Shown piece by piece: positions 1-58,240 of a stretch of DNA of 58,240 nt. Below the pieces are notes generated by a model, which saw nothing but the letters and a program-made list of their open reading frames with translations, did no database searches and was not told the origin of the DNA. Source of the DNA: Planctomycetota bacterium (GTDB lineage: Bacteria > Planctomycetota > Phycisphaerae > Phycisphaerales > UBA5793); assembly GCA_963205185.1 (NCBI GenBank), contig CAUJHZ010000073.1, positions 1 through 58,240 on the forward strand, given 5' to 3'. Numbering within the stretch: the stretch's first letter is position 1; each line of letters opens with the position of its first letter. The position numbers and the translations under genes were made by a program.

Positions 1-75
1 TTTTCGCCGTGGTTTGACGGGAATGATGGGCTCGATCAGGTTCCACAGTTCATCATCGAGAAGCGGCTTGGCCAT
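1..75 (-). CDS. IS5-family transposase, N-terminal fragment (runs off left edge)
   Basis: Only the first 25 codons are present, starting MAKPLLDDELWNLIEPIIP. This resembles the N-terminus of IS5-family DDE transposases, whose opening DUF4096-like region has a D-x-x-W-x-x-x-x-P pattern. A strong AGGAGG ribosome site sits upstream of the ATG, at 84-89 on the minus strand. The catalytic DDE domain is outside the window. The C-terminus of what looks like the same transposase is seen at 58112-58240, so the two edges probably hold two copies of one IS. Confidence 0.8.
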   Translation of the reverse strand, partial: MAKPLLDDELWNLIEPIIPVKPRRK

Positions 76-136
76 GTGCGTGCCTCCTTGCACTGCACGG
101 CACTTAGCAAGCCGCGTGCCATTGTGTTAGGGGCTC
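1..136 (-). mobile_element. IS5-type insertion sequence, transposase 5' end and terminal repeat
   Basis: This is the right-hand end of an insertion sequence that continues off the left edge. Its outer terminal repeat reads ATTGTGTTAGGGGCTC at 121-136. The exact inverse of that repeat opens the IS copy at the right edge of the window (58106-58121). The transposase start codon lies 61 nt inside the repeat, on the minus strand. Host sequence resumes with TAA at 137-139. The element itself is incomplete here, so the family assignment rests on the transposase termini seen at the two edges. Confidence 0.85.
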
Positions 137-138
137 TA

Positions 139-1008
139 AGGCAAACTTCCGCTATCTTGCTCGTGGTCACCGCAGTGGTGGTTTCAGGCATCACGCTTTG
201 GCGATACAATCATCTGTCCAGCCAGCCCAGTGCAGAGGCCCATTGGGGTCCGCTCGGGGCTGCAGCGTTTGCTCGCATCGGATGTGCGCCGTTGGAGTCT
301 CGCGACCGGATTGCGGCGCTGTTGCGCAGCGCGGCGCGAGGGGGGGAGCGAATCACGCAGGAGCAGTTTGAAAGCCTGCTGCTGACAGCGAGCGGTTTTT
401 TGGAGGTCTGCTTTCTCGAGGAGGAGCCTGACGCAAATCTTCGATGGCGAGCGGAGCACGGCTTCCGAATGAAGTCCAGGCACGATCTGATTGATCAGCA
501 TCGTGCGGGGATTCTGAGCCTATGGTCGGCGCTGAGGACGGATCCATTTCCGGAAGAAGCAACACCGAAGGACTGGTTCACTTCGCTATGGAAGCCGATA
601 CGAGCCTATGGAGATGGTGCCACTCAAATGGTGGCGCTCGCCGAATCGGATGATGGTTTGGTGCTGGTTATTGCCGACCTGCGGTCCACCAACGACCCAC
701 TCCCTGATCCTGCGAGTGCGCCGCGACGCGGAGCAGGCTCAATCTACGGGGCCGAGCACTGGACCGGCGGATCAGGAGTCGTCGGAACCAGTTGGTGGGA
801 GCCCGCCGCGACAATGGAGGATGTGATTGAGGCGAGCGGCCGATGTACGGCCGCCACATTTGGCATTATCGCAGAGTTCGCGAACGGAGAGCGACGACCT
901 ATCTCCCTCACCTTCTTCTGGGATCCAAACCGATCCGCGTGGATACTGGAGCGATTCAGCACGAGCAATCTCATGCCGGGAAGCAAGGGAACGGTAGTGC
1001 TTCACTGA
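139..1008 (+). CDS. 5'-truncated membrane-anchored protein of unknown function
   Basis: An open frame runs out of the IS terminal repeat into host DNA. The first host-coded residues form a single hydrophobic helix (about residues 3-20 of the fragment, rich in V, L and A), followed by a soluble region of roughly 260 residues. This looks like a signal anchor with an extracytoplasmic domain. No family is recognised. The frame stays open back into the IS, where a GTG at 76 could supply a replacement start, so a hybrid product of up to 310 residues is possible. The natural start has been removed or displaced by the IS. Base composition appears less GC-rich than the neighbours to the right. Confidence 0.55.
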   Translation, partial: RQTSAILLVVTAVVVSGITLWRYNHLSSQPSAEAHWGPLGAAAFARIGCAPLESRDRIAALLRSAARGGERITQEQFESLLLTASGFLEVCFLEEEPDANLRWRAEHGFRMKSRHDLIDQHRAGILSLWSALRTDPFPEEATPKDWFTSLWKPIRAYGDGATQMVALAESDDGLVLVIADLRSTNDPLPDPASAPRRGAGSIYGAEHWTGGSGVVGTSWWEPAATMEDVIEASGRCTAATFGIIAEFANGERRPISLTFFWDPNRSAWILERFSTSNLMPGSKGTVVLH

Positions 1009-1064
1009 GCGAAGGACGGGACATGCTACTGCATGCGCGGTCGGGTTATGGCGTCGCAGCATGA

Positions 1065-1241
<177 letters not shown>

Positions 1242-1297
1242 GCAGCCGCTCCAGCGCCGGCGGCGGTTTGGCCGAAGGAACGCACAGGAGCACGCAC

Positions 1298-2224
1298 ATG
1301 GCCGACCTCAATGACATGCTCGCCGCATGGCGGCAGCGAACCGCCCGCGTCGATCAACTCGACAAAGTCTTCATCATCGGCTGCGGCAAGTCGGGCACGA
1401 CGTGGCTGCGCCACATGCTCAACGGCCATCCGCAGATCGTGGTGCAGGGCGAAGGCTGCTTTGCCTGGCGCCTGCTGCCGCACTTCTTCCAGGCCATCGA
1501 TGCGTTCAACGCCCACCAGCAGCAGGGCCAGCCGCCGGTCACGCACTTCGATCCCGGCGATCGCGCCGTTATGGCCCGACTGCTCATCGACACGCAGTTT
1601 GCCCGCTACCTCGAGCACGCGCAGGCGGAGGGGCGGGACCTGTCGGCCCTGCGCTACGTCGGCGACAAGACGCCTCAGCACACCATCGCCATCGGGCCGC
1701 TGAGCGCGCTGTATCCGAACTGCCGGTTCGTGCACATCATGCGCGATCCGCGCGATGTCGCGGTGAGCGGCTGGTTCCACGACGGCAAGACCTCCGGTCG
1801 CACATTCGAGCAGTTCATCCGCCACTACATGAACGAGGTCTGGCCGCTGCAGGTCGGCTCGGCGCGGCGCGACGGGCCGCCGCTCGGACCGAAGCGCTAC
1901 TTCGAACTTCGCTACCGCGACCTGCTGGGCGATGAAGACCTCTGGCTGCGCCGAATACTCGATTTCCTCGAAGTCGATGGGTCGGGCGACATCATCTCGC
2001 GCTGCCGCGAGGCGGGCTCGTTCAAGCGGCTCTCGGGTGGGCGCGAGCGCGGGCAGGAGGATGCGGGCAACTTTTACCGCAAGGGAGTCGCGGGCGACTG
2101 GCGCAACCACCTGCCGCTCGACCTGGCGCAGCAGTGTTGCGACCGCATCGCTGATCTCATGCGCAGCGCCGGCTACGACCCGGACTGCAGCGAAGCGCTG
2201 GCCGTGGCGGAACAGCGCAGCTGA
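1298..2224 (+). CDS. PAPS-dependent sulfotransferase family protein
   Basis: This 308-residue protein has the two cofactor signatures of sulfotransferases. The 5'-phosphosulfate loop GCGKSGTTW lies at residues 28-36 and the 3'-phosphate motif IMRDPRD at 147-153, followed by Ser158. The family transfers sulfate from PAPS to hydroxyl or amino groups, often on glycans, lipids or tyrosines; the acceptor cannot be read from sequence. The start at ATG 1298 is chosen because AGGAG lies 7 nt upstream and the protein then begins just before the P-loop region. The frame stays open upstream, but only through the guaB remnant in another phase. It stands alone, without an obvious operon partner. Confidence 0.85.
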   Translation: MADLNDMLAAWRQRTARVDQLDKVFIIGCGKSGTTWLRHMLNGHPQIVVQGEGCFAWRLLPHFFQAIDAFNAHQQQGQPPVTHFDPGDRAVMARLLIDTQFARYLEHAQAEGRDLSALRYVGDKTPQHTIAIGPLSALYPNCRFVHIMRDPRDVAVSGWFHDGKTSGRTFEQFIRHYMNEVWPLQVGSARRDGPPLGPKRYFELRYRDLLGDEDLWLRRILDFLEVDGSGDIISRCREAGSFKRLSGGRERGQEDAGNFYRKGVAGDWRNHLPLDLAQQCCDRIADLMRSAGYDPDCSEALAVAEQRS

Positions 2225-2316
2225 GTCGATCTGGGGGCTGCACCTGAGATCATCCGCGTCGGCACTCGCCTGAGAGCGGCGTCAGGCGAATCCGCAACGC
2301 GATGCCGAGCGGCGTG

Positions 2317-2322
2317 TACACT
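2317..2322 (+). promoter_or_regulatory. -10-like TACACT before the TolC-like gene
   Basis: TACACT lies 8 nt before an in-frame ATG at 2331. This is the spacing seen before many other starts in this window. It either drives a leaderless mRNA starting at 2331 or a leader of about 170 nt to the ATG at 2505. Confidence 0.35.
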
Positions 2323-2504
2323 ACGCTGCTATGGCTGAGAACCCGCATGAAGGCCGCAGGGGTGCCGTGGTCGAAGCGACGCATTGGGAGCGCCGGCCAC
2401 GCGGGCGCGCCGCCGGCGCGCGAATCACGGTGCTCATCGCGCGCGCCATTGCGTGGCCTTCCGGGCGCAAAGCCTCCCTCCAGACCACGGCGCCCCGGTT
2501 TGGT

Positions 2505-4397
2505 ATGCGAACCGAGACCCGACACCTCATCGCTCTGATCGCGCCGGCGGCGATCCTCGCGCCGGCGCTGCTCATGGCCGCACTGCTGGCGGGGTGCAGC
2601 CCGGGGCTGGCTGGGATCGACCGCGAAGCGTCGAAGATCATCTCGGCCCGGACTGAGGCGCTGGGCGGCAATGCCATCGCGCCCACCTACGAGCACCTCG
2701 ACCCGGTCCGGGCTCAGGCTGATGAGATTCGCCACACCGATCAAAACACCGAGTCCTTCCCGGAGACCCGCAATCCGGCCGCGTCGGAACTGAGCATCGA
2801 GCGGGCGGATCCCCGCCGCACGGTGCAGGCCCTGCTCGATCGTTACAAGGATACCGAACCGACGATGCAGCGCTTCACGCTCGAGCAGACGCTCAAGTAC
2901 GCCGTGGAGCACGCCCGCGAATACAAGACCGCCAAGGAAGAACTGCTGCTGGCCGCGCTGCGGCTGCTCACGCAGCGGCACCTGTTCGGGCCGCGGTTCT
3001 TCGATGAGGTGACGGCGTCGTTTGACGGCGATCCTGAAGACGGCGACTACGAAATCGCCACTCGGCTCGTCAACGAGTTTCGCGTGACGCAGCGGCTGCA
3101 GACGGGCGGCGAGCTGTCCGCCCGGGCACTGGTCAACGCGACCGAGCAGTTGCGCCGCCGCGTGGGCGATCCGGACAGCGAGTCCCAGTCGGCCAGCATC
3201 ATTCTCTCGGCGAACATCCCGCTGCTGCGCGGCGCCGGCGACGTGGCGCAGGAATCGCTCATCAGCGCCGAGCGGCAGATGGTCTACGCCACGCGCACCT
3301 TCGAGCGCTTCCGCCAGCAGTTCCTCTTCAACATCGCCACCGATTACTTCGACCTGCTCCGCGCCCAGGCACAGATCGAGAACGCCCGGCGGGTGCTCGC
3401 CAGCCGCCAGGCCCTGTACAAGGAGACGGAGGCGCTGTATCAGCGCGGCCGGCGCGCCCAGTTCGAGTTGAGCGAGACTCAGGCGCGCGTGCTTTCCAGC
3501 GAGAACAGCCTCGCCGACCAGCGCGACCGCTACATCGTGCAGCTCGAGCGTTTTCGCATCCGCCTCGGCCTGCCGCCGGACAATCCATACCTGATCGACA
3601 CGACCTCGTCGTTCGACCTGCCGGTGCCCGAACTCGATGTGATCGAGAGCGTGCGGCGCGGCCTGCTCTACCGCCTCGATCTCCAGACGACGCGGGACCA
3701 GCTCGACGACTCCCGGCGCGGCGTGGCCAACGCGCGCAACGACCTGCTGCCCGATCTCGATCTCAGCGCGTCGATGACCATCCCGACCGATCCGAGTCTC
3801 AAGCGATCCGGCCTCCAACTCGACGAAGACGAGATCGGCTACAACGCTTCGATCACCTTCGGCCTGCCGATCGATCGCGAGATTGAGCGCATCGGATTGC
3901 GGCAGGCGACCATCGATCTCGAGCGGTCTCACCGGGACGTGCGCGAGACCGAGGACAACATCGAGTTGAGCATCCGCTCGGCGATGCGCGACATCCAGCT
4001 CGCGCTGTTCAGTCTGCAGATCCAGAATGAGAGCATCCGGATCATCCGCCGGCGCATCGAGGGGCTCGAACTCCGCCGGGCCGATGTGACCGCCCGCACC
4101 CGCATCGACGCCCAGGACGAGCTTTCCGCGGCCCTCGACGCCCGCGATGCGGCTATCCGAAATCTTCGCGTAGCGATCATGCGCTACCTGCTGGAGACCG
4201 GTCAGTTCCGGGTGGATGCCGATGGCCAATTCATCGCGCCGCCGGGGATGGAGCAGTTGACCCCCGAAGAGGCCGAGCAGCTGTACCAGATGGGCACGTC
4301 CGGCGAGGCCGTCTTCGAGGAGGTGCAGGCCCCGATTGAGGGTGAGCCGGCGGAAAGTGAACCCGATTCTGTCCCGTTGCGGCCCGAGCAGCCGTGA
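2505..4397 (+). CDS. TolC-like outer-membrane efflux lipoprotein
   Basis: This protein of about 630 residues has the two helical halves of the TolC/OEP fold, with long Ala/Glu/Arg-rich amphipathic helices. One example is around RQQFLFNIATDYFDLLRAQ, and a similar segment follows in the second half. Family members form outer-membrane and periplasmic channels for tripartite pumps. The start at ATG 2505 is preferred because it gives a hydrophobic signal peptide ending in LLAGC, a lipobox with Cys near residue 29. However, a TACACT box 8 nt before the in-frame ATG at 2331 would fit a leaderless 688-residue product. The next gene is an HlyD-like adaptor 52 bp downstream, so the two probably work together. 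Confidence 0.85.
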   Translation: MRTETRHLIALIAPAAILAPALLMAALLAGCSPGLAGIDREASKIISARTEALGGNAIAPTYEHLDPVRAQADEIRHTDQNTESFPETRNPAASELSIERADPRRTVQALLDRYKDTEPTMQRFTLEQTLKYAVEHAREYKTAKEELLLAALRLLTQRHLFGPRFFDEVTASFDGDPEDGDYEIATRLVNEFRVTQRLQTGGELSARALVNATEQLRRRVGDPDSESQSASIILSANIPLLRGAGDVAQESLISAERQMVYATRTFERFRQQFLFNIATDYFDLLRAQAQIENARRVLASRQALYKETEALYQRGRRAQFELSETQARVLSSENSLADQRDRYIVQLERFRIRLGLPPDNPYLIDTTSSFDLPVPELDVIESVRRGLLYRLDLQTTRDQLDDSRRGVANARNDLLPDLDLSASMTIPTDPSLKRSGLQLDEDEIGYNASITFGLPIDREIERIGLRQATIDLERSHRDVRETEDNIELSIRSAMRDIQLALFSLQIQNESIRIIRRRIEGLELRRADVTARTRIDAQDELSAALDARDAAIRNLRVAIMRYLLETGQFRVDADGQFIAPPGMEQLTPEEAEQLYQMGTSGEAVFEEVQAPIEGEPAESEPDSVPLRPEQP

Positions 4398-4437
4398 TTC
4401 CGTCCGATCCAGGCCGATCCGATGGGCGATTCATCGG

Positions 4438-4443
4438 TAAGAT
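4438..4443 (+). promoter_or_regulatory. -10-like TAAGAT before the HlyD-like gene
   Basis: TAAGAT ends 6 nt before ATG 4450 and no Shine-Dalgarno sequence is visible. The arrangement fits a leaderless transcript for the adaptor gene, independent of the TolC-like gene upstream. Confidence 0.4.
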
Positions 4444-4449
4444 TGACTG

Positions 4450-5964
4450 ATGACCACAACGGCACCTGATATGCACCGAAAACCGCCCGCCCGCCACGCC
4501 CTGCTGCTCAAAGTACTGCTGTTTCTTGCGGTGGTCGGCGGCCTCGGCGGCACGGCGATCGTCTATACGCTCAACCGCGGCGCCCCCGGCGGGGAAGTAG
4601 CGGTCGACGACCGCTTCCACGTCAAGGAGATGAGTTTCGACATGACCATCCCCGCGACCGGGGAACTCGAGGCTCTCAACTCGGTCGAGATTCGCAATCT
4701 CGTCGAGGGCCGCACGGTGATCAAGTGGATCATCGACGAAGGCAAGCGCGTGGCCAAGGGCGATTTGCTCGTCGAACTGACGAGCGATGAGATCGTCAAT
4801 CGCATCGAGGAGGAAACGCTGCGCGTCGAGTCGGCCAAGAGCGAACTCGTTTCGGCTCAGGAGTCCGTCGCGCTCCAGGAGAGCCAGAACCGCTCGACGG
4901 AGAGCCGTGCCCGTCTCGATGTGGAACTGGCGGAACTCGAACTGAAGCGCTGGCAGGAGGGCGAAGTCGCCACCCGCCGCAAAGACATCGAGGTGCGCCT
5001 GCAGCTGGCCATCCGCAACGCGGACCAGCGCAAGAAGGACTTCGAGAACTCGGAAATGCTCTTTCGCGAGGGCTTCATCAGCGAGAGCGAGTACGTCACC
5101 GACCAGAACCGGCTCGACGAGGCGAAGGCCGAACTCGAAAAAGCCCAACTCGCCAAGCAGATCTACGAAGAGTACGAGTACCCCAAGGATTACAAGGTCA
5201 AGAAGAGCGACCTCGACGAAGCCCAGGCCGAACTCGAGCGCGTCGTTTCCTCCAACTCGCGCACGCTCGAGCAGAAGAGGGCCGATCTGATCAACAAGGA
5301 GCGGCAACTGACGATTCGCGAATCGCGACTCGCGAAACTGCAGGAGCAACTTGCGGCCTGTACGATCCGTGCGCCGGGCGACGGGCTGGTGGTGTACGGC
5401 TCAAGCGTGGGCCGCAATCCGTGGCGGCGCGACGAACCGCTGCAGATCGGCCAGGAAGTGTACAACAACCAGTTGCTCATCATCCTCCCGGACACGAGCC
5501 AGTTGATCGCTTCGGTGCGCGTGCATGAAACGCAGTCGAACCGCGTGCAGGTGGATATGCCCGCGACGGTGCGCATCGACGCCAATTCCAAGCTGCTGCT
5601 TGCCGCCAAGGTGCGCAACGTCGGCGTCATGGCCGAACAGGCGGGATTCGGCAGCCAGGTCCGCGAGTACACGATCCGACTGCTCGTTGAAGGCGAGAAT
5701 CAGTGGGACCTCAAGCCGTCGATGCGCTGCAAGGCGGAGATTCTGCTCGGCCGCGTCGAGAATGTTCTCGCCGTGCCGATCCAGGCGGTCTACATCGAGC
5801 GCGGCAAGTCGCACGTGTGGGTGCCGGCGGGATCATCCACCTGGAAGAAGCAGCCGGTCACCACCGGCCGCAACAGCGAAACGATGATCGAGATCAAGTC
5901 CGGCCTGGAGCCCGGCGCGATCGTGCTGCTGCGACCGCCCACGCCCGGCGAGATCGAAGGCTGA
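4450..5964 (+). CDS. HlyD/RND-type periplasmic adaptor subunit
   Basis: This 504-residue membrane-fusion protein has one N-terminal membrane helix at about residues 18-40. A first lipoyl half-domain follows at about 70-115, with EGKRVAKGDLLVEL. A long coiled coil covers about 115-300. The second lipoyl half includes ACTIRAPGDGLVVYG, and a beta-barrel region lies at 340-450. Such adaptors link an inner-membrane transporter to a TolC channel, and the gene just upstream encodes such a channel. No ABC or RND permease follows; the next genes are on the other strand and encode PEP-CTERM proteins. The inner-membrane partner must be elsewhere. Confidence 0.88.
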   Translation: MTTTAPDMHRKPPARHALLLKVLLFLAVVGGLGGTAIVYTLNRGAPGGEVAVDDRFHVKEMSFDMTIPATGELEALNSVEIRNLVEGRTVIKWIIDEGKRVAKGDLLVELTSDEIVNRIEEETLRVESAKSELVSAQESVALQESQNRSTESRARLDVELAELELKRWQEGEVATRRKDIEVRLQLAIRNADQRKKDFENSEMLFREGFISESEYVTDQNRLDEAKAELEKAQLAKQIYEEYEYPKDYKVKKSDLDEAQAELERVVSSNSRTLEQKRADLINKERQLTIRESRLAKLQEQLAACTIRAPGDGLVVYGSSVGRNPWRRDEPLQIGQEVYNNQLLIILPDTSQLIASVRVHETQSNRVQVDMPATVRIDANSKLLLAAKVRNVGVMAEQAGFGSQVREYTIRLLVEGENQWDLKPSMRCKAEILLGRVENVLAVPIQAVYIERGKSHVWVPAGSSTWKKQPVTTGRNSETMIEIKSGLEPGAIVLLRPPTPGEIEG

Positions 5965-6021
5965 CGCCCTCCGCGCCGCCTCCCCGGCGCTTTCGCGTGC
6001 ATGTCCATTGAAGAAAAAGAA

Positions 6022-6056
6022 CTACGCAGCACCCGAGTGAGAGAAGTGCTGCGTAG
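6022..6056 (-). terminator. Rho-independent terminator of the first PEP-CTERM gene
   Basis: An 11-bp perfect stem pairs 6022-6032 with 6046-6056 (CTACGCAGCAC and its inverse) around a 13-nt loop. On the minus strand it is followed by TTCTTTTTCTTC. It lies 30 bp past the stop codon of the PEP-CTERM gene at 6086. Confidence 0.8.
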
Positions 6057-6085
6057 CGATTGGTGGGCGTTGCGACGGGCAGGCG

Positions 6086-6796
6086 TCAGGCGTTGGTGTG
6101 GCGCCGACGGCGGCCTCCCGCAAGGGCAAACGAACCCATGGCCAGCAGCGCCATGCTGCCGGGCGTGGGGATGACCCCGATGCTGCCGATGCGGAAATCG
6201 GTTGCCAGCACTGGTTCGAGGAAGACGGCGACGCCCTGGATCGAGGACATGTCCACCTGACCGATCCCGTCAAAATCACTGAACGAGAAGTGCAGGGTCT
6301 GCGGACCGGCGTGATCCAGCGAGAGCGACAGGCTCGCGAGGCTGTTGCCGTCCGAGATGGACACGGTCACCGGCATGTCCTGGTTGTTGGCGTAGTCGAA
6401 CAGGTCGAACGCCACCGCGATTTCAGTCATGTTGCTGAAGTCGGCGTTCAGGCCCGCTCCGTCTCCGTCGTAGAGCAGGTTCCAGTCGCCCTCGGCGCCC
6501 GAAGACGACGAGTAATCCATGACCATGCCGAAGTTCGGCACGATCGCCGCCGTGACGTAGTCCAGACCGTGCTGCGCGAGGAACGTCGCACGAATCGTGG
6601 AGTGCCTCGACCCTCCGAGGACGTGGTTCAACCCGGTCTCGTGGATCTGCACGGTCGCGATCTCATCGATCGTGACCGGCCACGGCGTGGGGTCGTCCAC
6701 ATCGGAAAAGTCGTCGATGAGGTATTGCGCTGAAGCGGCGCTGGCCATCAAGGCGCTCATTACCGAAGCCGCAACAGCCTTCTGTAGTATGTTCAC
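6086..6796 (-). CDS. PEP-CTERM sorting domain protein, copy 1
   Basis: This 236-residue exported protein has an N-terminal signal peptide (about residues 1-22, ending ASAASA). Its C-terminus carries PTPGSMALLAMG, a hydrophobic stretch and an RRRR cluster, the tripartite PEP-CTERM signal. In known systems an exosortase (EpsH family) cleaves this tail and the protein is placed on the cell surface or in extracellular polymer. The central region, of no recognised function, closely matches the neighbouring gene at 7130-7840, which has exactly the same length. GTG 6796 is chosen because GGGAG lies about 10 nt upstream and the signal peptide then starts directly. Confidence 0.85.
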   Translation of the reverse strand: MNILQKAVAASVMSALMASAASAQYLIDDFSDVDDPTPWPVTIDEIATVQIHETGLNHVLGGSRHSTIRATFLAQHGLDYVTAAIVPNFGMVMDYSSSSGAEGDWNLLYDGDGAGLNADFSNMTEIAVAFDLFDYANNQDMPVTVSISDGNSLASLSLSLDHAGPQTLHFSFSDFDGIGQVDMSSIQGVAVFLEPVLATDFRIGSIGVIPTPGSMALLAMGSFALAGGRRRRHTNA

Positions 6797-7129
6797 GTTG
6801 CTTCTCTCCCTTCTACTTGAAAATCTCTCTCTCCCGCCACGCATAGACATTCTGAACGTGGATCGTTGGATTATGCGTCCCCGGCAACGAGTCAAATTGA
6901 GTATTTACCTAATCGTGCGGCCAATTTCGAGGTTGACGCCTGTCGCCGACTTGCTGCTTGAGCGCGAGAACAGATCGCCGCTGAGGCGCGCCCGAGGTGA
7001 ATGCTCAAGGTGGAACCGACGGCGGCGGGCGAGCGCTGAAACGCCGCCCTGGTGGCGGATTAAAGCAACGCGCCGCATCCCATTGAGGACGCGGCGCGAG
7101 ATGGTGCGCGGCCGATCGAATGCGAAGCG
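6797..7129. other. Intergenic spacer between the PEP-CTERM paralogues
   Basis: This 333-bp spacer holds no convincing gene. It contains the downstream hairpin of copy 2 (7069-7098). Toward its left end lies the presumed leader and promoter zone of copy 1, including a minus-strand CATAAT near 6870. No tRNA or structured RNA was recognised. Confidence 0.5.
7069..7098 (-). terminator. Probable terminator of the second PEP-CTERM gene
   Basis: An 8-bp stem pairs CGCGCCGC (7069-7076) with GCGGCGCG (7091-7098) around a 14-nt loop. On the minus strand it is followed by TTGCTTTAAT, a weak U-rich tract. It lies 31 bp downstream of the stop of the gene at 7130. Confidence 0.55.
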
Positions 7130-7840
7130 TCAGTTCCGACCGGCGCCCCTCCATCGCCGGCCGCCGATGGCCGCGGCACCGAGTCCGAGCAGCGCCAGGC
7201 TCGCCGGCGCCGGAACGCCGTAGATCTGGGTCAGCCGAAAATCGACGGCCGCACCCGGATCGAGAAAGACGCTGATGCTCTGCAGATGGGCGAGATCGAG
7301 CAGGCCGATGCCGGAGAAGTCCGACATGGCGAACGAGAGCGTCTGCGGCCCCGGGCTGTCGAGCGACCTGGTGAGCAGCGCCGCCGAGTTGCCGTCAAAG
7401 AGGGTTACGGTAACCGGCAGCGGCTGTCCGTTGGCAAAGTCGAAGCGGCCGAACTCGATCATGATGTCGGTGATGGCGGAGAAGTCCGCGTTCAGTCCGG
7501 CCCCGTCCTCGTCGTAGAGCAGGTCCCAGTCGCCGCGCGCGCCGGCGGTCGAGGAGTAATCGAGGATCATGCCGAAGTTCGGCACGATCGCGGCCTGGAC
7601 GAAGTCGAGACCGAGCGTTTCGAGGAACGTGGCGCGAACGGTCGAGTGCCGCGAACCGCCGATGACGTTGGTCAGCCCGAGTTCGTTGATGTCGATCGAG
7701 TCGATGGTCGTGATGACGACCGGCCAGGGTGTCGGGTCGTCGACCGATGAAAAGTCGTCAATGAGGACGTCCGCGCACGCGGCGGACGTCATGCCACCCG
7801 CGATGGCGAAGATCGCGAGTCTGGCGCGCCATTCTTTCAT
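7130..7840 (-). CDS. PEP-CTERM sorting domain protein, copy 2
   Basis: This 236-residue paralogue of the gene at 6086-6796 shares its length and long matching blocks such as IDDFS, DDPTPWPV, GGSRHST and GAGLNADFS. A signal peptide ends near ACA at residue 23. The C-terminus has VPAPASLALLGLG, a short hydrophobic run and a basic RRWRG end, a PEP-CTERM variant. ATG 7840 follows a strong GGAGGGAG site. Its product is expected to be exported and processed by an exosortase, which is not in this window. The two copies probably arose by tandem duplication. Each seems to be transcribed on its own, since a hairpin separates them. Confidence 0.85.
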   Translation of the reverse strand: MKEWRARLAIFAIAGGMTSAACADVLIDDFSSVDDPTPWPVVITTIDSIDINELGLTNVIGGSRHSTVRATFLETLGLDFVQAAIVPNFGMILDYSSTAGARGDWDLLYDEDGAGLNADFSAITDIMIEFGRFDFANGQPLPVTVTLFDGNSAALLTRSLDSPGPQTLSFAMSDFSGIGLLDLAHLQSISVFLDPGAAVDFRLTQIYGVPAPASLALLGLGAAAIGGRRWRGAGRN

Positions 7841-8009
7841 GAAACTCCCTCCAATCTGCGACTGCGTTGCGCGTGAGTGTCCGGTTCCCGCGGACCGGTT
7901 CCAACATATGAGTGTGCATTTATTGGACAGTTTGTCAATGCGAAGGACCGTGGAAGTGCTCGGATCAGGGTCGTTTCCCTCATCTCGATCTGATTGACTC
8001 TGCATCGGA

Positions 8010-8015
8010 TATCCT
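8010..8015 (+). promoter_or_regulatory. -10-like TATCCT before the first zinc-ribbon gene
   Basis: TATCCT ends 7 nt before GTG 8023, with no Shine-Dalgarno sequence between. This supports GTG 8023 as a leaderless start. Confidence 0.4.
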
Positions 8016-8022
8016 GTACTCG

Positions 8023-8886
8023 GTGAACGCCAAAGCCGACTCACTCGCCTCGGCCGGTCCTGAAGCCACGTGCATCGTGTGCGGCTACGACCTGCGCGCC
8101 CAGCCGCCGCAGGGAAAGTGCCCCGAGTGCGGCACGGATGTGGAGCGATCGCTGCATGGCGATTGGCTGCGGTTCGCCGAACGGTCGTGGGTGCGCACCG
8201 TCTCGCGCGGTCTTGCGTGGACGTGGTGGGGTGTGTTCATTCTTGTGCTCGCGATCACGCTCGCAACAGGGACACTGCTGGTCGGTCTGGTGCTCACTGC
8301 GGCGGTGGGGTTCGAATTGCCTGACGCCACTCTGGGAGTGCTGACGTCCTTGGTCGGACTTGTCACCATCGGAGACCTGTTGGTGATTTCCCTCGGACTG
8401 TGGTGGCTGACGGCGCCTGAGCCGCGCACGGCTGCGGAGCCGCTACGGCCGCTATTGCTGCGCACACTGACGTCCGTGGCCCTCCCTGTGATCTTCCTGG
8501 GCTCGGCACTTGCACAATGGTGGACCCTTACCCTGGCATGGCCCGCGTGGGTATTGAACATCACCGATGCCCTCGCGGCGCTGCTCATCGGCGCGCAGGT
8601 TTGGCTTCTTATCGAACACCTTCGGCAAATCGAGCGGCGCTGCCGCGGCTTCGAACCCGCGCGCGATAGGCTGCTGAAAAAGTACCGACGGCAGACGGTG
8701 GGTGTGGCGATCTCGATGGTGATCTTGTCCGTTGGGATGTTCCTGATCATCGGGCGCTCATTCGGCATTGGCCTGCTCTACCTCGCCTGGATCGCGGCGC
8801 TCGGCTTGACGGGCGAGACCCGCAAGCGCATCCGGTTGGAGTTGGCGGTTTCGCCCGGAACTGAACACGGGGGCCAGCCGCCGTGA
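8023..8886 (+). CDS. Zinc-ribbon multi-pass membrane protein
   Basis: This 287-residue protein opens with a zinc ribbon, CIVCGYDLR at about residues 16-24 and CPECG at about 32-36. About six hydrophobic segments follow. The CxxCGYDL/CPECG ribbon ahead of membrane helices recurs in many planctomycete proteins of unknown role, and two more examples lie at 9426 and 14778. GTG 8023 is chosen because it places the ribbon at the N-terminus and lies 7 nt after a TATCCT box. The stop overlaps the next gene by 4 bp (GTGA), so the two are translationally coupled. Function is unknown. Confidence 0.75.
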   Translation: MNAKADSLASAGPEATCIVCGYDLRAQPPQGKCPECGTDVERSLHGDWLRFAERSWVRTVSRGLAWTWWGVFILVLAITLATGTLLVGLVLTAAVGFELPDATLGVLTSLVGLVTIGDLLVISLGLWWLTAPEPRTAAEPLRPLLLRTLTSVALPVIFLGSALAQWWTLTLAWPAWVLNITDALAALLIGAQVWLLIEHLRQIERRCRGFEPARDRLLKKYRRQTVGVAISMVILSVGMFLIIGRSFGIGLLYLAWIAALGLTGETRKRIRLELAVSPGTEHGGQPP

Positions 8887-9413
8887 GCTGGTGGTGGTGG
8901 CTTGGGATTGTGGTCGGTGGGCTGCTGGCCCTGCTCTTCGCCGCCGGAGCGATCGCTGCTCTGGCCATTTCGGCTCTCGCGCTCGTGAGCCTGCCGCTGA
9001 GCATCTGGCAGCGATGGTGCGATGAACGCCGCCGCGTCACCTGGCATGCGCCGGGGTTGGGCGATCTCAGCTCTCTCGATGGCAAAGCGTGGACCGCAGA
9101 GATTGGAGAACTCACGCTGTTTGTTGACACGCACGGCGGGCCGCCATCGCCTTCGCAACTGCAGGCCTGCCGGCTGCTCTGCGCAGACCTGCAGCGCATC
9201 CGCAGTCTCGCTTTCGATTATCTCAAGGCTGACGGAACACTCGACGCATGGCTCGGTCCCGGCGTGCAACTACTTGACATGACGCTTGCTTCGCTTCAAC
9301 TCAAAGAGCACGGCCGCTTCACCGCAACACTTGAACATTCCAGCGATGTGTACACCGGCTACATCGTCGATTTCGTCGATGGCGCGGTGGTCGATTCCAT
9401 GGTGATACACTGA
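8883..9413 (+). CDS. Membrane-anchored protein of unknown function
   Basis: This 176-residue protein has one long N-terminal hydrophobic segment (about residues 2-40, starting SWWWWLGIVVGG) followed by a soluble domain. The GTG start overlaps the stop of the zinc-ribbon gene, so the two form an operon. The soluble part (about 60-176) has no recognised domain, though its alternating polar and hydrophobic runs suggest a mixed alpha/beta fold. No catalytic motif is apparent. Confidence 0.65.
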   Translation: MSWWWWLGIVVGGLLALLFAAGAIAALAISALALVSLPLSIWQRWCDERRRVTWHAPGLGDLSSLDGKAWTAEIGELTLFVDTHGGPPSPSQLQACRLLCADLQRIRSLAFDYLKADGTLDAWLGPGVQLLDMTLASLQLKEHGRFTATLEHSSDVYTGYIVDFVDGAVVDSMVIH

Positions 9414-9425
9414 CGGTCGGCGATC

Positions 9426-9929
9426 ATGCCCAGTCGTCCGCCCATCCCGCGCTGCATCGATTGCGACTACCGCCTTGAGGGACTGGTCGAGAATCGCTGC
9501 CCCGAGTGCGGTCGGCCGTTCGATCCGATGAATGCGGATACCTTTACGATTGAGCGCCGGCCGTCGCGCGGCTGGCTCATTGCAACCGGGTTTGTCTGGT
9601 GTTACCCGCTGCTCTGGAATCTGCTCTGCCTGTTCACCTGGCTGGTCGCCTGGATGCACCTGGGCCACCCGCCGCAGGCCTGGGTTGACGATCCGAACTC
9701 GATCTCGTCTCTCGTCGATGTGCTGGTCTTTATCTCGGTGCTGGCGATCGGATTCGTGCCCGTGGCGCTGATGTGCGGCTTCGCAGCCAACCTGTGGCTG
9801 GGCCGAGTCCTGCGCCTGCCCGTCGGCCGGCAGATCCTGATGCACGTGCTGTTCATCATTGTCTGGTTCGCGCAGCTCGCGATCGTCCGGATGGACCCAA
9901 CCGGGACCACGATGTGGCTGATGGACTGA
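9426..9929 (+). CDS. Zinc-ribbon membrane protein
   Basis: This 167-residue protein has an N-terminal zinc ribbon, CIDCDYRLEG at about residues 10-19 and CPECG at about 26-30. Three or more hydrophobic helices follow. The ribbon is the same type as in the genes at 8023 and 14778, although the usual CGYDL is here CDYRL. It starts 12 bp after the preceding gene and is probably in the same operon. No enzymatic motif is seen. Confidence 0.7.
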   Translation: MPSRPPIPRCIDCDYRLEGLVENRCPECGRPFDPMNADTFTIERRPSRGWLIATGFVWCYPLLWNLLCLFTWLVAWMHLGHPPQAWVDDPNSISSLVDVLVFISVLAIGFVPVALMCGFAANLWLGRVLRLPVGRQILMHVLFIIVWFAQLAIVRMDPTGTTMWLMD

Positions 9930-9988
9930 TGCCGCCGGGCCGCAATTTCGGGAAAAGTTCCCATCTCGGCTCGCCGGTCGCCGGCCCA

Positions 9989-9994
9989 TATACT
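9989..9994 (+). promoter_or_regulatory. -10-like TATACT upstream of icd
   Basis: TATACT matches the sigma-70 -10 consensus at five of six positions. It would give an icd leader of about 50 nt. No good -35 hexamer was found at the usual distance. Confidence 0.35.
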
Positions 9995-10049
9995 GCCCGG
10001 CACCGGAGTGCTTTGGATCGAGTTTCACCAGCCGAATGCGGAGAAAACC

Positions 10050-11492
<1,443 letters not shown>

Positions 11493-11523
11493 AGCGTGGC
11501 GGGCTGGGGGTAACGAGGCTGAA

Positions 11524-12045
11524 TCACCCTCGGCCGCCGGGCTGGCCGGCGGCGCGACTGAGCGATACGACCTCGATCCGCTCCGCGCCAACGATTCGGT
11601 GGGCGCCCTGGACGAATCCATGCTTTGCGTAGAGTGCGAGGGCTGCGGTATTGCGCACCGCCGTCGAGACCGTGAGGTCGTGCGCTGGATAGGTGTCGAT
11701 GACCGCCTGCAGCAGGCGGCGGCCGACGCCACGCCGCAGATGCGTCGGCATCACCACAAGCGAACCGATGTGAAGCGTGTTGCGAGGCGCGTCCGAGGCG
11801 CGCTCGACGCCAATGGCTCCGATGATCGTGCCGTCGATGAACGCGGCGAAGAACTCCTCCGGTGATGACCGGATGGATTCTGCGGTGCGCTCGAGCGGCT
11901 CGAATCGCCGTACGCCGATCCACTTCGCCTCGAGCGCGTATGCCGCCACCCACACGGCGTGGATGGATCGAGCAACGTCGGCCGATCGGTGATCGACGGT
12001 TTCAATGGTCAGGCCCGCCAAGATCGATTCTCCGAGCGACCGCAC
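11524..12045 (-). CDS. GNAT-family N-acetyltransferase
   Basis: This protein of about 173 residues has the acetyl-CoA binding motif A of GNAT enzymes: HIGSLVVMPTHLRRGVGRRL, with the R/Q-x-x-G-x-G/A loop as RRGVGR. Motif B follows around NTAALALYAKHGFV. Members acetylate amines on proteins, small metabolites or antibiotics, and the substrate is not evident. The start is uncertain: GTG 12045 or TTG 12021 both place the fold correctly, and the frame is open further upstream. It converges on icd with a 31-bp gap. Confidence 0.75.
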   Translation of the reverse strand: MRSLGESILAGLTIETVDHRSADVARSIHAVWVAAYALEAKWIGVRRFEPLERTAESIRSSPEEFFAAFIDGTIIGAIGVERASDAPRNTLHIGSLVVMPTHLRRGVGRRLLQAVIDTYPAHDLTVSTAVRNTAALALYAKHGFVQGAHRIVGAERIEVVSLSRAAGQPGGRG

Positions 12046-12150
12046 TTTTGAGCAACGCGCATCGGGAAAGCGCGGCGGGTATGTTAGCGATGGTGGACCT
12101 CTGAATTGCCGCGACGGAATCGCGTTACTGGACGCCGCAATAATCAGCAC

Positions 12151-13317
12151 ATGCCGGATCCCGCTTATGAAGAAGACGCGGCCATCGTCCGCTGCTACAC
12201 GCGCGCCGGGCGCTGGGGGCTCGTCGCCGCGGCGGGCCTGATGACGCTCGTCACGGCTTTGCTTATCCCTGGGTTCTGGTCGATGGGCCTGACGACGCTG
12301 TCGGTTGCCTTCTCGCTAATTCTGCTGGGCCTGACTGTGTTTTCGGTGATCATTGCCGCCGCGAGCATGTTCAACAGGGTCCGCATCCACGTGATGGGCG
12401 GCGACGTGGTGATCGAATCAGGCCCCGTGCCGTGGAATTCATCGCGCGTCATCGCCGCGGCGAGCATCGAGCAGTTGTATGTGCAGCAGGCGCCGCTGGG
12501 CAAGCCCTTCTGGCCGAGCCTCGGCGGGCCGTATGACGTCAAGGCGAGGTTGAGCGGCGGACGGTGGATCACGCTCGTCTCCGGCTGCTGCACGGCGGAA
12601 GATGCGCAGCGCGTCGAGCGGCTGGTCGAGCAGATGCTTGATCGGCGCGATGAGTACGGTGACATCGATGACGATGAGCGCTCCGAGGTCTTCGCCGACT
12701 GGCGGAAGTCGCTCGGCCCGCGGCCGTCGTGGCTGAGGGTGCATCAGCAGGATGCGCTGGTGAACATCCGCTATCGCGACCCCACGCCGCGGCTGATCCT
12801 GCACACCGCAGCCGGCGCTGCTCTGGCCGTCGCCGCATTCTGGATGCTCTTTCACTGGTCGCTGAGCGGCTTCGATGCGGCGCTGTGCGTGATCGCCGCA
12901 GCCGTCGGCGTCATTGGCGTTATCGTGGTTCTCACTCGGCGACGGATCATCATCGTGAATGCAACCCACATCGCCCGGTCCGCCACCTGGCCGCTGTCGA
13001 AACTGCGCCAGGTGGCCATCGAGCGGAGACTGGTCCAGTCTTTGGATTGCCGCAGCAGGACCGTAACGAAGCGTCTCTGGAAGAGGCACGTGTGGTCGTG
13101 GGATCGGCGTTACAACTCGATCCGGTATCGGCGCTACTGGGTCGTGGCGTACAACGCCGAACTCGGGCACTTTCGAATCACCGATGACCTGAAGACTCGG
13201 CGCGAGGCGCTGCACCTGATGAACGAGATCGGCAGTGCGCTGAAAGTCGTCGCCGCAACCACGCCGTGGTCGGATGACGGCGATGGCGAGGCGTGCCGTT
13301 CCGGCCACGGGCAGTAG
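12151..13317 (+). CDS. Membrane protein of unknown function
   Basis: This 388-residue protein has two pairs of hydrophobic segments (about residues 24-75 and 215-265). Each pair is followed by a soluble region of about 120 residues beginning with RVRIHVMGGDVVIE or RRRIIIVNATHIA. The two halves look like an internal repeat of a PH-like (bPH/DUF304) membrane protein, but this is a guess from layout. ATG 12151 is preceded by AATAAT at a 6-nt distance. No other family is recognised. Confidence 0.6.
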   Translation: MPDPAYEEDAAIVRCYTRAGRWGLVAAAGLMTLVTALLIPGFWSMGLTTLSVAFSLILLGLTVFSVIIAAASMFNRVRIHVMGGDVVIESGPVPWNSSRVIAAASIEQLYVQQAPLGKPFWPSLGGPYDVKARLSGGRWITLVSGCCTAEDAQRVERLVEQMLDRRDEYGDIDDDERSEVFADWRKSLGPRPSWLRVHQQDALVNIRYRDPTPRLILHTAAGAALAVAAFWMLFHWSLSGFDAALCVIAAAVGVIGVIVVLTRRRIIIVNATHIARSATWPLSKLRQVAIERRLVQSLDCRSRTVTKRLWKRHVWSWDRRYNSIRYRRYWVVAYNAELGHFRITDDLKTRREALHLMNEIGSALKVVAATTPWSDDGDGEACRSGHGQ

Positions 13318-13463
13318 GGCCGCCCTATCTTCCATCGGTAGTAGGAGTGGCGCCGCAATAGAACCTCTCTCCGTTCGTTGATCTGCTGGACGCGTGTGAC
13401 GAGTGAACTCAACTCAGCGCAGCATGAGCGCTTCAGTTCGGCATCAAACCTGTGGAGATCATC

Positions 13464-14510
13464 ATGAAACTCAATTCCAGACGCAACGTGCTTGCGGCGA
13501 TCTTCGGCTCGGTGATGCTCGGTCTGCCGGTGGCCGCTTCGGCCCAGCAGCCGAGTGACGCGCAGCCGCCGGCCGATCAGCAGGCGCAGCCGGATGTGCG
13601 GCCGCAGCGGCAGATGCGCCGTCAGCGATTGCTGCAGCGCGATCAGCAGGCGCCCCCTCCGGGCGCGCCAGGTCAGGGTGAAATGCAAGGCGACCCTGCG
13701 TTTCCCGAGGGAGCGCCGCCTCCGCCCTCGATGATGGAGCAGCCGCAGTTCCGCTCGCCGCCGATGCAGGGCGGAAGGGGACAGCGCTTCGACCCCGCCG
13801 GCCCGCGCGGCCAAGGCCGCGCTCTGGCGCCTGGCGGCCAGCCTCGCGGACCCGAGGCGCGGCAGTTGCGGCGGCAGATGCGCCACGAGCGAATGCAGCA
13901 GCGGCGCCTGCGCCGGCTGAATGAACGCGGCATGGGAATGCCGGGCCAGCAGGGCTGGGCGCCTCAGCGCGGGGCGGGATTCGGGCCGATGGGTGGCCAA
14001 GGCTTCGGCGGCCCCGCAGGACCGCAAGGACCCCGGCCGATGGCGGGCGGGCGATTCGGCGGACCGGGATTCGGTCCGGGATTCGGTCCGGGCCCTGGCG
14101 GCGCCGGGCCGGGAGTGCCAGGACGCGCCATGGGCCAGCGGGACCCGCGCGGTCCAATGCAGCCGGGAATGGGCGGACCGCCGAGAGGCATGCGGCAAGG
14201 CTTCGGCCCTCCGCCCGGTGGACCGCCGGGAATGATGCAACCGGGCCCGATGCAGCCGAGAATGCACGGCGGCGGTCCTCCCGAAAAGAAGCCCGGCGAT
14301 GGTCGGCCGTTCATGGGCGGAGGCGCCGGACCCGGACGCAAACCCGGTCCGATGCAGCCGAACATGCGAGACGGCGGTCCTCCGAGCAAGAAGCCCGGCG
14401 GCGGCGGCGGGCCGGGACAGAAGCCCCGTGTGATGCAGCCGCGCATGGGTGGCGGTGGCGGACCAGGCGAGAAGCCCCTGTCTCCTCCAACGGATCCCAT
14501 CGACTGGTAA
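13464..14510 (+). CDS. Exported Gly/Pro/Met/Arg-rich low-complexity protein
   Basis: This 348-residue protein has a clear signal peptide (residues 1-28, ending AASAQQ). The mature part is dominated by Pro, Gly, Gln, Arg and Met. Between about 230 and 340 it carries degenerate repeats of roughly 28 residues built on PMQPxM, GGGPP, KKPG and PGxKP. A GGAG site lies 6 nt before ATG 13464. No folded domain is evident; it could be a disordered wall or matrix protein. Such composition also arises as a translation of GC-rich DNA, but the signal peptide, ribosome site and downstream terminator argue for a real gene. Confidence 0.65.
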   Translation: MKLNSRRNVLAAIFGSVMLGLPVAASAQQPSDAQPPADQQAQPDVRPQRQMRRQRLLQRDQQAPPPGAPGQGEMQGDPAFPEGAPPPPSMMEQPQFRSPPMQGGRGQRFDPAGPRGQGRALAPGGQPRGPEARQLRRQMRHERMQQRRLRRLNERGMGMPGQQGWAPQRGAGFGPMGGQGFGGPAGPQGPRPMAGGRFGGPGFGPGFGPGPGGAGPGVPGRAMGQRDPRGPMQPGMGGPPRGMRQGFGPPPGGPPGMMQPGPMQPRMHGGGPPEKKPGDGRPFMGGGAGPGRKPGPMQPNMRDGGPPSKKPGGGGGPGQKPRVMQPRMGGGGGPGEKPLSPPTDPIDW

Positions 14511-14543
14511 GCGAACCGATCGGCGCAATAACTCAATCACAGG

Positions 14544-14574
14544 CGAAGCGCTCCTCACCTTCAGGAGCGCTTCG
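14544..14574 (+). terminator. Rho-independent terminator
   Basis: A perfect 12-bp stem pairs CGAAGCGCTCCT (14544-14555) with AGGAGCGCTTCG (14563-14574) around a 7-nt loop. The sequence TTCGTTTCT follows. It lies 33 bp after the stop of the Gly/Pro-rich protein gene. Confidence 0.8.
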
Positions 14575-14644
14575 TTCGTTTCTCGCCGCGCCGCCGGTCG
14601 CGGGTCGCCGTTTCTGGCAGCGGTCTGTTGCTCAAACCAGCCAC

Positions 14645-14736
14645 TCCCGCGCGGGCGGGATCGACGATGCGCCGCTCGCGATCCAACCCGGAGTCCATCC
14701 GCTTGGACGCTCGTGGATGCCTGCCTGCGCAGGCAT
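14645..14736. repeat. REP-like palindromic element with two hairpins
   Basis: Two short hairpins with 4-nt loops sit about 60 bp apart. TCCCGC (14645-14650) pairs with GCGGGA (14655-14660), and ATGCCTGC (14717-14724) pairs with GCAGGCAT (14729-14736). The layout resembles the paired extragenic palindromes (BIME-like) found across many GC-rich bacteria, whose arms typically read as GTCATGCC...GGCAT. It lies between a terminator and the next gene. Confidence 0.6.
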
Positions 14737-14777
14737 GACGGTGCTGGCGCATCTTTGGGCAACAGACTTGGTACACT

Positions 14778-15191
14778 ATGAGCGTGGTCGAACCTCCGCC
14801 GATCATCCAGCCCTCCGGCTACGCCTGTATCGAATGCGGCTATGACCTGTCCGGCACTGCCATCGGCGGGCAATGCCCCGAGTGCGGCCGGGCGACCGTG
14901 GACTCGCTGCGCGCGCAGAATGTCCAGACGCCAACGTCTTCGCTGCCCATCACGGCCATGGTGCTCGGCATTGTGAGCGTGGTTTCGCTCGTCGTGTGTG
15001 TGCCGCTGATCATCTGCGGGCCGTTCGCACTGGGGCTTGGATGGAAAGCGCATCGCGACATCCGCTCCGGAGCGATCGTCGGTTCAACAGGCATGGCGAT
15101 GGCGGGCATGGCAATGGGGGGCATCAGCTCCGCGCTTCTGGCGTTCTTCATTGTCCTCGGATTTGTCGCGTTCACGGCGCACGGCTTCTGA
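14778..15191 (+). CDS. Zinc-ribbon DUF4190-like membrane protein
   Basis: This 137-residue protein begins with the planctomycete zinc ribbon, CIECGYDLSG at about residues 16-25 and CPECG at about 34-38. A DUF4190-like region with two membrane helices follows, including the hallmark AMVLGIVSVVSLV and GPFALGLGWKAHRDI segments. A TACACT hexamer sits immediately before ATG 14778. Transcription could therefore begin inside the frame, and GTG 14784 is an alternative start. Function is unknown. Confidence 0.7.
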   Translation: MSVVEPPPIIQPSGYACIECGYDLSGTAIGGQCPECGRATVDSLRAQNVQTPTSSLPITAMVLGIVSVVSLVVCVPLIICGPFALGLGWKAHRDIRSGAIVGSTGMAMAGMAMGGISSALLAFFIVLGFVAFTAHGF

Positions 15192-15194
15192 TCG

Positions 15195-16310
15195 TCACCC
15201 GGCGGCGACGGTTTCATAGAGTCGCGCGTAAGTCTCTCCAAGAACATCCACCGACGCAACCGCGCGAACGTGCTCTCGCGCTGCGTCAGCCATCGCCGCA
15301 CGCCTGGTGCGATCGCTCCACAGGCCGAGCCAGGCGCGGGCGATCTCATCCGGTCGGCCCGGCGGCACGAGGGTCATCATCGATTCATCGAACCAGTCGA
15401 TGACGCCGGGGATGCGCGTGGCGATGCACGGCACGCCGGCCGCCGCCGCCTCGAGCAGCGCGTTGGGGCAGCCTTCGCGCTGCGACGGAAAGAGAAAGAG
15501 ATCCGACGAACGGAGCAGCGCGCCCGTGTCATCGACGCAGCCATGAAAGACAGCGGGCGAGCGCGCTGCTTCGAGCGCCGCGCGCGTTGATCCGTCGCCG
15601 ACGATGTGCAGCTCGGCCCCGCCGTGCACCGCCCGCACTATGTTCAGAGCCTCGATGAGATCGCCGATGCGCTTTCGCGCTTCCAGACGGCCGACGTAGA
15701 TGGCACGAACCGCCGCGGGCCGGATCTCCGCAGGCGCTTCGGGCACGAACACGGCGTTGGGCAGTCGCACGATGCGCTGCGGCTCGATGCCCACCTGCCG
15801 CAGTTCATCCTCGATGGCGCTGCTGAGCGCGATGAAGATCTGGGCGCGGCGGATGACCGCCCACGCTGATTTCATCATCCGCTGCTGGCGGCGCCGGCGC
15901 CAGGGTTCAAACACCCGGGGCGAGGCGACTTCCGGCGGATTCGCCTCCGGATCGGCGAAGTGCAGCGCATCGCCCTGTGTGGCGATCTTGACCAGCGCGG
16001 TGATACCCCGAGCCCGCGCCCGCTGCACCACCGCGGCTGAAAAGGGGTCGATGGCGTGCACATGAAGCACCTGCACCCCGCCGAGAGCGCGATCGACGGC
16101 TGACCGCGAAGCTCGCCCGAGGCGCCAGGGAACGCCGTGCACGGCTGCATCTCCCGTGCGCCCCCTGAGTTGCAGTGCGTGATCGGAGTGGGTGATGATC
16201 GAAACGCCAGCGCCCGCTCGGGCCTGGTGCATGGCCAGCAGCAGCGCCTGTCGCTCGTAGCCGCCGACCCGGGAAGCCAGCGGAACAACGTGGGCGACCT
16301 GAATCGGCAT
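15195..16310 (-). CDS. GT4-family glycosyltransferase
   Basis: This 371-residue GT-B enzyme has an N-terminal acceptor half starting MPIQVAHVVPLASRVGGYE, typical of GT4. The donor half contains IYVGRLEARKRIGDLIEAL and the E-x7-E motif within REGCPNALLEAAAAGVP. It would transfer a sugar from a nucleotide donor in surface polysaccharide synthesis. ATG 16310 is preceded on its strand by TAGAAT with a 7-nt gap and no Shine-Dalgarno site, a leaderless layout. It is divergent from the GT2 gene, and the two -10 boxes overlap. Confidence 0.85.
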   Translation of the reverse strand: MPIQVAHVVPLASRVGGYERQALLLAMHQARAGAGVSIITHSDHALQLRGRTGDAAVHGVPWRLGRASRSAVDRALGGVQVLHVHAIDPFSAAVVQRARARGITALVKIATQGDALHFADPEANPPEVASPRVFEPWRRRRQQRMMKSAWAVIRRAQIFIALSSAIEDELRQVGIEPQRIVRLPNAVFVPEAPAEIRPAAVRAIYVGRLEARKRIGDLIEALNIVRAVHGGAELHIVGDGSTRAALEAARSPAVFHGCVDDTGALLRSSDLFLFPSQREGCPNALLEAAAAGVPCIATRIPGVIDWFDESMMTLVPPGRPDEIARAWLGLWSDRTRRAAMADAAREHVRAVASVDVLGETYARLYETVAAG

Positions 16311-16317
16311 CGGCGGG

Positions 16318-16327
16318 ATTCTACAAT
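16318..16327. promoter_or_regulatory. Overlapping divergent -10 boxes of the glycan cluster
   Basis: The 10 bp ATTCTACAAT contain TACAAT on the plus strand (16322-16327) and TAGAAT on the minus strand (16323-16318). The first faces the GT2/AsnB/GT4 genes and the second faces the GT4 gene at 16310. Polymerase probably cannot bind in both directions at once, which may make the two transcripts compete. Confidence 0.45.
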
Positions 16328-16387
16328 GGGGTGGTCCCCAGACGACCTCCCGCCTCGACCGACGTGCAGCACCATGCCGAGGTCCCC

Positions 16388-18106
16388 GTGACGCGAATCG
16401 AACCCAGGATGGATGGCGGCCTCGTCGCAACCACGCTTGCCCACACCGGCGACACGCTCCACTGGCTCGGCAAGCGCTTCGGCGGCAGCGGCCGCGGGCA
16501 CGTCACCCGCCGTGTGCTGGAAATATGGCGGCAGGGCGGGCGATCGCGACTGCGCGACCACCTGCTTGCCGAGCAGGCGGCGGCGCGGCGCGACTTGCGC
16601 TACCGGCGGTGGATGGCCGAGGTGGAGCCGGGCCTGCTGGCGCAAGTGGCCGTCGATGACGAGCTGATCCGTCGCGGGCCATCATTCACCATCATTGTCC
16701 CGGTGCACAATACCGACCCGGCGATGCTTTGCGCCTGCGTCGAGTCGGTCCTGGACCAGACCTATGCGAAGTGGTCACTCGTGCTCGTCGATGACGGGTC
16801 GCGGCGCGCTGAGGCCATCGAAGTGCTGCGCGAACTCAGCCGGCGCGATGATCGCATAAGCGTGGTTCGGCGCGGCGCGCAGGGCGGCATATCCGAAGCG
16901 ACGAACGCGGGTCTGGAAGTCGCCACCGGCGAATTCGTCGCCCTGCTCGATCACGATGACACGCTCAGCGACCACGCCCTGGTGGCGATGGCGGCGCGGA
17001 TCGCCGCCGAGCCTGGCGTTCGCGTCCTCTACAGCGATGAAGACAAGATCGACGAGCAGGGCAGGCGCCATACGCCGGTATTCAAGCCCGCGCTGAGTCC
17101 GCACCATCTCTTCACGAGTAACTACTGCTGTCACCTGCTGGTGGTGCGCGCTGATCTGATGCGCGAACTCGGCGGCCTGCGCACCGAGTTCAACGGCGCG
17201 CAGGATTACGACCTCGTGCTGCGCTGCCTGGAACGTGAGGCGCCCTTCGCGCACCTGCCGCTGGTGCTCTATCACTGGCGCACCCACCGCGATTCGACTT
17301 CGGGCGCCGGGCGGGCCAAGCCGTATGCGGCCGAAGCGGGGCGGCGCGCCCTGGCCGCGTTCACCGAGCATTGCGGTGTCGACGCCACAATCGAGCACAG
17401 TCCGTTTCTGCTTTCGTACCGCGCACGCCCGGCCGTGACGGTAGATGACCAGGTGCAGGTCGTGCGGACCCGATCCGATGGCGGCGTGGTCGAGCACGAC
17501 TGGAGCGATGCGCAGCGCGACGGCGGCTCGCGCTGGGTGCTGTTTCTGTCCGAGGAGATCGCCGGCATCAGCGGCGAGCAGGTTCGGGCCCTCGTGCAGG
17601 CCGCGAAGCTGCCGCGCAGCGGCGCCGTGGGCGGCGTCGTCATGACAGCGGACGGCCGCATCGACGACGCGGGCTGGCTGATCGACGCACAGGGGCGCGC
17701 GCGGGCGCGATACCGCGGCACTCACGCGGCCAATCCCGGCGCCGGCTGGGCGCTCCGGCTGCCGCGCAACGTCTCGTTCGTCGGGCCGCAGTGCCTGCTG
17801 GTGGAACGGGTGCAGCTTCAGCGCCTCCCCGGCGACTCCGACTCGCTTGTTCCGTGGTTTATCAGGCTCGCCATGGCCATGCGCCGGCAAGGGCGAGTGG
17901 CCCAGGTGGTCGGCGAGGTGCAGGTGCGCCGCACGCGGCCCGGTATGAGCGCCATCGCGCCGCAGCGCGGACTCGAACCTGACGGTCTGCTCAGCGACCA
18001 TCTGCAGTACGTCGAGCCGCAGTACGCGCCGCTTGAAAGCGATGACTCTGGAGCCGCAGCACCGCTTGTTGAAGGGGAGGGCCGATGTGCGGCATCGTCG
18101 GCCTGA
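16388..18106 (+). CDS. GT2-family glycosyltransferase with C-terminal extension
   Basis: This 572-residue protein has a GT-A domain at about residues 95-330. It contains FTIIVPVHNTDPAML, the nucleotide-binding VDDGS and a DxD-like DHDDT, followed by GAQDYDLVLRC as the acceptor-side motif. This is the rhamnosyl/GT2 pattern found in large cell-surface glycan enzymes. The last 200 or so residues have no recognised domain. GTG 16388 has GAGG 5 nt upstream and is preferred over GTG 16331. The 3' end overlaps asnB by 22 bp, so the two are coupled. Confidence 0.82.
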   Translation: MTRIEPRMDGGLVATTLAHTGDTLHWLGKRFGGSGRGHVTRRVLEIWRQGGRSRLRDHLLAEQAAARRDLRYRRWMAEVEPGLLAQVAVDDELIRRGPSFTIIVPVHNTDPAMLCACVESVLDQTYAKWSLVLVDDGSRRAEAIEVLRELSRRDDRISVVRRGAQGGISEATNAGLEVATGEFVALLDHDDTLSDHALVAMAARIAAEPGVRVLYSDEDKIDEQGRRHTPVFKPALSPHHLFTSNYCCHLLVVRADLMRELGGLRTEFNGAQDYDLVLRCLEREAPFAHLPLVLYHWRTHRDSTSGAGRAKPYAAEAGRRALAAFTEHCGVDATIEHSPFLLSYRARPAVTVDDQVQVVRTRSDGGVVEHDWSDAQRDGGSRWVLFLSEEIAGISGEQVRALVQAAKLPRSGAVGGVVMTADGRIDDAGWLIDAQGRARARYRGTHAANPGAGWALRLPRNVSFVGPQCLLVERVQLQRLPGDSDSLVPWFIRLAMAMRRQGRVAQVVGEVQVRRTRPGMSAIAPQRGLEPDGLLSDHLQYVEPQYAPLESDDSGAAAPLVEGEGRCAASSA

Positions 18107-19971
18107 TTGATCACGGCCACCAACTTGATGATCGCGCCCTTGGCGCGCTGATAGCGCGGATGCGCGACCGCCTCACCCATCGCGGGCCCGACGGCGCCGG
18201 CCTGCTGCTCGAGCCGCGGCTGCGCCTCGCGCTGGGGCATCGCCGGTTGAGCATTGTTGATCTGACCGAGGCGGGCGCCCAGCCGATGACCAGCGCCTGC
18301 GGGCGCTACAGCATCGTGTACAACGGTGAAATCTACAACGCCGCTGAACTGCGGGCCGGCCTGCCGCACATCCGCTGGCGCGGCCACAGCGACACCGAAG
18401 CGCTCCTCGAACACCTGGCCCTCCGCGGTCCCGAAGGCATCGCCGATCTCAACGGCATGTTCGCCTTTGCCTTGCTCGACCGCCAGCGCGATGAACTCAT
18501 CCTCGCGCGCGACCGCTTCGGCCAGAAGCCGCTTTACTATGCCTGTCGCGATCACTGGTTTGCATTTGCATCGGAACTCTCAGCGCTGCGCGCCATTCCA
18601 TGGTTTGACGCCTCGATCGATTCCGCAGCGCTCGCGACGTACCTGCTGCTGCAGTACGTGCACCAGCCGATGTCGATTCATCCCGGGACGTTGAAACTGC
18701 CGCCCGGCTGCTGGTTGCGCGTGCAGCTCGGCTTGCAGCCGCGTGCCGGCCAGCCGCAGCGCTACTTCGAATGGTCGCCCGAGGACGGCGCCGAGCGGCT
18801 CGATGGCGTCCGCGACGTGGCCAGCCTGGTGGATGAACTGGATGTGCTGCTGACGCAGGCGGTGCGCCGCCGGCTCGTGAGCGACGTGCCACTGGGCGTG
18901 CTGCTCAGTGGAGGAGTGGATTCGGCGCTGATCGCGTCCGCCATGCGGCGCTGCGTGGATGGACCGGTGCGCTCGTTCAGCATTGGCTTTGAAGGCAGCG
19001 TCGAGAGCGAACACCTCGAGGCGCGGCAGGCCGGGGCGCATCTCGACACGATCCACACGGATGACGTCCTCGAGCGCGATGTCCTCGATCTGCTCCCAAC
19101 CGTGGTCGAAGATCTGGATGAGCCGCTGGGTGACAGCAGCTGCCTGCCGACCTGGCTGCTGGCGCGCCTGGCGAGGCGGGATGTCAAAGTCGTCCTTAGC
19201 GGGGACGGGGGCGACGAACTCTTCGGCGGCTACCAGCGCTACGCCGAGACGCTGCGCGAGCAGACAAGCCTCGCTCATCGCCTGCGCTACGTCGCCAGCC
19301 GCCGCCAGCGGTGGAATCCAGCCGACGCCTACTGCTCGCCGCGCTTCTGGATGTTCATGCCGGCCCAGATCGGCGCGTGGATGGGCGAGATGCCGCTGAC
19401 GGCACTCGATGTCGGCAACGCAATGCGCGAAGCGATGTCGAATGACCGGCCACTCATTCACCGCATGCGGCATCTGGATGTGCACACCTATCTGCCCGGT
19501 GCGGTGCTCGCCAAAGTCGATCGCATGACCATGGCGCACGGGCTCGAAGCGCGCAGCCCATTTCTCGATCCGGACGTCGCGGCCTTCGCCGCGAGGCTCC
19601 CGTCGCGCCTCGCCGGCACTACCCAGCGGCTCAAGCCGATGCTGCGCGACCTGCTCGCGCGGCGGCTGCCGGCGGAGTGGGCGCAGCGGCCCAAGAAGGG
19701 ATTCGGCCTGCCGTCCGCTTCGTGGAGTCAGTCGAGCATGATCGACCTGTGCGATGAACTGCTGCTCGCCGGCGATGCACGCTGCCGCGACCTGCTGGAT
19801 CGCCGGGCCATGTCCGAGTGGGTGCAAGCGCAGCGCCGGCCCGAGTCGTTCAGCGTCTACCAGGTCTGGACGATGCTCGTGCTCGAACTGTGGCTCCGCC
19901 GTCTTGCAGACGACCAGCCGGCGCTGCCCGACGTCCAGACCCTTCCCATCGCCGAGCCGGTGAGCCGCTGA
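18085..19971 (+). CDS. asnB: Asparagine synthetase (glutamine-hydrolysing)-type amidotransferase
   Basis: This 628-residue protein starts MCGIVGLIDHG, so Cys2 is the glutaminase nucleophile after Met removal. The class II amidotransferase domain covers about residues 1-200, with RGPDGAG and YNGEIYN. The synthetase domain has the PP-loop SGGVDSALIA at about 275 and SGDGGDELFGGYQRY at about 371. The gene lies within a glycosyltransferase cluster. AsnB homologues in such clusters, including exosortase/PEP-CTERM-linked ones, are thought to amidate sugar acids rather than make free asparagine; that role here is inferred. Confidence 0.9.
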   Translation: MCGIVGLIDHGHQLDDRALGALIARMRDRLTHRGPDGAGLLLEPRLRLALGHRRLSIVDLTEAGAQPMTSACGRYSIVYNGEIYNAAELRAGLPHIRWRGHSDTEALLEHLALRGPEGIADLNGMFAFALLDRQRDELILARDRFGQKPLYYACRDHWFAFASELSALRAIPWFDASIDSAALATYLLLQYVHQPMSIHPGTLKLPPGCWLRVQLGLQPRAGQPQRYFEWSPEDGAERLDGVRDVASLVDELDVLLTQAVRRRLVSDVPLGVLLSGGVDSALIASAMRRCVDGPVRSFSIGFEGSVESEHLEARQAGAHLDTIHTDDVLERDVLDLLPTVVEDLDEPLGDSSCLPTWLLARLARRDVKVVLSGDGGDELFGGYQRYAETLREQTSLAHRLRYVASRRQRWNPADAYCSPRFWMFMPAQIGAWMGEMPLTALDVGNAMREAMSNDRPLIHRMRHLDVHTYLPGAVLAKVDRMTMAHGLEARSPFLDPDVAAFAARLPSRLAGTTQRLKPMLRDLLARRLPAEWAQRPKKGFGLPSASWSQSSMIDLCDELLLAGDARCRDLLDRRAMSEWVQAQRRPESFSVYQVWTMLVLELWLRRLADDQPALPDVQTLPIAEPVSR

Positions 19972-19974
19972 AGC

Positions 19975-21837
19975 ATGGCAACGGCGGCCCGACTGCTTGC
20001 GCACGTCCTGTCAGGCGACCGCCGCACGCCGGCGGCGCTGCAGCGCAAGACACTCATCATCGTCGCGCAGGGCCGGCTCGGCCGCGATGAACTGCGCCTT
20101 CTTTTTCCGCAACTGCAGCGCGGCGTGATCATCCGCGACGTCGCCACGTCAGATCCACTGGCCGAGCGGAGCGGGGGTTCGGCGCTTCGCCTGAACGAAG
20201 TCCGCTGGGATCCGCAGTTGCCGGAAGGGTTCGATCGCGACGACGCGCGCCAGTTGCGCAGCGCCGGCTCGACGGCGGTTTTCCTCAAGCCGTATGGCGA
20301 CGCGAGCGGGCGCATGCTGCGCGACCTGCGCCGCGCTGGCGTTCGCTGGGTGATCTTCGATGAACACGGCCGCTGGCTGCGCGCGCCCCTCGCGCAGGCG
20401 CTGGTCGGCAAAGTGCGTCTTGACGGCGCCGTGCCCGGCGCCGACACCCGGCCCGGTCTGCAGCACCTCGCATCGGCCATCGACCGCACGGCGCTGCGTG
20501 TGGTCCGCGCCGTAGCCATGCCCGGCGCGGCGAGCGAGCGCCCGCAAGCCGAGCACGATGCGGTTCGGCAGTTTGCAGCGGTCTGGCGTGAGACGCAGCG
20601 GCCCGCGCCAGTCCCGCCCACGGGCAAGCAGGTGCGGCGGATCATGCACTTCGTCAGCAGCCTCGATTCGGGGGGAGCCGAGCGCCAGGTCGTCAGCCTC
20701 GCGATCGCGCAGCGGCACGCCGGTCTCGTGGCGGCAGTCCGAACCCAGACGCCGCTGTCGGGCCAGCATGCGCATTATGCGCCGCTGCTGGCGGAGGCGG
20801 GTGTCGAAGCGAGACAGGCCGGAGCATTGGATGTCGCGGCGCTCGACGCGTTGACGGACGATTTGCGCACGAGCGGGCGGCTGGCGCGACTCGTGCGCGC
20901 CGCCCCCGCCGTCATTCGCGACGGGGTGCTCGACGTGGTGGCTGACCTGCTCTCGCATCCGCCCGACGTGCTGCACTGCTGGCTGGATGAGCCGAACGTG
21001 CTGGGCGGCATCGCGGGTTTGATTGCCGGCGTGCCGCGCATCGTGCTCTCCACGCGAAATGTCGGGCCGGCGCACTTTCCCCACCTGCACAAGCCGTGGA
21101 TGCGGCCGTGTTATCGCCTGCTCGCCGGTGAGCCGCGCATCGTACTGGCCGGCAACTCGAAAGCGGGGATCGAAGACTACGCGCGGTGGATCGGCATCGA
21201 GCCACACCGGTTCGTGCTGCTGCGCAATGCCGTGTCGCCCGAAGCGTTCCAGGCGCCGGCGGCGACGGAGACCACGGCCGTGCGCGAAGCGCTCGGCGTC
21301 GCGCCCCTTCAGCCCCTCGTCGTGGGGGTGATGCGCCTCTCGCAGGAGAAGCGGCCGGATGTGTTTGTCGAAGTCATCCGCCGGCTGCGACTCGTGCACG
21401 CCGACTGCACGGCCGCGATCGTCGGCGTCGGCCCGCTGGCCGATGCGCTCAGGCGTCGCATTCAGTCACTGAAGCTGGACAGCGCCGTTCAACTGCTCGG
21501 CCAGAGGCGCGATGTGCGAACCTTGCTTGCGGCGGCGGACGTCGTGCTGCTGACTTCCGATCATGAAGGCACGCCCAACTGCGTGCTCGAAGCGCTCGCG
21601 CTGGGCAAGGGCGTCGTGGCCACCGATGCAGGCGGAACGGCCGAGGTGCTCGAACACGAGCGAACGGGGCTGCTGGCCGAATGCGGCGACGTGGGGGCGC
21701 TGTCTGCCGCCGTCAGCCGCCTGATCACCTCACCGGCGCTGGCGGAGCAGTTCGGCCGGGCGGGGCGCGAAGCGATTCGCGAGAGATTCAGCCTTCCGGC
21801 CATCCTCGAGCGCACGCTCGCCACGTACATCCGCTGA
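19975..21837 (+). CDS. GT4-family glycosyltransferase with N-terminal extension
   Basis: This 620-residue protein starts 3 bp after asnB and is clearly in the same operon. Residues from about 220 form a GT-B glycosyltransferase: IMHFVSSLDSGGAERQV opens the acceptor half, VVGVMRLSQEKRPDVFVEV the donor half, and EGTPNCVLEALALGKG at about 530 is the GT4 donor motif. The first 215 residues are unusual. They contain a segment resembling a sugar or polysaccharide enzyme N-domain but match nothing recognised. It would add a sugar to the same glycan as its neighbours. Confidence 0.82.
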   Translation: MATAARLLAHVLSGDRRTPAALQRKTLIIVAQGRLGRDELRLLFPQLQRGVIIRDVATSDPLAERSGGSALRLNEVRWDPQLPEGFDRDDARQLRSAGSTAVFLKPYGDASGRMLRDLRRAGVRWVIFDEHGRWLRAPLAQALVGKVRLDGAVPGADTRPGLQHLASAIDRTALRVVRAVAMPGAASERPQAEHDAVRQFAAVWRETQRPAPVPPTGKQVRRIMHFVSSLDSGGAERQVVSLAIAQRHAGLVAAVRTQTPLSGQHAHYAPLLAEAGVEARQAGALDVAALDALTDDLRTSGRLARLVRAAPAVIRDGVLDVVADLLSHPPDVLHCWLDEPNVLGGIAGLIAGVPRIVLSTRNVGPAHFPHLHKPWMRPCYRLLAGEPRIVLAGNSKAGIEDYARWIGIEPHRFVLLRNAVSPEAFQAPAATETTAVREALGVAPLQPLVVGVMRLSQEKRPDVFVEVIRRLRLVHADCTAAIVGVGPLADALRRRIQSLKLDSAVQLLGQRRDVRTLLAAADVVLLTSDHEGTPNCVLEALALGKGVVATDAGGTAEVLEHERTGLLAECGDVGALSAAVSRLITSPALAEQFGRAGREAIRERFSLPAILERTLATYIR

Positions 21838-21843
21838 TGCGGG

Positions 21844-22638
21844 TCATGGCCGCCAGGCGATCGGATCCTGCCGGTAGAAGCGCGACCACTGCTCGTACAG
21901 ATCCGGGTCGTAACGGCGCAGATCAGCCGGCCGCTCGAAGAATGTTTCGGTGACGACGGCGAAGAACTCGGCTTCATTCGTTGCACCGTACGAGTCGATG
22001 GGCCCCGAGCGGCCGCGCTGCGCCTCGCTGGCGAATCGGTCGAACGCGCGGGTGAAAACCTCCGCCCATCGCCGGGCGGCGTCGTTGGGCGCGGTGCGCG
22101 GGTCGGCTTCGGAGAGGCCGAACTGCTCGTCGATCTGATGGGCGAATTCGTGCAGGACGACGTTGTGCGCATCACGCGCGTTCTCCGCGCCGCTGAGCAC
22201 ATCCGCCCACGACAGGACGAGCGAACCCTGGTCCCACGATTCGCCAAGGCGCGGCTGATGGTCCTCCGCGACGGTGCCGTCGTCGAGGTGTTCCATGGTG
22301 GGGGCAACGTATTCGCTGGGGTAGACCAGCACCGAGCGCAGCAGCGGAAAGTACTCGTCGTCGCGGTGCAGCAGCAGCACGCAGGCTTCGGCGGCGATGG
22401 TTACGCGGATCTCGTCGGTGATCTCCAATCCGCCGCAACCCTCGAAGTTCTTCTCCGCGAGGAACACCTGAATGTGGCCGAGCAGTTCGGATCGGTCGGC
22501 CGGGCCGAGTCGCCGCCACGACCCGCTGCGCCGCTCCAGGATTCCGCGCCACTGCGGCGGGAAGGGCTGAGCGCGCAACCTCCTGCGACGCCGGCGGCGA
22601 AAACCCGTGATCCACTGAATGAGTCGTACGATCGGCAC
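21844..22638 (-). CDS. mtfA: MtfA-like M90 zinc peptidase
   Basis: This 264-residue protein has the zinc motif HEFAH at residues 163-167, preceded by NVVLHE, with a further conserved NEAEFFAVVTETFFE region that supplies the third ligand. This matches MtfA, which in E. coli binds the glucose regulator Mlc and has peptidase activity. Members are also common in bacteria without Mlc. It begins at GTG 22638 with TAGAAT 5 nt upstream, a leaderless layout, and diverges from ppa. The basic RRRRRRR run near residue 14 may mark membrane association. Confidence 0.8.
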   Translation of the reverse strand: MPIVRLIQWITGFRRRRRRRLRAQPFPPQWRGILERRSGSWRRLGPADRSELLGHIQVFLAEKNFEGCGGLEITDEIRVTIAAEACVLLLHRDDEYFPLLRSVLVYPSEYVAPTMEHLDDGTVAEDHQPRLGESWDQGSLVLSWADVLSGAENARDAHNVVLHEFAHQIDEQFGLSEADPRTAPNDAARRWAEVFTRAFDRFASEAQRGRSGPIDSYGATNEAEFFAVVTETFFERPADLRRYDPDLYEQWSRFYRQDPIAWRP

Positions 22639-22643
22639 GGCGG

Positions 22644-22649
22644 ATTCTA
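22644..22649 (-). promoter_or_regulatory. -10-like TAGAAT before mtfA
   Basis: On the minus strand TAGAAT ends 5 nt before GTG 22638, with no Shine-Dalgarno site. This fits a leaderless mRNA. Confidence 0.4.
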
Positions 22650-22702
22650 AGGTGGAAACCTGCCTCCGAGTGCCGCAGATGCCTTGCGTCTCCGCAGTCC
22701 CG

Positions 22703-22708
22703 TATCAT
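22703..22708 (+). promoter_or_regulatory. -10-like TATCAT before ppa
   Basis: TATCAT ends 9 nt before an in-frame GTG at 22718 and 39 nt before ATG 22748. Either start could be used from a transcript beginning near 22715. Confidence 0.35.
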
Positions 22709-22747
22709 CTGCTCTTTGTGCACCGCAACCGTGAATCGAGGTCCGCC

Positions 22748-23317
22748 ATGTCGCCGCAGCACGCGTCGATCAATCCGTTCATGCTCGTACCGCCCGGTCC
22801 CGACGTCCCCCACACCGTCAACGTTATCGTCGAGATCCCCAAAGGGCGGCGAAGCAAGTTCGAACTCGACAAAACGACCGGTCTTCTCAAGCTCGACCGC
22901 TACCTCTATTCCTCCGCGCACTATCCCGGCGACTACGGCTTCATTCCGCAGACCCTGGCGGAGGACCACGACCCGCTCGACATTCTCGTGATGGTCAACG
23001 AGCCGACGTTCTCGGGTTGTCTGATCGAGGCGCGGCCGCTGGGGCTGTTCCGCATGACCGATCGCGGCGACAACGACTTCAAGGTGCTCGCTGTTCCCGC
23101 GACCGATCCCACCTTTGCCGAGTTCCGCGATCTCTGGCGCGTGCCGTCGCACTTCCTGCGCGAGGTCGAGCACTTCTTCGCCACGTACAAGCAACTGGAA
23201 GACGCGGGCGACGTCAAGACGCTCGGCTGGCACGACGCCGCCACGGCCCACGCGGAGATTGAAGCGTCCATCCGGCGCTACAAAGATTCTCCCGCGCCCG
23301 CCGTGGTGAAGGCCTGA
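22748..23317 (+). CDS. ppa: Inorganic pyrophosphatase (family I)
   Basis: This 189-residue enzyme would hydrolyse pyrophosphate and so drive biosynthetic reactions. It shows the family I hallmarks: VIVEIPKGRRSKFELD, the active-site YPGDYGFIPQT, and the signature EDHDPLDILV with its metal-binding aspartates. ATG 22748 has a GAGG site 6 nt upstream. An in-frame GTG at 22718 would add 10 residues. The C-terminal HDAATAHAEIEASIRRY helix is typical of longer family members. It diverges from mtfA. Confidence 0.93.
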   Translation: MSPQHASINPFMLVPPGPDVPHTVNVIVEIPKGRRSKFELDKTTGLLKLDRYLYSSAHYPGDYGFIPQTLAEDHDPLDILVMVNEPTFSGCLIEARPLGLFRMTDRGDNDFKVLAVPATDPTFAEFRDLWRVPSHFLREVEHFFATYKQLEDAGDVKTLGWHDAATAHAEIEASIRRYKDSPAPAVVKA

Positions 23318-23360
23318 TCCGGCGAGCCACACCTGCTGAACCCAGGAGGCGATCAGACCC

Positions 23361-24737
23361 ATGGCAGAGCCGCAGTTCCATTGGCAACCCCAGCCTGAAG
23401 CACAGGCGCTGGTGCGCGAAGTGGTGGATCATCTCCTCTCACGCTGCCCGCGGGCCGCAGAACTGGCCCGGCGCATGCGCCAGGAAACCGCGACGCGCTT
23501 CATCGACTGGATCGATTCGATCGAAGTGCCCGCCAGCGACGACTGGGAGTATCGGCTGGGCAAGGTCGGCTTCGCCTGCCGCGAACTGGTCGGCTCGACG
23601 CGCGTGCTCGTTCATGAGGGCGGCGTGTTCCCGTCATTTGCCGTTTCCGACACGACGGTGCACCGCGTGTTCATCAAGGTCGAGTCGGTAGCCGACTTCA
23701 TGGCCGCGTGGATGATCAGCAACGACCACGTGATCGAAGGCGAGCCGTTTGCGGCCGTGCGCCGCGCGCCGGTGTTCCACGGCGACGGGGCCGATCTTTG
23801 GGCGATCGAGCGGCACGGGTCGCGCAGCATTGTCGTGCCGCCGTCTCAGCCGCAGCGCAGCCTGCAGATGGTGCGGCACTACGAGTCGCTCCGCCGGCGC
23901 GAGCGCGAGTGGCCCAACGACGACCAGGGCTTCGCGCGCGTCCGCCTGCTGGTTGACGCGGCGATTGCCGATCTTGGCCCGGACATGACGTGCGACATCT
24001 TCTTCGCCGCGGAACGAGAATACTGGGCCCGCCGGAATCGCGCCGCCCGCATCCAGAAGGGAAGACAGGATGCGCTCGGCCTCGGCTGGGCCAACCACGA
24101 CCACCACACCTTCCGCTCGTCGCGGCAGCACTTCCGCAAACTTGTGGCGCTCTTCGAGCGGCTGGGCATGAAGCCGCGCGAACGGTTCTACGCCGGCGCC
24201 GAGGCAGGCTGGGGCGCGCAGGTGCTCGAACAGCCGGCGTGCGGCATTGTCGTGTTTGCCGACGTGGATCTCTCTCCCGAAGAAGTCGCCGGAGACTTCG
24301 CTCACGAACCGCTGCCCGAGCGGCACGAACTCGGCACCGTCGGCCTCTGGTGCGGCCTGCACGGCGAATCGATCCTGCAGGCGGGCATGCATCACCTCGA
24401 GTGCCAGTTCGACCACGAGGCGCTGTGCGACCAGTTGCAGGCGGCGGGGGTGAGCACGATGTCGCCCTTTACTGATCTGCCTTACCTGCGGCAGGCCTTC
24501 TCTGAAGGCGAGCGGTGGAAGGTCTCCGATGCTCGCATTAACCGCCTGCTCCAGGCGGGGCAGATCACGCCCACGCAGGCGAACCAGTTCCGCATGACCG
24601 GCGCCATCGGATCGCACCTCGAAAATCTCGAGCGCAACGACGGCTACAAGGGCTTCAACCAGCAGGGCGTGTCGGACATCATCGCGCGCACCGATCCACG
24701 GCGCGAAGCGCCCCAGGCCGAACTGCTCGGGGCTTGA
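23361..24737 (+). CDS. DUF1338/HglS-like VOC-superfamily protein (tentative)
   Basis: This 458-residue protein has an AGGAGG ribosome site upstream. Residues about 245-300 contain HHTFR, then FERLGMKPRERFYAG. About 90 residues further on comes GMHHLECQFDHEALCDQL, and near the end FNQQGVSDI. The order of His motif, F-x-x-x-G-M-x-P, a second His-His-Leu motif and a late Gln/Gly motif resembles DUF1338 proteins such as the 2-oxoadipate dioxygenase/decarboxylase HglS. That family uses iron in a VOC-type fold. The match is by eye and weak. The N-terminal 240 residues are not recognised. Confidence 0.45.
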   Translation: MAEPQFHWQPQPEAQALVREVVDHLLSRCPRAAELARRMRQETATRFIDWIDSIEVPASDDWEYRLGKVGFACRELVGSTRVLVHEGGVFPSFAVSDTTVHRVFIKVESVADFMAAWMISNDHVIEGEPFAAVRRAPVFHGDGADLWAIERHGSRSIVVPPSQPQRSLQMVRHYESLRRREREWPNDDQGFARVRLLVDAAIADLGPDMTCDIFFAAEREYWARRNRAARIQKGRQDALGLGWANHDHHTFRSSRQHFRKLVALFERLGMKPRERFYAGAEAGWGAQVLEQPACGIVVFADVDLSPEEVAGDFAHEPLPERHELGTVGLWCGLHGESILQAGMHHLECQFDHEALCDQLQAAGVSTMSPFTDLPYLRQAFSEGERWKVSDARINRLLQAGQITPTQANQFRMTGAIGSHLENLERNDGYKGFNQQGVSDIIARTDPRREAPQAELLGA

Positions 24738-24767
24738 CGCGCTCGGCGCGGCGGAGGCGGCAGCCGC

Positions 24768-25304
24768 TCAGATCGGCGGCGCCGGATCGAACATCGAGTC
24801 GATCTCCGTGTGGTTCACGTCGTTAAAGTAGTTCGTGAAGAGGTTCACGGCGACGGCGGCGATGGCCTCGACCACGGCGGCATCGTCAAAGCCAGCCTGG
24901 CGGAAGGAGTTCAGGTCTGCATCGCTCACCGAGCCTCGCTTCTCCAGGAGCGCGTTGGTAAAGCGCAGCAGGGCCTGGTGGCGGGGGTCGGCGGCGCGAC
25001 CCTTGCGCGCATCCACGGCGGCGGCGGCGTCGATGCCCACCTTGGCCGCGAGTTTGGTGTGCGCCGCGAGGCAATAGGTGCAGCCCGTGCTCTGGCCGCA
25101 GGTCAGGGCGATCAACTCGTGTTCGGCGGGAGTCAGGCTGCCGGACCGCACGCCACTGGAAAACTTCAGGAAGGCGTCGAGCACGCCCGGGTTGTTGGCG
25201 ATCCCCCGGTAGATATTGAGCTTCTTCTTTGCCAGCGGTCCGTCAAAGAGTTCGCGGGCTTTACCGGTTGCGGTGGCGGGGTCGATGGTCTTGAGGCGCG
25301 GCAT
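24768..25304 (-). CDS. AhpD-like/carboxymuconolactone decarboxylase-family protein
   Basis: This 178-residue protein carries the exact AhpD motif E-x11-C-x2-C-x3-H as Glu63, Cys75, Cys78 and His82, within EHELIALTC and GCTYCLAAH. Such proteins act as alkylhydroperoxidases or thiol-disulfide relay partners in oxidative-stress defence. ATG 25304 follows an excellent GGAGGT site. It converges with the DUF1338-like gene. An electron donor partner is not adjacent. Confidence 0.85.
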   Translation of the reverse strand: MPRLKTIDPATATGKARELFDGPLAKKKLNIYRGIANNPGVLDAFLKFSSGVRSGSLTPAEHELIALTCGQSTGCTYCLAAHTKLAAKVGIDAAAAVDARKGRAADPRHQALLRFTNALLEKRGSVSDADLNSFRQAGFDDAAVVEAIAAVAVNLFTNYFNDVNHTEIDSMFDPAPPI

Positions 25305-25460
25305 GAGTACCTCCAGTTCCCGAACAACGCGGGTCAGTGGCTGGTGTTTCGACCGGCACGGCGGCGCGGCGCCAAGCCGCGCGCATGCAGCGCCGGTTCT
25401 GCCAGAATGATTCGGGAGATCTGCCAGAGCCTCCAACGGGGAAACGAACCCGTTCGCTCG

Positions 25461-25817
25461 TCAGCCGGCCGATTCGCCGCCCATGTCGCCCGCCGACGCC
25501 ATCGCCTCATCGACTTTGCGCATGAGATCGACGTAATCCATCTGCGCCATCTGCATCTCGCGCAGCTGCGGGTGCATCGCCACGCGGCTCTGCAGGTCGG
25601 CCAGCCGGTGCTTGTCCTGCACTTCGATCGGCTGCCCGGCGTGCTCTTTCTCGGAAATCGCATCCATCTGCCGCGAGTAGTCCGCCAGAAGGCGCTGCGC
25701 GTCGGTGTCTTCCCGAATCGCCTTGAGCAGTTCGCGGTAGCGGACGACGGCGAGATGCTCTGCGAGAAGGCGGCCAAGTCGGGTGGCGACGTCGATGATC
25801 TGCGGGGTATCAGCCAT
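25461..25817 (-). CDS. YlbF/YmcA-family protein
   Basis: This 118-residue all-helical protein resembles the YlbF/YmcA family, with segments such as VVRYRELLKAIREDTDAQRL and DLQSRVAMHP. In Bacillus these proteins form an RNase Y-associated complex that affects mRNA processing. Here it lies beside RNase R, in divergent orientation, which suggests an RNA-related role by context only. ATG 25817 is preceded by TATCAT with a 7-nt gap and no Shine-Dalgarno site. Confidence 0.7.
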   Translation of the reverse strand: MADTPQIIDVATRLGRLLAEHLAVVRYRELLKAIREDTDAQRLLADYSRQMDAISEKEHAGQPIEVQDKHRLADLQSRVAMHPQLREMQMAQMDYVDLMRKVDEAMASAGDMGGESAG

Positions 25818-25824
25818 AGGCGTG

Positions 25825-25830
25825 ATGATA
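25825..25830 (-). promoter_or_regulatory. -10-like TATCAT before the ylbF-like gene
   Basis: On the minus strand TATCAT ends 7 nt before ATG 25817, in the leaderless arrangement. Confidence 0.4.
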
Positions 25831-25840
25831 GGTTACGCGG

Positions 25841-25885
25841 CGGCGCCGGCGGCGCCGGCGGCCCGGCGGCCCGGCGGCCCGGCGG
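25841..25885. repeat. GC-only tandem repeats between ylbF-like and rnr genes
   Basis: CGGCGCCGG occurs twice in tandem (25841-25858). After a CGG, CCCGGCGG follows three times in perfect tandem (25862-25885). The run contains only G and C and lies between two divergent start regions. Confidence 0.85.
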
Positions 25886-25914
25886 GCGGCCCCCATGCGT
25901 TCGTGCAGGTTTGC

Positions 25915-25920
25915 TATGAT
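25915..25920 (+). promoter_or_regulatory. -10-like TATGAT before rnr
   Basis: TATGAT lies 19 nt before ATG 25940 and 28 nt before ATG 25949. It gives a short leader for the RNase R mRNA. Confidence 0.35.
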
Positions 25921-25948
25921 CTGCTTTGCCCTCTCGTGGATGGATCGC

Positions 25949-28384
25949 ATGCCCCTTCGTTTCAAGAGTCGCGTCCTCGCTCACCTGCAGGACCATCGCT
26001 ACGAACCGGTCGGTTTCGATCTGCTTGCCGAGCAGGTCGGCGTCGAGCCGGCGGACCTGCCCGAGTTTGAACAGGCGCTCGATGAACTGATGGCGGCGGG
26101 GCAGATCACCTCGGCCGCCGGCGGCGAGTTCATGCTGCCGCCCATCGGTCGCGAACTCATCGGCAAGATCCGTGTCAACCCCAAGGGTTTCGGGTTCATC
26201 ATTCCCGAGGCGCCCAATCGCGAGGGCGATCTGTTCGTGCCTCCGGGCGCCACGGGCACGGCGGTGAGCGGCGATCGTGTTCGCGCCCGAGTGGTGCGCA
26301 GCCGTGGCCGCGGCGGCGCGCCTCCCGGCGCATCGCCCTACACCGGCGAGGTCGTCGAGATCCTCCAGCGCGCCAAGTCGTCGTACGTCGGCACGCTGCG
26401 CCGCTTTCAGCAGCACTGGCTCGTCGAACCCGACGACCGCCAACTGCACGACATGGTGCGTGTGCGCGATGTCGGGGCCAAGAACGCCCGCGAAGGCGAC
26501 AAGGTCGTCGTCGAGATGATCCGCTATCCCGACGCCGGCGAGGGGGGCGAAGGCGTGATCATCAAGCGCCTCGGCGAAGCGGGTCTGCCCGACGTTGAAA
26601 CGCAGGCGGTCATTCACACCTACAGCCTGCCGGGCGAGTTTCCCGAAGCGGCGCTCGACCAGGCTGCGGACATGGCCCGCGCCTTTGCCGACACCGAGCA
26701 GTTCATCGAGGGGCGCGAAGACCTGCGCGAGCAGTTCATCATCACCATCGACCCGCCCGACGCTCGCGACTTCGACGATGCGATTTCGATCCGGCGGCTC
26801 GACGACGGCGGCTGGGAACTGGGCGTGCACATCGCCGACGCTTCGACGTTTGTGACGCTCGACTCGCCGCTCGATCTCGAAGCGCGGCAGCGGGCCAACA
26901 GCGTCTACCTGCCGCGCCACGTGATCCCGATGCTGCCCGAGGTGCTCAGCAACGGCGTGTGCTCGCTGCAGGAGGGCGTCGATCGACTCACCAAGTCCGT
27001 CTTCATCCGCTACGACGGCAAGGGGCAGGTGCGCGACGAGCGCTACTGCAACTCCGTTATTCGTTCGAGCAAGCGGCTGACCTATCTGGAGGCGGAGCAT
27101 CTCATCCTGGGAAATGCTCAGGAAGCGCGCAAGCACTCGATGAGCGAAACGGACTACCCCGAAGCGCTGCTGCCCACGCTCAAACTGATGGATGAACTGG
27201 CCAAAGTGCTTCGCCGCCGCCGCACGAAAGACGGCATGATCGTCCTCACGCTGCCGGAGGTCGAACTCATCTTCGACGAGCAGGGCCATGTCATCGGCGC
27301 CGAACCCGAAGACGACGCTTCGACGCACGGCCTGATCGAGATGTTCATGGTCGAGGCGAACGAAGCGCTGGCGCGACTCTTCGACCGCCTGAACGTGCCG
27401 ATCCTCCGGCGCACGCACCCGGACCCGTCCACGTTCGATCTCGGCGAGTTGCGGCAGTACTTTCGCGTGGCGGGTCTGAATCTGCCCAAGAGCCCGACGC
27501 GCTTTGAACTGCAGCACGTCCTTGAAGCAACGCGCGGCACGCCGCGCCAGCAGGCGGTGCACCTGGCGATTCTCAAGAGCCTGACCAAGGCGGAGTATTC
27601 GCCGGCGATGATCGGCCACTTCGCCCTGGCCAGCGCGCACTACGCCCACTTCACCAGCCCGATCCGCCGGTATCCCGACCTCGTTTTGCACCGGCAACTG
27701 GCGGCATATCTCGAACAGACGCGCAACGGCAGCGAGCGGCCTCGCGGCAAGGGCTACCGCCGCATCGGCAATACTCTGCGCAAGGACAAGCGCTGTCCCG
27801 ACGAAGGTCGGCTCATCGAGATGGGCACGCGCTGCAACGAAGCCGAGCGCAACGCCGAGATGGCCGAACGCAGCCTGCGCAACTTCCTCGTGCTTCAGTT
27901 CATCGCCGAGCGCCACCAGGGCGACGTGATGGACGGCGTGGTGGTGGGCGTTTCCGAATCGGCGGTGTTCGTGCAACTCGACCAGTGTCTCGTCGAGGGC
28001 TTCGTGAATATCCGCGATCCCGAGGCGTTCGAGACGAGCGAGTCGGGCGGCCGGCGCAGCCGCGGCGACCGGCAGGGCCGGTGGCGCATCAATCAGCAGA
28101 CCGGCGCGCTCACCAGCGAGAGCGGGGCGACGATCCAGATCGGCGACCGCCTGCAGGTGCGCATCATGCTCGTCGATCCGCCGGCTCGGCGGATGGATTT
28201 GCGCATCGTCGGCAAGGCCGCAGCGCCCTCCAAACCCCGTGAGTCGAACCAGAACCACAAAGGGCACAAAGGCACGAAGAATGCACCAAGGGCAGCCGGT
28301 AAGACAGGGCAGCCGGGTAGAAGCAAGCCTACGCAGAAAAAGACAATGCAGAAAAAGGGCAAACGAACCAAGAAGCGCCGCTGA
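25949..28384 (+). CDS. rnr: Ribonuclease R
   Basis: This exoribonuclease of about 811 residues contains an N-terminal helix-turn-helix-like region (residues 1-65) and cold-shock-type OB domains around GKIRVNPKGFGFIIPE. The RNB catalytic domain has DPPDARDFDDAIS at about 268-280, whose aspartates bind the metal. An S1 domain lies at about 655-760. The enzyme degrades structured RNA 3' to 5'. The tail is very basic and is partly encoded by an inserted repeat (28253-28278) that reads NHKGHKGTK, followed by a Lys-rich end. ATG 25940 is an alternative start three codons upstream. Confidence 0.93.
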   Translation: MPLRFKSRVLAHLQDHRYEPVGFDLLAEQVGVEPADLPEFEQALDELMAAGQITSAAGGEFMLPPIGRELIGKIRVNPKGFGFIIPEAPNREGDLFVPPGATGTAVSGDRVRARVVRSRGRGGAPPGASPYTGEVVEILQRAKSSYVGTLRRFQQHWLVEPDDRQLHDMVRVRDVGAKNAREGDKVVVEMIRYPDAGEGGEGVIIKRLGEAGLPDVETQAVIHTYSLPGEFPEAALDQAADMARAFADTEQFIEGREDLREQFIITIDPPDARDFDDAISIRRLDDGGWELGVHIADASTFVTLDSPLDLEARQRANSVYLPRHVIPMLPEVLSNGVCSLQEGVDRLTKSVFIRYDGKGQVRDERYCNSVIRSSKRLTYLEAEHLILGNAQEARKHSMSETDYPEALLPTLKLMDELAKVLRRRRTKDGMIVLTLPEVELIFDEQGHVIGAEPEDDASTHGLIEMFMVEANEALARLFDRLNVPILRRTHPDPSTFDLGELRQYFRVAGLNLPKSPTRFELQHVLEATRGTPRQQAVHLAILKSLTKAEYSPAMIGHFALASAHYAHFTSPIRRYPDLVLHRQLAAYLEQTRNGSERPRGKGYRRIGNTLRKDKRCPDEGRLIEMGTRCNEAERNAEMAERSLRNFLVLQFIAERHQGDVMDGVVVGVSESAVFVQLDQCLVEGFVNIRDPEAFETSESGGRRSRGDRQGRWRINQQTGALTSESGATIQIGDRLQVRIMLVDPPARRMDLRIVGKAAAPSKPRESNQNHKGHKGTKNAPRAAGKTGQPGRSKPTQKKTMQKKGKRTKKRR

Positions 28385-28441
28385 TCAGATCTGGATTTCA
28401 TCCATTTGTGCCCGCTCTGTGCCTTCGTGTCCTTTGTGGTT
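28253..28441. repeat. Inverted-repeat (MITE-like) element at the 3' end of rnr
   Basis: The left arm at 28253-28278 begins AACCACAAAGGGCACAAAGG. The right arm at about 28415-28441, read on the other strand, begins AACCACAAAGGACACGAAGG. The two ends match over about 25 bp with a few mismatches and enclose about 135 bp, including the last 36 codons of rnr. The motif class (CACAAAGG-type repeats) is scattered in many environmental genomes. The element has no gene of its own. Confidence 0.7.
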
Positions 28442-28471
28442 GACGCAGCACCATCGATTCGGCAACCCGCC

Positions 28472-29266
28472 TCAGCACCGGCCGAGGAATTCGCGGCGCA
28501 CATCCGCCAGCGCCTTGAAACTCGCGCGCCAACTCTGCACCGAGGTGTGGTCGATCTCCGCGGAGATCACCGTCGGCGCGTCTCCCGCCTGCGCGATCAC
28601 TTCGCCCTTGGGGTCGATAATGCGCGAGCCGCCGGCATAGGGCAGGTAGGGGTCCTCGCCGCAGCGGTTCAAGCCAACGACATACGCCTGGTTCTCGATG
28701 GCGCGAGCGCTGAGCAGCGTGAGCCAGTGGTGCTGGCGCGGCGAAGGCCAGGAAGCGCCGATGGTGAACATCTCCGCGCCGCGCTCGATCGCTGCCAGGC
28801 GCCAGATCTCCGGAAAGCGCAGGTCGTAGCAGATCAGCGGACAGACCTTGATGCCGTGCCAGTCGAACGTGACGATCTCGCTGCCGCCGCGAAACTCCTC
28901 CGGCTCACGTCCGCCGCTGAAGGGAAAGATCTTCGAATAGCGGCAGATGAGTTCGCCATCGGGATTGAAGACCACCGCGTCGTTGGTCGCTTTGCCACTG
29001 GGGTTGGGCCGCTGCACCGAGGCGCCCTGCACGAACGCGCCCCATCGCCGCGCCGCCGCAGCGCACCACTTCTCGCTCGCGCCGCCGGTCGCCTGCTCGG
29101 CCGTCACCTTGGTGTTCAGGCTGAAGCCGACGTCGAACATTTCGGGCAAGACAATGAGCGAGCCGCGCGGCACAGAGGCCTGCTCGACCATGCGCTGCAC
29201 GATCGCGTGGTTCGCGGCCTTGTCTTCCCAGACGATGTCGAACTGAACGGCAAACACCTGCGGCAT
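28472..29266 (-). CDS. Carbon-nitrogen hydrolase (nitrilase superfamily), omega-amidase-like
   Basis: This 264-residue enzyme has the intact nitrilase catalytic triad: Glu42 in [11 protein letters not shown], Lys112 in [10 protein letters not shown] and Cys146 in [12 protein letters not shown]. The FDVGFS and [11 protein letters not shown] segments resemble YafV/omega-amidases, which hydrolyse 2-oxoglutaramate-type amides in metabolite repair. ATG 29266 is preceded by TATCGT with a 5-nt gap, a leaderless layout. It diverges from dut with 48 bp between the two starts. Confidence 0.87.
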
Positions 29267-29271
29267 GCACA

Positions 29272-29277
29272 ACGATA
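29272..29277 (-). promoter_or_regulatory. -10-like TATCGT before the nitrilase-type gene
   Basis: On the minus strand TATCGT ends 5 nt before ATG 29266, with no ribosome site. Confidence 0.35.
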
Positions 29278-29302
29278 TCAGCCCTGCACCCGCGCGACCG
29301 GA

Positions 29303-29308
29303 TACGAT
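29303..29308 (+). promoter_or_regulatory. -10-like TACGAT before dut
   Basis: TACGAT ends 6 nt before ATG 29315, with no ribosome site. This is the leaderless pattern. Confidence 0.4.
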
Positions 29309-29314
29309 GCAGCC

Positions 29315-29755
29315 ATGACCCTCGAACTGCGCCTGGAACGCATCAAGTCCGACGTCCCTCTGCCGCGTTACCAGACCGAGCACGCCGCGGGCCTCGATCT
29401 GCACGCCGCGCTTGATGCGCCGCTCGTGCTCGAGCCGGGCGACATCAGGCTCATTGCCTGCGGCTTTCGGATGGCCGTGCCGGTGGGCTACGAGGCTCAA
29501 GTGCGGCCGCGTTCGGGCCTGGCGAGCAAGCACGGCATCTCGATGCCCAACGCACCGGGCACGATCGACGCGGACTACCGCGGCGAGGTCTGCGTGCCGC
29601 TGATCAACCTCGGCCGCGAGCCGTTCACCGTCGAGCCGCACATGCGCATCGCGCAGATGGTCATCGCGCCCGTCGCGCACGCGAAGGTGGTCGAAGTGCA
29701 GGCGCTCGACGAAACGCAGCGCGGCCAGGGCGGCTTCGGGTCAACGGGGTGCTGA
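29315..29755 (+). CDS. dut: dUTP diphosphatase
   Basis: This 146-residue trimeric-type dUTPase converts dUTP to dUMP, keeping uracil out of DNA and feeding thymidylate synthesis. All five motifs are present: AGLDLHA near residue 25, [11 protein letters not shown] near 65, [10 protein letters not shown] near 82 including the catalytic Asp, RIAQMVI near 111, and the C-terminal [11 protein letters not shown]-loop-like motif. The start at 29315 gives the standard length. Confidence 0.95.
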
Positions 29756-29795
29756 GAGCGGCACGGCAGCACGCGAATCGCATTCTGCGGCCATC

Positions 29796-31121
29796 TTACG
29801 GCTGAATCTGGATGAACCCCGGCGGGCTGCTTTGGCACGTGGTCCAGTCGATCGCCTGAACGACGAAGCGCTTGCCGGCGAGGCCGGCGGGGATGAAGCG
29901 GTCGAGCGTCGCGCGGCCGTCGGCGTCGGCGATGGCCGTGCCGATGATCTGCGGGTTGACGAGTTGGATCGTCGCGCCCGGGCACTGCGGGACGCCGCTC
30001 GCCTCGCCGCGCGCTGTGCCGGCGACGAAGACGACGCGGGCGCCTGGCGTGGCGTGGCTCACTTCAAGCGTGTTGATCGCGCCGGGCACATTCGGCGCGA
30101 AGGACCAGATAGTCAGTCCCTCATCGACGGGGTCGAGGCGGACGACAAGGTTAAGGTTCCGTGATGGCGAATAGGCCTCCGCCGCGATCTGGCCGGTCGA
30201 ATTGACTTCTCGCGCATTGAGGACGGTCCATGCATCGCCCACCCCATCTGTCAGGAGGTCATTGAGATTGTGCATCACGTGGTTGCGCCAGACAAATCCG
30301 ACGTTGATGCGGTACATGCCGTCCGGGATGGAGAGCACACCGACGACTTCGCCTGCGTCGTTGATTCCCCAAGTGGTGCCACCCCCGCCGGAATCAAGCA
30401 GCCCGAGCGCGATGAGGCGGCGATTCTCCCACATCACCGGCATGGACCGGTCCAAGGTCAGTGAGCAGGCCCCTGCAATCAAGCCTGATGGGCTGATTTT
30501 ATTAGCCGAAGTCTCCTGGCCCGGTCGAAGACCCGGCAATTGGTACACCTCGCCGTTGTCCCACAGGAATGCGTCGAGTCCGGCGTCGCCGACTATCTGG
30601 CCGGCGTTGTTCATCGAGCGCCAGCCGATGTCCACGAAGGTGGTCCACTTTCCGTCTTGCCAGAGGAATGTGCGCCAGTTGCGGGCGAAGCCCACGACGA
30701 GCCGGCTGTCATTGAGCGCGTGAGCATCGCTGTCATTGGCGCCGGGCGGATCGAGGTCGATGACGCCCCCCTCCGCCGGCCAGAGGACCGCATGGCCGTT
30801 GAATGAAGTGGCCGACCACCCCACGGCGTCGCCGTTGCTGTTGAGATCGCGCGGGATCGCGCTTGGCTCATGGGAGTTGAGGAAAGGAAGCGTTCGGACT
30901 TCACCATCGGTCCATACGAAGGCAGTTCGGGCAGGGGTCGCCAAGGCATAGCCAAGCACTTGCCCTCGGTCATTGATGGCCTCCGGAAATGAATTCCCGT
31001 GACCAGGCAGCGTGCCAACTTCGATAAGGCGGTAGCGCTGCGCGCACGTCGCGGACGCGGATGCCGCCCAACCGATCACGGCCCAAAGGAAGCTTGTGCG
31101 GATTCTCAATTGATCGCCCAT
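29796..31121 (-). CDS. Exported HAF-repeat protein with C-terminal module
   Basis: This 441-residue protein has a signal peptide (about residues 1-27, ending ATCAQ). About seven HAF-type repeats follow, recognisable as AINDRGQVLGYA, LNSNGDAVGWS, ALNDSRLVVGFA, SMNNAGQIVGDA and GINDAGEVVGVL, which probably form a beta-propeller. The last 100 residues form a separate module with ATPGARVVFVAG, CPG and a final QAIDWTTCQSS, aligned by eye with the ends of the SBBP protein and the right-edge fragment. GTG 31130 is an alternative start. Role unknown, probably cell surface. Confidence 0.75.
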   Translation of the reverse strand: MGDQLRIRTSFLWAVIGWAASASATCAQRYRLIEVGTLPGHGNSFPEAINDRGQVLGYALATPARTAFVWTDGEVRTLPFLNSHEPSAIPRDLNSNGDAVGWSATSFNGHAVLWPAEGGVIDLDPPGANDSDAHALNDSRLVVGFARNWRTFLWQDGKWTTFVDIGWRSMNNAGQIVGDAGLDAFLWDNGEVYQLPGLRPGQETSANKISPSGLIAGACSLTLDRSMPVMWENRRLIALGLLDSGGGGTTWGINDAGEVVGVLSIPDGMYRINVGFVWRNHVMHNLNDLLTDGVGDAWTVLNAREVNSTGQIAAEAYSPSRNLNLVVRLDPVDEGLTIWSFAPNVPGAINTLEVSHATPGARVVFVAGTARGEASGVPQCPGATIQLVNPQIIGTAIADADGRATLDRFIPAGLAGKRFVVQAIDWTTCQSSPPGFIQIQP

Positions 31122-31209
31122 ATCCTGCACCGCATCAATCTCCAGCAGCGTTCGGCATTGGCATGAACGCCCGGATGGACTGGGCTATTCCCCGAGGAGA
31201 CTGGGCGCC

Positions 31210-31368
31210 GTGCAGAGTTCGGTCGCCCTGCCTGGGAGCAACGGACCGACGTTCACGGCGGGGGATCTCCTGTGGGTCCACGCGATCTATGACGTGCCCG
31301 GCCACACGCCCAGCGAGCCGGTGAACGGCCGCGCGCTGTGGTTGCTCTTCTGGGAGCCGGCGCAGTAG
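31210..31368 (+). CDS. Short possible gene remnant
   Basis: A 52-codon plus-strand frame starts at GTG with GAGGAG about 11 nt upstream. It encodes segments such as LPGSNGPTFTAGDLLWVHAIY and ends WLLFWEPAQ. Its third codon positions are strongly GC-biased like real genes here, and the sequence reads like the end of a larger protein. It may be the surviving tail of a lost gene, or chance. No family is recognised. Confidence 0.3.
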   Translation: MQSSVALPGSNGPTFTAGDLLWVHAIYDVPGHTPSEPVNGRALWLLFWEPAQ

Positions 31369-31392
31369 CAGTCTTGTCCAGCGTGCCGGGTA

Positions 31393-32277
31393 TCAGTTGT
31401 CGTTATCCTTCTGCTGCTCAGGGAAGAGCAGGTAGCGCATGGGGTTGAACGGGTCGCCGTCGTAGTCGATGACGCCGGCGTGGCCGTCGAGGAAGGACAT
31501 CGAGTAGGCGCTGCGCGTGCCGTGGTGCGTCGTGCTGGGCTGCTTGCGGAAGACGGCGTGGAAATTGCCAGGCTCGTCGAGGTAGGACACAAACTGTGAA
31601 GCCATCTGCAGCCGGATTTTGCTGAACGCGCGCACGCCGTCGGGCCAGGTCATCGAATCCGCCACGTCGTTGTAGAAGAACGCGTGAAAGGGATACCACG
31701 TGCCGTTGAAGGCATAGGACGTGCCGACGAGGTTGTAGGCGCTGGTTCCCGAAGTCGGCTCAGGCTCGAGGTAGGTCTCGGTGTAGTTGTACGCGAGATC
31801 GTCCGGGCACTGGAAGATCGGGAAGTTGAACTGGCTCGGGTCGAGGAATTGCTGGCGGGCGATGTTCGCGTCGCCGCGCGGGCGATCGGGGTGCACATAC
31901 CGGTTGAGGGGCCGCTCGTAGGGGTAGTAGAGGTGGCTCCAGGCGCTCTCGGCGCGCGTGGTGTAGCGCCCGCCGTGGCTGTAGTTGTCGAGCAGGGCGT
32001 GGCCGCGCGGCACGAGGATGGGCATGACGTCGTTGTGCTCGTCGAGGTACATCGCCGTGGCGGTCATGATCTGCCCGAGGTTGCTCAGGCAGCCCGCCTG
32101 CCGCGCCGCCGAGCGGGCCCGGGAGAGCGCCGGCAGCAGCAGCGCGATGAGCAGGGCGATGATGGAGATGACCACGAGCAGTTCGATGAGCGTGAACGCC
32201 GGGGCGCCGCGGCTGCGTCGATTGACCGACAAGGCGGAATTGTGGAGCAGGAATCGCACGTGTGAAAAACTGCGCAT
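31393..32277 (-). CDS. Prepilin-type, DUF1559-like exported protein
   Basis: This 294-residue protein has a type IV prepilin-like N-terminus, with [20 protein letters not shown] starting at Phe28 after a short basic leader. Prepilin peptidase would cut before Phe28. The rest carries the features of the planctomycete DUF1559/H-x9-DG group: [14 protein letters not shown] after the helix and [14 protein letters not shown] near the end. These pseudopilin-like proteins are abundant in Planctomycetes. ATG 32277 gives the usual leader; ATG 32298 would add seven residues. Confidence 0.83.
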
Positions 32278-32389
32278 GCACGCTGGATGTTCCACCAATT
32301 AGAGCAAAGCTGTGGTCGCCGGGCGCGACCACCGAACAGCGTGCGAACGGCGGGCGGGTTTCTTCACGCCGGCTGCGGCGGCCGTTCGA

Positions 32390-32395
32390 TATCAT
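32390..32395 (+). promoter_or_regulatory. -10-like TATCAT upstream of ftsK
   Basis: TATCAT lies 96 nt before ATG 32492. It would yield a leader of about 90 nt with no obvious -35 partner. Confidence 0.25.
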
Positions 32396-32491
32396 TGGGC
32401 GGACCAGTGCGCGCCGGCCCGGAGGGGGGTAAGCCGCGGGGTCTGGCGATCGGCCGCGCCCCGCAGCGGCCACGAGGGTGCGATCCGACGC

Positions 32492-35161
32492 ATGGCACGA
32501 GCAAAAAAGAAATCGAACGATGCGAAGAAGCCCGCGGCCGGACCGACCGCCATGTCGCACGTCTGGCGCGGCGTCGGCTGGATGGCGCTGGCGGCTCTGG
32601 TCGCCTTCATCGGCGCATCGCTGCTGAGCTTTGACGCAGCCGACTGGCCGAGCCACGCGGTCTCGGTGCACAACGATCCGCCCGCGAATTGGTGCGGGCA
32701 GATCGGCGCGTTCGTCGCCTACTGGGCATACCAGGCGCTCGGGCATGGCCTGTGGGCCGGCCTGGCGCTGCTGCTGGCCTATCTGGGCCTGACGGCGTGG
32801 GGCGTGCGCGTGAGCCATCCGATCGTGCGCATCTTCGGCGCTGCGATGGTGGTGCTGGCCGTGTCCGGACTGCAGGCGCTGTGGTTCCGCACGACCGGGC
32901 CGTTCCCGGAAGGGGCAGGCGGCTTGCTCGCGATTCGCGGCGTGGACTTTCTCGTGCCGCGGTTCAACGCGCCGGGCACCGCGATCATTCTGATTCTGCT
33001 GCTGCTGGTCGGTTCGATCATCGCCGCCGACCGGCTCGTGCTGGCGCTGCCGGTGCTCGCGCTGCGCGGCGCCGGGTTGATGAAGAGAGTGCCCGTGGGC
33101 AAGGCCGTGGGCGCCGCCACGACGCTGGCTGCATCGACCGCCGCGGCGCTGGCTTCGCGCTCGCAGGCCGAGGTTGAGCCGGACGAACCCGAAGCCGAAG
33201 CGCCCGCGCCTGCGGGCCGGCGTGGCAAGGCGCCCTCGCCGCCGTCGATCAGCCCCGACGCCGGCGGCTTTGCCGGCACCGAGTCGTTCGCCATGGAGGA
33301 GGCCAGTCGCAACGCCGACGCAGCCGCCCAGGCCGCGACCACGGTGCGCTCGACCGAGATCAACATGGAGGCCCTGCGCGAGAAGATCCGCAAACTTCCC
33401 GTCAACATTTCCTCGCGCCCCAAGCCCAAGGGCGACGAGAAGGCCGATCTGCCGCGCAGCGATGACTACAGCGGCTACCAGTTCCCCTCGCTCGATCTGC
33501 TCATCGAGCCCGAAGAGACCTTCACCGAGAAGATGGAACAGTTCGTGCGCGAGCAGGCGGAAGTGCTCGAGCACACGCTGCAGGTCTACGGCATCGAAGG
33601 CGAAGTCGTGGGCATCGACTCGGGCCCGGTCATCACGCTCTACGAGGTGCAGCTCACGCCGGGCACAAAAGTGTCGTCGATCAATTCGATCGCTTCGGAT
33701 ATCGCGCGCTCGCTGCGGGCCCAGAACATCCGCGTCGTCGCCAACATGGCCGGGAAATCGACGATCGGCATCGAGGTGCCCAATCTCAACAAAGAGAAGG
33801 TGCGCATCAAGGAACTGATGACGGCCACCAGCGACGCGGCCAAGATGCGCCTGCCCATGTTCCTGGGCAAAGACGCCTCGGGCACGCCGCTCATCGCCGA
33901 TCTCTCCGCGATGCCGCACATGCTCGTGGCCGGCACGACGGGTTCGGGCAAGAGCGTGTGCATCAACACGATCATCATGTCGTTCCTGTACACGAAGCGG
34001 CCGGATGAACTGAAACTCATTCTCGTCGATCCGAAGATGGTTGAGATGAACCAGTTCAAGGAGATCCCGCACCTCATGTGCCCGGTGGTGACTGAGATGG
34101 GCAAGGCGGCGGCGATCCTCGAATGGGCCGTGACCAAGATGGAGGAGCGCTACGAACTGCTCTCCGAAGTCGGCGTGCGCGACATCGCCAACTACAACAC
34201 GCTCAGCTGGGAAGAAATCGAAGAGCGCCTCGGCCCGATGACCGAGCAGGAAGCCGCGACGATCCCGAAGAAGATCCCGTACATCGTCTTCGTCATCGAT
34301 GAACTGGCCGATCTCATTATGACGCATAAGGAGGTCGAGACGCTCATTGTCCGCATCGCGCAGAAGGCGCGAGCCGTGGGCATCCACCTCATCCTCGCCA
34401 CCCAGCGTCCGCAGGCGAACGTGGTGACGGGCCTGATCAAGAGCAACATGCCCTGCCGCGTGTCGTTCAAGGTGGCCTCGGGCATGGACAGCCGCATCGT
34501 GCTCGATCAGAAGGGAGCCGAACTTTTGCTGGGCCAGGGCGACATGATGTTCCTCGGCCCGCGCACGAGCGAGATCACCCGCGCGCAGGGCACGCTTGTG
34601 GATGACCTCGAGATCCGCAAAGTGACGCGATTTCTCAAGGAAGTGGCGGCGCCGAGTTTCGAGCGGCAACTCATGGTCCTCCGTGCGCCCAGCGCCGAAG
34701 GCGATGCCGACGCCGGCCTCTCCGCGGCCGAGCGCGATCCGCTGTTCATCAAGGCGGTGGAGATCATCGTCGAGTCCGGCCGCGGCTCGGTCTCGCTGCT
34801 GCAGCGCCGCCTGGCCATCGGCTACACCCGTGCCAGCCGGCTCATCGACCAGATGGGGCTTGCGGGCATCATCGGCGAGCACAAGGGCTCGGTCGCGCGC
34901 GAAGTCATCGTGACTCCTGAAGAGTGGGAGCAGATGCGCCGCATGATGGAGGAAGGCGAGGCCGACGGCACGCTCTTCTCGGCTGATGAGCAAGAGGCTG
35001 ACGAGGCGGACGAAGCGGATGACGCCGAGGCGGTCGATGAATACGAAGATGAGGACGAGGAAGAGGGCGAAGACGAAGACGACGAGGACTTTGAATACGA
35101 AGACGACGAGCCGGATGAGATCGAGCGGGCGCCGTTCGACGGCACACGCCGCGCTGTCTAG
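32492..35161 (+). CDS. ftsK: DNA translocase FtsK/SpoIIIE
   Basis: This 889-residue protein has four N-terminal membrane helices (about residues 28-200), a linker, and the RecA-like motor. Walker A GTTGSGKS lies at about 482 and Walker B VFVIDELADLI at about 599, and the C-terminal gamma winged-helix domain has LLQRRLAIGYTRASRLIDQM. It pumps DNA during chromosome segregation at the division septum. After the gamma domain comes an odd tail of about 70 residues made almost wholly of Asp, Glu, Ala and Tyr. ATG 32492 starts the basic MARAKKK segment. No ribosome site is evident. Confidence 0.93.
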   Translation: MARAKKKSNDAKKPAAGPTAMSHVWRGVGWMALAALVAFIGASLLSFDAADWPSHAVSVHNDPPANWCGQIGAFVAYWAYQALGHGLWAGLALLLAYLGLTAWGVRVSHPIVRIFGAAMVVLAVSGLQALWFRTTGPFPEGAGGLLAIRGVDFLVPRFNAPGTAIILILLLLVGSIIAADRLVLALPVLALRGAGLMKRVPVGKAVGAATTLAASTAAALASRSQAEVEPDEPEAEAPAPAGRRGKAPSPPSISPDAGGFAGTESFAMEEASRNADAAAQAATTVRSTEINMEALREKIRKLPVNISSRPKPKGDEKADLPRSDDYSGYQFPSLDLLIEPEETFTEKMEQFVREQAEVLEHTLQVYGIEGEVVGIDSGPVITLYEVQLTPGTKVSSINSIASDIARSLRAQNIRVVANMAGKSTIGIEVPNLNKEKVRIKELMTATSDAAKMRLPMFLGKDASGTPLIADLSAMPHMLVAGTTGSGKSVCINTIIMSFLYTKRPDELKLILVDPKMVEMNQFKEIPHLMCPVVTEMGKAAAILEWAVTKMEERYELLSEVGVRDIANYNTLSWEEIEERLGPMTEQEAATIPKKIPYIVFVIDELADLIMTHKEVETLIVRIAQKARAVGIHLILATQRPQANVVTGLIKSNMPCRVSFKVASGMDSRIVLDQKGAELLLGQGDMMFLGPRTSEITRAQGTLVDDLEIRKVTRFLKEVAAPSFERQLMVLRAPSAEGDADAGLSAAERDPLFIKAVEIIVESGRGSVSLLQRRLAIGYTRASRLIDQMGLAGIIGEHKGSVAREVIVTPEEWEQMRRMMEEGEADGTLFSADEQEADEADEADDAEAVDEYEDEDEEEGEDEDDEDFEYEDDEPDEIERAPFDGTRRAV

Positions 35162-35229
35162 CCGCGGCGTCCCGCCGAATCGACGAGCCGTGAAACGAAG
35201 GCTCCGCACAGGAGAGCGCTTCGAGAATC

Positions 35230-36219
35230 ATGCCGGCCCCCCCGACACATCGCTTCACGTTCATGCTCGATGGCATGGGCGACCCGATCATCGCTCGCGA
35301 CCTCACGCGCGCGCTGCACGAATCGCTCGGGCTCGTTGCGCGCGCCGATCCGGCGGGCATGTGGCTCGAAATCGAGAGCGAGCAGCCCATCGATGAAGCG
35401 CTGAGCGATCGCGTCGCCGACGTGGCGCGCCGCCTCGGCTTCGAGCCGCGCGACCGCGCGAGCAGTTCCTTCGTGCCAAGCCTGACGGCCGGGCAGTTGC
35501 GCCAGCGCCTCGCGTTTGAATGGACGAGCCGGTGGGCGACGGGGCTCGTGTTCCTGCTGCCGGCGCTGGCGCTGCACTATCTCACGCCGTCGTTGGCGCA
35601 AGGCGGGCGGCTCATTCCCGGCATGATCGAAGCGACGCTGGTCATCTGGTCGCTCGTTGCGGCGGGCTGGCCGATCATCTGGCAGGGTCTGCTGGCGATC
35701 TTTGCGCGGCGCATGACGCCTGATCTGTTCAATCTTGCCGGTCTCGTGGTCTCGCTGCTCTACGGCTTGGTGATGGTGGCGCTGGCGCGCGAGAACACGT
35801 TGCACATGACGTCCTACTTCATCATCGCCGCGACGCTCCAGCGGCTGATCATCTGGCGGCGCGCGGAGCGGCTGCAGGGGCAATCGCATCTCATGCCGCC
35901 GGCGCGCTGGCTGCTGGGGGTGGTCCTGATTGCAGGGCTGGCGCTGGCGTGTTTCGACTTCGCCGGCGGCATGGCGGCGCTGCTGGCCATGCCGGCAATG
36001 ATCGGCGTGCTCTCGTGCAACCGGCTGGTGCACCCCTTCGGCGCGCTGATGCCGGCGGCACTGATGAGCGGCTTTCTGGCTCTGGCTCCGGCGGTGGTGT
36101 CCGCGGCGCAACTCGCCGGAAGAATCGAGGCGGCATTCGCATTCAACGCGCTGCTCACGCTTGCCTACGGCTTGGCGCTGGGCGGGCGCCCATCCGGCCC
36201 CAAGTCGAAACCGCTATGA
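35230..36219 (+). CDS. P1B-ATPase-like membrane protein lacking catalytic domains
   Basis: This 329-residue protein starts with a small ferredoxin-like (HMA-type) region, residues 1-75, without the CxxC metal motif. The next helices follow the order of the first four helices of copper P-type ATPases. The segments VIWSLVAAGWPIIWQGL, DLFNLAGLVVSLLYG and TSYFIIAATLQRLIIWRRAE line up with the canonical AGWPFF, NMDTLIALG and YFEAAAVILTLVLLG blocks. The actuator and phosphorylation domains (DKTGT) and the CPC metal motif are missing, and two or three more helices follow. It is therefore not an active pump. It overlaps the next gene at ATGA. Confidence 0.6.
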   Translation: MPAPPTHRFTFMLDGMGDPIIARDLTRALHESLGLVARADPAGMWLEIESEQPIDEALSDRVADVARRLGFEPRDRASSSFVPSLTAGQLRQRLAFEWTSRWATGLVFLLPALALHYLTPSLAQGGRLIPGMIEATLVIWSLVAAGWPIIWQGLLAIFARRMTPDLFNLAGLVVSLLYGLVMVALARENTLHMTSYFIIAATLQRLIIWRRAERLQGQSHLMPPARWLLGVVLIAGLALACFDFAGGMAALLAMPAMIGVLSCNRLVHPFGALMPAALMSGFLALAPAVVSAAQLAGRIEAAFAFNALLTLAYGLALGGRPSGPKSKPL

Positions 36220-36680
36220 TCGAGCGGATGGATGAATCGAATCAGTCCATGCACTCCCGGCAGGCGGAGGCGCCGATCTCAGCAGCGCATGCCCGCCAGC
36301 GCGCCTCGGCCGTGATGCTCGCCATCGGTCTGGCCCAACTGCTGCCCCTGGCGCTCACGCTGCTGCAGATCGAAATGGCGGCCGACTGGCGCGACCGGCG
36401 CGCCTGGCTCATCGCCGTGGCCATCGGCGGCGCCATCTACGTGCTCGCGGCCCTGCCTGTGCGCCTCCACGTGCGGGCGATTGCCTGGGTCGCGCTCGCT
36501 GCGGCCGCGGCGCAGGCCATGGTGTTCATCCTGCTGGCGCTGCTGGCGATCATCGCGGCCGTCAGCGCCGGCAGCCCGATGTCGATGACCATGGGTGTGC
36601 TGCTCTTTGGCACGATGGCATCCATGCACCTGTTCATCGCGCGCTGGATCTGGCCCGGCCTGCAAGGGCAGACGACATGA
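36216..36680 (+). CDS. Small membrane protein of unknown function
   Basis: This 154-residue protein has four predicted membrane helices and a short polar N-terminus. The ATG overlaps the stop of the P1B-like gene (ATGA), and its own stop overlaps the next start (ATGA), so translational coupling is likely. No family is recognised. Confidence 0.7.
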   Translation: MIERMDESNQSMHSRQAEAPISAAHARQRASAVMLAIGLAQLLPLALTLLQIEMAADWRDRRAWLIAVAIGGAIYVLAALPVRLHVRAIAWVALAAAAAQAMVFILLALLAIIAAVSAGSPMSMTMGVLLFGTMASMHLFIARWIWPGLQGQTT

Positions 36681-37363
36681 GCAGCGACACCACAGCGGCC
36701 GACGTCGGGGATGATCGCCCGGCCGATCCGACGGCAGCGCAGCGCACCTTCGCGCGCGGCGTCGGATTCGTCATGCAGGGCGTGGGCGCCACACTGTTCA
36801 TGCTCTCCACCTGCGCGTGCTGCGGCATCGCATTCTGGGAAGGCAACCTGCTGCACAGCGGGGCGATCGATGCGAACCAGACCGCAGACGGGAACCGCGC
36901 GGCCGTGCTCCTGCTGCTCACCAACGTCCTCGGCTCGCTGGCGCTGGTGGCGTTCGGGCTCGGGCAGCAGTCGGACCGCGGCCGCGCACCGGCCATCGGC
37001 ACCGCGGCGACAACGGTGATCATGACGGTGCTCTACGGATTCGTGGTGTACTTCGGCGCTGGCGCGGACGGGGGCAATCGGTGGCCGATCATCGCCGCGG
37101 CGATCCTCGGCTTGATCATGCTGGTCTGTACGGCTCTGACGTGGCTGGGGGCCCGCCAGGTGCTGGCGCATCCGCCGCTGAGCGCCGCGGCGCCGACCGT
37201 TCCTTCCGATGCCTTCCCGGATCCGCTGGCCAAGAAGCGTGAAAAGTACGATTCGCCGGCGGAAGCGGACATTGCCCGCCGTCGCGAGCGTCTGGAAGAG
37301 GAGATGCGCCGTCTGGACGAACTGCAGCGAAAGATGCGCCAGCAGAATCGGCCTGAATCGTGA
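36677..37363 (+). CDS. Membrane protein with C-terminal coiled coil
   Basis: This 228-residue protein has four membrane helices (about residues 28-160). A charged C-terminal helix, ADIARRRERLEEEMRRLDELQ, is likely a coiled coil facing the cytoplasm. The start overlaps the previous stop at ATGA, placing it third in the run of membrane genes after ftsK. Function is unknown; the co-location suggests a joint envelope role. Confidence 0.7.
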   Translation: MSSDTTAADVGDDRPADPTAAQRTFARGVGFVMQGVGATLFMLSTCACCGIAFWEGNLLHSGAIDANQTADGNRAAVLLLLTNVLGSLALVAFGLGQQSDRGRAPAIGTAATTVIMTVLYGFVVYFGAGADGGNRWPIIAAAILGLIMLVCTALTWLGARQVLAHPPLSAAAPTVPSDAFPDPLAKKREKYDSPAEADIARRRERLEEEMRRLDELQRKMRQQNRPES

Positions 37364-37386
37364 CGCATCCGCCTGCCGCGGGCCGG

Positions 37387-37392
37387 TATCAT
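37387..37392 (+). promoter_or_regulatory. -10-like TATCAT before the squalene-cyclase-like gene
   Basis: TATCAT ends 6 nt before ATG 37399. It suggests a separate leaderless transcript although the gene closely follows its neighbour. Confidence 0.35.
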
Positions 37393-37398
37393 CCAGAC

Positions 37399-38631
37399 AT
37401 GGAGATGCTCATGGATCGATTTCGTTTGCTGCTGGTCTGTATGCTCGCCACAACCTTGCTGTGCACCGTTGGGTTCCGATCGGCGCCCCGCGAGAATGGT
37501 GTCGAGCACCGCAATGGAATCGACGAAGCGCACTATAAACTCGCCCGGCAACTGATTGAACGCTCGATCGCCTACTTGCGCACGCAACAGGATGAAGCCA
37601 CGGGCGGCTGGGCGCTGCCGGAGGAAGGCAAGCCACATCTGCCTGGCATCAGCGCGCTGGTGTTGACCGGTATGCTGATGGAGCCCGACATTGACGAGAC
37701 CGACCCCGGCGTGAAGCGCGGCCTGGATTACATCCTTTCCTTCCGCCAGACGGACGGCGGGATCTACGACCGCGTGCTGAGCAACTACAACACGGCGCTG
37801 GCGCTGAGCGCGCTGGCGGAGGTCGGCCGGCCCGACGCGGCGGCCGCGATCAAGCCGGCACAGGACTTTGTTCGCTCGATCCAGTGCGACAGTCAGGTCG
37901 GGCCGGATGGAAAAACGATCGACAAGTCGCACCCGTACTACGGAGGCGCGGGCTACACCGCCGACAGCCGGCCGGACAACTCGAACCTCGCCACCATGCT
38001 CCAGGGCCTGCACGACAGCGGCCTCGATTGCAATGACCCGGCCTTCCAGCGCGCCGTCGCGTTCCTGCAGCGCACGCAGATGTCCGATGAACTCAACGAC
38101 ATGCCGTATGCCGACGGCTCGAAGCAGGGGGGCTTCATCTATTCGACGAGCCCCAACAACCAGTCGGTCGGCGTCGGTGAATCCAAGGCCGGCATGATCG
38201 AAGAGACAATGGACGACGGCACGAGCGTCTCGCGGCTGCGCTGCTACGGGTCGATGACCTACTCGGGCTTCAAGAGCTATCTCTACGCCAACCTGGACCG
38301 CGACGATCCGCGCGTCGTGACTGCGTTTGAATGGCTTCAACGAAACTACACCGTGGATGAGAATCCCGGCATGGGAATGCAGGGGTACTACTACTACCTC
38401 GTCACCATGAGCCGTTCGCTCGACGCCTGGGGCAGCACGACAATCACGCCGCTCAAGCCCGACGGCACGCCCGGCGAGCCGCGCGACTGGGCCAACGACC
38501 TGATCGACAAACTCGCTTCGCTCCAGAGGTCCGACGGCAGTTTCGTCAACGACGCCGAGCGCTGGATGGAGGGTGATCCCGTTCTCGCCACTTCCTACGC
38601 CCTGCTTGCTCTGCAGCACGCGATCGACTGA
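37399..38631 (+). CDS. Exported prenyltransferase/squalene-oxidase-like repeat protein
   Basis: This 410-residue protein has a signal peptide (residues about 1-28). It contains repeated alpha-hairpin units of the terpene cyclase/prenyltransferase alpha-alpha barrel: SIAYLRTQQDEATGGW, GLDYILSFRQTDGGIYD, TYAL-type ends and LIDKLASLQRSDGSFVND. The Q-W-like motifs QTDGGIYD and QRSDGSFV are clear. The cyclase DxDD motif is not seen, so a binding or structural role is likelier than terpene cyclisation. ATG 37399 is chosen for the signal peptide and the TATCAT box; GTG 37360 is an alternative. Confidence 0.75.
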   Translation: MEMLMDRFRLLLVCMLATTLLCTVGFRSAPRENGVEHRNGIDEAHYKLARQLIERSIAYLRTQQDEATGGWALPEEGKPHLPGISALVLTGMLMEPDIDETDPGVKRGLDYILSFRQTDGGIYDRVLSNYNTALALSALAEVGRPDAAAAIKPAQDFVRSIQCDSQVGPDGKTIDKSHPYYGGAGYTADSRPDNSNLATMLQGLHDSGLDCNDPAFQRAVAFLQRTQMSDELNDMPYADGSKQGGFIYSTSPNNQSVGVGESKAGMIEETMDDGTSVSRLRCYGSMTYSGFKSYLYANLDRDDPRVVTAFEWLQRNYTVDENPGMGMQGYYYYLVTMSRSLDAWGSTTITPLKPDGTPGEPRDWANDLIDKLASLQRSDGSFVNDAERWMEGDPVLATSYALLALQHAID

Positions 38632-38633
38632 TC

Positions 38634-39029
38634 ATGCGCACACACGAGATTACGATTCGCGTTCGCTACTGCGAATGCGATCCGATGAACGTGGCCCACC
38701 ACTCGGCGTATGCGGTTTGGTTCGAGATGGGTCGCACCGAACTGCTCCGGGCCGACGGCGTGTCCTATGCCAACCTCGAGCAGGAAGGCGTCAGCCTGGC
38801 GGTGGTGGAACTGAACGTGAGATACCGCAAGCCCGCGCTCTATGACGACCTGCTCCGGCTTGAAACGACGCTGACCGAAGCGAGCCACGTGAAGATCAAG
38901 CATGAATACGCCCTGTGGCGCGACCACGAGCGACTGGCGGTGGCGGCGACGACGCTGGCGTGCCTCGATCGAAGCGGGCGGGCCGTGGCGCTGCCGCCGC
39001 TGTTGCGGGCTCATGCGGACAGTTCATAG
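38634..39029 (+). CDS. Acyl-CoA thioesterase (4HBT, YbgC-type)
   Basis: This 131-residue hotdog-fold protein has the 4-hydroxybenzoyl-CoA thioesterase signature. RYCECDPMNVAHHSAYAVWF covers residues 11-30, with the catalytic Asp16 and the following His pair. Members hydrolyse acyl-CoA thioesters, and in many bacteria YbgC is linked to the Tol-Pal envelope system. It starts 2 bp after the stop of the preceding gene and is probably cotranscribed. Confidence 0.88.
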   Translation: MRTHEITIRVRYCECDPMNVAHHSAYAVWFEMGRTELLRADGVSYANLEQEGVSLAVVELNVRYRKPALYDDLLRLETTLTEASHVKIKHEYALWRDHERLAVAATTLACLDRSGRAVALPPLLRAHADSS

Positions 39030-39088
39030 CCGGCTCTGGTCGCCCCGGTTCTGCGCGCAGAGAATTGGCAACCCGTCAGGAGCATGGC

Positions 39089-39607
39089 ATGGCCGAGACT
39101 GCGTCCCTTCGCGTGCTGGTTGGAGTTGATGATTCGGATTCGGCGCGGGCGGCCATGGCGCACGTGGCCGCGGTGTTTCCCGGGGCCGACAAGCCGCATC
39201 TGACGCTGCTGCACGTGCTCGTGCAGGCGATTCCGCCGAGCATCGAGTTCGTCGATCCTTCGATGATCTGGGATGGCGCCGGCCTGCCTCCCGCTCTGGC
39301 CACCGAGACCGCCGAGCAGATCGCATCGCACAAAGAGGCGGCCCGGCAGCGCGTGCAGCGGCTCTTTGACGAGATCGTGCCGGGGAACTGGCCCGCCGAT
39401 CGACTCGAAGTGCTCGTCGTGGAAGGCGGTTTTACGCGCGCCGCCATCGCCGAGATCATCACCTACCAGGCAAAGCAGATCGGCGCGGATGTCGTGGTCG
39501 TCGGCCGGACCCGGCACGGCGCGCTGCACGAAGCGCTGATCAAGTCCACCGGCGAGCGGCTCGTCCACGCCTGCAAGGCCACGGCCGTGTGGGTCGTGAG
39601 CGTCTGA
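39089..39607 (+). CDS. Universal stress protein family (UspA-like)
   Basis: This 172-residue single-domain USP begins LRVLVGVDDSDSARAAM, the usual first strand and ATP-contacting Asp. It contains ADVVVVGRTRHGALHEAL followed by STGERLVH, a variant of the G-x2-G-x9-G-[ST] nucleotide loop. ATG 39089 follows an AGGAG site. USPs respond to stress and stationary phase. It converges on the M14 peptidase gene across a strong hairpin. Confidence 0.85.
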   Translation: MAETASLRVLVGVDDSDSARAAMAHVAAVFPGADKPHLTLLHVLVQAIPPSIEFVDPSMIWDGAGLPPALATETAEQIASHKEAARQRVQRLFDEIVPGNWPADRLEVLVVEGGFTRAAIAEIITYQAKQIGADVVVVGRTRHGALHEALIKSTGERLVHACKATAVWVVSV

Positions 39608-39630
39608 CGAACCACTCCTGCACAAACAAC

Positions 39631-39659
39631 TCGGCCCGGGGCGCGAAGCCCCGGGCCGA
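39631..39659. terminator. Shared hairpin between convergent genes
   Basis: A 12-bp perfect stem pairs TCGGCCCGGGGC (39631-39642) with its inverse at 39648-39659 around GCGAA. On the minus strand it is followed by GTTGTTTG. It may end both the usp and the M14 transcripts. Confidence 0.6.
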
Positions 39660-39680
39660 AGGATGTGAGATGGCCTCGAA

Positions 39681-42080
39681 TCAGTTGATGGTCGTTTCGA
39701 CGACGTTGCTCGTGTTCTCGAACTGCGCCGCCTGGAACCACACCGTGCGGCCCGACGAGTTGCCGGGGATCGGCAGATTCCACTGGACGTCGCCGTTGCC
39801 ATCCGCGCGCTTGGCGCTGCCGGCCTGCACGGGGTTGCGCAAACCCAGCGTCACGTTGAGTTGCGCCACGTAGGTGCTCCCCAGCCCCTGGATGCTGTAC
39901 GCAAGGTACGTCATCTCATTGGGATTCGCCCCCGTCACGTCGAAACTGCCGCTCTGACCGGCCACGAGCGGACCGACCGCCAGTTGCATGCCCTCGTCGC
40001 AGCCGATGCGGGCGACGACGACAGCATCGACACCCGCTTCGACGACCGAGTCGTTGGGGTTGTCCACGGCGATGAAGCGAAGTTTCATCGTCGCCGTCGG
40101 AACGACGAATTCACTCACGCGGAACTCGTGGACCTGCCACGCGGCGCCCTGGTTGCCGACCTGATCGACGATCACCCAGTTCGTGCCGTTGTCGTTGGAG
40201 ATCTCGGTCGTGAACTGATCAGTCACGCCGTTGACGCTGCGGAACCATCGGGCATACGAGACGCTCGCATCGCCGCTGCTCAGGTCAAAGGTGGGCGAAG
40301 TGAGCGTCGTCGGGCCGCCGTCCACGTCGGAGTTGCCGCTGCGGTTGGCGGTGAGGTAGCACTGGCCGGAATGGTCGAAGTCGGTTGGCGGATCTTCACG
40401 CTGGCCGCCGCCCGCCGGCACGCCGCGCTCCCACGCGCCGTCGGTGAGGCTCTGATTCACGACTGTCCAGCCCTGGTTAGTCTCGAAGTCGTCGGCAAAG
40501 AAGATGTCAACGAACGCCGCTTCCGCCTCGTAGAACTCGACGGGCGCAGCGGCGGGCGAGTAGTGCGTGTAGCCATCCACCGAAGTCGCCTCAAAGTAGA
40601 ACTGCACGACTTGCCCGCAGTCGGCTGCCGGCAGAGTGGCTTCGAAGAGATCGCCGCCCAGCGGATTGAGGGCGGATTCGATGTACGGCCCACCCGTGCC
40701 GACGCGCGACCAGAGTTTGCCCGAGCCGGTCTGGTACTGGCCGCGGTTGGCCCCGCTGATCTGCACCGCCATCGGCGTCGGGGTGTTCGGATCGATGAAC
40801 GCGGGCACGCCATTGGGGAACGAGAAGCGCAGTTGAGTCGTGAGGAACTTGGCCAGTTCCATGCACCCCGCGAAGCACTCTTCCGAGTTGGGCACGATCT
40901 GCTCGGGCGGCAGCAGGAAGCCGTACTGCCCGGTGTCGCGCAGTTCGTAGCCCAGCGCCCAGGCTCCGCCTTCCACGTAGCACCAGTCCTGCGTGATGCC
41001 CGACGCCGGGTAGATCGTCGTATAGGTCGGTCCGTGGGTGTAGTTGGTGCCGTACGGGCTCTCCATCGCCGTTTCCATGTCGGCGCCGATCTCTTCAAAC
41101 GTCGCGTGGTCCGGCGGAAGGTTGATCGTGTAGCCGTACGGCTGGAGGATGAGCTGGCCATAGCTGTGCACGTCCATCCAGCCGCTGAAATTCGGCAGTC
41201 CGAGCAGGAAGTCGCGCATGACCTGCGACTCGGGTTCGGAGAAAGGCGCTGTGCCGCGGTAGGTTTCGCTGCCGGTGTTGCCGCTCGAGCCTTCGCCGCC
41301 CCAGCCGGTGCCCCAGTTGCGATTGAGATCGACGCCAAAGGTGCCATTGCCGTTGTTGCGCCGGTTCTTGCGCCACATGCGTTCGGTCTGGGTGTAGACG
41401 AATCCATCCACGTTCTGCACGGGGATGACGTAGAAGTTGATGCGGTCCACGAGCGCGGTCAGTTCAGGATCGCTGCCGTACGAAGTGAGCAACGTTTCGG
41501 CAAGAAACGGCATGGCCATGGTGGTGATCCACTCGCGCGCGTGGATGCCGCCTGCGTAGACCACGTCCGGCTTGCCCGCGGGGCCGCCGGCGCCGACGAT
41601 GCGGATGCCGCGAATCGGCCGGCCTTCGAGCGAGTTGCCCACGACAATCGTCTGGGCCAGCGCCGGATAGGTGTCGGCCAACATCTGGATGTGCGCTTCG
41701 ATTTCGGGTAGCGGGTGGTATTGGCCATACCAGCCGTCCGCACCGTTGCCGTTGCTCTCGGCGTCGATGAGCACCTGCACGTCATCAATCAGAACCCGGT
41801 ACTCGACGCCTGAAGCGTCCAGCGCCGCCATGGCGTCGGGCGGAATGCGATAGTCCACCTCGCCGATGCCGCTGCCGTGCGTCCAGCAGTCGGGGCTGAG
41901 TCTCTCCATGGTGAGCAGGTCGCGCGAATTGCGGATGGTGGCGCGCACTACCTTGTGGCCGTCATAGCGAACCACGCCCGGCGCCGCCTGACCGACCTGC
42001 GCCCGGGCGCCAGTCGCGGCAAGAGCGCCTGCGAGCAGCGAGCCGGCCAGGGCGATGGTGGTGATGGATCGACGATGCAT
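39681..42080 (-). CDS. Exported M14 zinc carboxypeptidase, long form
   Basis: This 799-residue protein has a signal peptide (about residues 1-28, ending ARAQ). The M14 catalytic domain shows GIHAREWITT with the zinc His/Glu near residue 178, NVDGFVYT, RKNRRNNG and GVDLNRNW, the third zinc His in MDVHSYGQL, and the catalytic Glu in ELRDTGQYGF. About residues 480-690 add beta-rich domains, one resembling a jelly-roll/MAM-like domain with DDFETNQGW. The last 100 residues form a C-terminal module ending TSNVVETTIN. GGAGGAG precedes ATG 42080. It is paralogous to the next gene, whose C-terminus is nearly the same. Confidence 0.88.
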   Translation of the reverse strand: MHRRSITTIALAGSLLAGALAATGARAQVGQAAPGVVRYDGHKVVRATIRNSRDLLTMERLSPDCWTHGSGIGEVDYRIPPDAMAALDASGVEYRVLIDDVQVLIDAESNGNGADGWYGQYHPLPEIEAHIQMLADTYPALAQTIVVGNSLEGRPIRGIRIVGAGGPAGKPDVVYAGGIHAREWITTMAMPFLAETLLTSYGSDPELTALVDRINFYVIPVQNVDGFVYTQTERMWRKNRRNNGNGTFGVDLNRNWGTGWGGEGSSGNTGSETYRGTAPFSEPESQVMRDFLLGLPNFSGWMDVHSYGQLILQPYGYTINLPPDHATFEEIGADMETAMESPYGTNYTHGPTYTTIYPASGITQDWCYVEGGAWALGYELRDTGQYGFLLPPEQIVPNSEECFAGCMELAKFLTTQLRFSFPNGVPAFIDPNTPTPMAVQISGANRGQYQTGSGKLWSRVGTGGPYIESALNPLGGDLFEATLPAADCGQVVQFYFEATSVDGYTHYSPAAAPVEFYEAEAAFVDIFFADDFETNQGWTVVNQSLTDGAWERGVPAGGGQREDPPTDFDHSGQCYLTANRSGNSDVDGGPTTLTSPTFDLSSGDASVSYARWFRSVNGVTDQFTTEISNDNGTNWVIVDQVGNQGAAWQVHEFRVSEFVVPTATMKLRFIAVDNPNDSVVEAGVDAVVVARIGCDEGMQLAVGPLVAGQSGSFDVTGANPNEMTYLAYSIQGLGSTYVAQLNVTLGLRNPVQAGSAKRADGNGDVQWNLPIPGNSSGRTVWFQAAQFENTSNVVETTIN

Positions 42081-42264
42081 CTCTACTCCTCCGGAGAAAT
42101 GGTGAACCGAGGCGGATCGCTGCGGGCTCGAATCAAGGTCACGTCCCGCACGCGCCGACAACGAACTGCTCCACAACCGTCCATTCTACAACCGCGTCGG
42201 GGTCGGGAATCATCCCAGAAACGGGAACGCGGCCCATGCCGAGGCCGGAAGCGGGAGATAAAAC

Positions 42265-42293
42265 GCACGGCCCGGATCAGATCCGGGCCGTGC
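42265..42293 (-). terminator. Rho-independent terminator of the short M14 gene
   Basis: A 13-bp perfect stem pairs 42265-42277 (GCACGGCCCGGAT) with 42281-42293 around a 3-nt loop. GTTTTAT follows on the minus strand. It lies 28 bp past the stop codon of the short M14 gene. Confidence 0.85.
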
Positions 42294-42320
42294 GGGTGTA
42301 CTTTCCGTCAATCCGCCGCG

Positions 42321-43880
42321 TCAGTTGATGGTTTTCTCGACCACGTTGGTGGTCCGGCCAAGCTGCGCGCCCTGGAACCACACCTGTCGCCCCGAAGTGC
42401 CCTGGGGGATCGGCAGGGTCCACGACACGCTCCCGCTGCCATCGGAGACGCGGCCCGGACCCGCCTGCACGGGGCTGCGCAGATCAAGGGTCACGTTGAG
42501 TGGCGCCACGTAGGTGCTCCCGAGGCCCTGGATGCTGTACGCGAGGTACGTCATCGTGTTTGGCGTGCCATTGGAGATGTCGAACTGCCCATTCTGCCCG
42601 GCGGTGAGCGTGCCGACGCTCAGTTGCATCGTGAGGAATCGCGCCAGGACCATCGCGCCTTCAAAGCACTCCTCCGAAGATGGGATGATCTGGCTGGCGG
42701 GCAGCAGGAAGCCGTACTGCCCCGTGTCACGCAATTCGAAGCTCAGGCCCCATGCGCCGGCTTCCGCATAAGCCCAGTCGAGTGTCACGCCCGAAGCCGG
42801 GTAGATGGTCGTGTACGTCGGGCCGTGCGTCCAGCTCTTGCCGTGCAGCGACTCCATGATCGTTTCCATGTTGGCGCCGATCGACTGGTACGTGCTGTGA
42901 TCAGGCGGCAACTGCGAGGTGTAGCCGTAGGGCTGCAGGATGAGTTGCCCATAGGAGTGGATGTCGATGAAGCCCTGGAAGTTGGGCAGCGCGAGCTGAT
43001 AGTCGCGCATGACCTGCGATTCGGGTTCGGAGAAGGGCGCTGTGCCCCGGTAGGTCTCGCTGCTGGACCGGCCGCTGGATCCCTCGCCGCCCCAGCCCAC
43101 GCTGTAGTTGCGATTCAGATCGACGCCGTACTGTCCGCCGCCGTTGTTGCGCCGGTTCTTGCGCCACATGCGATCGTTCGTCCATGTGTACGAGTAGCCG
43201 TCCACGTTCATCACGGGGATGATGTGGAAGTTCAGCTGATTGACCAGGGCCGTGAGATCCGGATCGCTGCCGTAGCCGGCGAGGAGCGTGTCCATGATGT
43301 AGGTGCACGCCATGGTGGTGATCCACTCGCGGGCGTGGATGGCGCCGTGGTAGAGCACATCGGGATTGCCGGCGCCGCCGTTGGGATTGTGGATGCGGAT
43401 GCCGCGGATCGGCCGGCCCTCGAGCGAGTTGCCGACCACGAACGTCTCGGCCAGGTTCGGGTACGTGTCGGCGAGCGACTGCATGAACGCTTCGATCTCC
43501 GCGAGGTTGTGATAATCGTCGTACCAGCCGTCGCCCCGACCGCCTTGGCGCTCGGCGTCGATAAGCGCCTGCACATCCTCAATCATGACGTCGTAGGGAA
43601 CTCCCGATGCATCCAGAGCCGCGAGCGAATCGGGCGGTATGCGGTAATCGACGGGGCCGACGCCGCTGCCGTGCGTCCAGCAGTCGGGGCTGAGCGTTTC
43701 CATGGTGCGCAGATCGCGCAGGTTGCGGATGTTGGCCCGAACGACCTTGTGCCCGTCGTAGCGCACCGGCGCTGCGGCGGCAACATCGTCCTGCGCCAGA
43801 GCCGAAGCGATCGGCAGCGGGCCCGTCGGCGCCAGAGTAGCCAGGGCCAACGCGAAAACGCACGTGCACCGATTCAACAT
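42321..43880 (-). CDS. Exported M14 zinc carboxypeptidase, short form
   Basis: This 519-residue paralogue of the gene at 39681-42080 has a signal peptide (about residues 1-29, ending ALAQ). The M14 domain has the same key motifs: AIHAREWITT near 188, NVDGYSY, RKNRRNNG, GVDLNRNY, IDIHSYGQL and ELRDTGQYGF. It lacks the 200-residue beta-rich insert and runs straight into the C-terminal module ending TTNVVEKTIN. Members cleave C-terminal residues from peptides. AGGAGG lies 6 nt before ATG 43880. A strong terminator separates it from its paralogue, so each has its own transcript. Confidence 0.88.
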   Translation of the reverse strand: MLNRCTCVFALALATLAPTGPLPIASALAQDDVAAAAPVRYDGHKVVRANIRNLRDLRTMETLSPDCWTHGSGVGPVDYRIPPDSLAALDASGVPYDVMIEDVQALIDAERQGGRGDGWYDDYHNLAEIEAFMQSLADTYPNLAETFVVGNSLEGRPIRGIRIHNPNGGAGNPDVLYHGAIHAREWITTMACTYIMDTLLAGYGSDPDLTALVNQLNFHIIPVMNVDGYSYTWTNDRMWRKNRRNNGGGQYGVDLNRNYSVGWGGEGSSGRSSSETYRGTAPFSEPESQVMRDYQLALPNFQGFIDIHSYGQLILQPYGYTSQLPPDHSTYQSIGANMETIMESLHGKSWTHGPTYTTIYPASGVTLDWAYAEAGAWGLSFELRDTGQYGFLLPASQIIPSSEECFEGAMVLARFLTMQLSVGTLTAGQNGQFDISNGTPNTMTYLAYSIQGLGSTYVAPLNVTLDLRSPVQAGPGRVSDGSGSVSWTLPIPQGTSGRQVWFQGAQLGRTTNVVEKTIN

Positions 43881-44078
43881 GGCAAACCTCCTCGATCGGA
43901 TCGTCCTGGATGGCGGCGCCGCCGTCTGGTGAGAATCGCTCGGCGGCGCCGGCCGGGGCCCCCCAACACACAAAGCTCGTCCCCTTCGCGCGAAAGAGAC
44001 GGCCAACTACCAGAACCACCTCGAGGTCCGATTTCATCCCGGGAATCGCCTGACAGGCCCCAATCGGCCTGGTCCGCC

Positions 44079-44963
44079 TCAATCGGGCGGCGGTTCAATC
44101 GAAGACAGCGGCCGCACCGACCAGATCCACTCGTCCGGCTGCGGATCGGCCGCAAGGTCGATGACCAGCACCGCCGCCCGCTCGTGGTCGCTGTTGAGGA
44201 TGAGGCCCCGGTGATCGAGCGGCTGCGAACCGCTCTCGGCGTGCTCGTGGCCAATGCAAAAAGCCCGAACGCCAAGGAGTTCAGCCAGCCTGTCCAGGTG
44301 GGCTGCTCCATGGCGGCGGCCCCACACCAGGAGATACGCCGAGCCCGTGCGCGGCTCGAAGTCGGCGTCTGTCAATTCACGATCGAGTACGCCAGGATCG
44401 AACGTCTTCATCACGTGCTCGGCCGGCAGACTGTGGGAGCAGAGGATGCCCGAATCGGTCCGCAATGCCAGCGGCCAGGATCTGAGAAACGCATTGATCG
44501 CGTCAATGACATCACCTGCGTCATCGCCGAAGGTGAACTCGATGGCGTCGTTGAAGAGGACGACGGAGTCGCCCGCGCCCTTGCTCACGCCGCGCCCGGT
44601 CATCTGCGACATTTCGTGATTGGCCAGCAGGGGGTGCACCTGCAGGGGATAGCGCACGACGAGTTCGGCGGCGCGAAGCAGCATGCGATGGCTGAAGTCC
44701 ATGCCGTTGATGAGATTCTCGCCGTGGATCAGTTCGTGCAGCGTGACGTGATGATCGCTCGAAGCGTCGAGTCGCGCCAGCGCGAGGATGGCCGCCAGGT
44801 GAAACGGATTGTCGTGCAGATCACCGGTGGCGACGAGCCGGCCTCGGCGCGGCAGGTGCACCGTCGCGCCGCGCCGCAGCGGCGAGGAGCGAAGCACTTG
44901 AGAGGCCCGCCCGAGCAGCTCGACCACCGCCGCGGCGTTCGTGAAGTCCGTCTGAAACTGCAC
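44079..44963 (-). CDS. Calcineurin-like metallophosphoesterase
   Basis: This 294-residue protein has the spaced motifs of metallophosphoesterases: ATGDLHDNPFHL (GDxH), LLANHEM in place of GNH[ED], SHSLP, and CIGHEHAE (GHxH-like). They are expected to bind two metal ions and cleave phosphoesters. The third motif has Ala-Asn-His rather than Gly-Asn-His, a mild departure. GTG 44963 is preferred because TATGGT lies 5 nt upstream; TTG 44969 is also in frame. The substrate is not apparent. Confidence 0.75.
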   Translation of the reverse strand: MQFQTDFTNAAAVVELLGRASQVLRSSPLRRGATVHLPRRGRLVATGDLHDNPFHLAAILALARLDASSDHHVTLHELIHGENLINGMDFSHRMLLRAAELVVRYPLQVHPLLANHEMSQMTGRGVSKGAGDSVVLFNDAIEFTFGDDAGDVIDAINAFLRSWPLALRTDSGILCSHSLPAEHVMKTFDPGVLDRELTDADFEPRTGSAYLLVWGRRHGAAHLDRLAELLGVRAFCIGHEHAESGSQPLDHRGLILNSDHERAAVLVIDLAADPQPDEWIWSVRPLSSIEPPPD

Positions 44964-44968
44964 GGCCA

Positions 44969-44974
44969 ACCATA
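44969..44974 (-). promoter_or_regulatory. -10-like TATGGT before the phosphoesterase gene
   Basis: On the minus strand TATGGT ends 5 nt before GTG 44963, in the leaderless arrangement. Confidence 0.3.
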
Positions 44975-45009
44975 GCCGCGTTCCCGGCCGGCCCGCTGGC
45001 GCCGGCTCC

Positions 45010-45015
45010 TACAAT
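45010..45015 (+). promoter_or_regulatory. -10-like TACAAT before the exbD-like gene
   Basis: TACAAT ends 8 nt before ATG 45024, with no ribosome site. Confidence 0.4.
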
Positions 45016-45023
45016 GCGCTGCC

Positions 45024-45467
45024 ATGGCCGTGCGCATCACCCGCGACACTTCGCTCGAGCCGCGCCTCGAAATCATGCCGCTGCTGGATGTGATTTTTCT
45101 GCTGCTGGCTTTCTTCATCTACGCGATGGTGCTGCTCATCCGTGCCGAGGTCCTGCCGGTGCAACTGCCCGAACTGAGCCAAGGGCGGCCGGCGAGCAAC
45201 GTCGAAGCGATCTCCATCACCCTCGACGCCGACGGGTCGCTTTTTGTCGATGCCCAGCCGACCAATCTCGACGCCGTCATCGGCGTGCTGCAGGAGGCGC
45301 TCGCCGCCAGGCCCGGCGCCCGCGTCTACCTCGCAGCGGACATGGAAGGCCGCGCCGACCGCCTGCCGGTATTCATCGAACTGGTCAACCGCCTGCGCGG
45401 CTCAGGCATCCACGAGTTCTTCATCGTCGGCAAGCCGATGGACGCACTCTCCAGCCCACCCCGCTGA
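45024..45467 (+). CDS. ExbD/TolR-family biopolymer transport protein
   Basis: This 147-residue protein has a single N-terminal helix with the conserved Asp (MPLLDVIFLLLAFFIYAM, Asp at residue 22) through which ExbD/TolR couple to the proton flow of ExbB/TolQ. A periplasmic domain follows, with SITLDADGSLFVDAQP. Normally exbD sits next to exbB, but no partner is here. The nearby genes on both sides are unrelated. It may work with an ExbB encoded elsewhere. Confidence 0.83.
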   Translation: MAVRITRDTSLEPRLEIMPLLDVIFLLLAFFIYAMVLLIRAEVLPVQLPELSQGRPASNVEAISITLDADGSLFVDAQPTNLDAVIGVLQEALAARPGARVYLAADMEGRADRLPVFIELVNRLRGSGIHEFFIVGKPMDALSSPPR

Positions 45468-45519
45468 GATCCCGCGGCTTACTTCGGCCCTGCGGCGTCT
45501 TCATTCCGATGTCGGCGCA

Positions 45520-45547
45520 GCGGCCAGAGGCCTTCGCCTCCGGCCGC
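45520..45547 (+). terminator. Probable terminator of the exbD-like gene
   Basis: GCGGCC and GAGGC pair with GCCTC and GGCCGC through one A-C mismatch (45520-45531 with 45536-45547) around CTTC. A run of five T follows at 45574-45578, farther away than usual, so strength is uncertain. Confidence 0.45.
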
Positions 45548-45589
45548 AGCAAGAAAATCGTGGTTTTTCATCTCTCCGGCCAGGTTTTG

Positions 45590-45620
45590 TTGGCACATGC
45601 GGGCCGGGATAGAGGATAAT
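45590..45620 (+). promoter_or_regulatory. Possible promoter of the SBBP gene
   Basis: TTGGCA (45590-45595) and GATAAT (45615-45620) are separated by 19 nt, slightly more than the usual 17. They would give a leader of about 70 nt to the strong ribosome site before ATG 45695. Confidence 0.35.
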
Positions 45621-45694
45621 GTGCTCCACTCTCGATGCCGGCATCGGCCACCTCACCCTTGCCGCCGGCGCGGTCGAGCACGAGGAGGTCCGTG

Positions 45695-48220
45695 ATGCGT
45701 CGTTTCACCACGTCGTCGGCGATGGTTGTGGTCCTTGCCTGCTGCGCGCACTTTGCGCCGCCTGCCACAGCCGGCCCAGCCGAGTCTGATCCCGCCGCGA
45801 CCGAGATGCTTCGCCTCGGCCTGCGCGGCGTCTACTTTGTCCCCAACCAGGGACAGTGGTTGGACGCCGGCGTGCACTACGGCCTGCGCTCGCGCGGCCT
45901 TGACGTCGCCTTCCGCGAGTCGATGCTGACGATGCACATGACGCGGGAGACGGCTGAACCGAGCCCCGACCGTGAGGGAGTGGTGTTGGACGTGCGACGC
46001 GAGACGCCGCTCACTGACTCGCGCGGCTCGTCACGCGAATCCGCTGACCTCGAACACCTCACCCTCACCGTCACCTTCCCGGGCAGCAACGCCGTGCTGC
46101 CCATCGGCGCTCAGCCGCAAACGGCGAAGTTCAACTACTTCGTCGGCGGCGAAGGGCGCGAGACGGCAAGCAATGTGCCTTCAGTCGGCGCGGTGATCTA
46201 CGAAGAGTTGTACGACGGCATCGACCTGCTCGTGTGCGGCAACGACGACGGCGTGCTCAAGTACGAGTTCCACGTACAGCCCGGCGCCGACTACTCACAG
46301 ATCCGCATCGCCTACGACGGCATTGATTCCCTGTGCATCGACGACGCCGGCAATCTCCAGATTAACACATCGTTCGGCACCCTCGCCGACGGTGCGCCGG
46401 TGGTGTGGCAGGAGGATTCAACGAGCCGCGCCTGTGAAGAAACGGGTTCTTCCGACCCATCGCATGACATTCAAAACCCGCTTCCTGACGGGCGCGGCTC
46501 GTCAGGCAGCGACACCATCCCCGCCCGCTTCGAACTGTGCGATGCCCGCACCTACCGCATCGCCCTCGATGGCCCCGTCGATCCGACTCGCGAACTCATC
46601 ATCGATCCCTATTTGCAATGGATGACGTACCTTGGCGGGGGCGGTCAGGATAATGGAACCGGCCTGACAGTAGACCTCGAAGGAAATACGTTTGTAACGG
46701 GCCACACAGGATCACCAAACTTCGAAGGGCGTACCAATTCTCACCATGGCAACCAGGAGGATTACGACGCCTTCGTTGCCAAGGTGGACTCGACGGGTCA
46801 ACTTCAGTGGATGACGTATCTCGGCGGCAGTGACCGGGACCTTGGATACGGCATCGGCGTGGACATCATCGGTGACATATCGGTTGCAGGCTATACGTAC
46901 TCGAATGACTTCGAAGGCCGAATCGATCTGCATCACGGAGGGGAGACCGACGTTTTTGTCGTCAAGGTCAGCCCGACTGGTCAACTTCAGTGGATGACCT
47001 ACCTGGGCGGAAGTGGCGGAGACACAGGGTCCGGCCTTGCCGTAGACAGCATCGGCAACGCTCTGGTCACGGGGTCTTCCGAATCGACTGATTTCATTGG
47101 ACGGATCAACTCATACCACGGCAACGTCGATGGTTTCCTCGCCAAGGTGAATGCGGCCGGCATACAGCTGTGGATGATCTACCTTGGAGGCGGCGCCGGC
47201 GAGAACGGCCGAGGGGTCGCCGTAGATGGAGCTGACAACGCGATGGTAACGGGCAACACGACGTCGCCCAATTTCGAGGGGCGAACCAATGAGATTCATG
47301 GTTCAATTGACGCCTATGTCGCAAAAGTCGGCCCCGCCGGTCAACTCGCATGGATGAGTTACCTCGGCGGGAGCAGCAGTGACATTGGAAGAGGCATCGC
47401 CGTGGACGATGGTGGTAATGTGTTCGTAACGGGCGATACCCAGTCGACCGATCTCGAAGCTCGGACCAACGCATTTCATGGGGGTGGCTACTCCGGTCTG
47501 GACGCCTTCGTCGCCAAGATTGCTCCCAACGGCCTGAACCAGTGGATGACCTACCTTGGCGGAAGCGGTGACGACATCGGCTGCGACGTTGCGGCTGACA
47601 GAGCGAGCAATGCACTGGTGGCAGGGATGACGGACTCGACTGACTGCGAAGGCCGGGTCAATTCGCATCACGGAGGAACAACGGACGCCTTCGTCGTCAA
47701 AGTCAGCCCGAGCGGTCCGATCGAGTGGATGAGTTACCTCGGCGGGAGCGGTAGAGATTCCGGCTACGGCGTTGCAGTAAACAGCGCCAGCAGTGCGATG
47801 GTCTCGGGAGAAACCTCGTCGATCGATTTCGAGGGTCGGTCCAATTCGTATCACGGCTCCAATCTGGACGCCTTCGTGGTAAAGGTGGCGTTTGGGGACC
47901 GGCCGCAACTAAGTGTCAACGCCACCTGCCCCTCCGGCGGCCCCATCCAGGTCTCCTGGTCCGGCGCGACGCGCGGCGGCACGATCGTCCTGCTCCACGC
48001 CCGCAACACCGGATCATTTCGCATCCCCAGCGGCAACCCCTGCGCCGGAACTCAAACGGGCCTGGGCAGCAACCAGATCCAGATCGCGTATCAAGGCAGC
48101 GCCGGCCCCAGCGGCTCACGCACCGTCAACTCAACCACCGGCCCCGGCGCCTGCGGCGGCTATCTTCAGCTTCTCGACGTCGCGACCTGCGCAACGAGCA
48201 ACGTCGTGAGAATCGAGTGA
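45695..48220 (+). CDS. Exported SBBP-repeat beta-propeller protein
   Basis: This 841-residue protein has a signal peptide (about residues 1-26). An N-terminal domain of about 270 residues includes FVPNQGQW and the DUF7948-like PTAKFNYFVGG-type pattern. Seven SBBP repeats of about 57 residues follow (residues 307-728), each opening QWMTYLGG and continuing G-x-A-V-D...N-A-x-V-T-G. The last 100 residues form the C-terminal module with CPSGGPIQVSW and ending ATSNVVRIE. Two stretches, LTDSRGSS and LPDGRGSS, come from an inserted DNA repeat. GAGGAGG lies 6-7 nt before ATG 45695. It is probably a large surface protein of unknown target. Confidence 0.85.
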   Translation: MRRFTTSSAMVVVLACCAHFAPPATAGPAESDPAATEMLRLGLRGVYFVPNQGQWLDAGVHYGLRSRGLDVAFRESMLTMHMTRETAEPSPDREGVVLDVRRETPLTDSRGSSRESADLEHLTLTVTFPGSNAVLPIGAQPQTAKFNYFVGGEGRETASNVPSVGAVIYEELYDGIDLLVCGNDDGVLKYEFHVQPGADYSQIRIAYDGIDSLCIDDAGNLQINTSFGTLADGAPVVWQEDSTSRACEETGSSDPSHDIQNPLPDGRGSSGSDTIPARFELCDARTYRIALDGPVDPTRELIIDPYLQWMTYLGGGGQDNGTGLTVDLEGNTFVTGHTGSPNFEGRTNSHHGNQEDYDAFVAKVDSTGQLQWMTYLGGSDRDLGYGIGVDIIGDISVAGYTYSNDFEGRIDLHHGGETDVFVVKVSPTGQLQWMTYLGGSGGDTGSGLAVDSIGNALVTGSSESTDFIGRINSYHGNVDGFLAKVNAAGIQLWMIYLGGGAGENGRGVAVDGADNAMVTGNTTSPNFEGRTNEIHGSIDAYVAKVGPAGQLAWMSYLGGSSSDIGRGIAVDDGGNVFVTGDTQSTDLEARTNAFHGGGYSGLDAFVAKIAPNGLNQWMTYLGGSGDDIGCDVAADRASNALVAGMTDSTDCEGRVNSHHGGTTDAFVVKVSPSGPIEWMSYLGGSGRDSGYGVAVNSASSAMVSGETSSIDFEGRSNSYHGSNLDAFVVKVAFGDRPQLSVNATCPSGGPIQVSWSGATRGGTIVLLHARNTGSFRIPSGNPCAGTQTGLGSNQIQIAYQGSAGPSGSRTVNSTTGPGACGGYLQLLDVATCATSNVVRIE
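46006..46034. repeat. Coding-embedded palindromic repeat, copy 1
   Basis: Inside the SBBP gene, GCCGCTCACTGACTCGCGCG continues with GGCTCGTCA. TGAC (46015-46018) can pair with GTCA (46030-46033). It encodes PLTDSRGSS. The second copy is at 46477-46506. Confidence 0.6.
46477..46506. repeat. Coding-embedded palindromic repeat, copy 2
   Basis: CCCGCTTCCTGACGGGCGCG continues with GGCTCGTCAG. CTGACG (46485-46490) pairs with CGTCAG (46500-46505). It encodes PLPDGRGSS in the same reading phase as copy 1. Confidence 0.65.
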
Positions 48221-48244
48221 ATCTCCCATCTGCCTTGGGAGGGC

Positions 48245-48275
48245 GATGCTCCAATCATCTTTCAGGAGGAGCATC
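48245..48275 (+). promoter_or_regulatory. Hairpin covering the bcp ribosome-binding site
   Basis: GATGCTCC (48245-48252) is complementary to GGAGCATC (48268-48275). The right arm overlaps the AGGAGG site (48264-48269) 11 nt before ATG 48281. Folding would partly hide the ribosome site. Confidence 0.35.
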
Positions 48276-48280
48276 GACCC

Positions 48281-48802
48281 ATGAGTGGATCGTTGATTGA
48301 ACCCAGCCGGCGCGCGCCTGCGTTCCAGTTGCCTGACCAGAATGGCAAGAACCATCGCCTCTCCGAGTACCGGGGCCAGCGCGTCGTGCTCTACTTCTAT
48401 CCGGAGGATGACACCGAAGGCTGCACCATCGAAGCCGGGGAATTCCGCGACGCCGCGGCGGATTTCCGCAAGGCGGGAGCGGTGGTGCTGGGCGTCTCGC
48501 CGGACAGCAGCGAGTCGCATTGCCGCTTCGCCGACAAGTACGACCTGAACTTTACATTGCTCGCCGACTTGCCGGGCAAAAACGGCGTGCCGAAAATGTG
48601 CGACAAGTACGGCGTGTGGACCCTCAAGCGCATGTTCGGCCGCACCTACATGGGAGTCGTTCGCACGACGTACGTGATCGGGGCGAGCGGCAAGGTCGAA
48701 CATCGCTTCGATCGCGTGCGCGTGAAAGGGCACGCCGCACAGGTGTTGGCCGCATTGCGAGGCGAATCCGGACCCAAGCCGAGCCCGCGCACCAAATCCT
48801 GA
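48281..48802 (+). CDS. bcp: Peroxiredoxin, Bcp/PrxQ type
   Basis: This 173-residue thiol peroxidase has the fold start APAFQLPDQNGK and the active site YFYPEDDTEGCTIEAGEFRD, with the peroxidatic Cys near residue 47. E. coli Bcp has a second Cys five residues later, but here that position is Gly. The only nearby candidate for a resolving Cys is in SESHCRFADKY. It reduces peroxides using thioredoxin or a similar donor. A strong AGGAGG site lies upstream and may be regulated by a hairpin. Confidence 0.9.
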   Translation: MSGSLIEPSRRAPAFQLPDQNGKNHRLSEYRGQRVVLYFYPEDDTEGCTIEAGEFRDAAADFRKAGAVVLGVSPDSSESHCRFADKYDLNFTLLADLPGKNGVPKMCDKYGVWTLKRMFGRTYMGVVRTTYVIGASGKVEHRFDRVRVKGHAAQVLAALRGESGPKPSPRTKS

Positions 48803-48825
48803 GTTGCCCGGCGCGATTGCTGCGG

Positions 48826-48831
48826 TACACT
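48826..48831 (+). promoter_or_regulatory. -10-like TACACT before purD
   Basis: TACACT ends 6 nt before ATG 48838, with no ribosome site. This is the leaderless pattern. Confidence 0.4.
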
Positions 48832-48837
48832 CGCGCG

Positions 48838-50178
48838 ATGAGTCAGTCTGCCACGCCACGTCGCGGCCGCAAAGGCCCTGCCATTCCAGACAAGATCAAC
48901 GTCCTGCTCGTGGGCGGCGGCGGGCGCGAGCACGCGCTGGCGTGGCGCATCGCCCAGTCGCCTCACCTGGCGAGCCTGTACGTGACGCATCACGAGAATC
49001 CCGGCCTGGCGGCGCTCGGCCAGCCCTGCACGGCGCCGACCGAGGCGCGCGAGCAGTGGCGGCTGGTCAAGTGGTGCAATCAGCACAAGATCGATCTCGT
49101 CGTCGTCGGGCCCGAAGGACCCCTGGCCGAGGGGCTCGCCGATGCGCTCGCCACGGAGCGCCGCCTCGTGTTCGGCGTGAACAAATCCGCGGCTCAGATC
49201 GAGTCGAACAAGGCGTGGGCCAAGCAGCTCATGCGGTCCTCTTCCGTTCCCACCGGCGAGGCGCGCATCTTCTCCAACTATGAGCAGGCCGTGCAGTACG
49301 TGCAGAGCCGCGAGGAGATGCCCGTCATCAAGGCCTCGGGCCTGGCCGCGGGAAAGGGCGTCATCCTGCCCGATACGCTCGATGAGGCGATCGAAGCACT
49401 CGGTCAGATCATGAAGCAGCGCGTCTTCGGCACAGCCGGCGAAACGGTGGTGATCGAAGAGCGCCTCAGCGGGCCGGAAGTGTCGATCTTCGCGCTCGTC
49501 GATGGCCGCAACATCTACGTCCTGGAGCCGTGCCAGGATCACAAGCGACTGCTTGAACGTGATGAGGGCCCCAACACCGGAGGCATGGGGGCCTACAGCC
49601 CCGTCTCCTGGCTTGATGACCAGATGCTCGCGCGCATCGAAAACGAGATTCTCGTGCCCACCGTCGATGCGCTGGTGCGCGAGGAGATCGAGTATCGCGG
49701 CGTGCTTTACGCGGGGCTGATGCTCACCGCCGCCGGGCCCAAGGTCATCGAGTTCAACTGCCGCTTCGGCGATCCGGAGTGCCAGGTGCTCATGTCGCGC
49801 CTGCAATCCGACGTGCTCGCGGCTCTCTGGGCGACGGCAGCGGGCCGGCTGGATGAGATCGAACTCGTGTGGGACGAGCGGGCCAGTTGCATCATTGTCA
49901 TGGCGGCGCCCGGGTATCCGGGCTCGTACAAAAAGGGACTGCCCATCAGCGGCCTCGATGACGCCTCGCGCATCGAAAACGTGCAGATCTTCCACGCCGG
50001 CACCAGGAGAACCGACGGCGAGATCATCACGACCGGCGGACGCGTGCTCGGCGTAACGGCCCTGGCGCCGACGCTGAGCGAAGCGCGCGAACGCGCGCTG
50101 CAGGCGTGCGATCTCATTTCGTTCGAGGGCGCGCAACTGAGGCGGGACATCGGCGCCGCCAGCGGCGCGCTGCGCTAG
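48838..50178 (+). CDS. purD: Phosphoribosylamine--glycine ligase (GAR synthetase)
   Basis: This 446-residue ATP-grasp enzyme carries out the second step of purine synthesis, joining glycine to phosphoribosylamine. It begins with a short basic lead of about 20 residues, then VLLVGGGGREHALAWRI. It contains VVVGPEGPLAEGLAD, KASGLAAGKGVI, the ATP-grasp core DHKRLLERDEGPNTGGMGAY and VIEFNCRFGDPECQ. The start at 48838 is chosen for the TACACT box 6 nt upstream. The purF-like gene is also in the window, about 5.5 kb away on the other strand. Confidence 0.95.
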   Translation: MSQSATPRRGRKGPAIPDKINVLLVGGGGREHALAWRIAQSPHLASLYVTHHENPGLAALGQPCTAPTEAREQWRLVKWCNQHKIDLVVVGPEGPLAEGLADALATERRLVFGVNKSAAQIESNKAWAKQLMRSSSVPTGEARIFSNYEQAVQYVQSREEMPVIKASGLAAGKGVILPDTLDEAIEALGQIMKQRVFGTAGETVVIEERLSGPEVSIFALVDGRNIYVLEPCQDHKRLLERDEGPNTGGMGAYSPVSWLDDQMLARIENEILVPTVDALVREEIEYRGVLYAGLMLTAAGPKVIEFNCRFGDPECQVLMSRLQSDVLAALWATAAGRLDEIELVWDERASCIIVMAAPGYPGSYKKGLPISGLDDASRIENVQIFHAGTRRTDGEIITTGGRVLGVTALAPTLSEARERALQACDLISFEGAQLRRDIGAASGALR

Positions 50179-50202
50179 CGGCGGCAGGCGGCCAAAACGT
50201 CC

Positions 50203-50230
50203 GCAGGCCCGACGCGTGCGCCGGGCCTGC
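50203..50230. terminator. Hairpin between purD and the RRM gene
   Basis: A 9-bp stem pairs GCAGGCCCG (50203-50211) with CGGGCCTGC (50222-50230). It sits between convergent genes and could serve either transcript, but no U-tract follows. A perfect 14-bp palindrome, GCCCGAATTCGGGC, lies at 50251-50264. Confidence 0.45.
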
Positions 50231-50271
50231 TGACGTCCTCACTCGATGTAGCCCGAATTCGGGCAAGCGCC

Positions 50272-50574
50272 TCAATAGCGGCCGCCGCCACCACCGCCGC
50301 GCCGCATGCCGCCGCCCATCGGCCGCTCGGCTCGCGGCCGGGCCACGTTGACCGTGAGCGTGCGGCCCTCGATTTCCTTGCCGTTGAGTTCGCTGATGGC
50401 TTTTTGCGCCTCGTCGTCGTTGGGCATCTCGACAAACCCGAACCCGCGCGAGCGGCCGGTCTGCCGATCCATGACGACATTGGCGCGATCAACCTGCCCG
50501 AACTCCGCGAAGAGTTGTTCGAGATCGGCGTCCGAAGTCTGAAACGAGATGTTGCCTACGTAGATGTTCGTCAC
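50272..50574 (-). CDS. RRM-domain RNA-binding protein
   Basis: This 100-residue protein consists of one RNA recognition motif: RNP2 as IYVGNISF and RNP1 as RGFGFVEM. A glycine/arginine-rich tail (GGGMRRGGGGGG) follows. Such bacterial glycine-rich RRM proteins are often cold-inducible RNA chaperones. The GTG at 50574 has AGGAA about 9 nt upstream, so translation starts TNIYVGNI. A leader of over 100 nt lies between it and the mnmG region, which would fit post-transcriptional control. Confidence 0.9.
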   Translation of the reverse strand: MTNIYVGNISFQTSDADLEQLFAEFGQVDRANVVMDRQTGRSRGFGFVEMPNDDEAQKAISELNGKEIEGRTLTVNVARPRAERPMGGGMRRGGGGGGRY

Positions 50575-50803
50575 GATACTTGATTCCTGCCCGAGAACTG
50601 TTCGACTTGAAACCTCGCCGGATACTCGGGCATAACCATGCATCGGCTTTGCCGCGACGCGCTGGAGACAACCTCCCTTGCGTTCAGGCGGCAATAGTTT
50701 ACCATAAGCCGGTGGGAATTTTTGAGAAATTGGCGCGAATCGGCACACAGAATGTGGATAACCCGCATCGAGCGGGTCGGAGGCGCCAAGCAGGGGCAAT
50801 CAG

Positions 50804-52693
50804 TTGGACGATTGGCGTTACGACATCATCGTGATCGGCGGCGGGCATGCCGGGGCCGAGGCGGCTTGGGCGGCAGCCGGCCTTGGCGCAGATGTTGCGC
50901 TGATCACGATGGATCCAACTCGAGTGGGGGCAATGAGTTGCAACCCAGCCATCGGCGGGCTGGCCAAGGGGCAGATCGTCCGCGAAATCGACGCCCTCGG
51001 TGGGCTGATGGGTCGGGCCATAGACGCGACCGGCATCCAGTTCCGCACCCTCAATACCTCCAAGGGGGCCGCCGTCCAGGCGCCCCGCGCCCAGGCGGAC
51101 AAGTACGCCTATGCCGCCGAGGTGCAGCGCCTGCTGGCTGGTCGGGGAGTCGCGGTGATCCCGGGCACGGTGGATGAGCTGATCGTCGAGCGCGGCCGCT
51201 GCTGCGGCGTGGCTGTCAACGGCCGCCGGCTCGCGGCAGCTGCCGTTGTGCTCACGACCGGCACGTTTATGCGCAGCCTGATGCACACCGGCGAGCAGAA
51301 GGCCGAAGGCGGCCGCGTCGGCGAGGGTTCGGCCGTGGGCATCAGTTTCACCCTGCGGCAACTGGGCTTCGAACTCGGCCGGCTCAAGACCGGCACGCCG
51401 CCGCGCCTTGCCGCCGAGTCGCTCGACCTGGCCGATCTCGAGCCCCAGCCGGGCGACGAGCAGATCCGCCCCTTCAGCGAGATGACGCCGCATGACATGC
51501 CGCAAGGGCGCTTTCCCGTTCTGCCGCAGGTCTGTTGCCACACCACGCAGACCAACGCCGCGATCCATGAAATCATCCGCGAGAACATCCACCGCGCGCC
51601 GATGTACAGCGGCCAGATCGAAGCCGAGTGCGGCCCGCGCTACTGCCCGAGCATCGAGGACAAAGTCGTGCGCTTCGCCGACCGCAATTCGCACCACGTT
51701 TTTCTCGAGCCCGAGTCGCTCAGCACCAACGAGATCTATTGCAATGGGATTTCGACCTCGCTGCCGCGCGACGTGCAGGACGCCATCGTTCCGCTCATGC
51801 CCGGCTGCGCGCGCGCGACGATTCTCAAGTACGGCTACGCGGTCGAATACGACATGGTCTGGCCGCACCAGATCGACGCGACGTGCATGACCAAGCGCAT
51901 CGAGGGGTTGTTTCTGGCCGGGCAGATCAACGGCACGAGCGGCTATGAAGAGGCAGCGGGTCAGGGCGTGGTCGCGGGGCTCAACGCCGTGCGATACGCA
52001 AGGCACCAAGAGCCGATCCGTCTGGGGCGAGACCGCTCGTACATCGGCGTGATGATGGATGATCTGGTGACCAAGACGCCGCGCGAGCCGTATCGCATGT
52101 TCACCAGCCGGGCGGAGTTCAGACTGATCCTGCGCGGCGACACCGCGCCCAACCGCCTCACGCCCATGGCGCGGGAGTGGGGGCTCATCTGCGAGCGCCG
52201 CTGGGATCTGCACCGCAAGCGCGTCGAGCAACTCGGGCGCATCCGCGCGCTCATGCACGAAGTCCGGGTAGACGGCCGCAGCCTGCACCAGCACCTGCGC
52301 AGCCGCTCGCTTGCCGAGGCGGCGGTGGCGGACCATCTGCCGCGCGAACTTGAGCGTCGGCTGATCGACGTCGTGATCAGTGACATCCAGTACGAGGGTT
52401 ACGTGGAGAAGCAGCAGGCGGAAATCAGACGCCTGGCCGAGATGGAACAGCGGTCGATCCCGGCGATGTTCGAGTATGCCCGCGTTCCCGGCCTTGGAAA
52501 CGAGGCCATCGACGTGCTGAGCCGCTTCAAGCCGGCCACGCTCGGGCAGGCCGGGCGTCTGGCGGGGGTGAATCCGGCGGATGTGACGCTGCTGGAGATT
52601 GCGATCCGTGGGCGGCGAAACGGGGCCGGGATGGCCCATGAGCGGGACCAGCCGCCACCGGGCGAGAAGAAGCAGGCGGCCGGCTCAACTTGA
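50804..52693 (+). CDS. mnmG: tRNA uridine-5-carboxymethylaminomethyl modification enzyme MnmG
   Basis: This 629-residue FAD enzyme works with MnmE to form cmnm5U at the wobble position of certain tRNAs. FAD-binding IIVIGGGHAGAEAAWAAA lies at residues 9-26, SCNPAIGGLAKG at about 45-56, and GRLKTGTPPRL and LAGQINGTSGYEEAAGQG further on; these are family signatures. The start is the rare TTG at 50804, because no ATG or GTG is in frame before the GGG motif and GGGG lies upstream. The C-terminus has an extra basic, Gly-rich 25 residues. MnmE is not in the window. Confidence 0.95.
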   Translation: MDDWRYDIIVIGGGHAGAEAAWAAAGLGADVALITMDPTRVGAMSCNPAIGGLAKGQIVREIDALGGLMGRAIDATGIQFRTLNTSKGAAVQAPRAQADKYAYAAEVQRLLAGRGVAVIPGTVDELIVERGRCCGVAVNGRRLAAAAVVLTTGTFMRSLMHTGEQKAEGGRVGEGSAVGISFTLRQLGFELGRLKTGTPPRLAAESLDLADLEPQPGDEQIRPFSEMTPHDMPQGRFPVLPQVCCHTTQTNAAIHEIIRENIHRAPMYSGQIEAECGPRYCPSIEDKVVRFADRNSHHVFLEPESLSTNEIYCNGISTSLPRDVQDAIVPLMPGCARATILKYGYAVEYDMVWPHQIDATCMTKRIEGLFLAGQINGTSGYEEAAGQGVVAGLNAVRYARHQEPIRLGRDRSYIGVMMDDLVTKTPREPYRMFTSRAEFRLILRGDTAPNRLTPMAREWGLICERRWDLHRKRVEQLGRIRALMHEVRVDGRSLHQHLRSRSLAEAAVADHLPRELERRLIDVVISDIQYEGYVEKQQAEIRRLAEMEQRSIPAMFEYARVPGLGNEAIDVLSRFKPATLGQAGRLAGVNPADVTLLEIAIRGRRNGAGMAHERDQPPPGEKKQAAGST

Positions 52694-52718
52694 CGTTTCT
52701 GCCCGGCGGTCCTTTGAT
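52690..52718 (+). promoter_or_regulatory. Probable rpsD promoter
   Basis: TTGACG (52690-52695) and TTTGAT (52713-52718) are separated by 17 nt, fitting a sigma-70 type promoter. The predicted leader is about 85 nt, long enough for S4-type autoregulation. Confidence 0.4.
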
Positions 52719-52810
52719 TCAGTTCGACTCAGAACCGGCCGGCAGCCTGCGCGGGTGGGTCCCCAGCCGACGGTTCTCTCCAGAACATCGTCTCTCGAGG
52801 ATTGGCGTAC

Positions 52811-53410
52811 ATGGCTCGTTACATCGGCCCGAAGGTCAAACTGTCCCGCAAGGTGGGTGTGCCCATCGCGGACATCCCCAAGCACACGTCCAAGCGGCAG
52901 TTGAATCCGCCGGGCCAGCACGGCTTCCGCGGGCGGCGCCTGCGCGACTACGGCGTGCGCCTGAATGAAAAGCAGAAGCTGCGCTACCACTACTCGGTGC
53001 TTGAAAAGCAGTTCCGCCGCGTCCTGGCCGAATGCACGCGTCAGACGGGCAACACGGGCGAAATCCTGCTGCAGACGCTCGAGCGCCGGCTGGACAACGT
53101 CGTGCGCCGCGCCGGGCTGGCCCGGACGATCTGGGCCGCGCGCCAGATGGTCGTGCACGGGCACGTCATGGTCAACGGCCGCAAGGTGGACCGCCCGAGT
53201 TTCCAGGTCAACGTTGGCGACGTGGTGACCGTGAAGGAGCGCATCCACAAACTCGTGCGTGAGAACATGGAATCACTCGCCGGCCACGTCGTGCCGGGCT
53301 GGATGGATCTCAATCCCGCAGAACTGTCGACGAAAGTCGTTTCCGTGCCCACGCCGGACCAGATTCCGTTCGACGTCGATCCGAATCTGATCGTCGAGTT
53401 GTACAAGTAA
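52811..53410 (+). CDS. rpsD: 30S ribosomal protein S4
   Basis: This 199-residue protein is an S4 of the form without the N-terminal Cys cluster (starts [14 protein letters not shown]). Typical blocks are [35 protein letters not shown] and the S4 RNA-binding domain [21 protein letters not shown]4 starts assembly of the small subunit by binding 16S rRNA and, in some bacteria, represses its own operon. It stands apart from the usual S13-S11-rpoA group. The start is ATG 52811; a TTG at 52802 is in frame but less likely. Confidence 0.95.
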
Positions 53411-53616
53411 TCCACGCGGGGCGGGATCGGGGCGGCGGCCCGCGCCATCCTGCTCACGGGTGGAACGCTCGAAATGGCGCCGCGGTCGGTCGGGCTCACT
53501 CGGCCGACCGCTGCCTTTAACACGCCCGGGCGGCCCGGAGGGGCGCTTCACCATCGCCGGACCGAACCTACGATCCGTACCTGACGCAAAAGTCGCCCGA
53601 GGAAGGCTCACCGTCC

Positions 53617-55650
53617 ATGCTGAAGTTTCTGCGCAAGTACCAGGCCTGGATCATGGCTGTCGGTGGATCGCTGCTGATGGTCGCGTTTCTCCTGCCTCAG
53701 GCGATTCAGCGATTCGGCAACATGACGCGCAACAAGCCGGTCTTTCGCATCTCGGTGGACGGCTCTACGCAATCGATCGACACCATGGAATGGCAGAAGG
53801 CCAGTTCCGAACTGGCCATCCTCGAAGCGATGTTCAACACGCGCGACATCGGCCCGCTGCTCAACTTTCCCGAGCACGATGAGGATGATTCGAGTTCCGG
53901 CGGTCTGCAAGGCGCGGATCACTGGATCCTTCTCAAGCGCGAGGCCGAACTGGCCGGGCTGCTCGGCGGAGTGGGCGACGGCGACCGTCAGCTGATGGAG
54001 CAGGCCGCGACCTTTGCCGCCCAGCAGCGGCTCGAGGTGGATGAAGTCTACCAGCGACTGATCCAGATCCTGCGCAGCGAAGCCGGGCAGGCGAGCATGT
54101 CGCTCGACGAGGGCAAGCGCGCTTTCGCCGCTCTGGCCGGCATCGGCCGTCTCATCGACCAATACGCTGGCGCTCCTCCCGCGTCGGACAATCGCGTGCG
54201 CCACATCTTCGACAAGTTCGAAGACAAGGTGAACGTTGCGCTCGTGTTCGTTGATGCCGCCGATCACATCGCCGATCTGCCCGAACCCGATGAAGCGCTG
54301 CTCACGGAGCAGTTCGAGAAGTACAAGGACGTCGCGCCGGGCGAAGGCGAGAAGGGCTTTGGCTACCGCCTGCCCGATCGCGCGCAGGTCGAGTATCTGG
54401 CCATCGACTACGACAGCGTGATCGATCAGGTGCAGGCTTCCGGGCTCGAGGCTCGTAAGTGGTTCCAGCGGAACGCCGACCAGGCCCGGGCCAATCCGGA
54501 CGGCAGCCAGCCGACGTTTGACGAAGTCGCCGACGACGCGATCGACGCGTACCGCCGTTCCAAGGCCGAAGAACTGCTCACCGAAATCTCGCGCTACATC
54601 AAGGGTGAGCTTCTCAAGAACGTCCAGCCGCTCGCCCACGAAGGCGGCTACCGCGTCCTGCCTGAAGACTGGGCGCAGAAGCGGGTCTCGTTCGAGAAAC
54701 TCCGGGACGAAATCCAGCAGCAATTCGGCGTGAACGTCGAATACCACGCCGACACGGCCAAATGGTCCACCATGTCGGAACTGAGCCAACTGGAGGGCAT
54801 CGGCGGCGCGATGCGCCCCGCCGGCGTGACCAACATGAGTTTCGGCCAGCTCGTGCAGGCGCATCGCGAACTGGGCCAGAGCAACGTGCCCGGCCTGCAG
54901 GCGGGCCTGGCTGATTTCATGCTGCTGCGCTCCAATATCTACAACACTTCGCGCGTGGGCGCCACGTCCTATCCAGGCGACGCGTTCCTCTATCGCGTTC
55001 TGGACGTCGACCTCGCCCGGGCGCCCGAGACGCTCGCCGAAGTGCGCGAACAGGTCGTCAAGGATGTCAAGCGGCAGCAGGCGTTCGAGCAGTTGAAGGC
55101 GAACATCGATACGTGGCGGCAGCGCGGCATCGACGAGACGCTTGAAGAACTCGCCAAGTCGATCGACACGACGGTTCGCCGCGGCGCGGTCGCGCGCTAC
55201 GGCAACTTCAGCAGCAAGCCGGGTGACTTTGCGCCCAACGGCGTGGGCGGCGTGAACAGCCCGACGATGGTCAGCGCCGTCCTCGATCGCGTCGAATCGT
55301 TCGAGCCGCTCACTCGCGTCACGGATCTGCCCATGGAGCAGCGGCTGCTGGCCACGCCCGTTCCCGAGCAACTGGGCCTCGCCGTCGTGCGGCTCGAGAG
55401 CCACTTCCCGCCCACGCGGCAAGCGTGGCTGCGGGCTCTGGACACCGGCATGCGCGTCTCTGGACTGGCGCCCGGCCCCATCTCACCCTCCAAAGTGCTC
55501 ATGGACCGGGACTTTGCCGACGAACATATGGAGCCGTTCACGTTCGAGGCGATGAAGCGCCGCTTCGAGTATGTGGATGAGCGTTCCGAGACGGAGCAGG
55601 AGCCGCCTGCCGAAGGCGTCGCTCCGGCCGAATCCGAGGAAGCCGGCTGA
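53617..55650 (+). CDS. PpiD/SurA-like membrane-anchored periplasmic protein
   Basis: This 677-residue protein has one N-terminal membrane helix (about residues 10-32, after MLKFLRKYQAWIMAVGG) and a large, mostly helical periplasmic region. The short basic start, the single anchor and the charged helices around DEVYQRLIQILRSEAG resemble the SurA_N/PpiD chaperone layout. The parvulin catalytic motif is not obvious, so prolyl isomerase activity may be lost. The Glu/Pro-rich tail is probably disordered. GAGGAAGG precedes ATG 53617, and a TACGAT box at 53569-53574 may be its promoter. Confidence 0.6.
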   Translation: MLKFLRKYQAWIMAVGGSLLMVAFLLPQAIQRFGNMTRNKPVFRISVDGSTQSIDTMEWQKASSELAILEAMFNTRDIGPLLNFPEHDEDDSSSGGLQGADHWILLKREAELAGLLGGVGDGDRQLMEQAATFAAQQRLEVDEVYQRLIQILRSEAGQASMSLDEGKRAFAALAGIGRLIDQYAGAPPASDNRVRHIFDKFEDKVNVALVFVDAADHIADLPEPDEALLTEQFEKYKDVAPGEGEKGFGYRLPDRAQVEYLAIDYDSVIDQVQASGLEARKWFQRNADQARANPDGSQPTFDEVADDAIDAYRRSKAEELLTEISRYIKGELLKNVQPLAHEGGYRVLPEDWAQKRVSFEKLRDEIQQQFGVNVEYHADTAKWSTMSELSQLEGIGGAMRPAGVTNMSFGQLVQAHRELGQSNVPGLQAGLADFMLLRSNIYNTSRVGATSYPGDAFLYRVLDVDLARAPETLAEVREQVVKDVKRQQAFEQLKANIDTWRQRGIDETLEELAKSIDTTVRRGAVARYGNFSSKPGDFAPNGVGGVNSPTMVSAVLDRVESFEPLTRVTDLPMEQRLLATPVPEQLGLAVVRLESHFPPTRQAWLRALDTGMRVSGLAPGPISPSKVLMDRDFADEHMEPFTFEAMKRRFEYVDERSETEQEPPAEGVAPAESEEAG

Positions 55651-55657
55651 GCGGCTC

Positions 55658-57592
55658 TCAACCCACCGTGCATGACGTTTCGTAACTGCGGCCGGTGCGA
55701 TTCTCGTAGTAGTTGATGAACGCGTTGTTGAGCACGCGATAGCCGCCCGGCGTGGGATAGCGGCCGGTGAAATACCAGTCGCCCGTGTGGCGCGGCAGCG
55801 AAGCGCGCAGGCCTTCGATCGACTGATAGATGATCTGCAGCTCACCCTGCCAGTCGATCGTGACCGGGCGGATGATCTCGGCGATCTTGGCGCTCAGGCA
55901 CTCCAGGCTGATGCCGTCGTAGATGCGCTCGACGTGGTTCTGGTACGCGCCCAGCGGCAGGCCGACCTGCGCCTTGCACGATTCGTAAACGTCGTCGATG
56001 AGCGACTGGCGCCCTTCTTCGCGCCGGATCGAGATGGCCGCCTCGAACGCGACGAACCGCTTCAACTCGCTCATGTCGATGCCGTAGCAGTCGGGATACA
56101 TGATCGGCGGCGCGCTGCTGAGCACGATGATCTTGCGCGGATTCAGGCGCGAGAGCATGGTGATGATCGAGTTGCGCAGCGTCGAGCCGCGCACGATGGA
56201 GTCGTCGAGCACGACCAGCGTGTCGTCGGGGCCGACCACGCCGCGCGTAATGTCGTAGACGTGGCTGATCAGATCGCTGCGCTGCACATCCTGGGTGATG
56301 AACGTGCGGACTTTCTGGTCCTTGTGCGCCGCCTTTTCGACGCGCGGGATGCCGTTGGTCAGGCGCAGCACGTCCTCGCGCGTGAGCCGGCCCGCTTCGC
56401 TGAGGCGCCAGATTTCCTCGGCGTTGCGGTGGCGCATGATGCGCTCGGTCTCTTCGATAAGCCCGAGAAACGCGGTCTCGGCCGTATTGGGAATGAAACT
56501 GAACACCGTGTGCTCGGTGTCGAATTTCACGGCCTCGAGGGTGCGCTGAGCCAGTTGCCTCCCCAGCGACTTGCGCTCGCCGTAGATGGCCTTGTCGTTG
56601 CCGCGCGAGAAGTAGATGCGCTCGAAGGTGCACTGGCGCAGTTCGCCGGGTTCTTTGATCTGGTGCTCGGCGATCTCGCCGTTGTGGCGGATGACCAGCG
56701 CCGCGCCGCGGCCGATGAAGCGGATCTCCTCGGGTTCGACGTCAAAGACCGTGGTGAGTGCCGCACGTTCGGATGCGACCGCCACGATTTCATCATCCTG
56801 GTAGTAGAACACCGGCCGGATGCCGTTGGGGTCGCGATAGACGAACGCGTCGCCGTTGCCGATCAGGCCCGAGAAGACATAGCCGCCATCCCAATCCTTG
56901 CTGGCCCGGCGGAGCACGGCGGGGATGTCGAGCCGGTCGCTCACCTCGCGCGCCAGGTCCTCACCCGCGAGCCCGGGCATCTGCCGGGCGAGTTCGACCA
57001 GCAGGTGATCGTTCTCGCGGTCGAGGTAGTGGCCGACCTTCTCCATGACGGTGAGCGTGTCGGAGACGCCGACGGGGCGCAGGCCGTAGCCGATCAGTTC
57101 GGAGAAGATCTGGTCCGCGTTGGTGAGATTGAAATTGCCCGCGAGAACGAGGCTTCGCGTTGCGGCGGTGTTGTGGCGCACGTAAGGATGGCACGTCGCC
57201 ACGCCGTCGTCGCTGAACGTGCCGTAACGCAGGTGCCCGAGGTAGAGTTCGCCGATGAACTCGAAGCGCTTCTTGAGCCGTTCGTCGGGCCGCCCGGTGT
57301 GCTTGCGCTTGGCGATCTTGGACAGATCCTTGTGGATCTCCTCGAAGACGACCGACACGGCATCCTTCTTGGCGGAGCGCTTGCGGAAGATGTACGGCTC
57401 TCCCATGGGCATGTCGAACTTGACGACCGCGACGCCCGCGCCGTCCTGGCCACGGTTGCGCTGCTTGATCATCAGGAGTTGGAGTTTGTCCAGTCCCCAC
57501 GCCGCCGAGCCGTACTTGGCCCGGTAGTGGCTCAGGGGCTTGAGAAGCCGGACCACCGCCAGCCCGCATTCATGCTTGATGGGATCGCTCAT
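55658..57592 (-). CDS. purF: Amidophosphoribosyltransferase, long form
   Basis: This 644-residue enzyme makes phosphoribosylamine from PRPP and glutamine, the first step of purine synthesis. The start MSDPIKHECGLAVVR puts the catalytic Cys at residue 9, so eight residues must be removed to free it. Other glutaminase residues lie in QRNRGQDGAGVAV and LGHLRYGT. The PRPP-binding segment VVLDDSIVRGST is at about residue 455. It is about 130 residues longer than the E. coli enzyme and resembles the long forms seen in Bacteroidota and others. TAAGAT lies 10 nt before ATG 57592. Confidence 0.9.
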   Translation of the reverse strand: MSDPIKHECGLAVVRLLKPLSHYRAKYGSAAWGLDKLQLLMIKQRNRGQDGAGVAVVKFDMPMGEPYIFRKRSAKKDAVSVVFEEIHKDLSKIAKRKHTGRPDERLKKRFEFIGELYLGHLRYGTFSDDGVATCHPYVRHNTAATRSLVLAGNFNLTNADQIFSELIGYGLRPVGVSDTLTVMEKVGHYLDRENDHLLVELARQMPGLAGEDLAREVSDRLDIPAVLRRASKDWDGGYVFSGLIGNGDAFVYRDPNGIRPVFYYQDDEIVAVASERAALTTVFDVEPEEIRFIGRGAALVIRHNGEIAEHQIKEPGELRQCTFERIYFSRGNDKAIYGERKSLGRQLAQRTLEAVKFDTEHTVFSFIPNTAETAFLGLIEETERIMRHRNAEEIWRLSEAGRLTREDVLRLTNGIPRVEKAAHKDQKVRTFITQDVQRSDLISHVYDITRGVVGPDDTLVVLDDSIVRGSTLRNSIITMLSRLNPRKIIVLSSAPPIMYPDCYGIDMSELKRFVAFEAAISIRREEGRQSLIDDVYESCKAQVGLPLGAYQNHVERIYDGISLECLSAKIAEIIRPVTIDWQGELQIIYQSIEGLRASLPRHTGDWYFTGRYPTPGGYRVLNNAFINYYENRTGRSYETSCTVG

Positions 57593-57738
57593 GGATTGCT
57601 CAATCTTAACGGCGGGAGAGGCCGCGACAAACGAGGCTTGAACCGCAAGTGCCGGACCTTGGCTGTCCACCAGAATGCCGGGCAGGCTTCAGCTTTCGGG
57701 TTGGCTCGCGGCTTTTCTCACGGGCTTTCGATCGCCAT

Positions 57739-58104
57739 CTACTTGATTTGAGCGACGTTGCTGGTTCCGCAGGTTTCGAGGTCGAGCAACTGGAAATAGC
57801 CCCCACACACGCCAGGGCCTGCCGTGGAGTTGATCGAGCGTGAGCCTGACTCACCCGCAGAACCCGAAAAAGCCAGTCGGATATCGGGGCCCTGCAAGTT
57901 CAATGGCGTGCCGGGACATGGTCTGAATCGCGGAATGACGAATTGCCCCTCCAACTGAGCGAATACAAGTCCCACTCGACCTCCGGGAGTTGCCCCCGTC
58001 CACTGCACCTCAATCGGGCCGCCCGACGGACAACTCGCGTAGACCCGCAGTCCGGGGGCTGGGTGCCTTTGCACACGCATCAGAAGAGCATCCCATTCGC
58101 CGTA
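57739..58104 (-). pseudogene. 3' fragment of an exported protein, broken by the IS
   Basis: The last 121 codons of a minus-strand gene survive, running from the IS edge at about 58104 to TAG 57741-57739. They encode a C-terminal module with CPSGGPIEVQWTGATPGG, CPGT, SRSINSTAGPGVCGGY and QLLDLETCGTSNVAQIK. This aligns by eye, almost without gaps, with the last 100 residues of the SBBP protein at 45695-48220. It presumably belonged to a similar secreted protein whose 5' part was displaced. The reading frame passes into the IS, so a translated remnant is possible but lacks a signal peptide. Confidence 0.75.
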
Positions 58105-58105
58105 A

Positions 58106-58240
58106 GAGCCCCTAACACAATAGCGGTTTGAGTTTGTTGAAGCAGATGAGGCTGCAGCCGATGGAGAGGAAGGCCTGATGGATTTCGCCGGTGCGTTCAT
58201 AGCGAATGCGAAGTCGGCGGTACTGGTGCAGCCAGGCGAT
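58106..58240 (-). mobile_element. IS5-type insertion sequence, transposase 3' end and terminal repeat
   Basis: The element begins with GAGCCCCTAACACAAT (58106-58121), the exact inverse of the repeat that ends the left-edge copy. The transposase stop codon overlaps this repeat. The element runs off the right edge. Host sequence immediately before it reads TAA. Confidence 0.85.
58112..58240 (-). CDS. IS5-family transposase, C-terminal fragment (runs off right edge)
   Basis: Forty-two residues and the TAG stop (58114-58112) are present. They include RRLRIRYERTGEIHQAFLSI, which matches the final catalytic-domain helix of IS5 transposases: the Y/R-x4-E neighbourhood with RYER, where the third catalytic Glu is found. 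The complementary N-terminus is at 1-75. Both fragments are on the minus strand. Confidence 0.85.
   Translation of the reverse strand: MAWLHQYRRLRIRYERTGEIHQAFLSIGCSLICFNKLKPLLC

Follow-up and report, generated by a model that had tools for sequence, protein, structure and literature searches.

The window, a stretch of 58,240 nucleotides that constitutes contig C73 of a 4.55 Mb planctomycete draft genome (G000), carries the gene rnr at 25895..28384 on the forward strand. This encodes an RNase R of 829 residues with the Pfam domains RNB, CSD2, OB_RNB and S1. Convergent to it lies a carbon-nitrogen hydrolase gene (28472..29680, reverse strand; Pfam PF00795), whose start codon is uncertain and whose domain comprises residues 144-385 of the open reading frame (ORF). 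An inverted repeat spans the 3' end of rnr and faces the hydrolase stop codon (28472-28474). A repeat search recovered two arms of 40 nucleotides (28253-28292 and 28402-28441), 78% complementary and separated by 109 nucleotides, and an independent arm profile matched both (28254-28294, E 2e-9, and 28405-28440, E 4e-9), which bears out the position given for the repeat in an initial annotation of this DNA. Comparison with other copies shows the arms running approximately 12 nucleotides further outward, such that the whole element covers about 28242-28452 with ends of some 50 nucleotides, its outer bounds being judged by eye with an accuracy of 1-2 nucleotides. It consists of a left terminal inverted repeat (28242..28294, forward strand), an interior of 110 nucleotides (28295..28404, forward strand) and a right terminal inverted repeat (28405..28452, reverse strand) that ends about 18-19 nucleotides from the hydrolase stop. 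The arms, at 40-50 nucleotides and with mismatches, are longer than the 25-bp ends first described.

The left arm is made up of four CAC(A/G)AAGG-type units and about 12 outer nucleotides. It is translated as rnr codons from about E783, NHKGHKGTKNAPR included, and the interior provides the remainder of the Lys/Arg-rich RNase R tail as far as the TGA stop codon (28382-28384), which falls within it. The initial annotation had correctly read rnr through the left arm (NHKGHKGTK) and the interior, with the stop just ahead of the right arm, but its count of some 36 codons inside the element has to be raised to about 47 (codons 783-829, approximately) plus the stop. The right arm is non-coding. The sequence CACAAAGG was found three times in the window, every one in the two arms; this count was matched by 12 of 100 shuffles and hence is weak on its own.

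The arms belong to a dispersed family of MITE-like elements, as had been suspected, with arm matches in several genomes and with paired copies. Counts were made genome-wide with a 19-nucleotide arm pattern allowing at most one mismatch, and with the reversed pattern as control. In G000 the pattern matches at 8 places, including both rnr arms, compared with 1 for the control; among the other species of the genus there are 14 matches against 0 in G003, 27 against 1 in G004, 2 against 0 in G001 and only 2 against 1 in G002. Most of the G004 arms occur as inverted pairs. A pattern with three mismatches was left out of the counting because it is loose (62 matches against 32 for the control in G000). 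Across about 50 nucleotides, 37 arms from non-rnr copies align on the plan of the rnr left arm, with four units and approximately 12 outer nucleotides; these arms, all from G001-G004, made up the profile HMM (38 were gathered and one apparent chance match was removed).

Copies that lack an ORF are short, with 192-212 bp at rnr and 144-245 bp for 18 others. On GC-based gene calling, which is crude, 13 of the 16 other paired copies have a called gene no more than 50 nucleotides away on each side, and three of these 13 overlap the called gene by 10-25 nucleotides; the three copies placed otherwise are G004 C6-10k, C77b and C45. Single-arm sites without a detectable partner also exist, one of 11 being inside a called ORF, and the neighbour of a single arm at G000:C29 is presumably IS110-like. 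When copies were compared, the interiors of most were unrelated to one another, the exceptions being two ORF-bearing copies that align partly and four G004 copies with a common inner repeat. This second, inner inverted repeat, of GCCGCAAAGAGGC type, is found at L089:2043-2285, L089:4422-4660, L093:1796-2040 and L098:2009-2252.

Insertion as a whole unit can be seen at G004:C6 (12.5k), where a 239-bp copy is absent from all four congeners and the flanks meet within about 4 nucleotides or overlap. For two sites compared with four congeners, the arms and the interior are absent together in 6 of 8 comparisons; the other two (G000 and G003) have the interior present and the left arm absent. No target-site duplication was visible in alignments of filled and empty sites, in which the flanks have diverged. 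A search at the single-arm loci L103 and L016 found no clear empty site, and the L103 arm is also in G000.

Two family copies of about 510 bp, from G004 and G003, encode a GxxExxY protein of 131-133 residues (TIGR04256/PF13366, PDDEXK_3; E about 1e-40). Both sit at the junction between cystathionine synthase and lyase genes (CBS-CGS; gene names read from the ORFs), which measures 24 nucleotides in G001 versus 572 in G004 and is split between contigs in G002. At the same junction in G000 (L312, G000:C37, about 9.3-9.9 kb) there is a GxxExxY gene whose arms have a different sequence. Within the order, TIGR04256 was detected in 87 of 151 sampled genomes, 86 of them above its cut-off. The 30 best-scoring loci, one per genome and no random sample, were fetched, and of the 29 that were testable all except L271 have flanking inverted repeats that score above all 100 shuffles. 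These repeats score at least 18 in 23 of the 29, a level that none of 101 windows taken at random from rnr loci reached. The four-helix/S23 family TIGR02436, present in 79 of the 151 genomes, gave a similar result: inverted repeats flank 28 of the 30 genes fetched (the exceptions are L301 and L306), with scores of at least 18 in 26 of 30. Units of the form CRCNVAG, defined after the GxxExxY arms had been seen, occur in 25 of 28 GxxExxY repeats versus 1 of 28 TIGR02436 repeats, the latter (L278-L307) being built from different units such as AGGCATC or GGGAATC. GxxExxY genes between CRCNVAG inverted repeats are found at L091:2007-2540, L104:2002-2537 and L248-L277.

Named plasmids from outside the phylum have significant repeats flanking GxxExxY at four of eight loci (Sphingomonas, Gemmatirosa, Bacteroides and Bernardetia), the loci of Treponema, Persicobacter, Fusobacteria and Prevotella having none that are significant. 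A scan of viral contigs with GxxExxY found no relative. We conclude that a small mobile element probably carries GxxExxY, a little-known protein family. The rnr element likewise has arms of CRCNVAG-type units in inverted orientation, and its ends are common to the GxxExxY-coding copies. Its 110-nucleotide interior contains no GxxExxY ORF, so that the rnr copy is at most a short derivative of the family. On the Sphingomonas plasmid (L317), the GxxExxY gene and its inverted repeats lie between fabD and fabG, in the same direction.

At rnr, the profile matched both arms in three of the five species of the genus, with 31.4 and 30.4 bits in G000, 28.5 and 36.2 in G004, and 19.1 and 23.4 in G002. 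One arm was recovered in G003, where the right arm, without one 9-nucleotide unit, scored 20.8 bits and the left arm was matched weakly (4.3 bits, E 0.63). The rnr locus of G001 had no match above 4.1 bits, and this best score fell in another part of the locus. The RNases R of G001, G002 and G004 are 80-83% identical to that of the window. A scan of 105 further rnr loci returned matches at L110 and L111, which are G002 and G004 again, and included G001 again as L109; there were no arm matches in the 102 loci from outside the genus, some of which are the same contig under two names. The record behind L111 (WYBR01000109.1) is labelled Vicinamibacteraceae, probably wrongly, since its RNase R is 82% identical to that of this planctomycete genus.

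The rnr tree places G001 within the arm-bearing species with moderate support (86/88), and on rnr alone G001 as outgroup was not rejected (p 0.15). With RpoC added (partial in G004 and G010), the tree is ((G002,G004),(G001,(G000,G003))), with 99/98 on the branch and an AU p of 0.013 against G001 outside. Because the combined data reject a position of G001 outside the arm-bearing species, the genus ancestor most likely already had the arms, and G001, which retained its basic tail, later lost them; the age of the element within the genus can be taken as moderately well established. The tail end of G001 can be aligned with that of G002 (z 4.1, reached by 0 of 500 shuffles) and, less strongly, with that of G004 (z 2.3), which agrees with ancestral arms then lost in G001; no alignment was found with the tail ends of G000 or G003. 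From the conserved RRMDL motif to the hydrolase stop there are 270 nucleotides in G000, 274 in G003, 261 in G004, 243 in G002 and 235 in G001, and since these lengths are so close none of the five species shows an empty rnr site.

A basic C-terminus is general among the relatives of this enzyme. The 107 rnr loci yielded 96 distinct C-termini, five from the genus (two others ran off the contig and nine were duplicates), and in 95 of them the last 40 residues include 11-21 Lys/Arg, the median of all being 16. The core of the window's RNase R has about 5 per 40 residues. A motif-based parse gave a median tail length of 61 residues (78 loci parsed, 22 others unparsed). The element had been put forward as the reason for the basic tail of RNase R, but with 95 of 96 C-termini basic, that of the arm-less G001 included, the proposal is not supported in that form, and a tail-adding insertion is only partly supported as the source of the enzyme's basic character. 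Relatives with the same tail and no inverted repeat had been named as the refuting case; G001, with a 51-residue tail, 20 Lys/Arg and no detectable arm, is such a relative in the wider sense, but it probably once had the element.

The sole exception among the 96 is the sister genus G005, with 4 Lys/Arg in its last 40 residues. Its RNase R ends seven codons past the RRLDL motif and so has no C-terminal tail; G005 is a single genome in which the rnr match is in three pieces, and among the searched relatives it alone represents a second genus of the family. A Lys-rich insert was noted inside the S1 region of this tail-less protein (L040). In Escherichia coli, as a review describes (PMC4042491), the Lys-rich C-terminus of RNase R is essential for recruitment to stalled ribosomes, which would give the lineage a reason to keep such a tail. 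The insertion may, as the initial annotation suggested, have been useful.

We propose, at roughly even chances, that a short copy of the GxxExxY family inserted whole in the genus ancestor and that rnr, by reading through it, had its basic tail replaced or re-created. The repeat would be a short, ORF-less copy of a small inverted-repeat mobile family whose ORF-bearing members encode the GxxExxY protein, and it would have entered whole into the stretch separating rnr from the convergent hydrolase gene. Having lost or lacked its former stop, rnr would now continue through the left arm and the interior. The interior would thus be inserted DNA, its frame held Lys/Arg-rich by selection, like the RNase R tails of the order generally. 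Such an element would have replaced or re-created a basic tail, with no new property added, and the arms would have disappeared later from G001 while the tail stayed.

Spacing, size and the tail-less sister genus favour a tail re-created from inserted DNA. The outer ends of the element lie about 41 nucleotides after the RRMDL motif and about 9-19 nucleotides from the hydrolase stop, a spacing to both genes that agrees with the 13 of 16 other paired copies near called genes. If rnr once stopped early, as it does in G005, this position calls for no deletion. Several observations weigh against a re-created tail. The rnr interior reads 45-52% Lys/Arg; in other copies most frames have a far smaller fraction, and only two short ones approach it (fractions of 0.48 and 0.40). 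The interiors of G000 and G004 at rnr show no alignment beyond composition (z -0.1). That of G004 has a weak similarity to another copy (1 of 2000 shuffles), picked out of 144 comparisons.

The near-universality of basic tails favours inheritance instead, and we hold it somewhat below even chances that an ancestral basic tail persists here, the arms having landed either side of its end and the element adding only the approximately 17 codons of the left arm. This could have come about through separate insertions of single arms, which do occur without a detectable partner, or the element could have inserted within the tail and the displaced portion then been deleted. Judged by presence alone, the most parsimonious history is an inherited tail with a single loss in G005, since similar-length basic tails are found in nearly all relatives; moreover, the distance from RRMDL to the hydrolase stop in G001 differs from those of the arm-bearing species by only 8-39 nucleotides. 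When the tail ends of the genus were aligned with 73 outgroup tails, the average similarity was no greater than composition would give (mean z -0.22 to 0.74, versus shuffled sequences), but in the 365 comparisons the single outgroup tails L054, L162 and L059 scored high (z 5.2 and 4.0 for G000, 5.4 for G004), and these alignments may reflect real homology. Inheritance requires, however, two insertions with the spacing and orientation of an element, or one insertion and a matching deletion. Had an inherited tail of about 58 codons been interrupted, its displaced end would be expected outside the element, yet about 10-19 nucleotides remain there. The nearest outgroup, G005, is tail-less, and the joint absence of arms and interior in most of the site comparisons also argues against arms arriving separately. 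Whole insertion with a re-created tail ranks ahead of an inherited tail, though not far ahead.

It is improbable that the inverted repeat has been kept as a 3' hairpin for both convergent mRNAs, acting as a terminator or exonuclease barrier with the tail as a by-product. Compared with shuffles, the region folds better in G000, G004 and G002 (z -2.40, -4.26 and -2.96, respectively; -2.86 for G000 with other bounds) but not in G003 and G001 (z +1.61 and +2.19), and this lack of conservation makes a conserved hairpin role unlikely. The right arm of G003 is short of its 9-nucleotide unit, no T run follows the hairpin, and an Rfam search of 25-31 kb gave nothing beyond one chance-level match, located elsewhere. 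An accidental complementarity between the Lys-coding, purine-rich tail and unrelated sequence downstream of it is very improbable, for although AAG/AAA-rich tails resemble CACAAAGG units by composition and shuffles reach the three matches of the window, both arms were matched by the independent profile in three species and in none of the 102 rnr loci from outside the genus.

Several known systems resemble this family in part. Rickettsia palindromic elements (RPE) are in-frame palindromic repeats inside proteins (review, PMC10969869) and, compared by that description, share with the rnr copy a small palindromic repeat read in frame within an unrelated host protein. RPEs, however, are about 150 bp with a conserved peptide, whereas the interior of the present family varies between copies, most copies checked are intergenic and the larger members encode GxxExxY. 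Like MITE and REP-type elements, the family is short, dispersed, mostly ORF-less and mostly intergenic, with terminal inverted repeats; unlike them, its interiors are not common to most copies and no target-site duplication was seen. The MITEs of Thiomargarita hupL are proposed by their authors to derive from an element with a PD-(D/E)XK nuclease gene (PMC4853749). By that description they are similarly tied to such a gene (PD-(D/E)XK_2, YhgA-type), but it is of PF12784 and not PF13366, and the repeats there are 19-bp inverted repeats with 10-bp direct repeats. The S23 intervening sequence of Coxiella 23S rRNA has been called selfish (PMC4990558) and is described there as an element of about 0.4 kb in which terminal inverted repeats enclose a single small ORF; it differs in encoding an S23/four-helix protein rather than GxxExxY and in its location in rRNA, and within the present order the repeats at TIGR02436 genes are built from units of a different type than those at GxxExxY genes.

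A participation of GxxExxY in mobility is plausible from these associations, with its role as a mobility enzyme putative. Going further, GxxExxY might be the mobility nuclease of elements of about 0.5 kb, TIGR02436 a parallel class, and the rnr copy a member adopted as a ribosome-recruiting tail, a combined reading that we consider possible but rather unlikely. If it were true, a widespread GxxExxY class would act on tandem CRCNVAG ends and the S23/four-helix class would have its own type of end. Since GxxExxY and TIGR02436 are each tied to their own kind of terminal inverted repeat, a mobility role is directly testable. We found no account of the CACAAAGG arms, or of links of GxxExxY or TIGR02436 to repeats, in the open-licence literature, which excludes most subscription papers. 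The rnr locus would be a natural example of inserted DNA that may have become a functional protein tail, with a date inside a single genus.

Among the dispersed sequences, single arms at L006 (G000:C20:35181), L010 and L106 run on into short tandem units resembling AGGCATCGAGG or GGTGAGG, and these continuations resemble arms of the TIGR02436 type. Further short dispersed repeats lie at L089:233-273, 311-351 and 7784-7872; among the matches listed, which are numerous, most are in G002.
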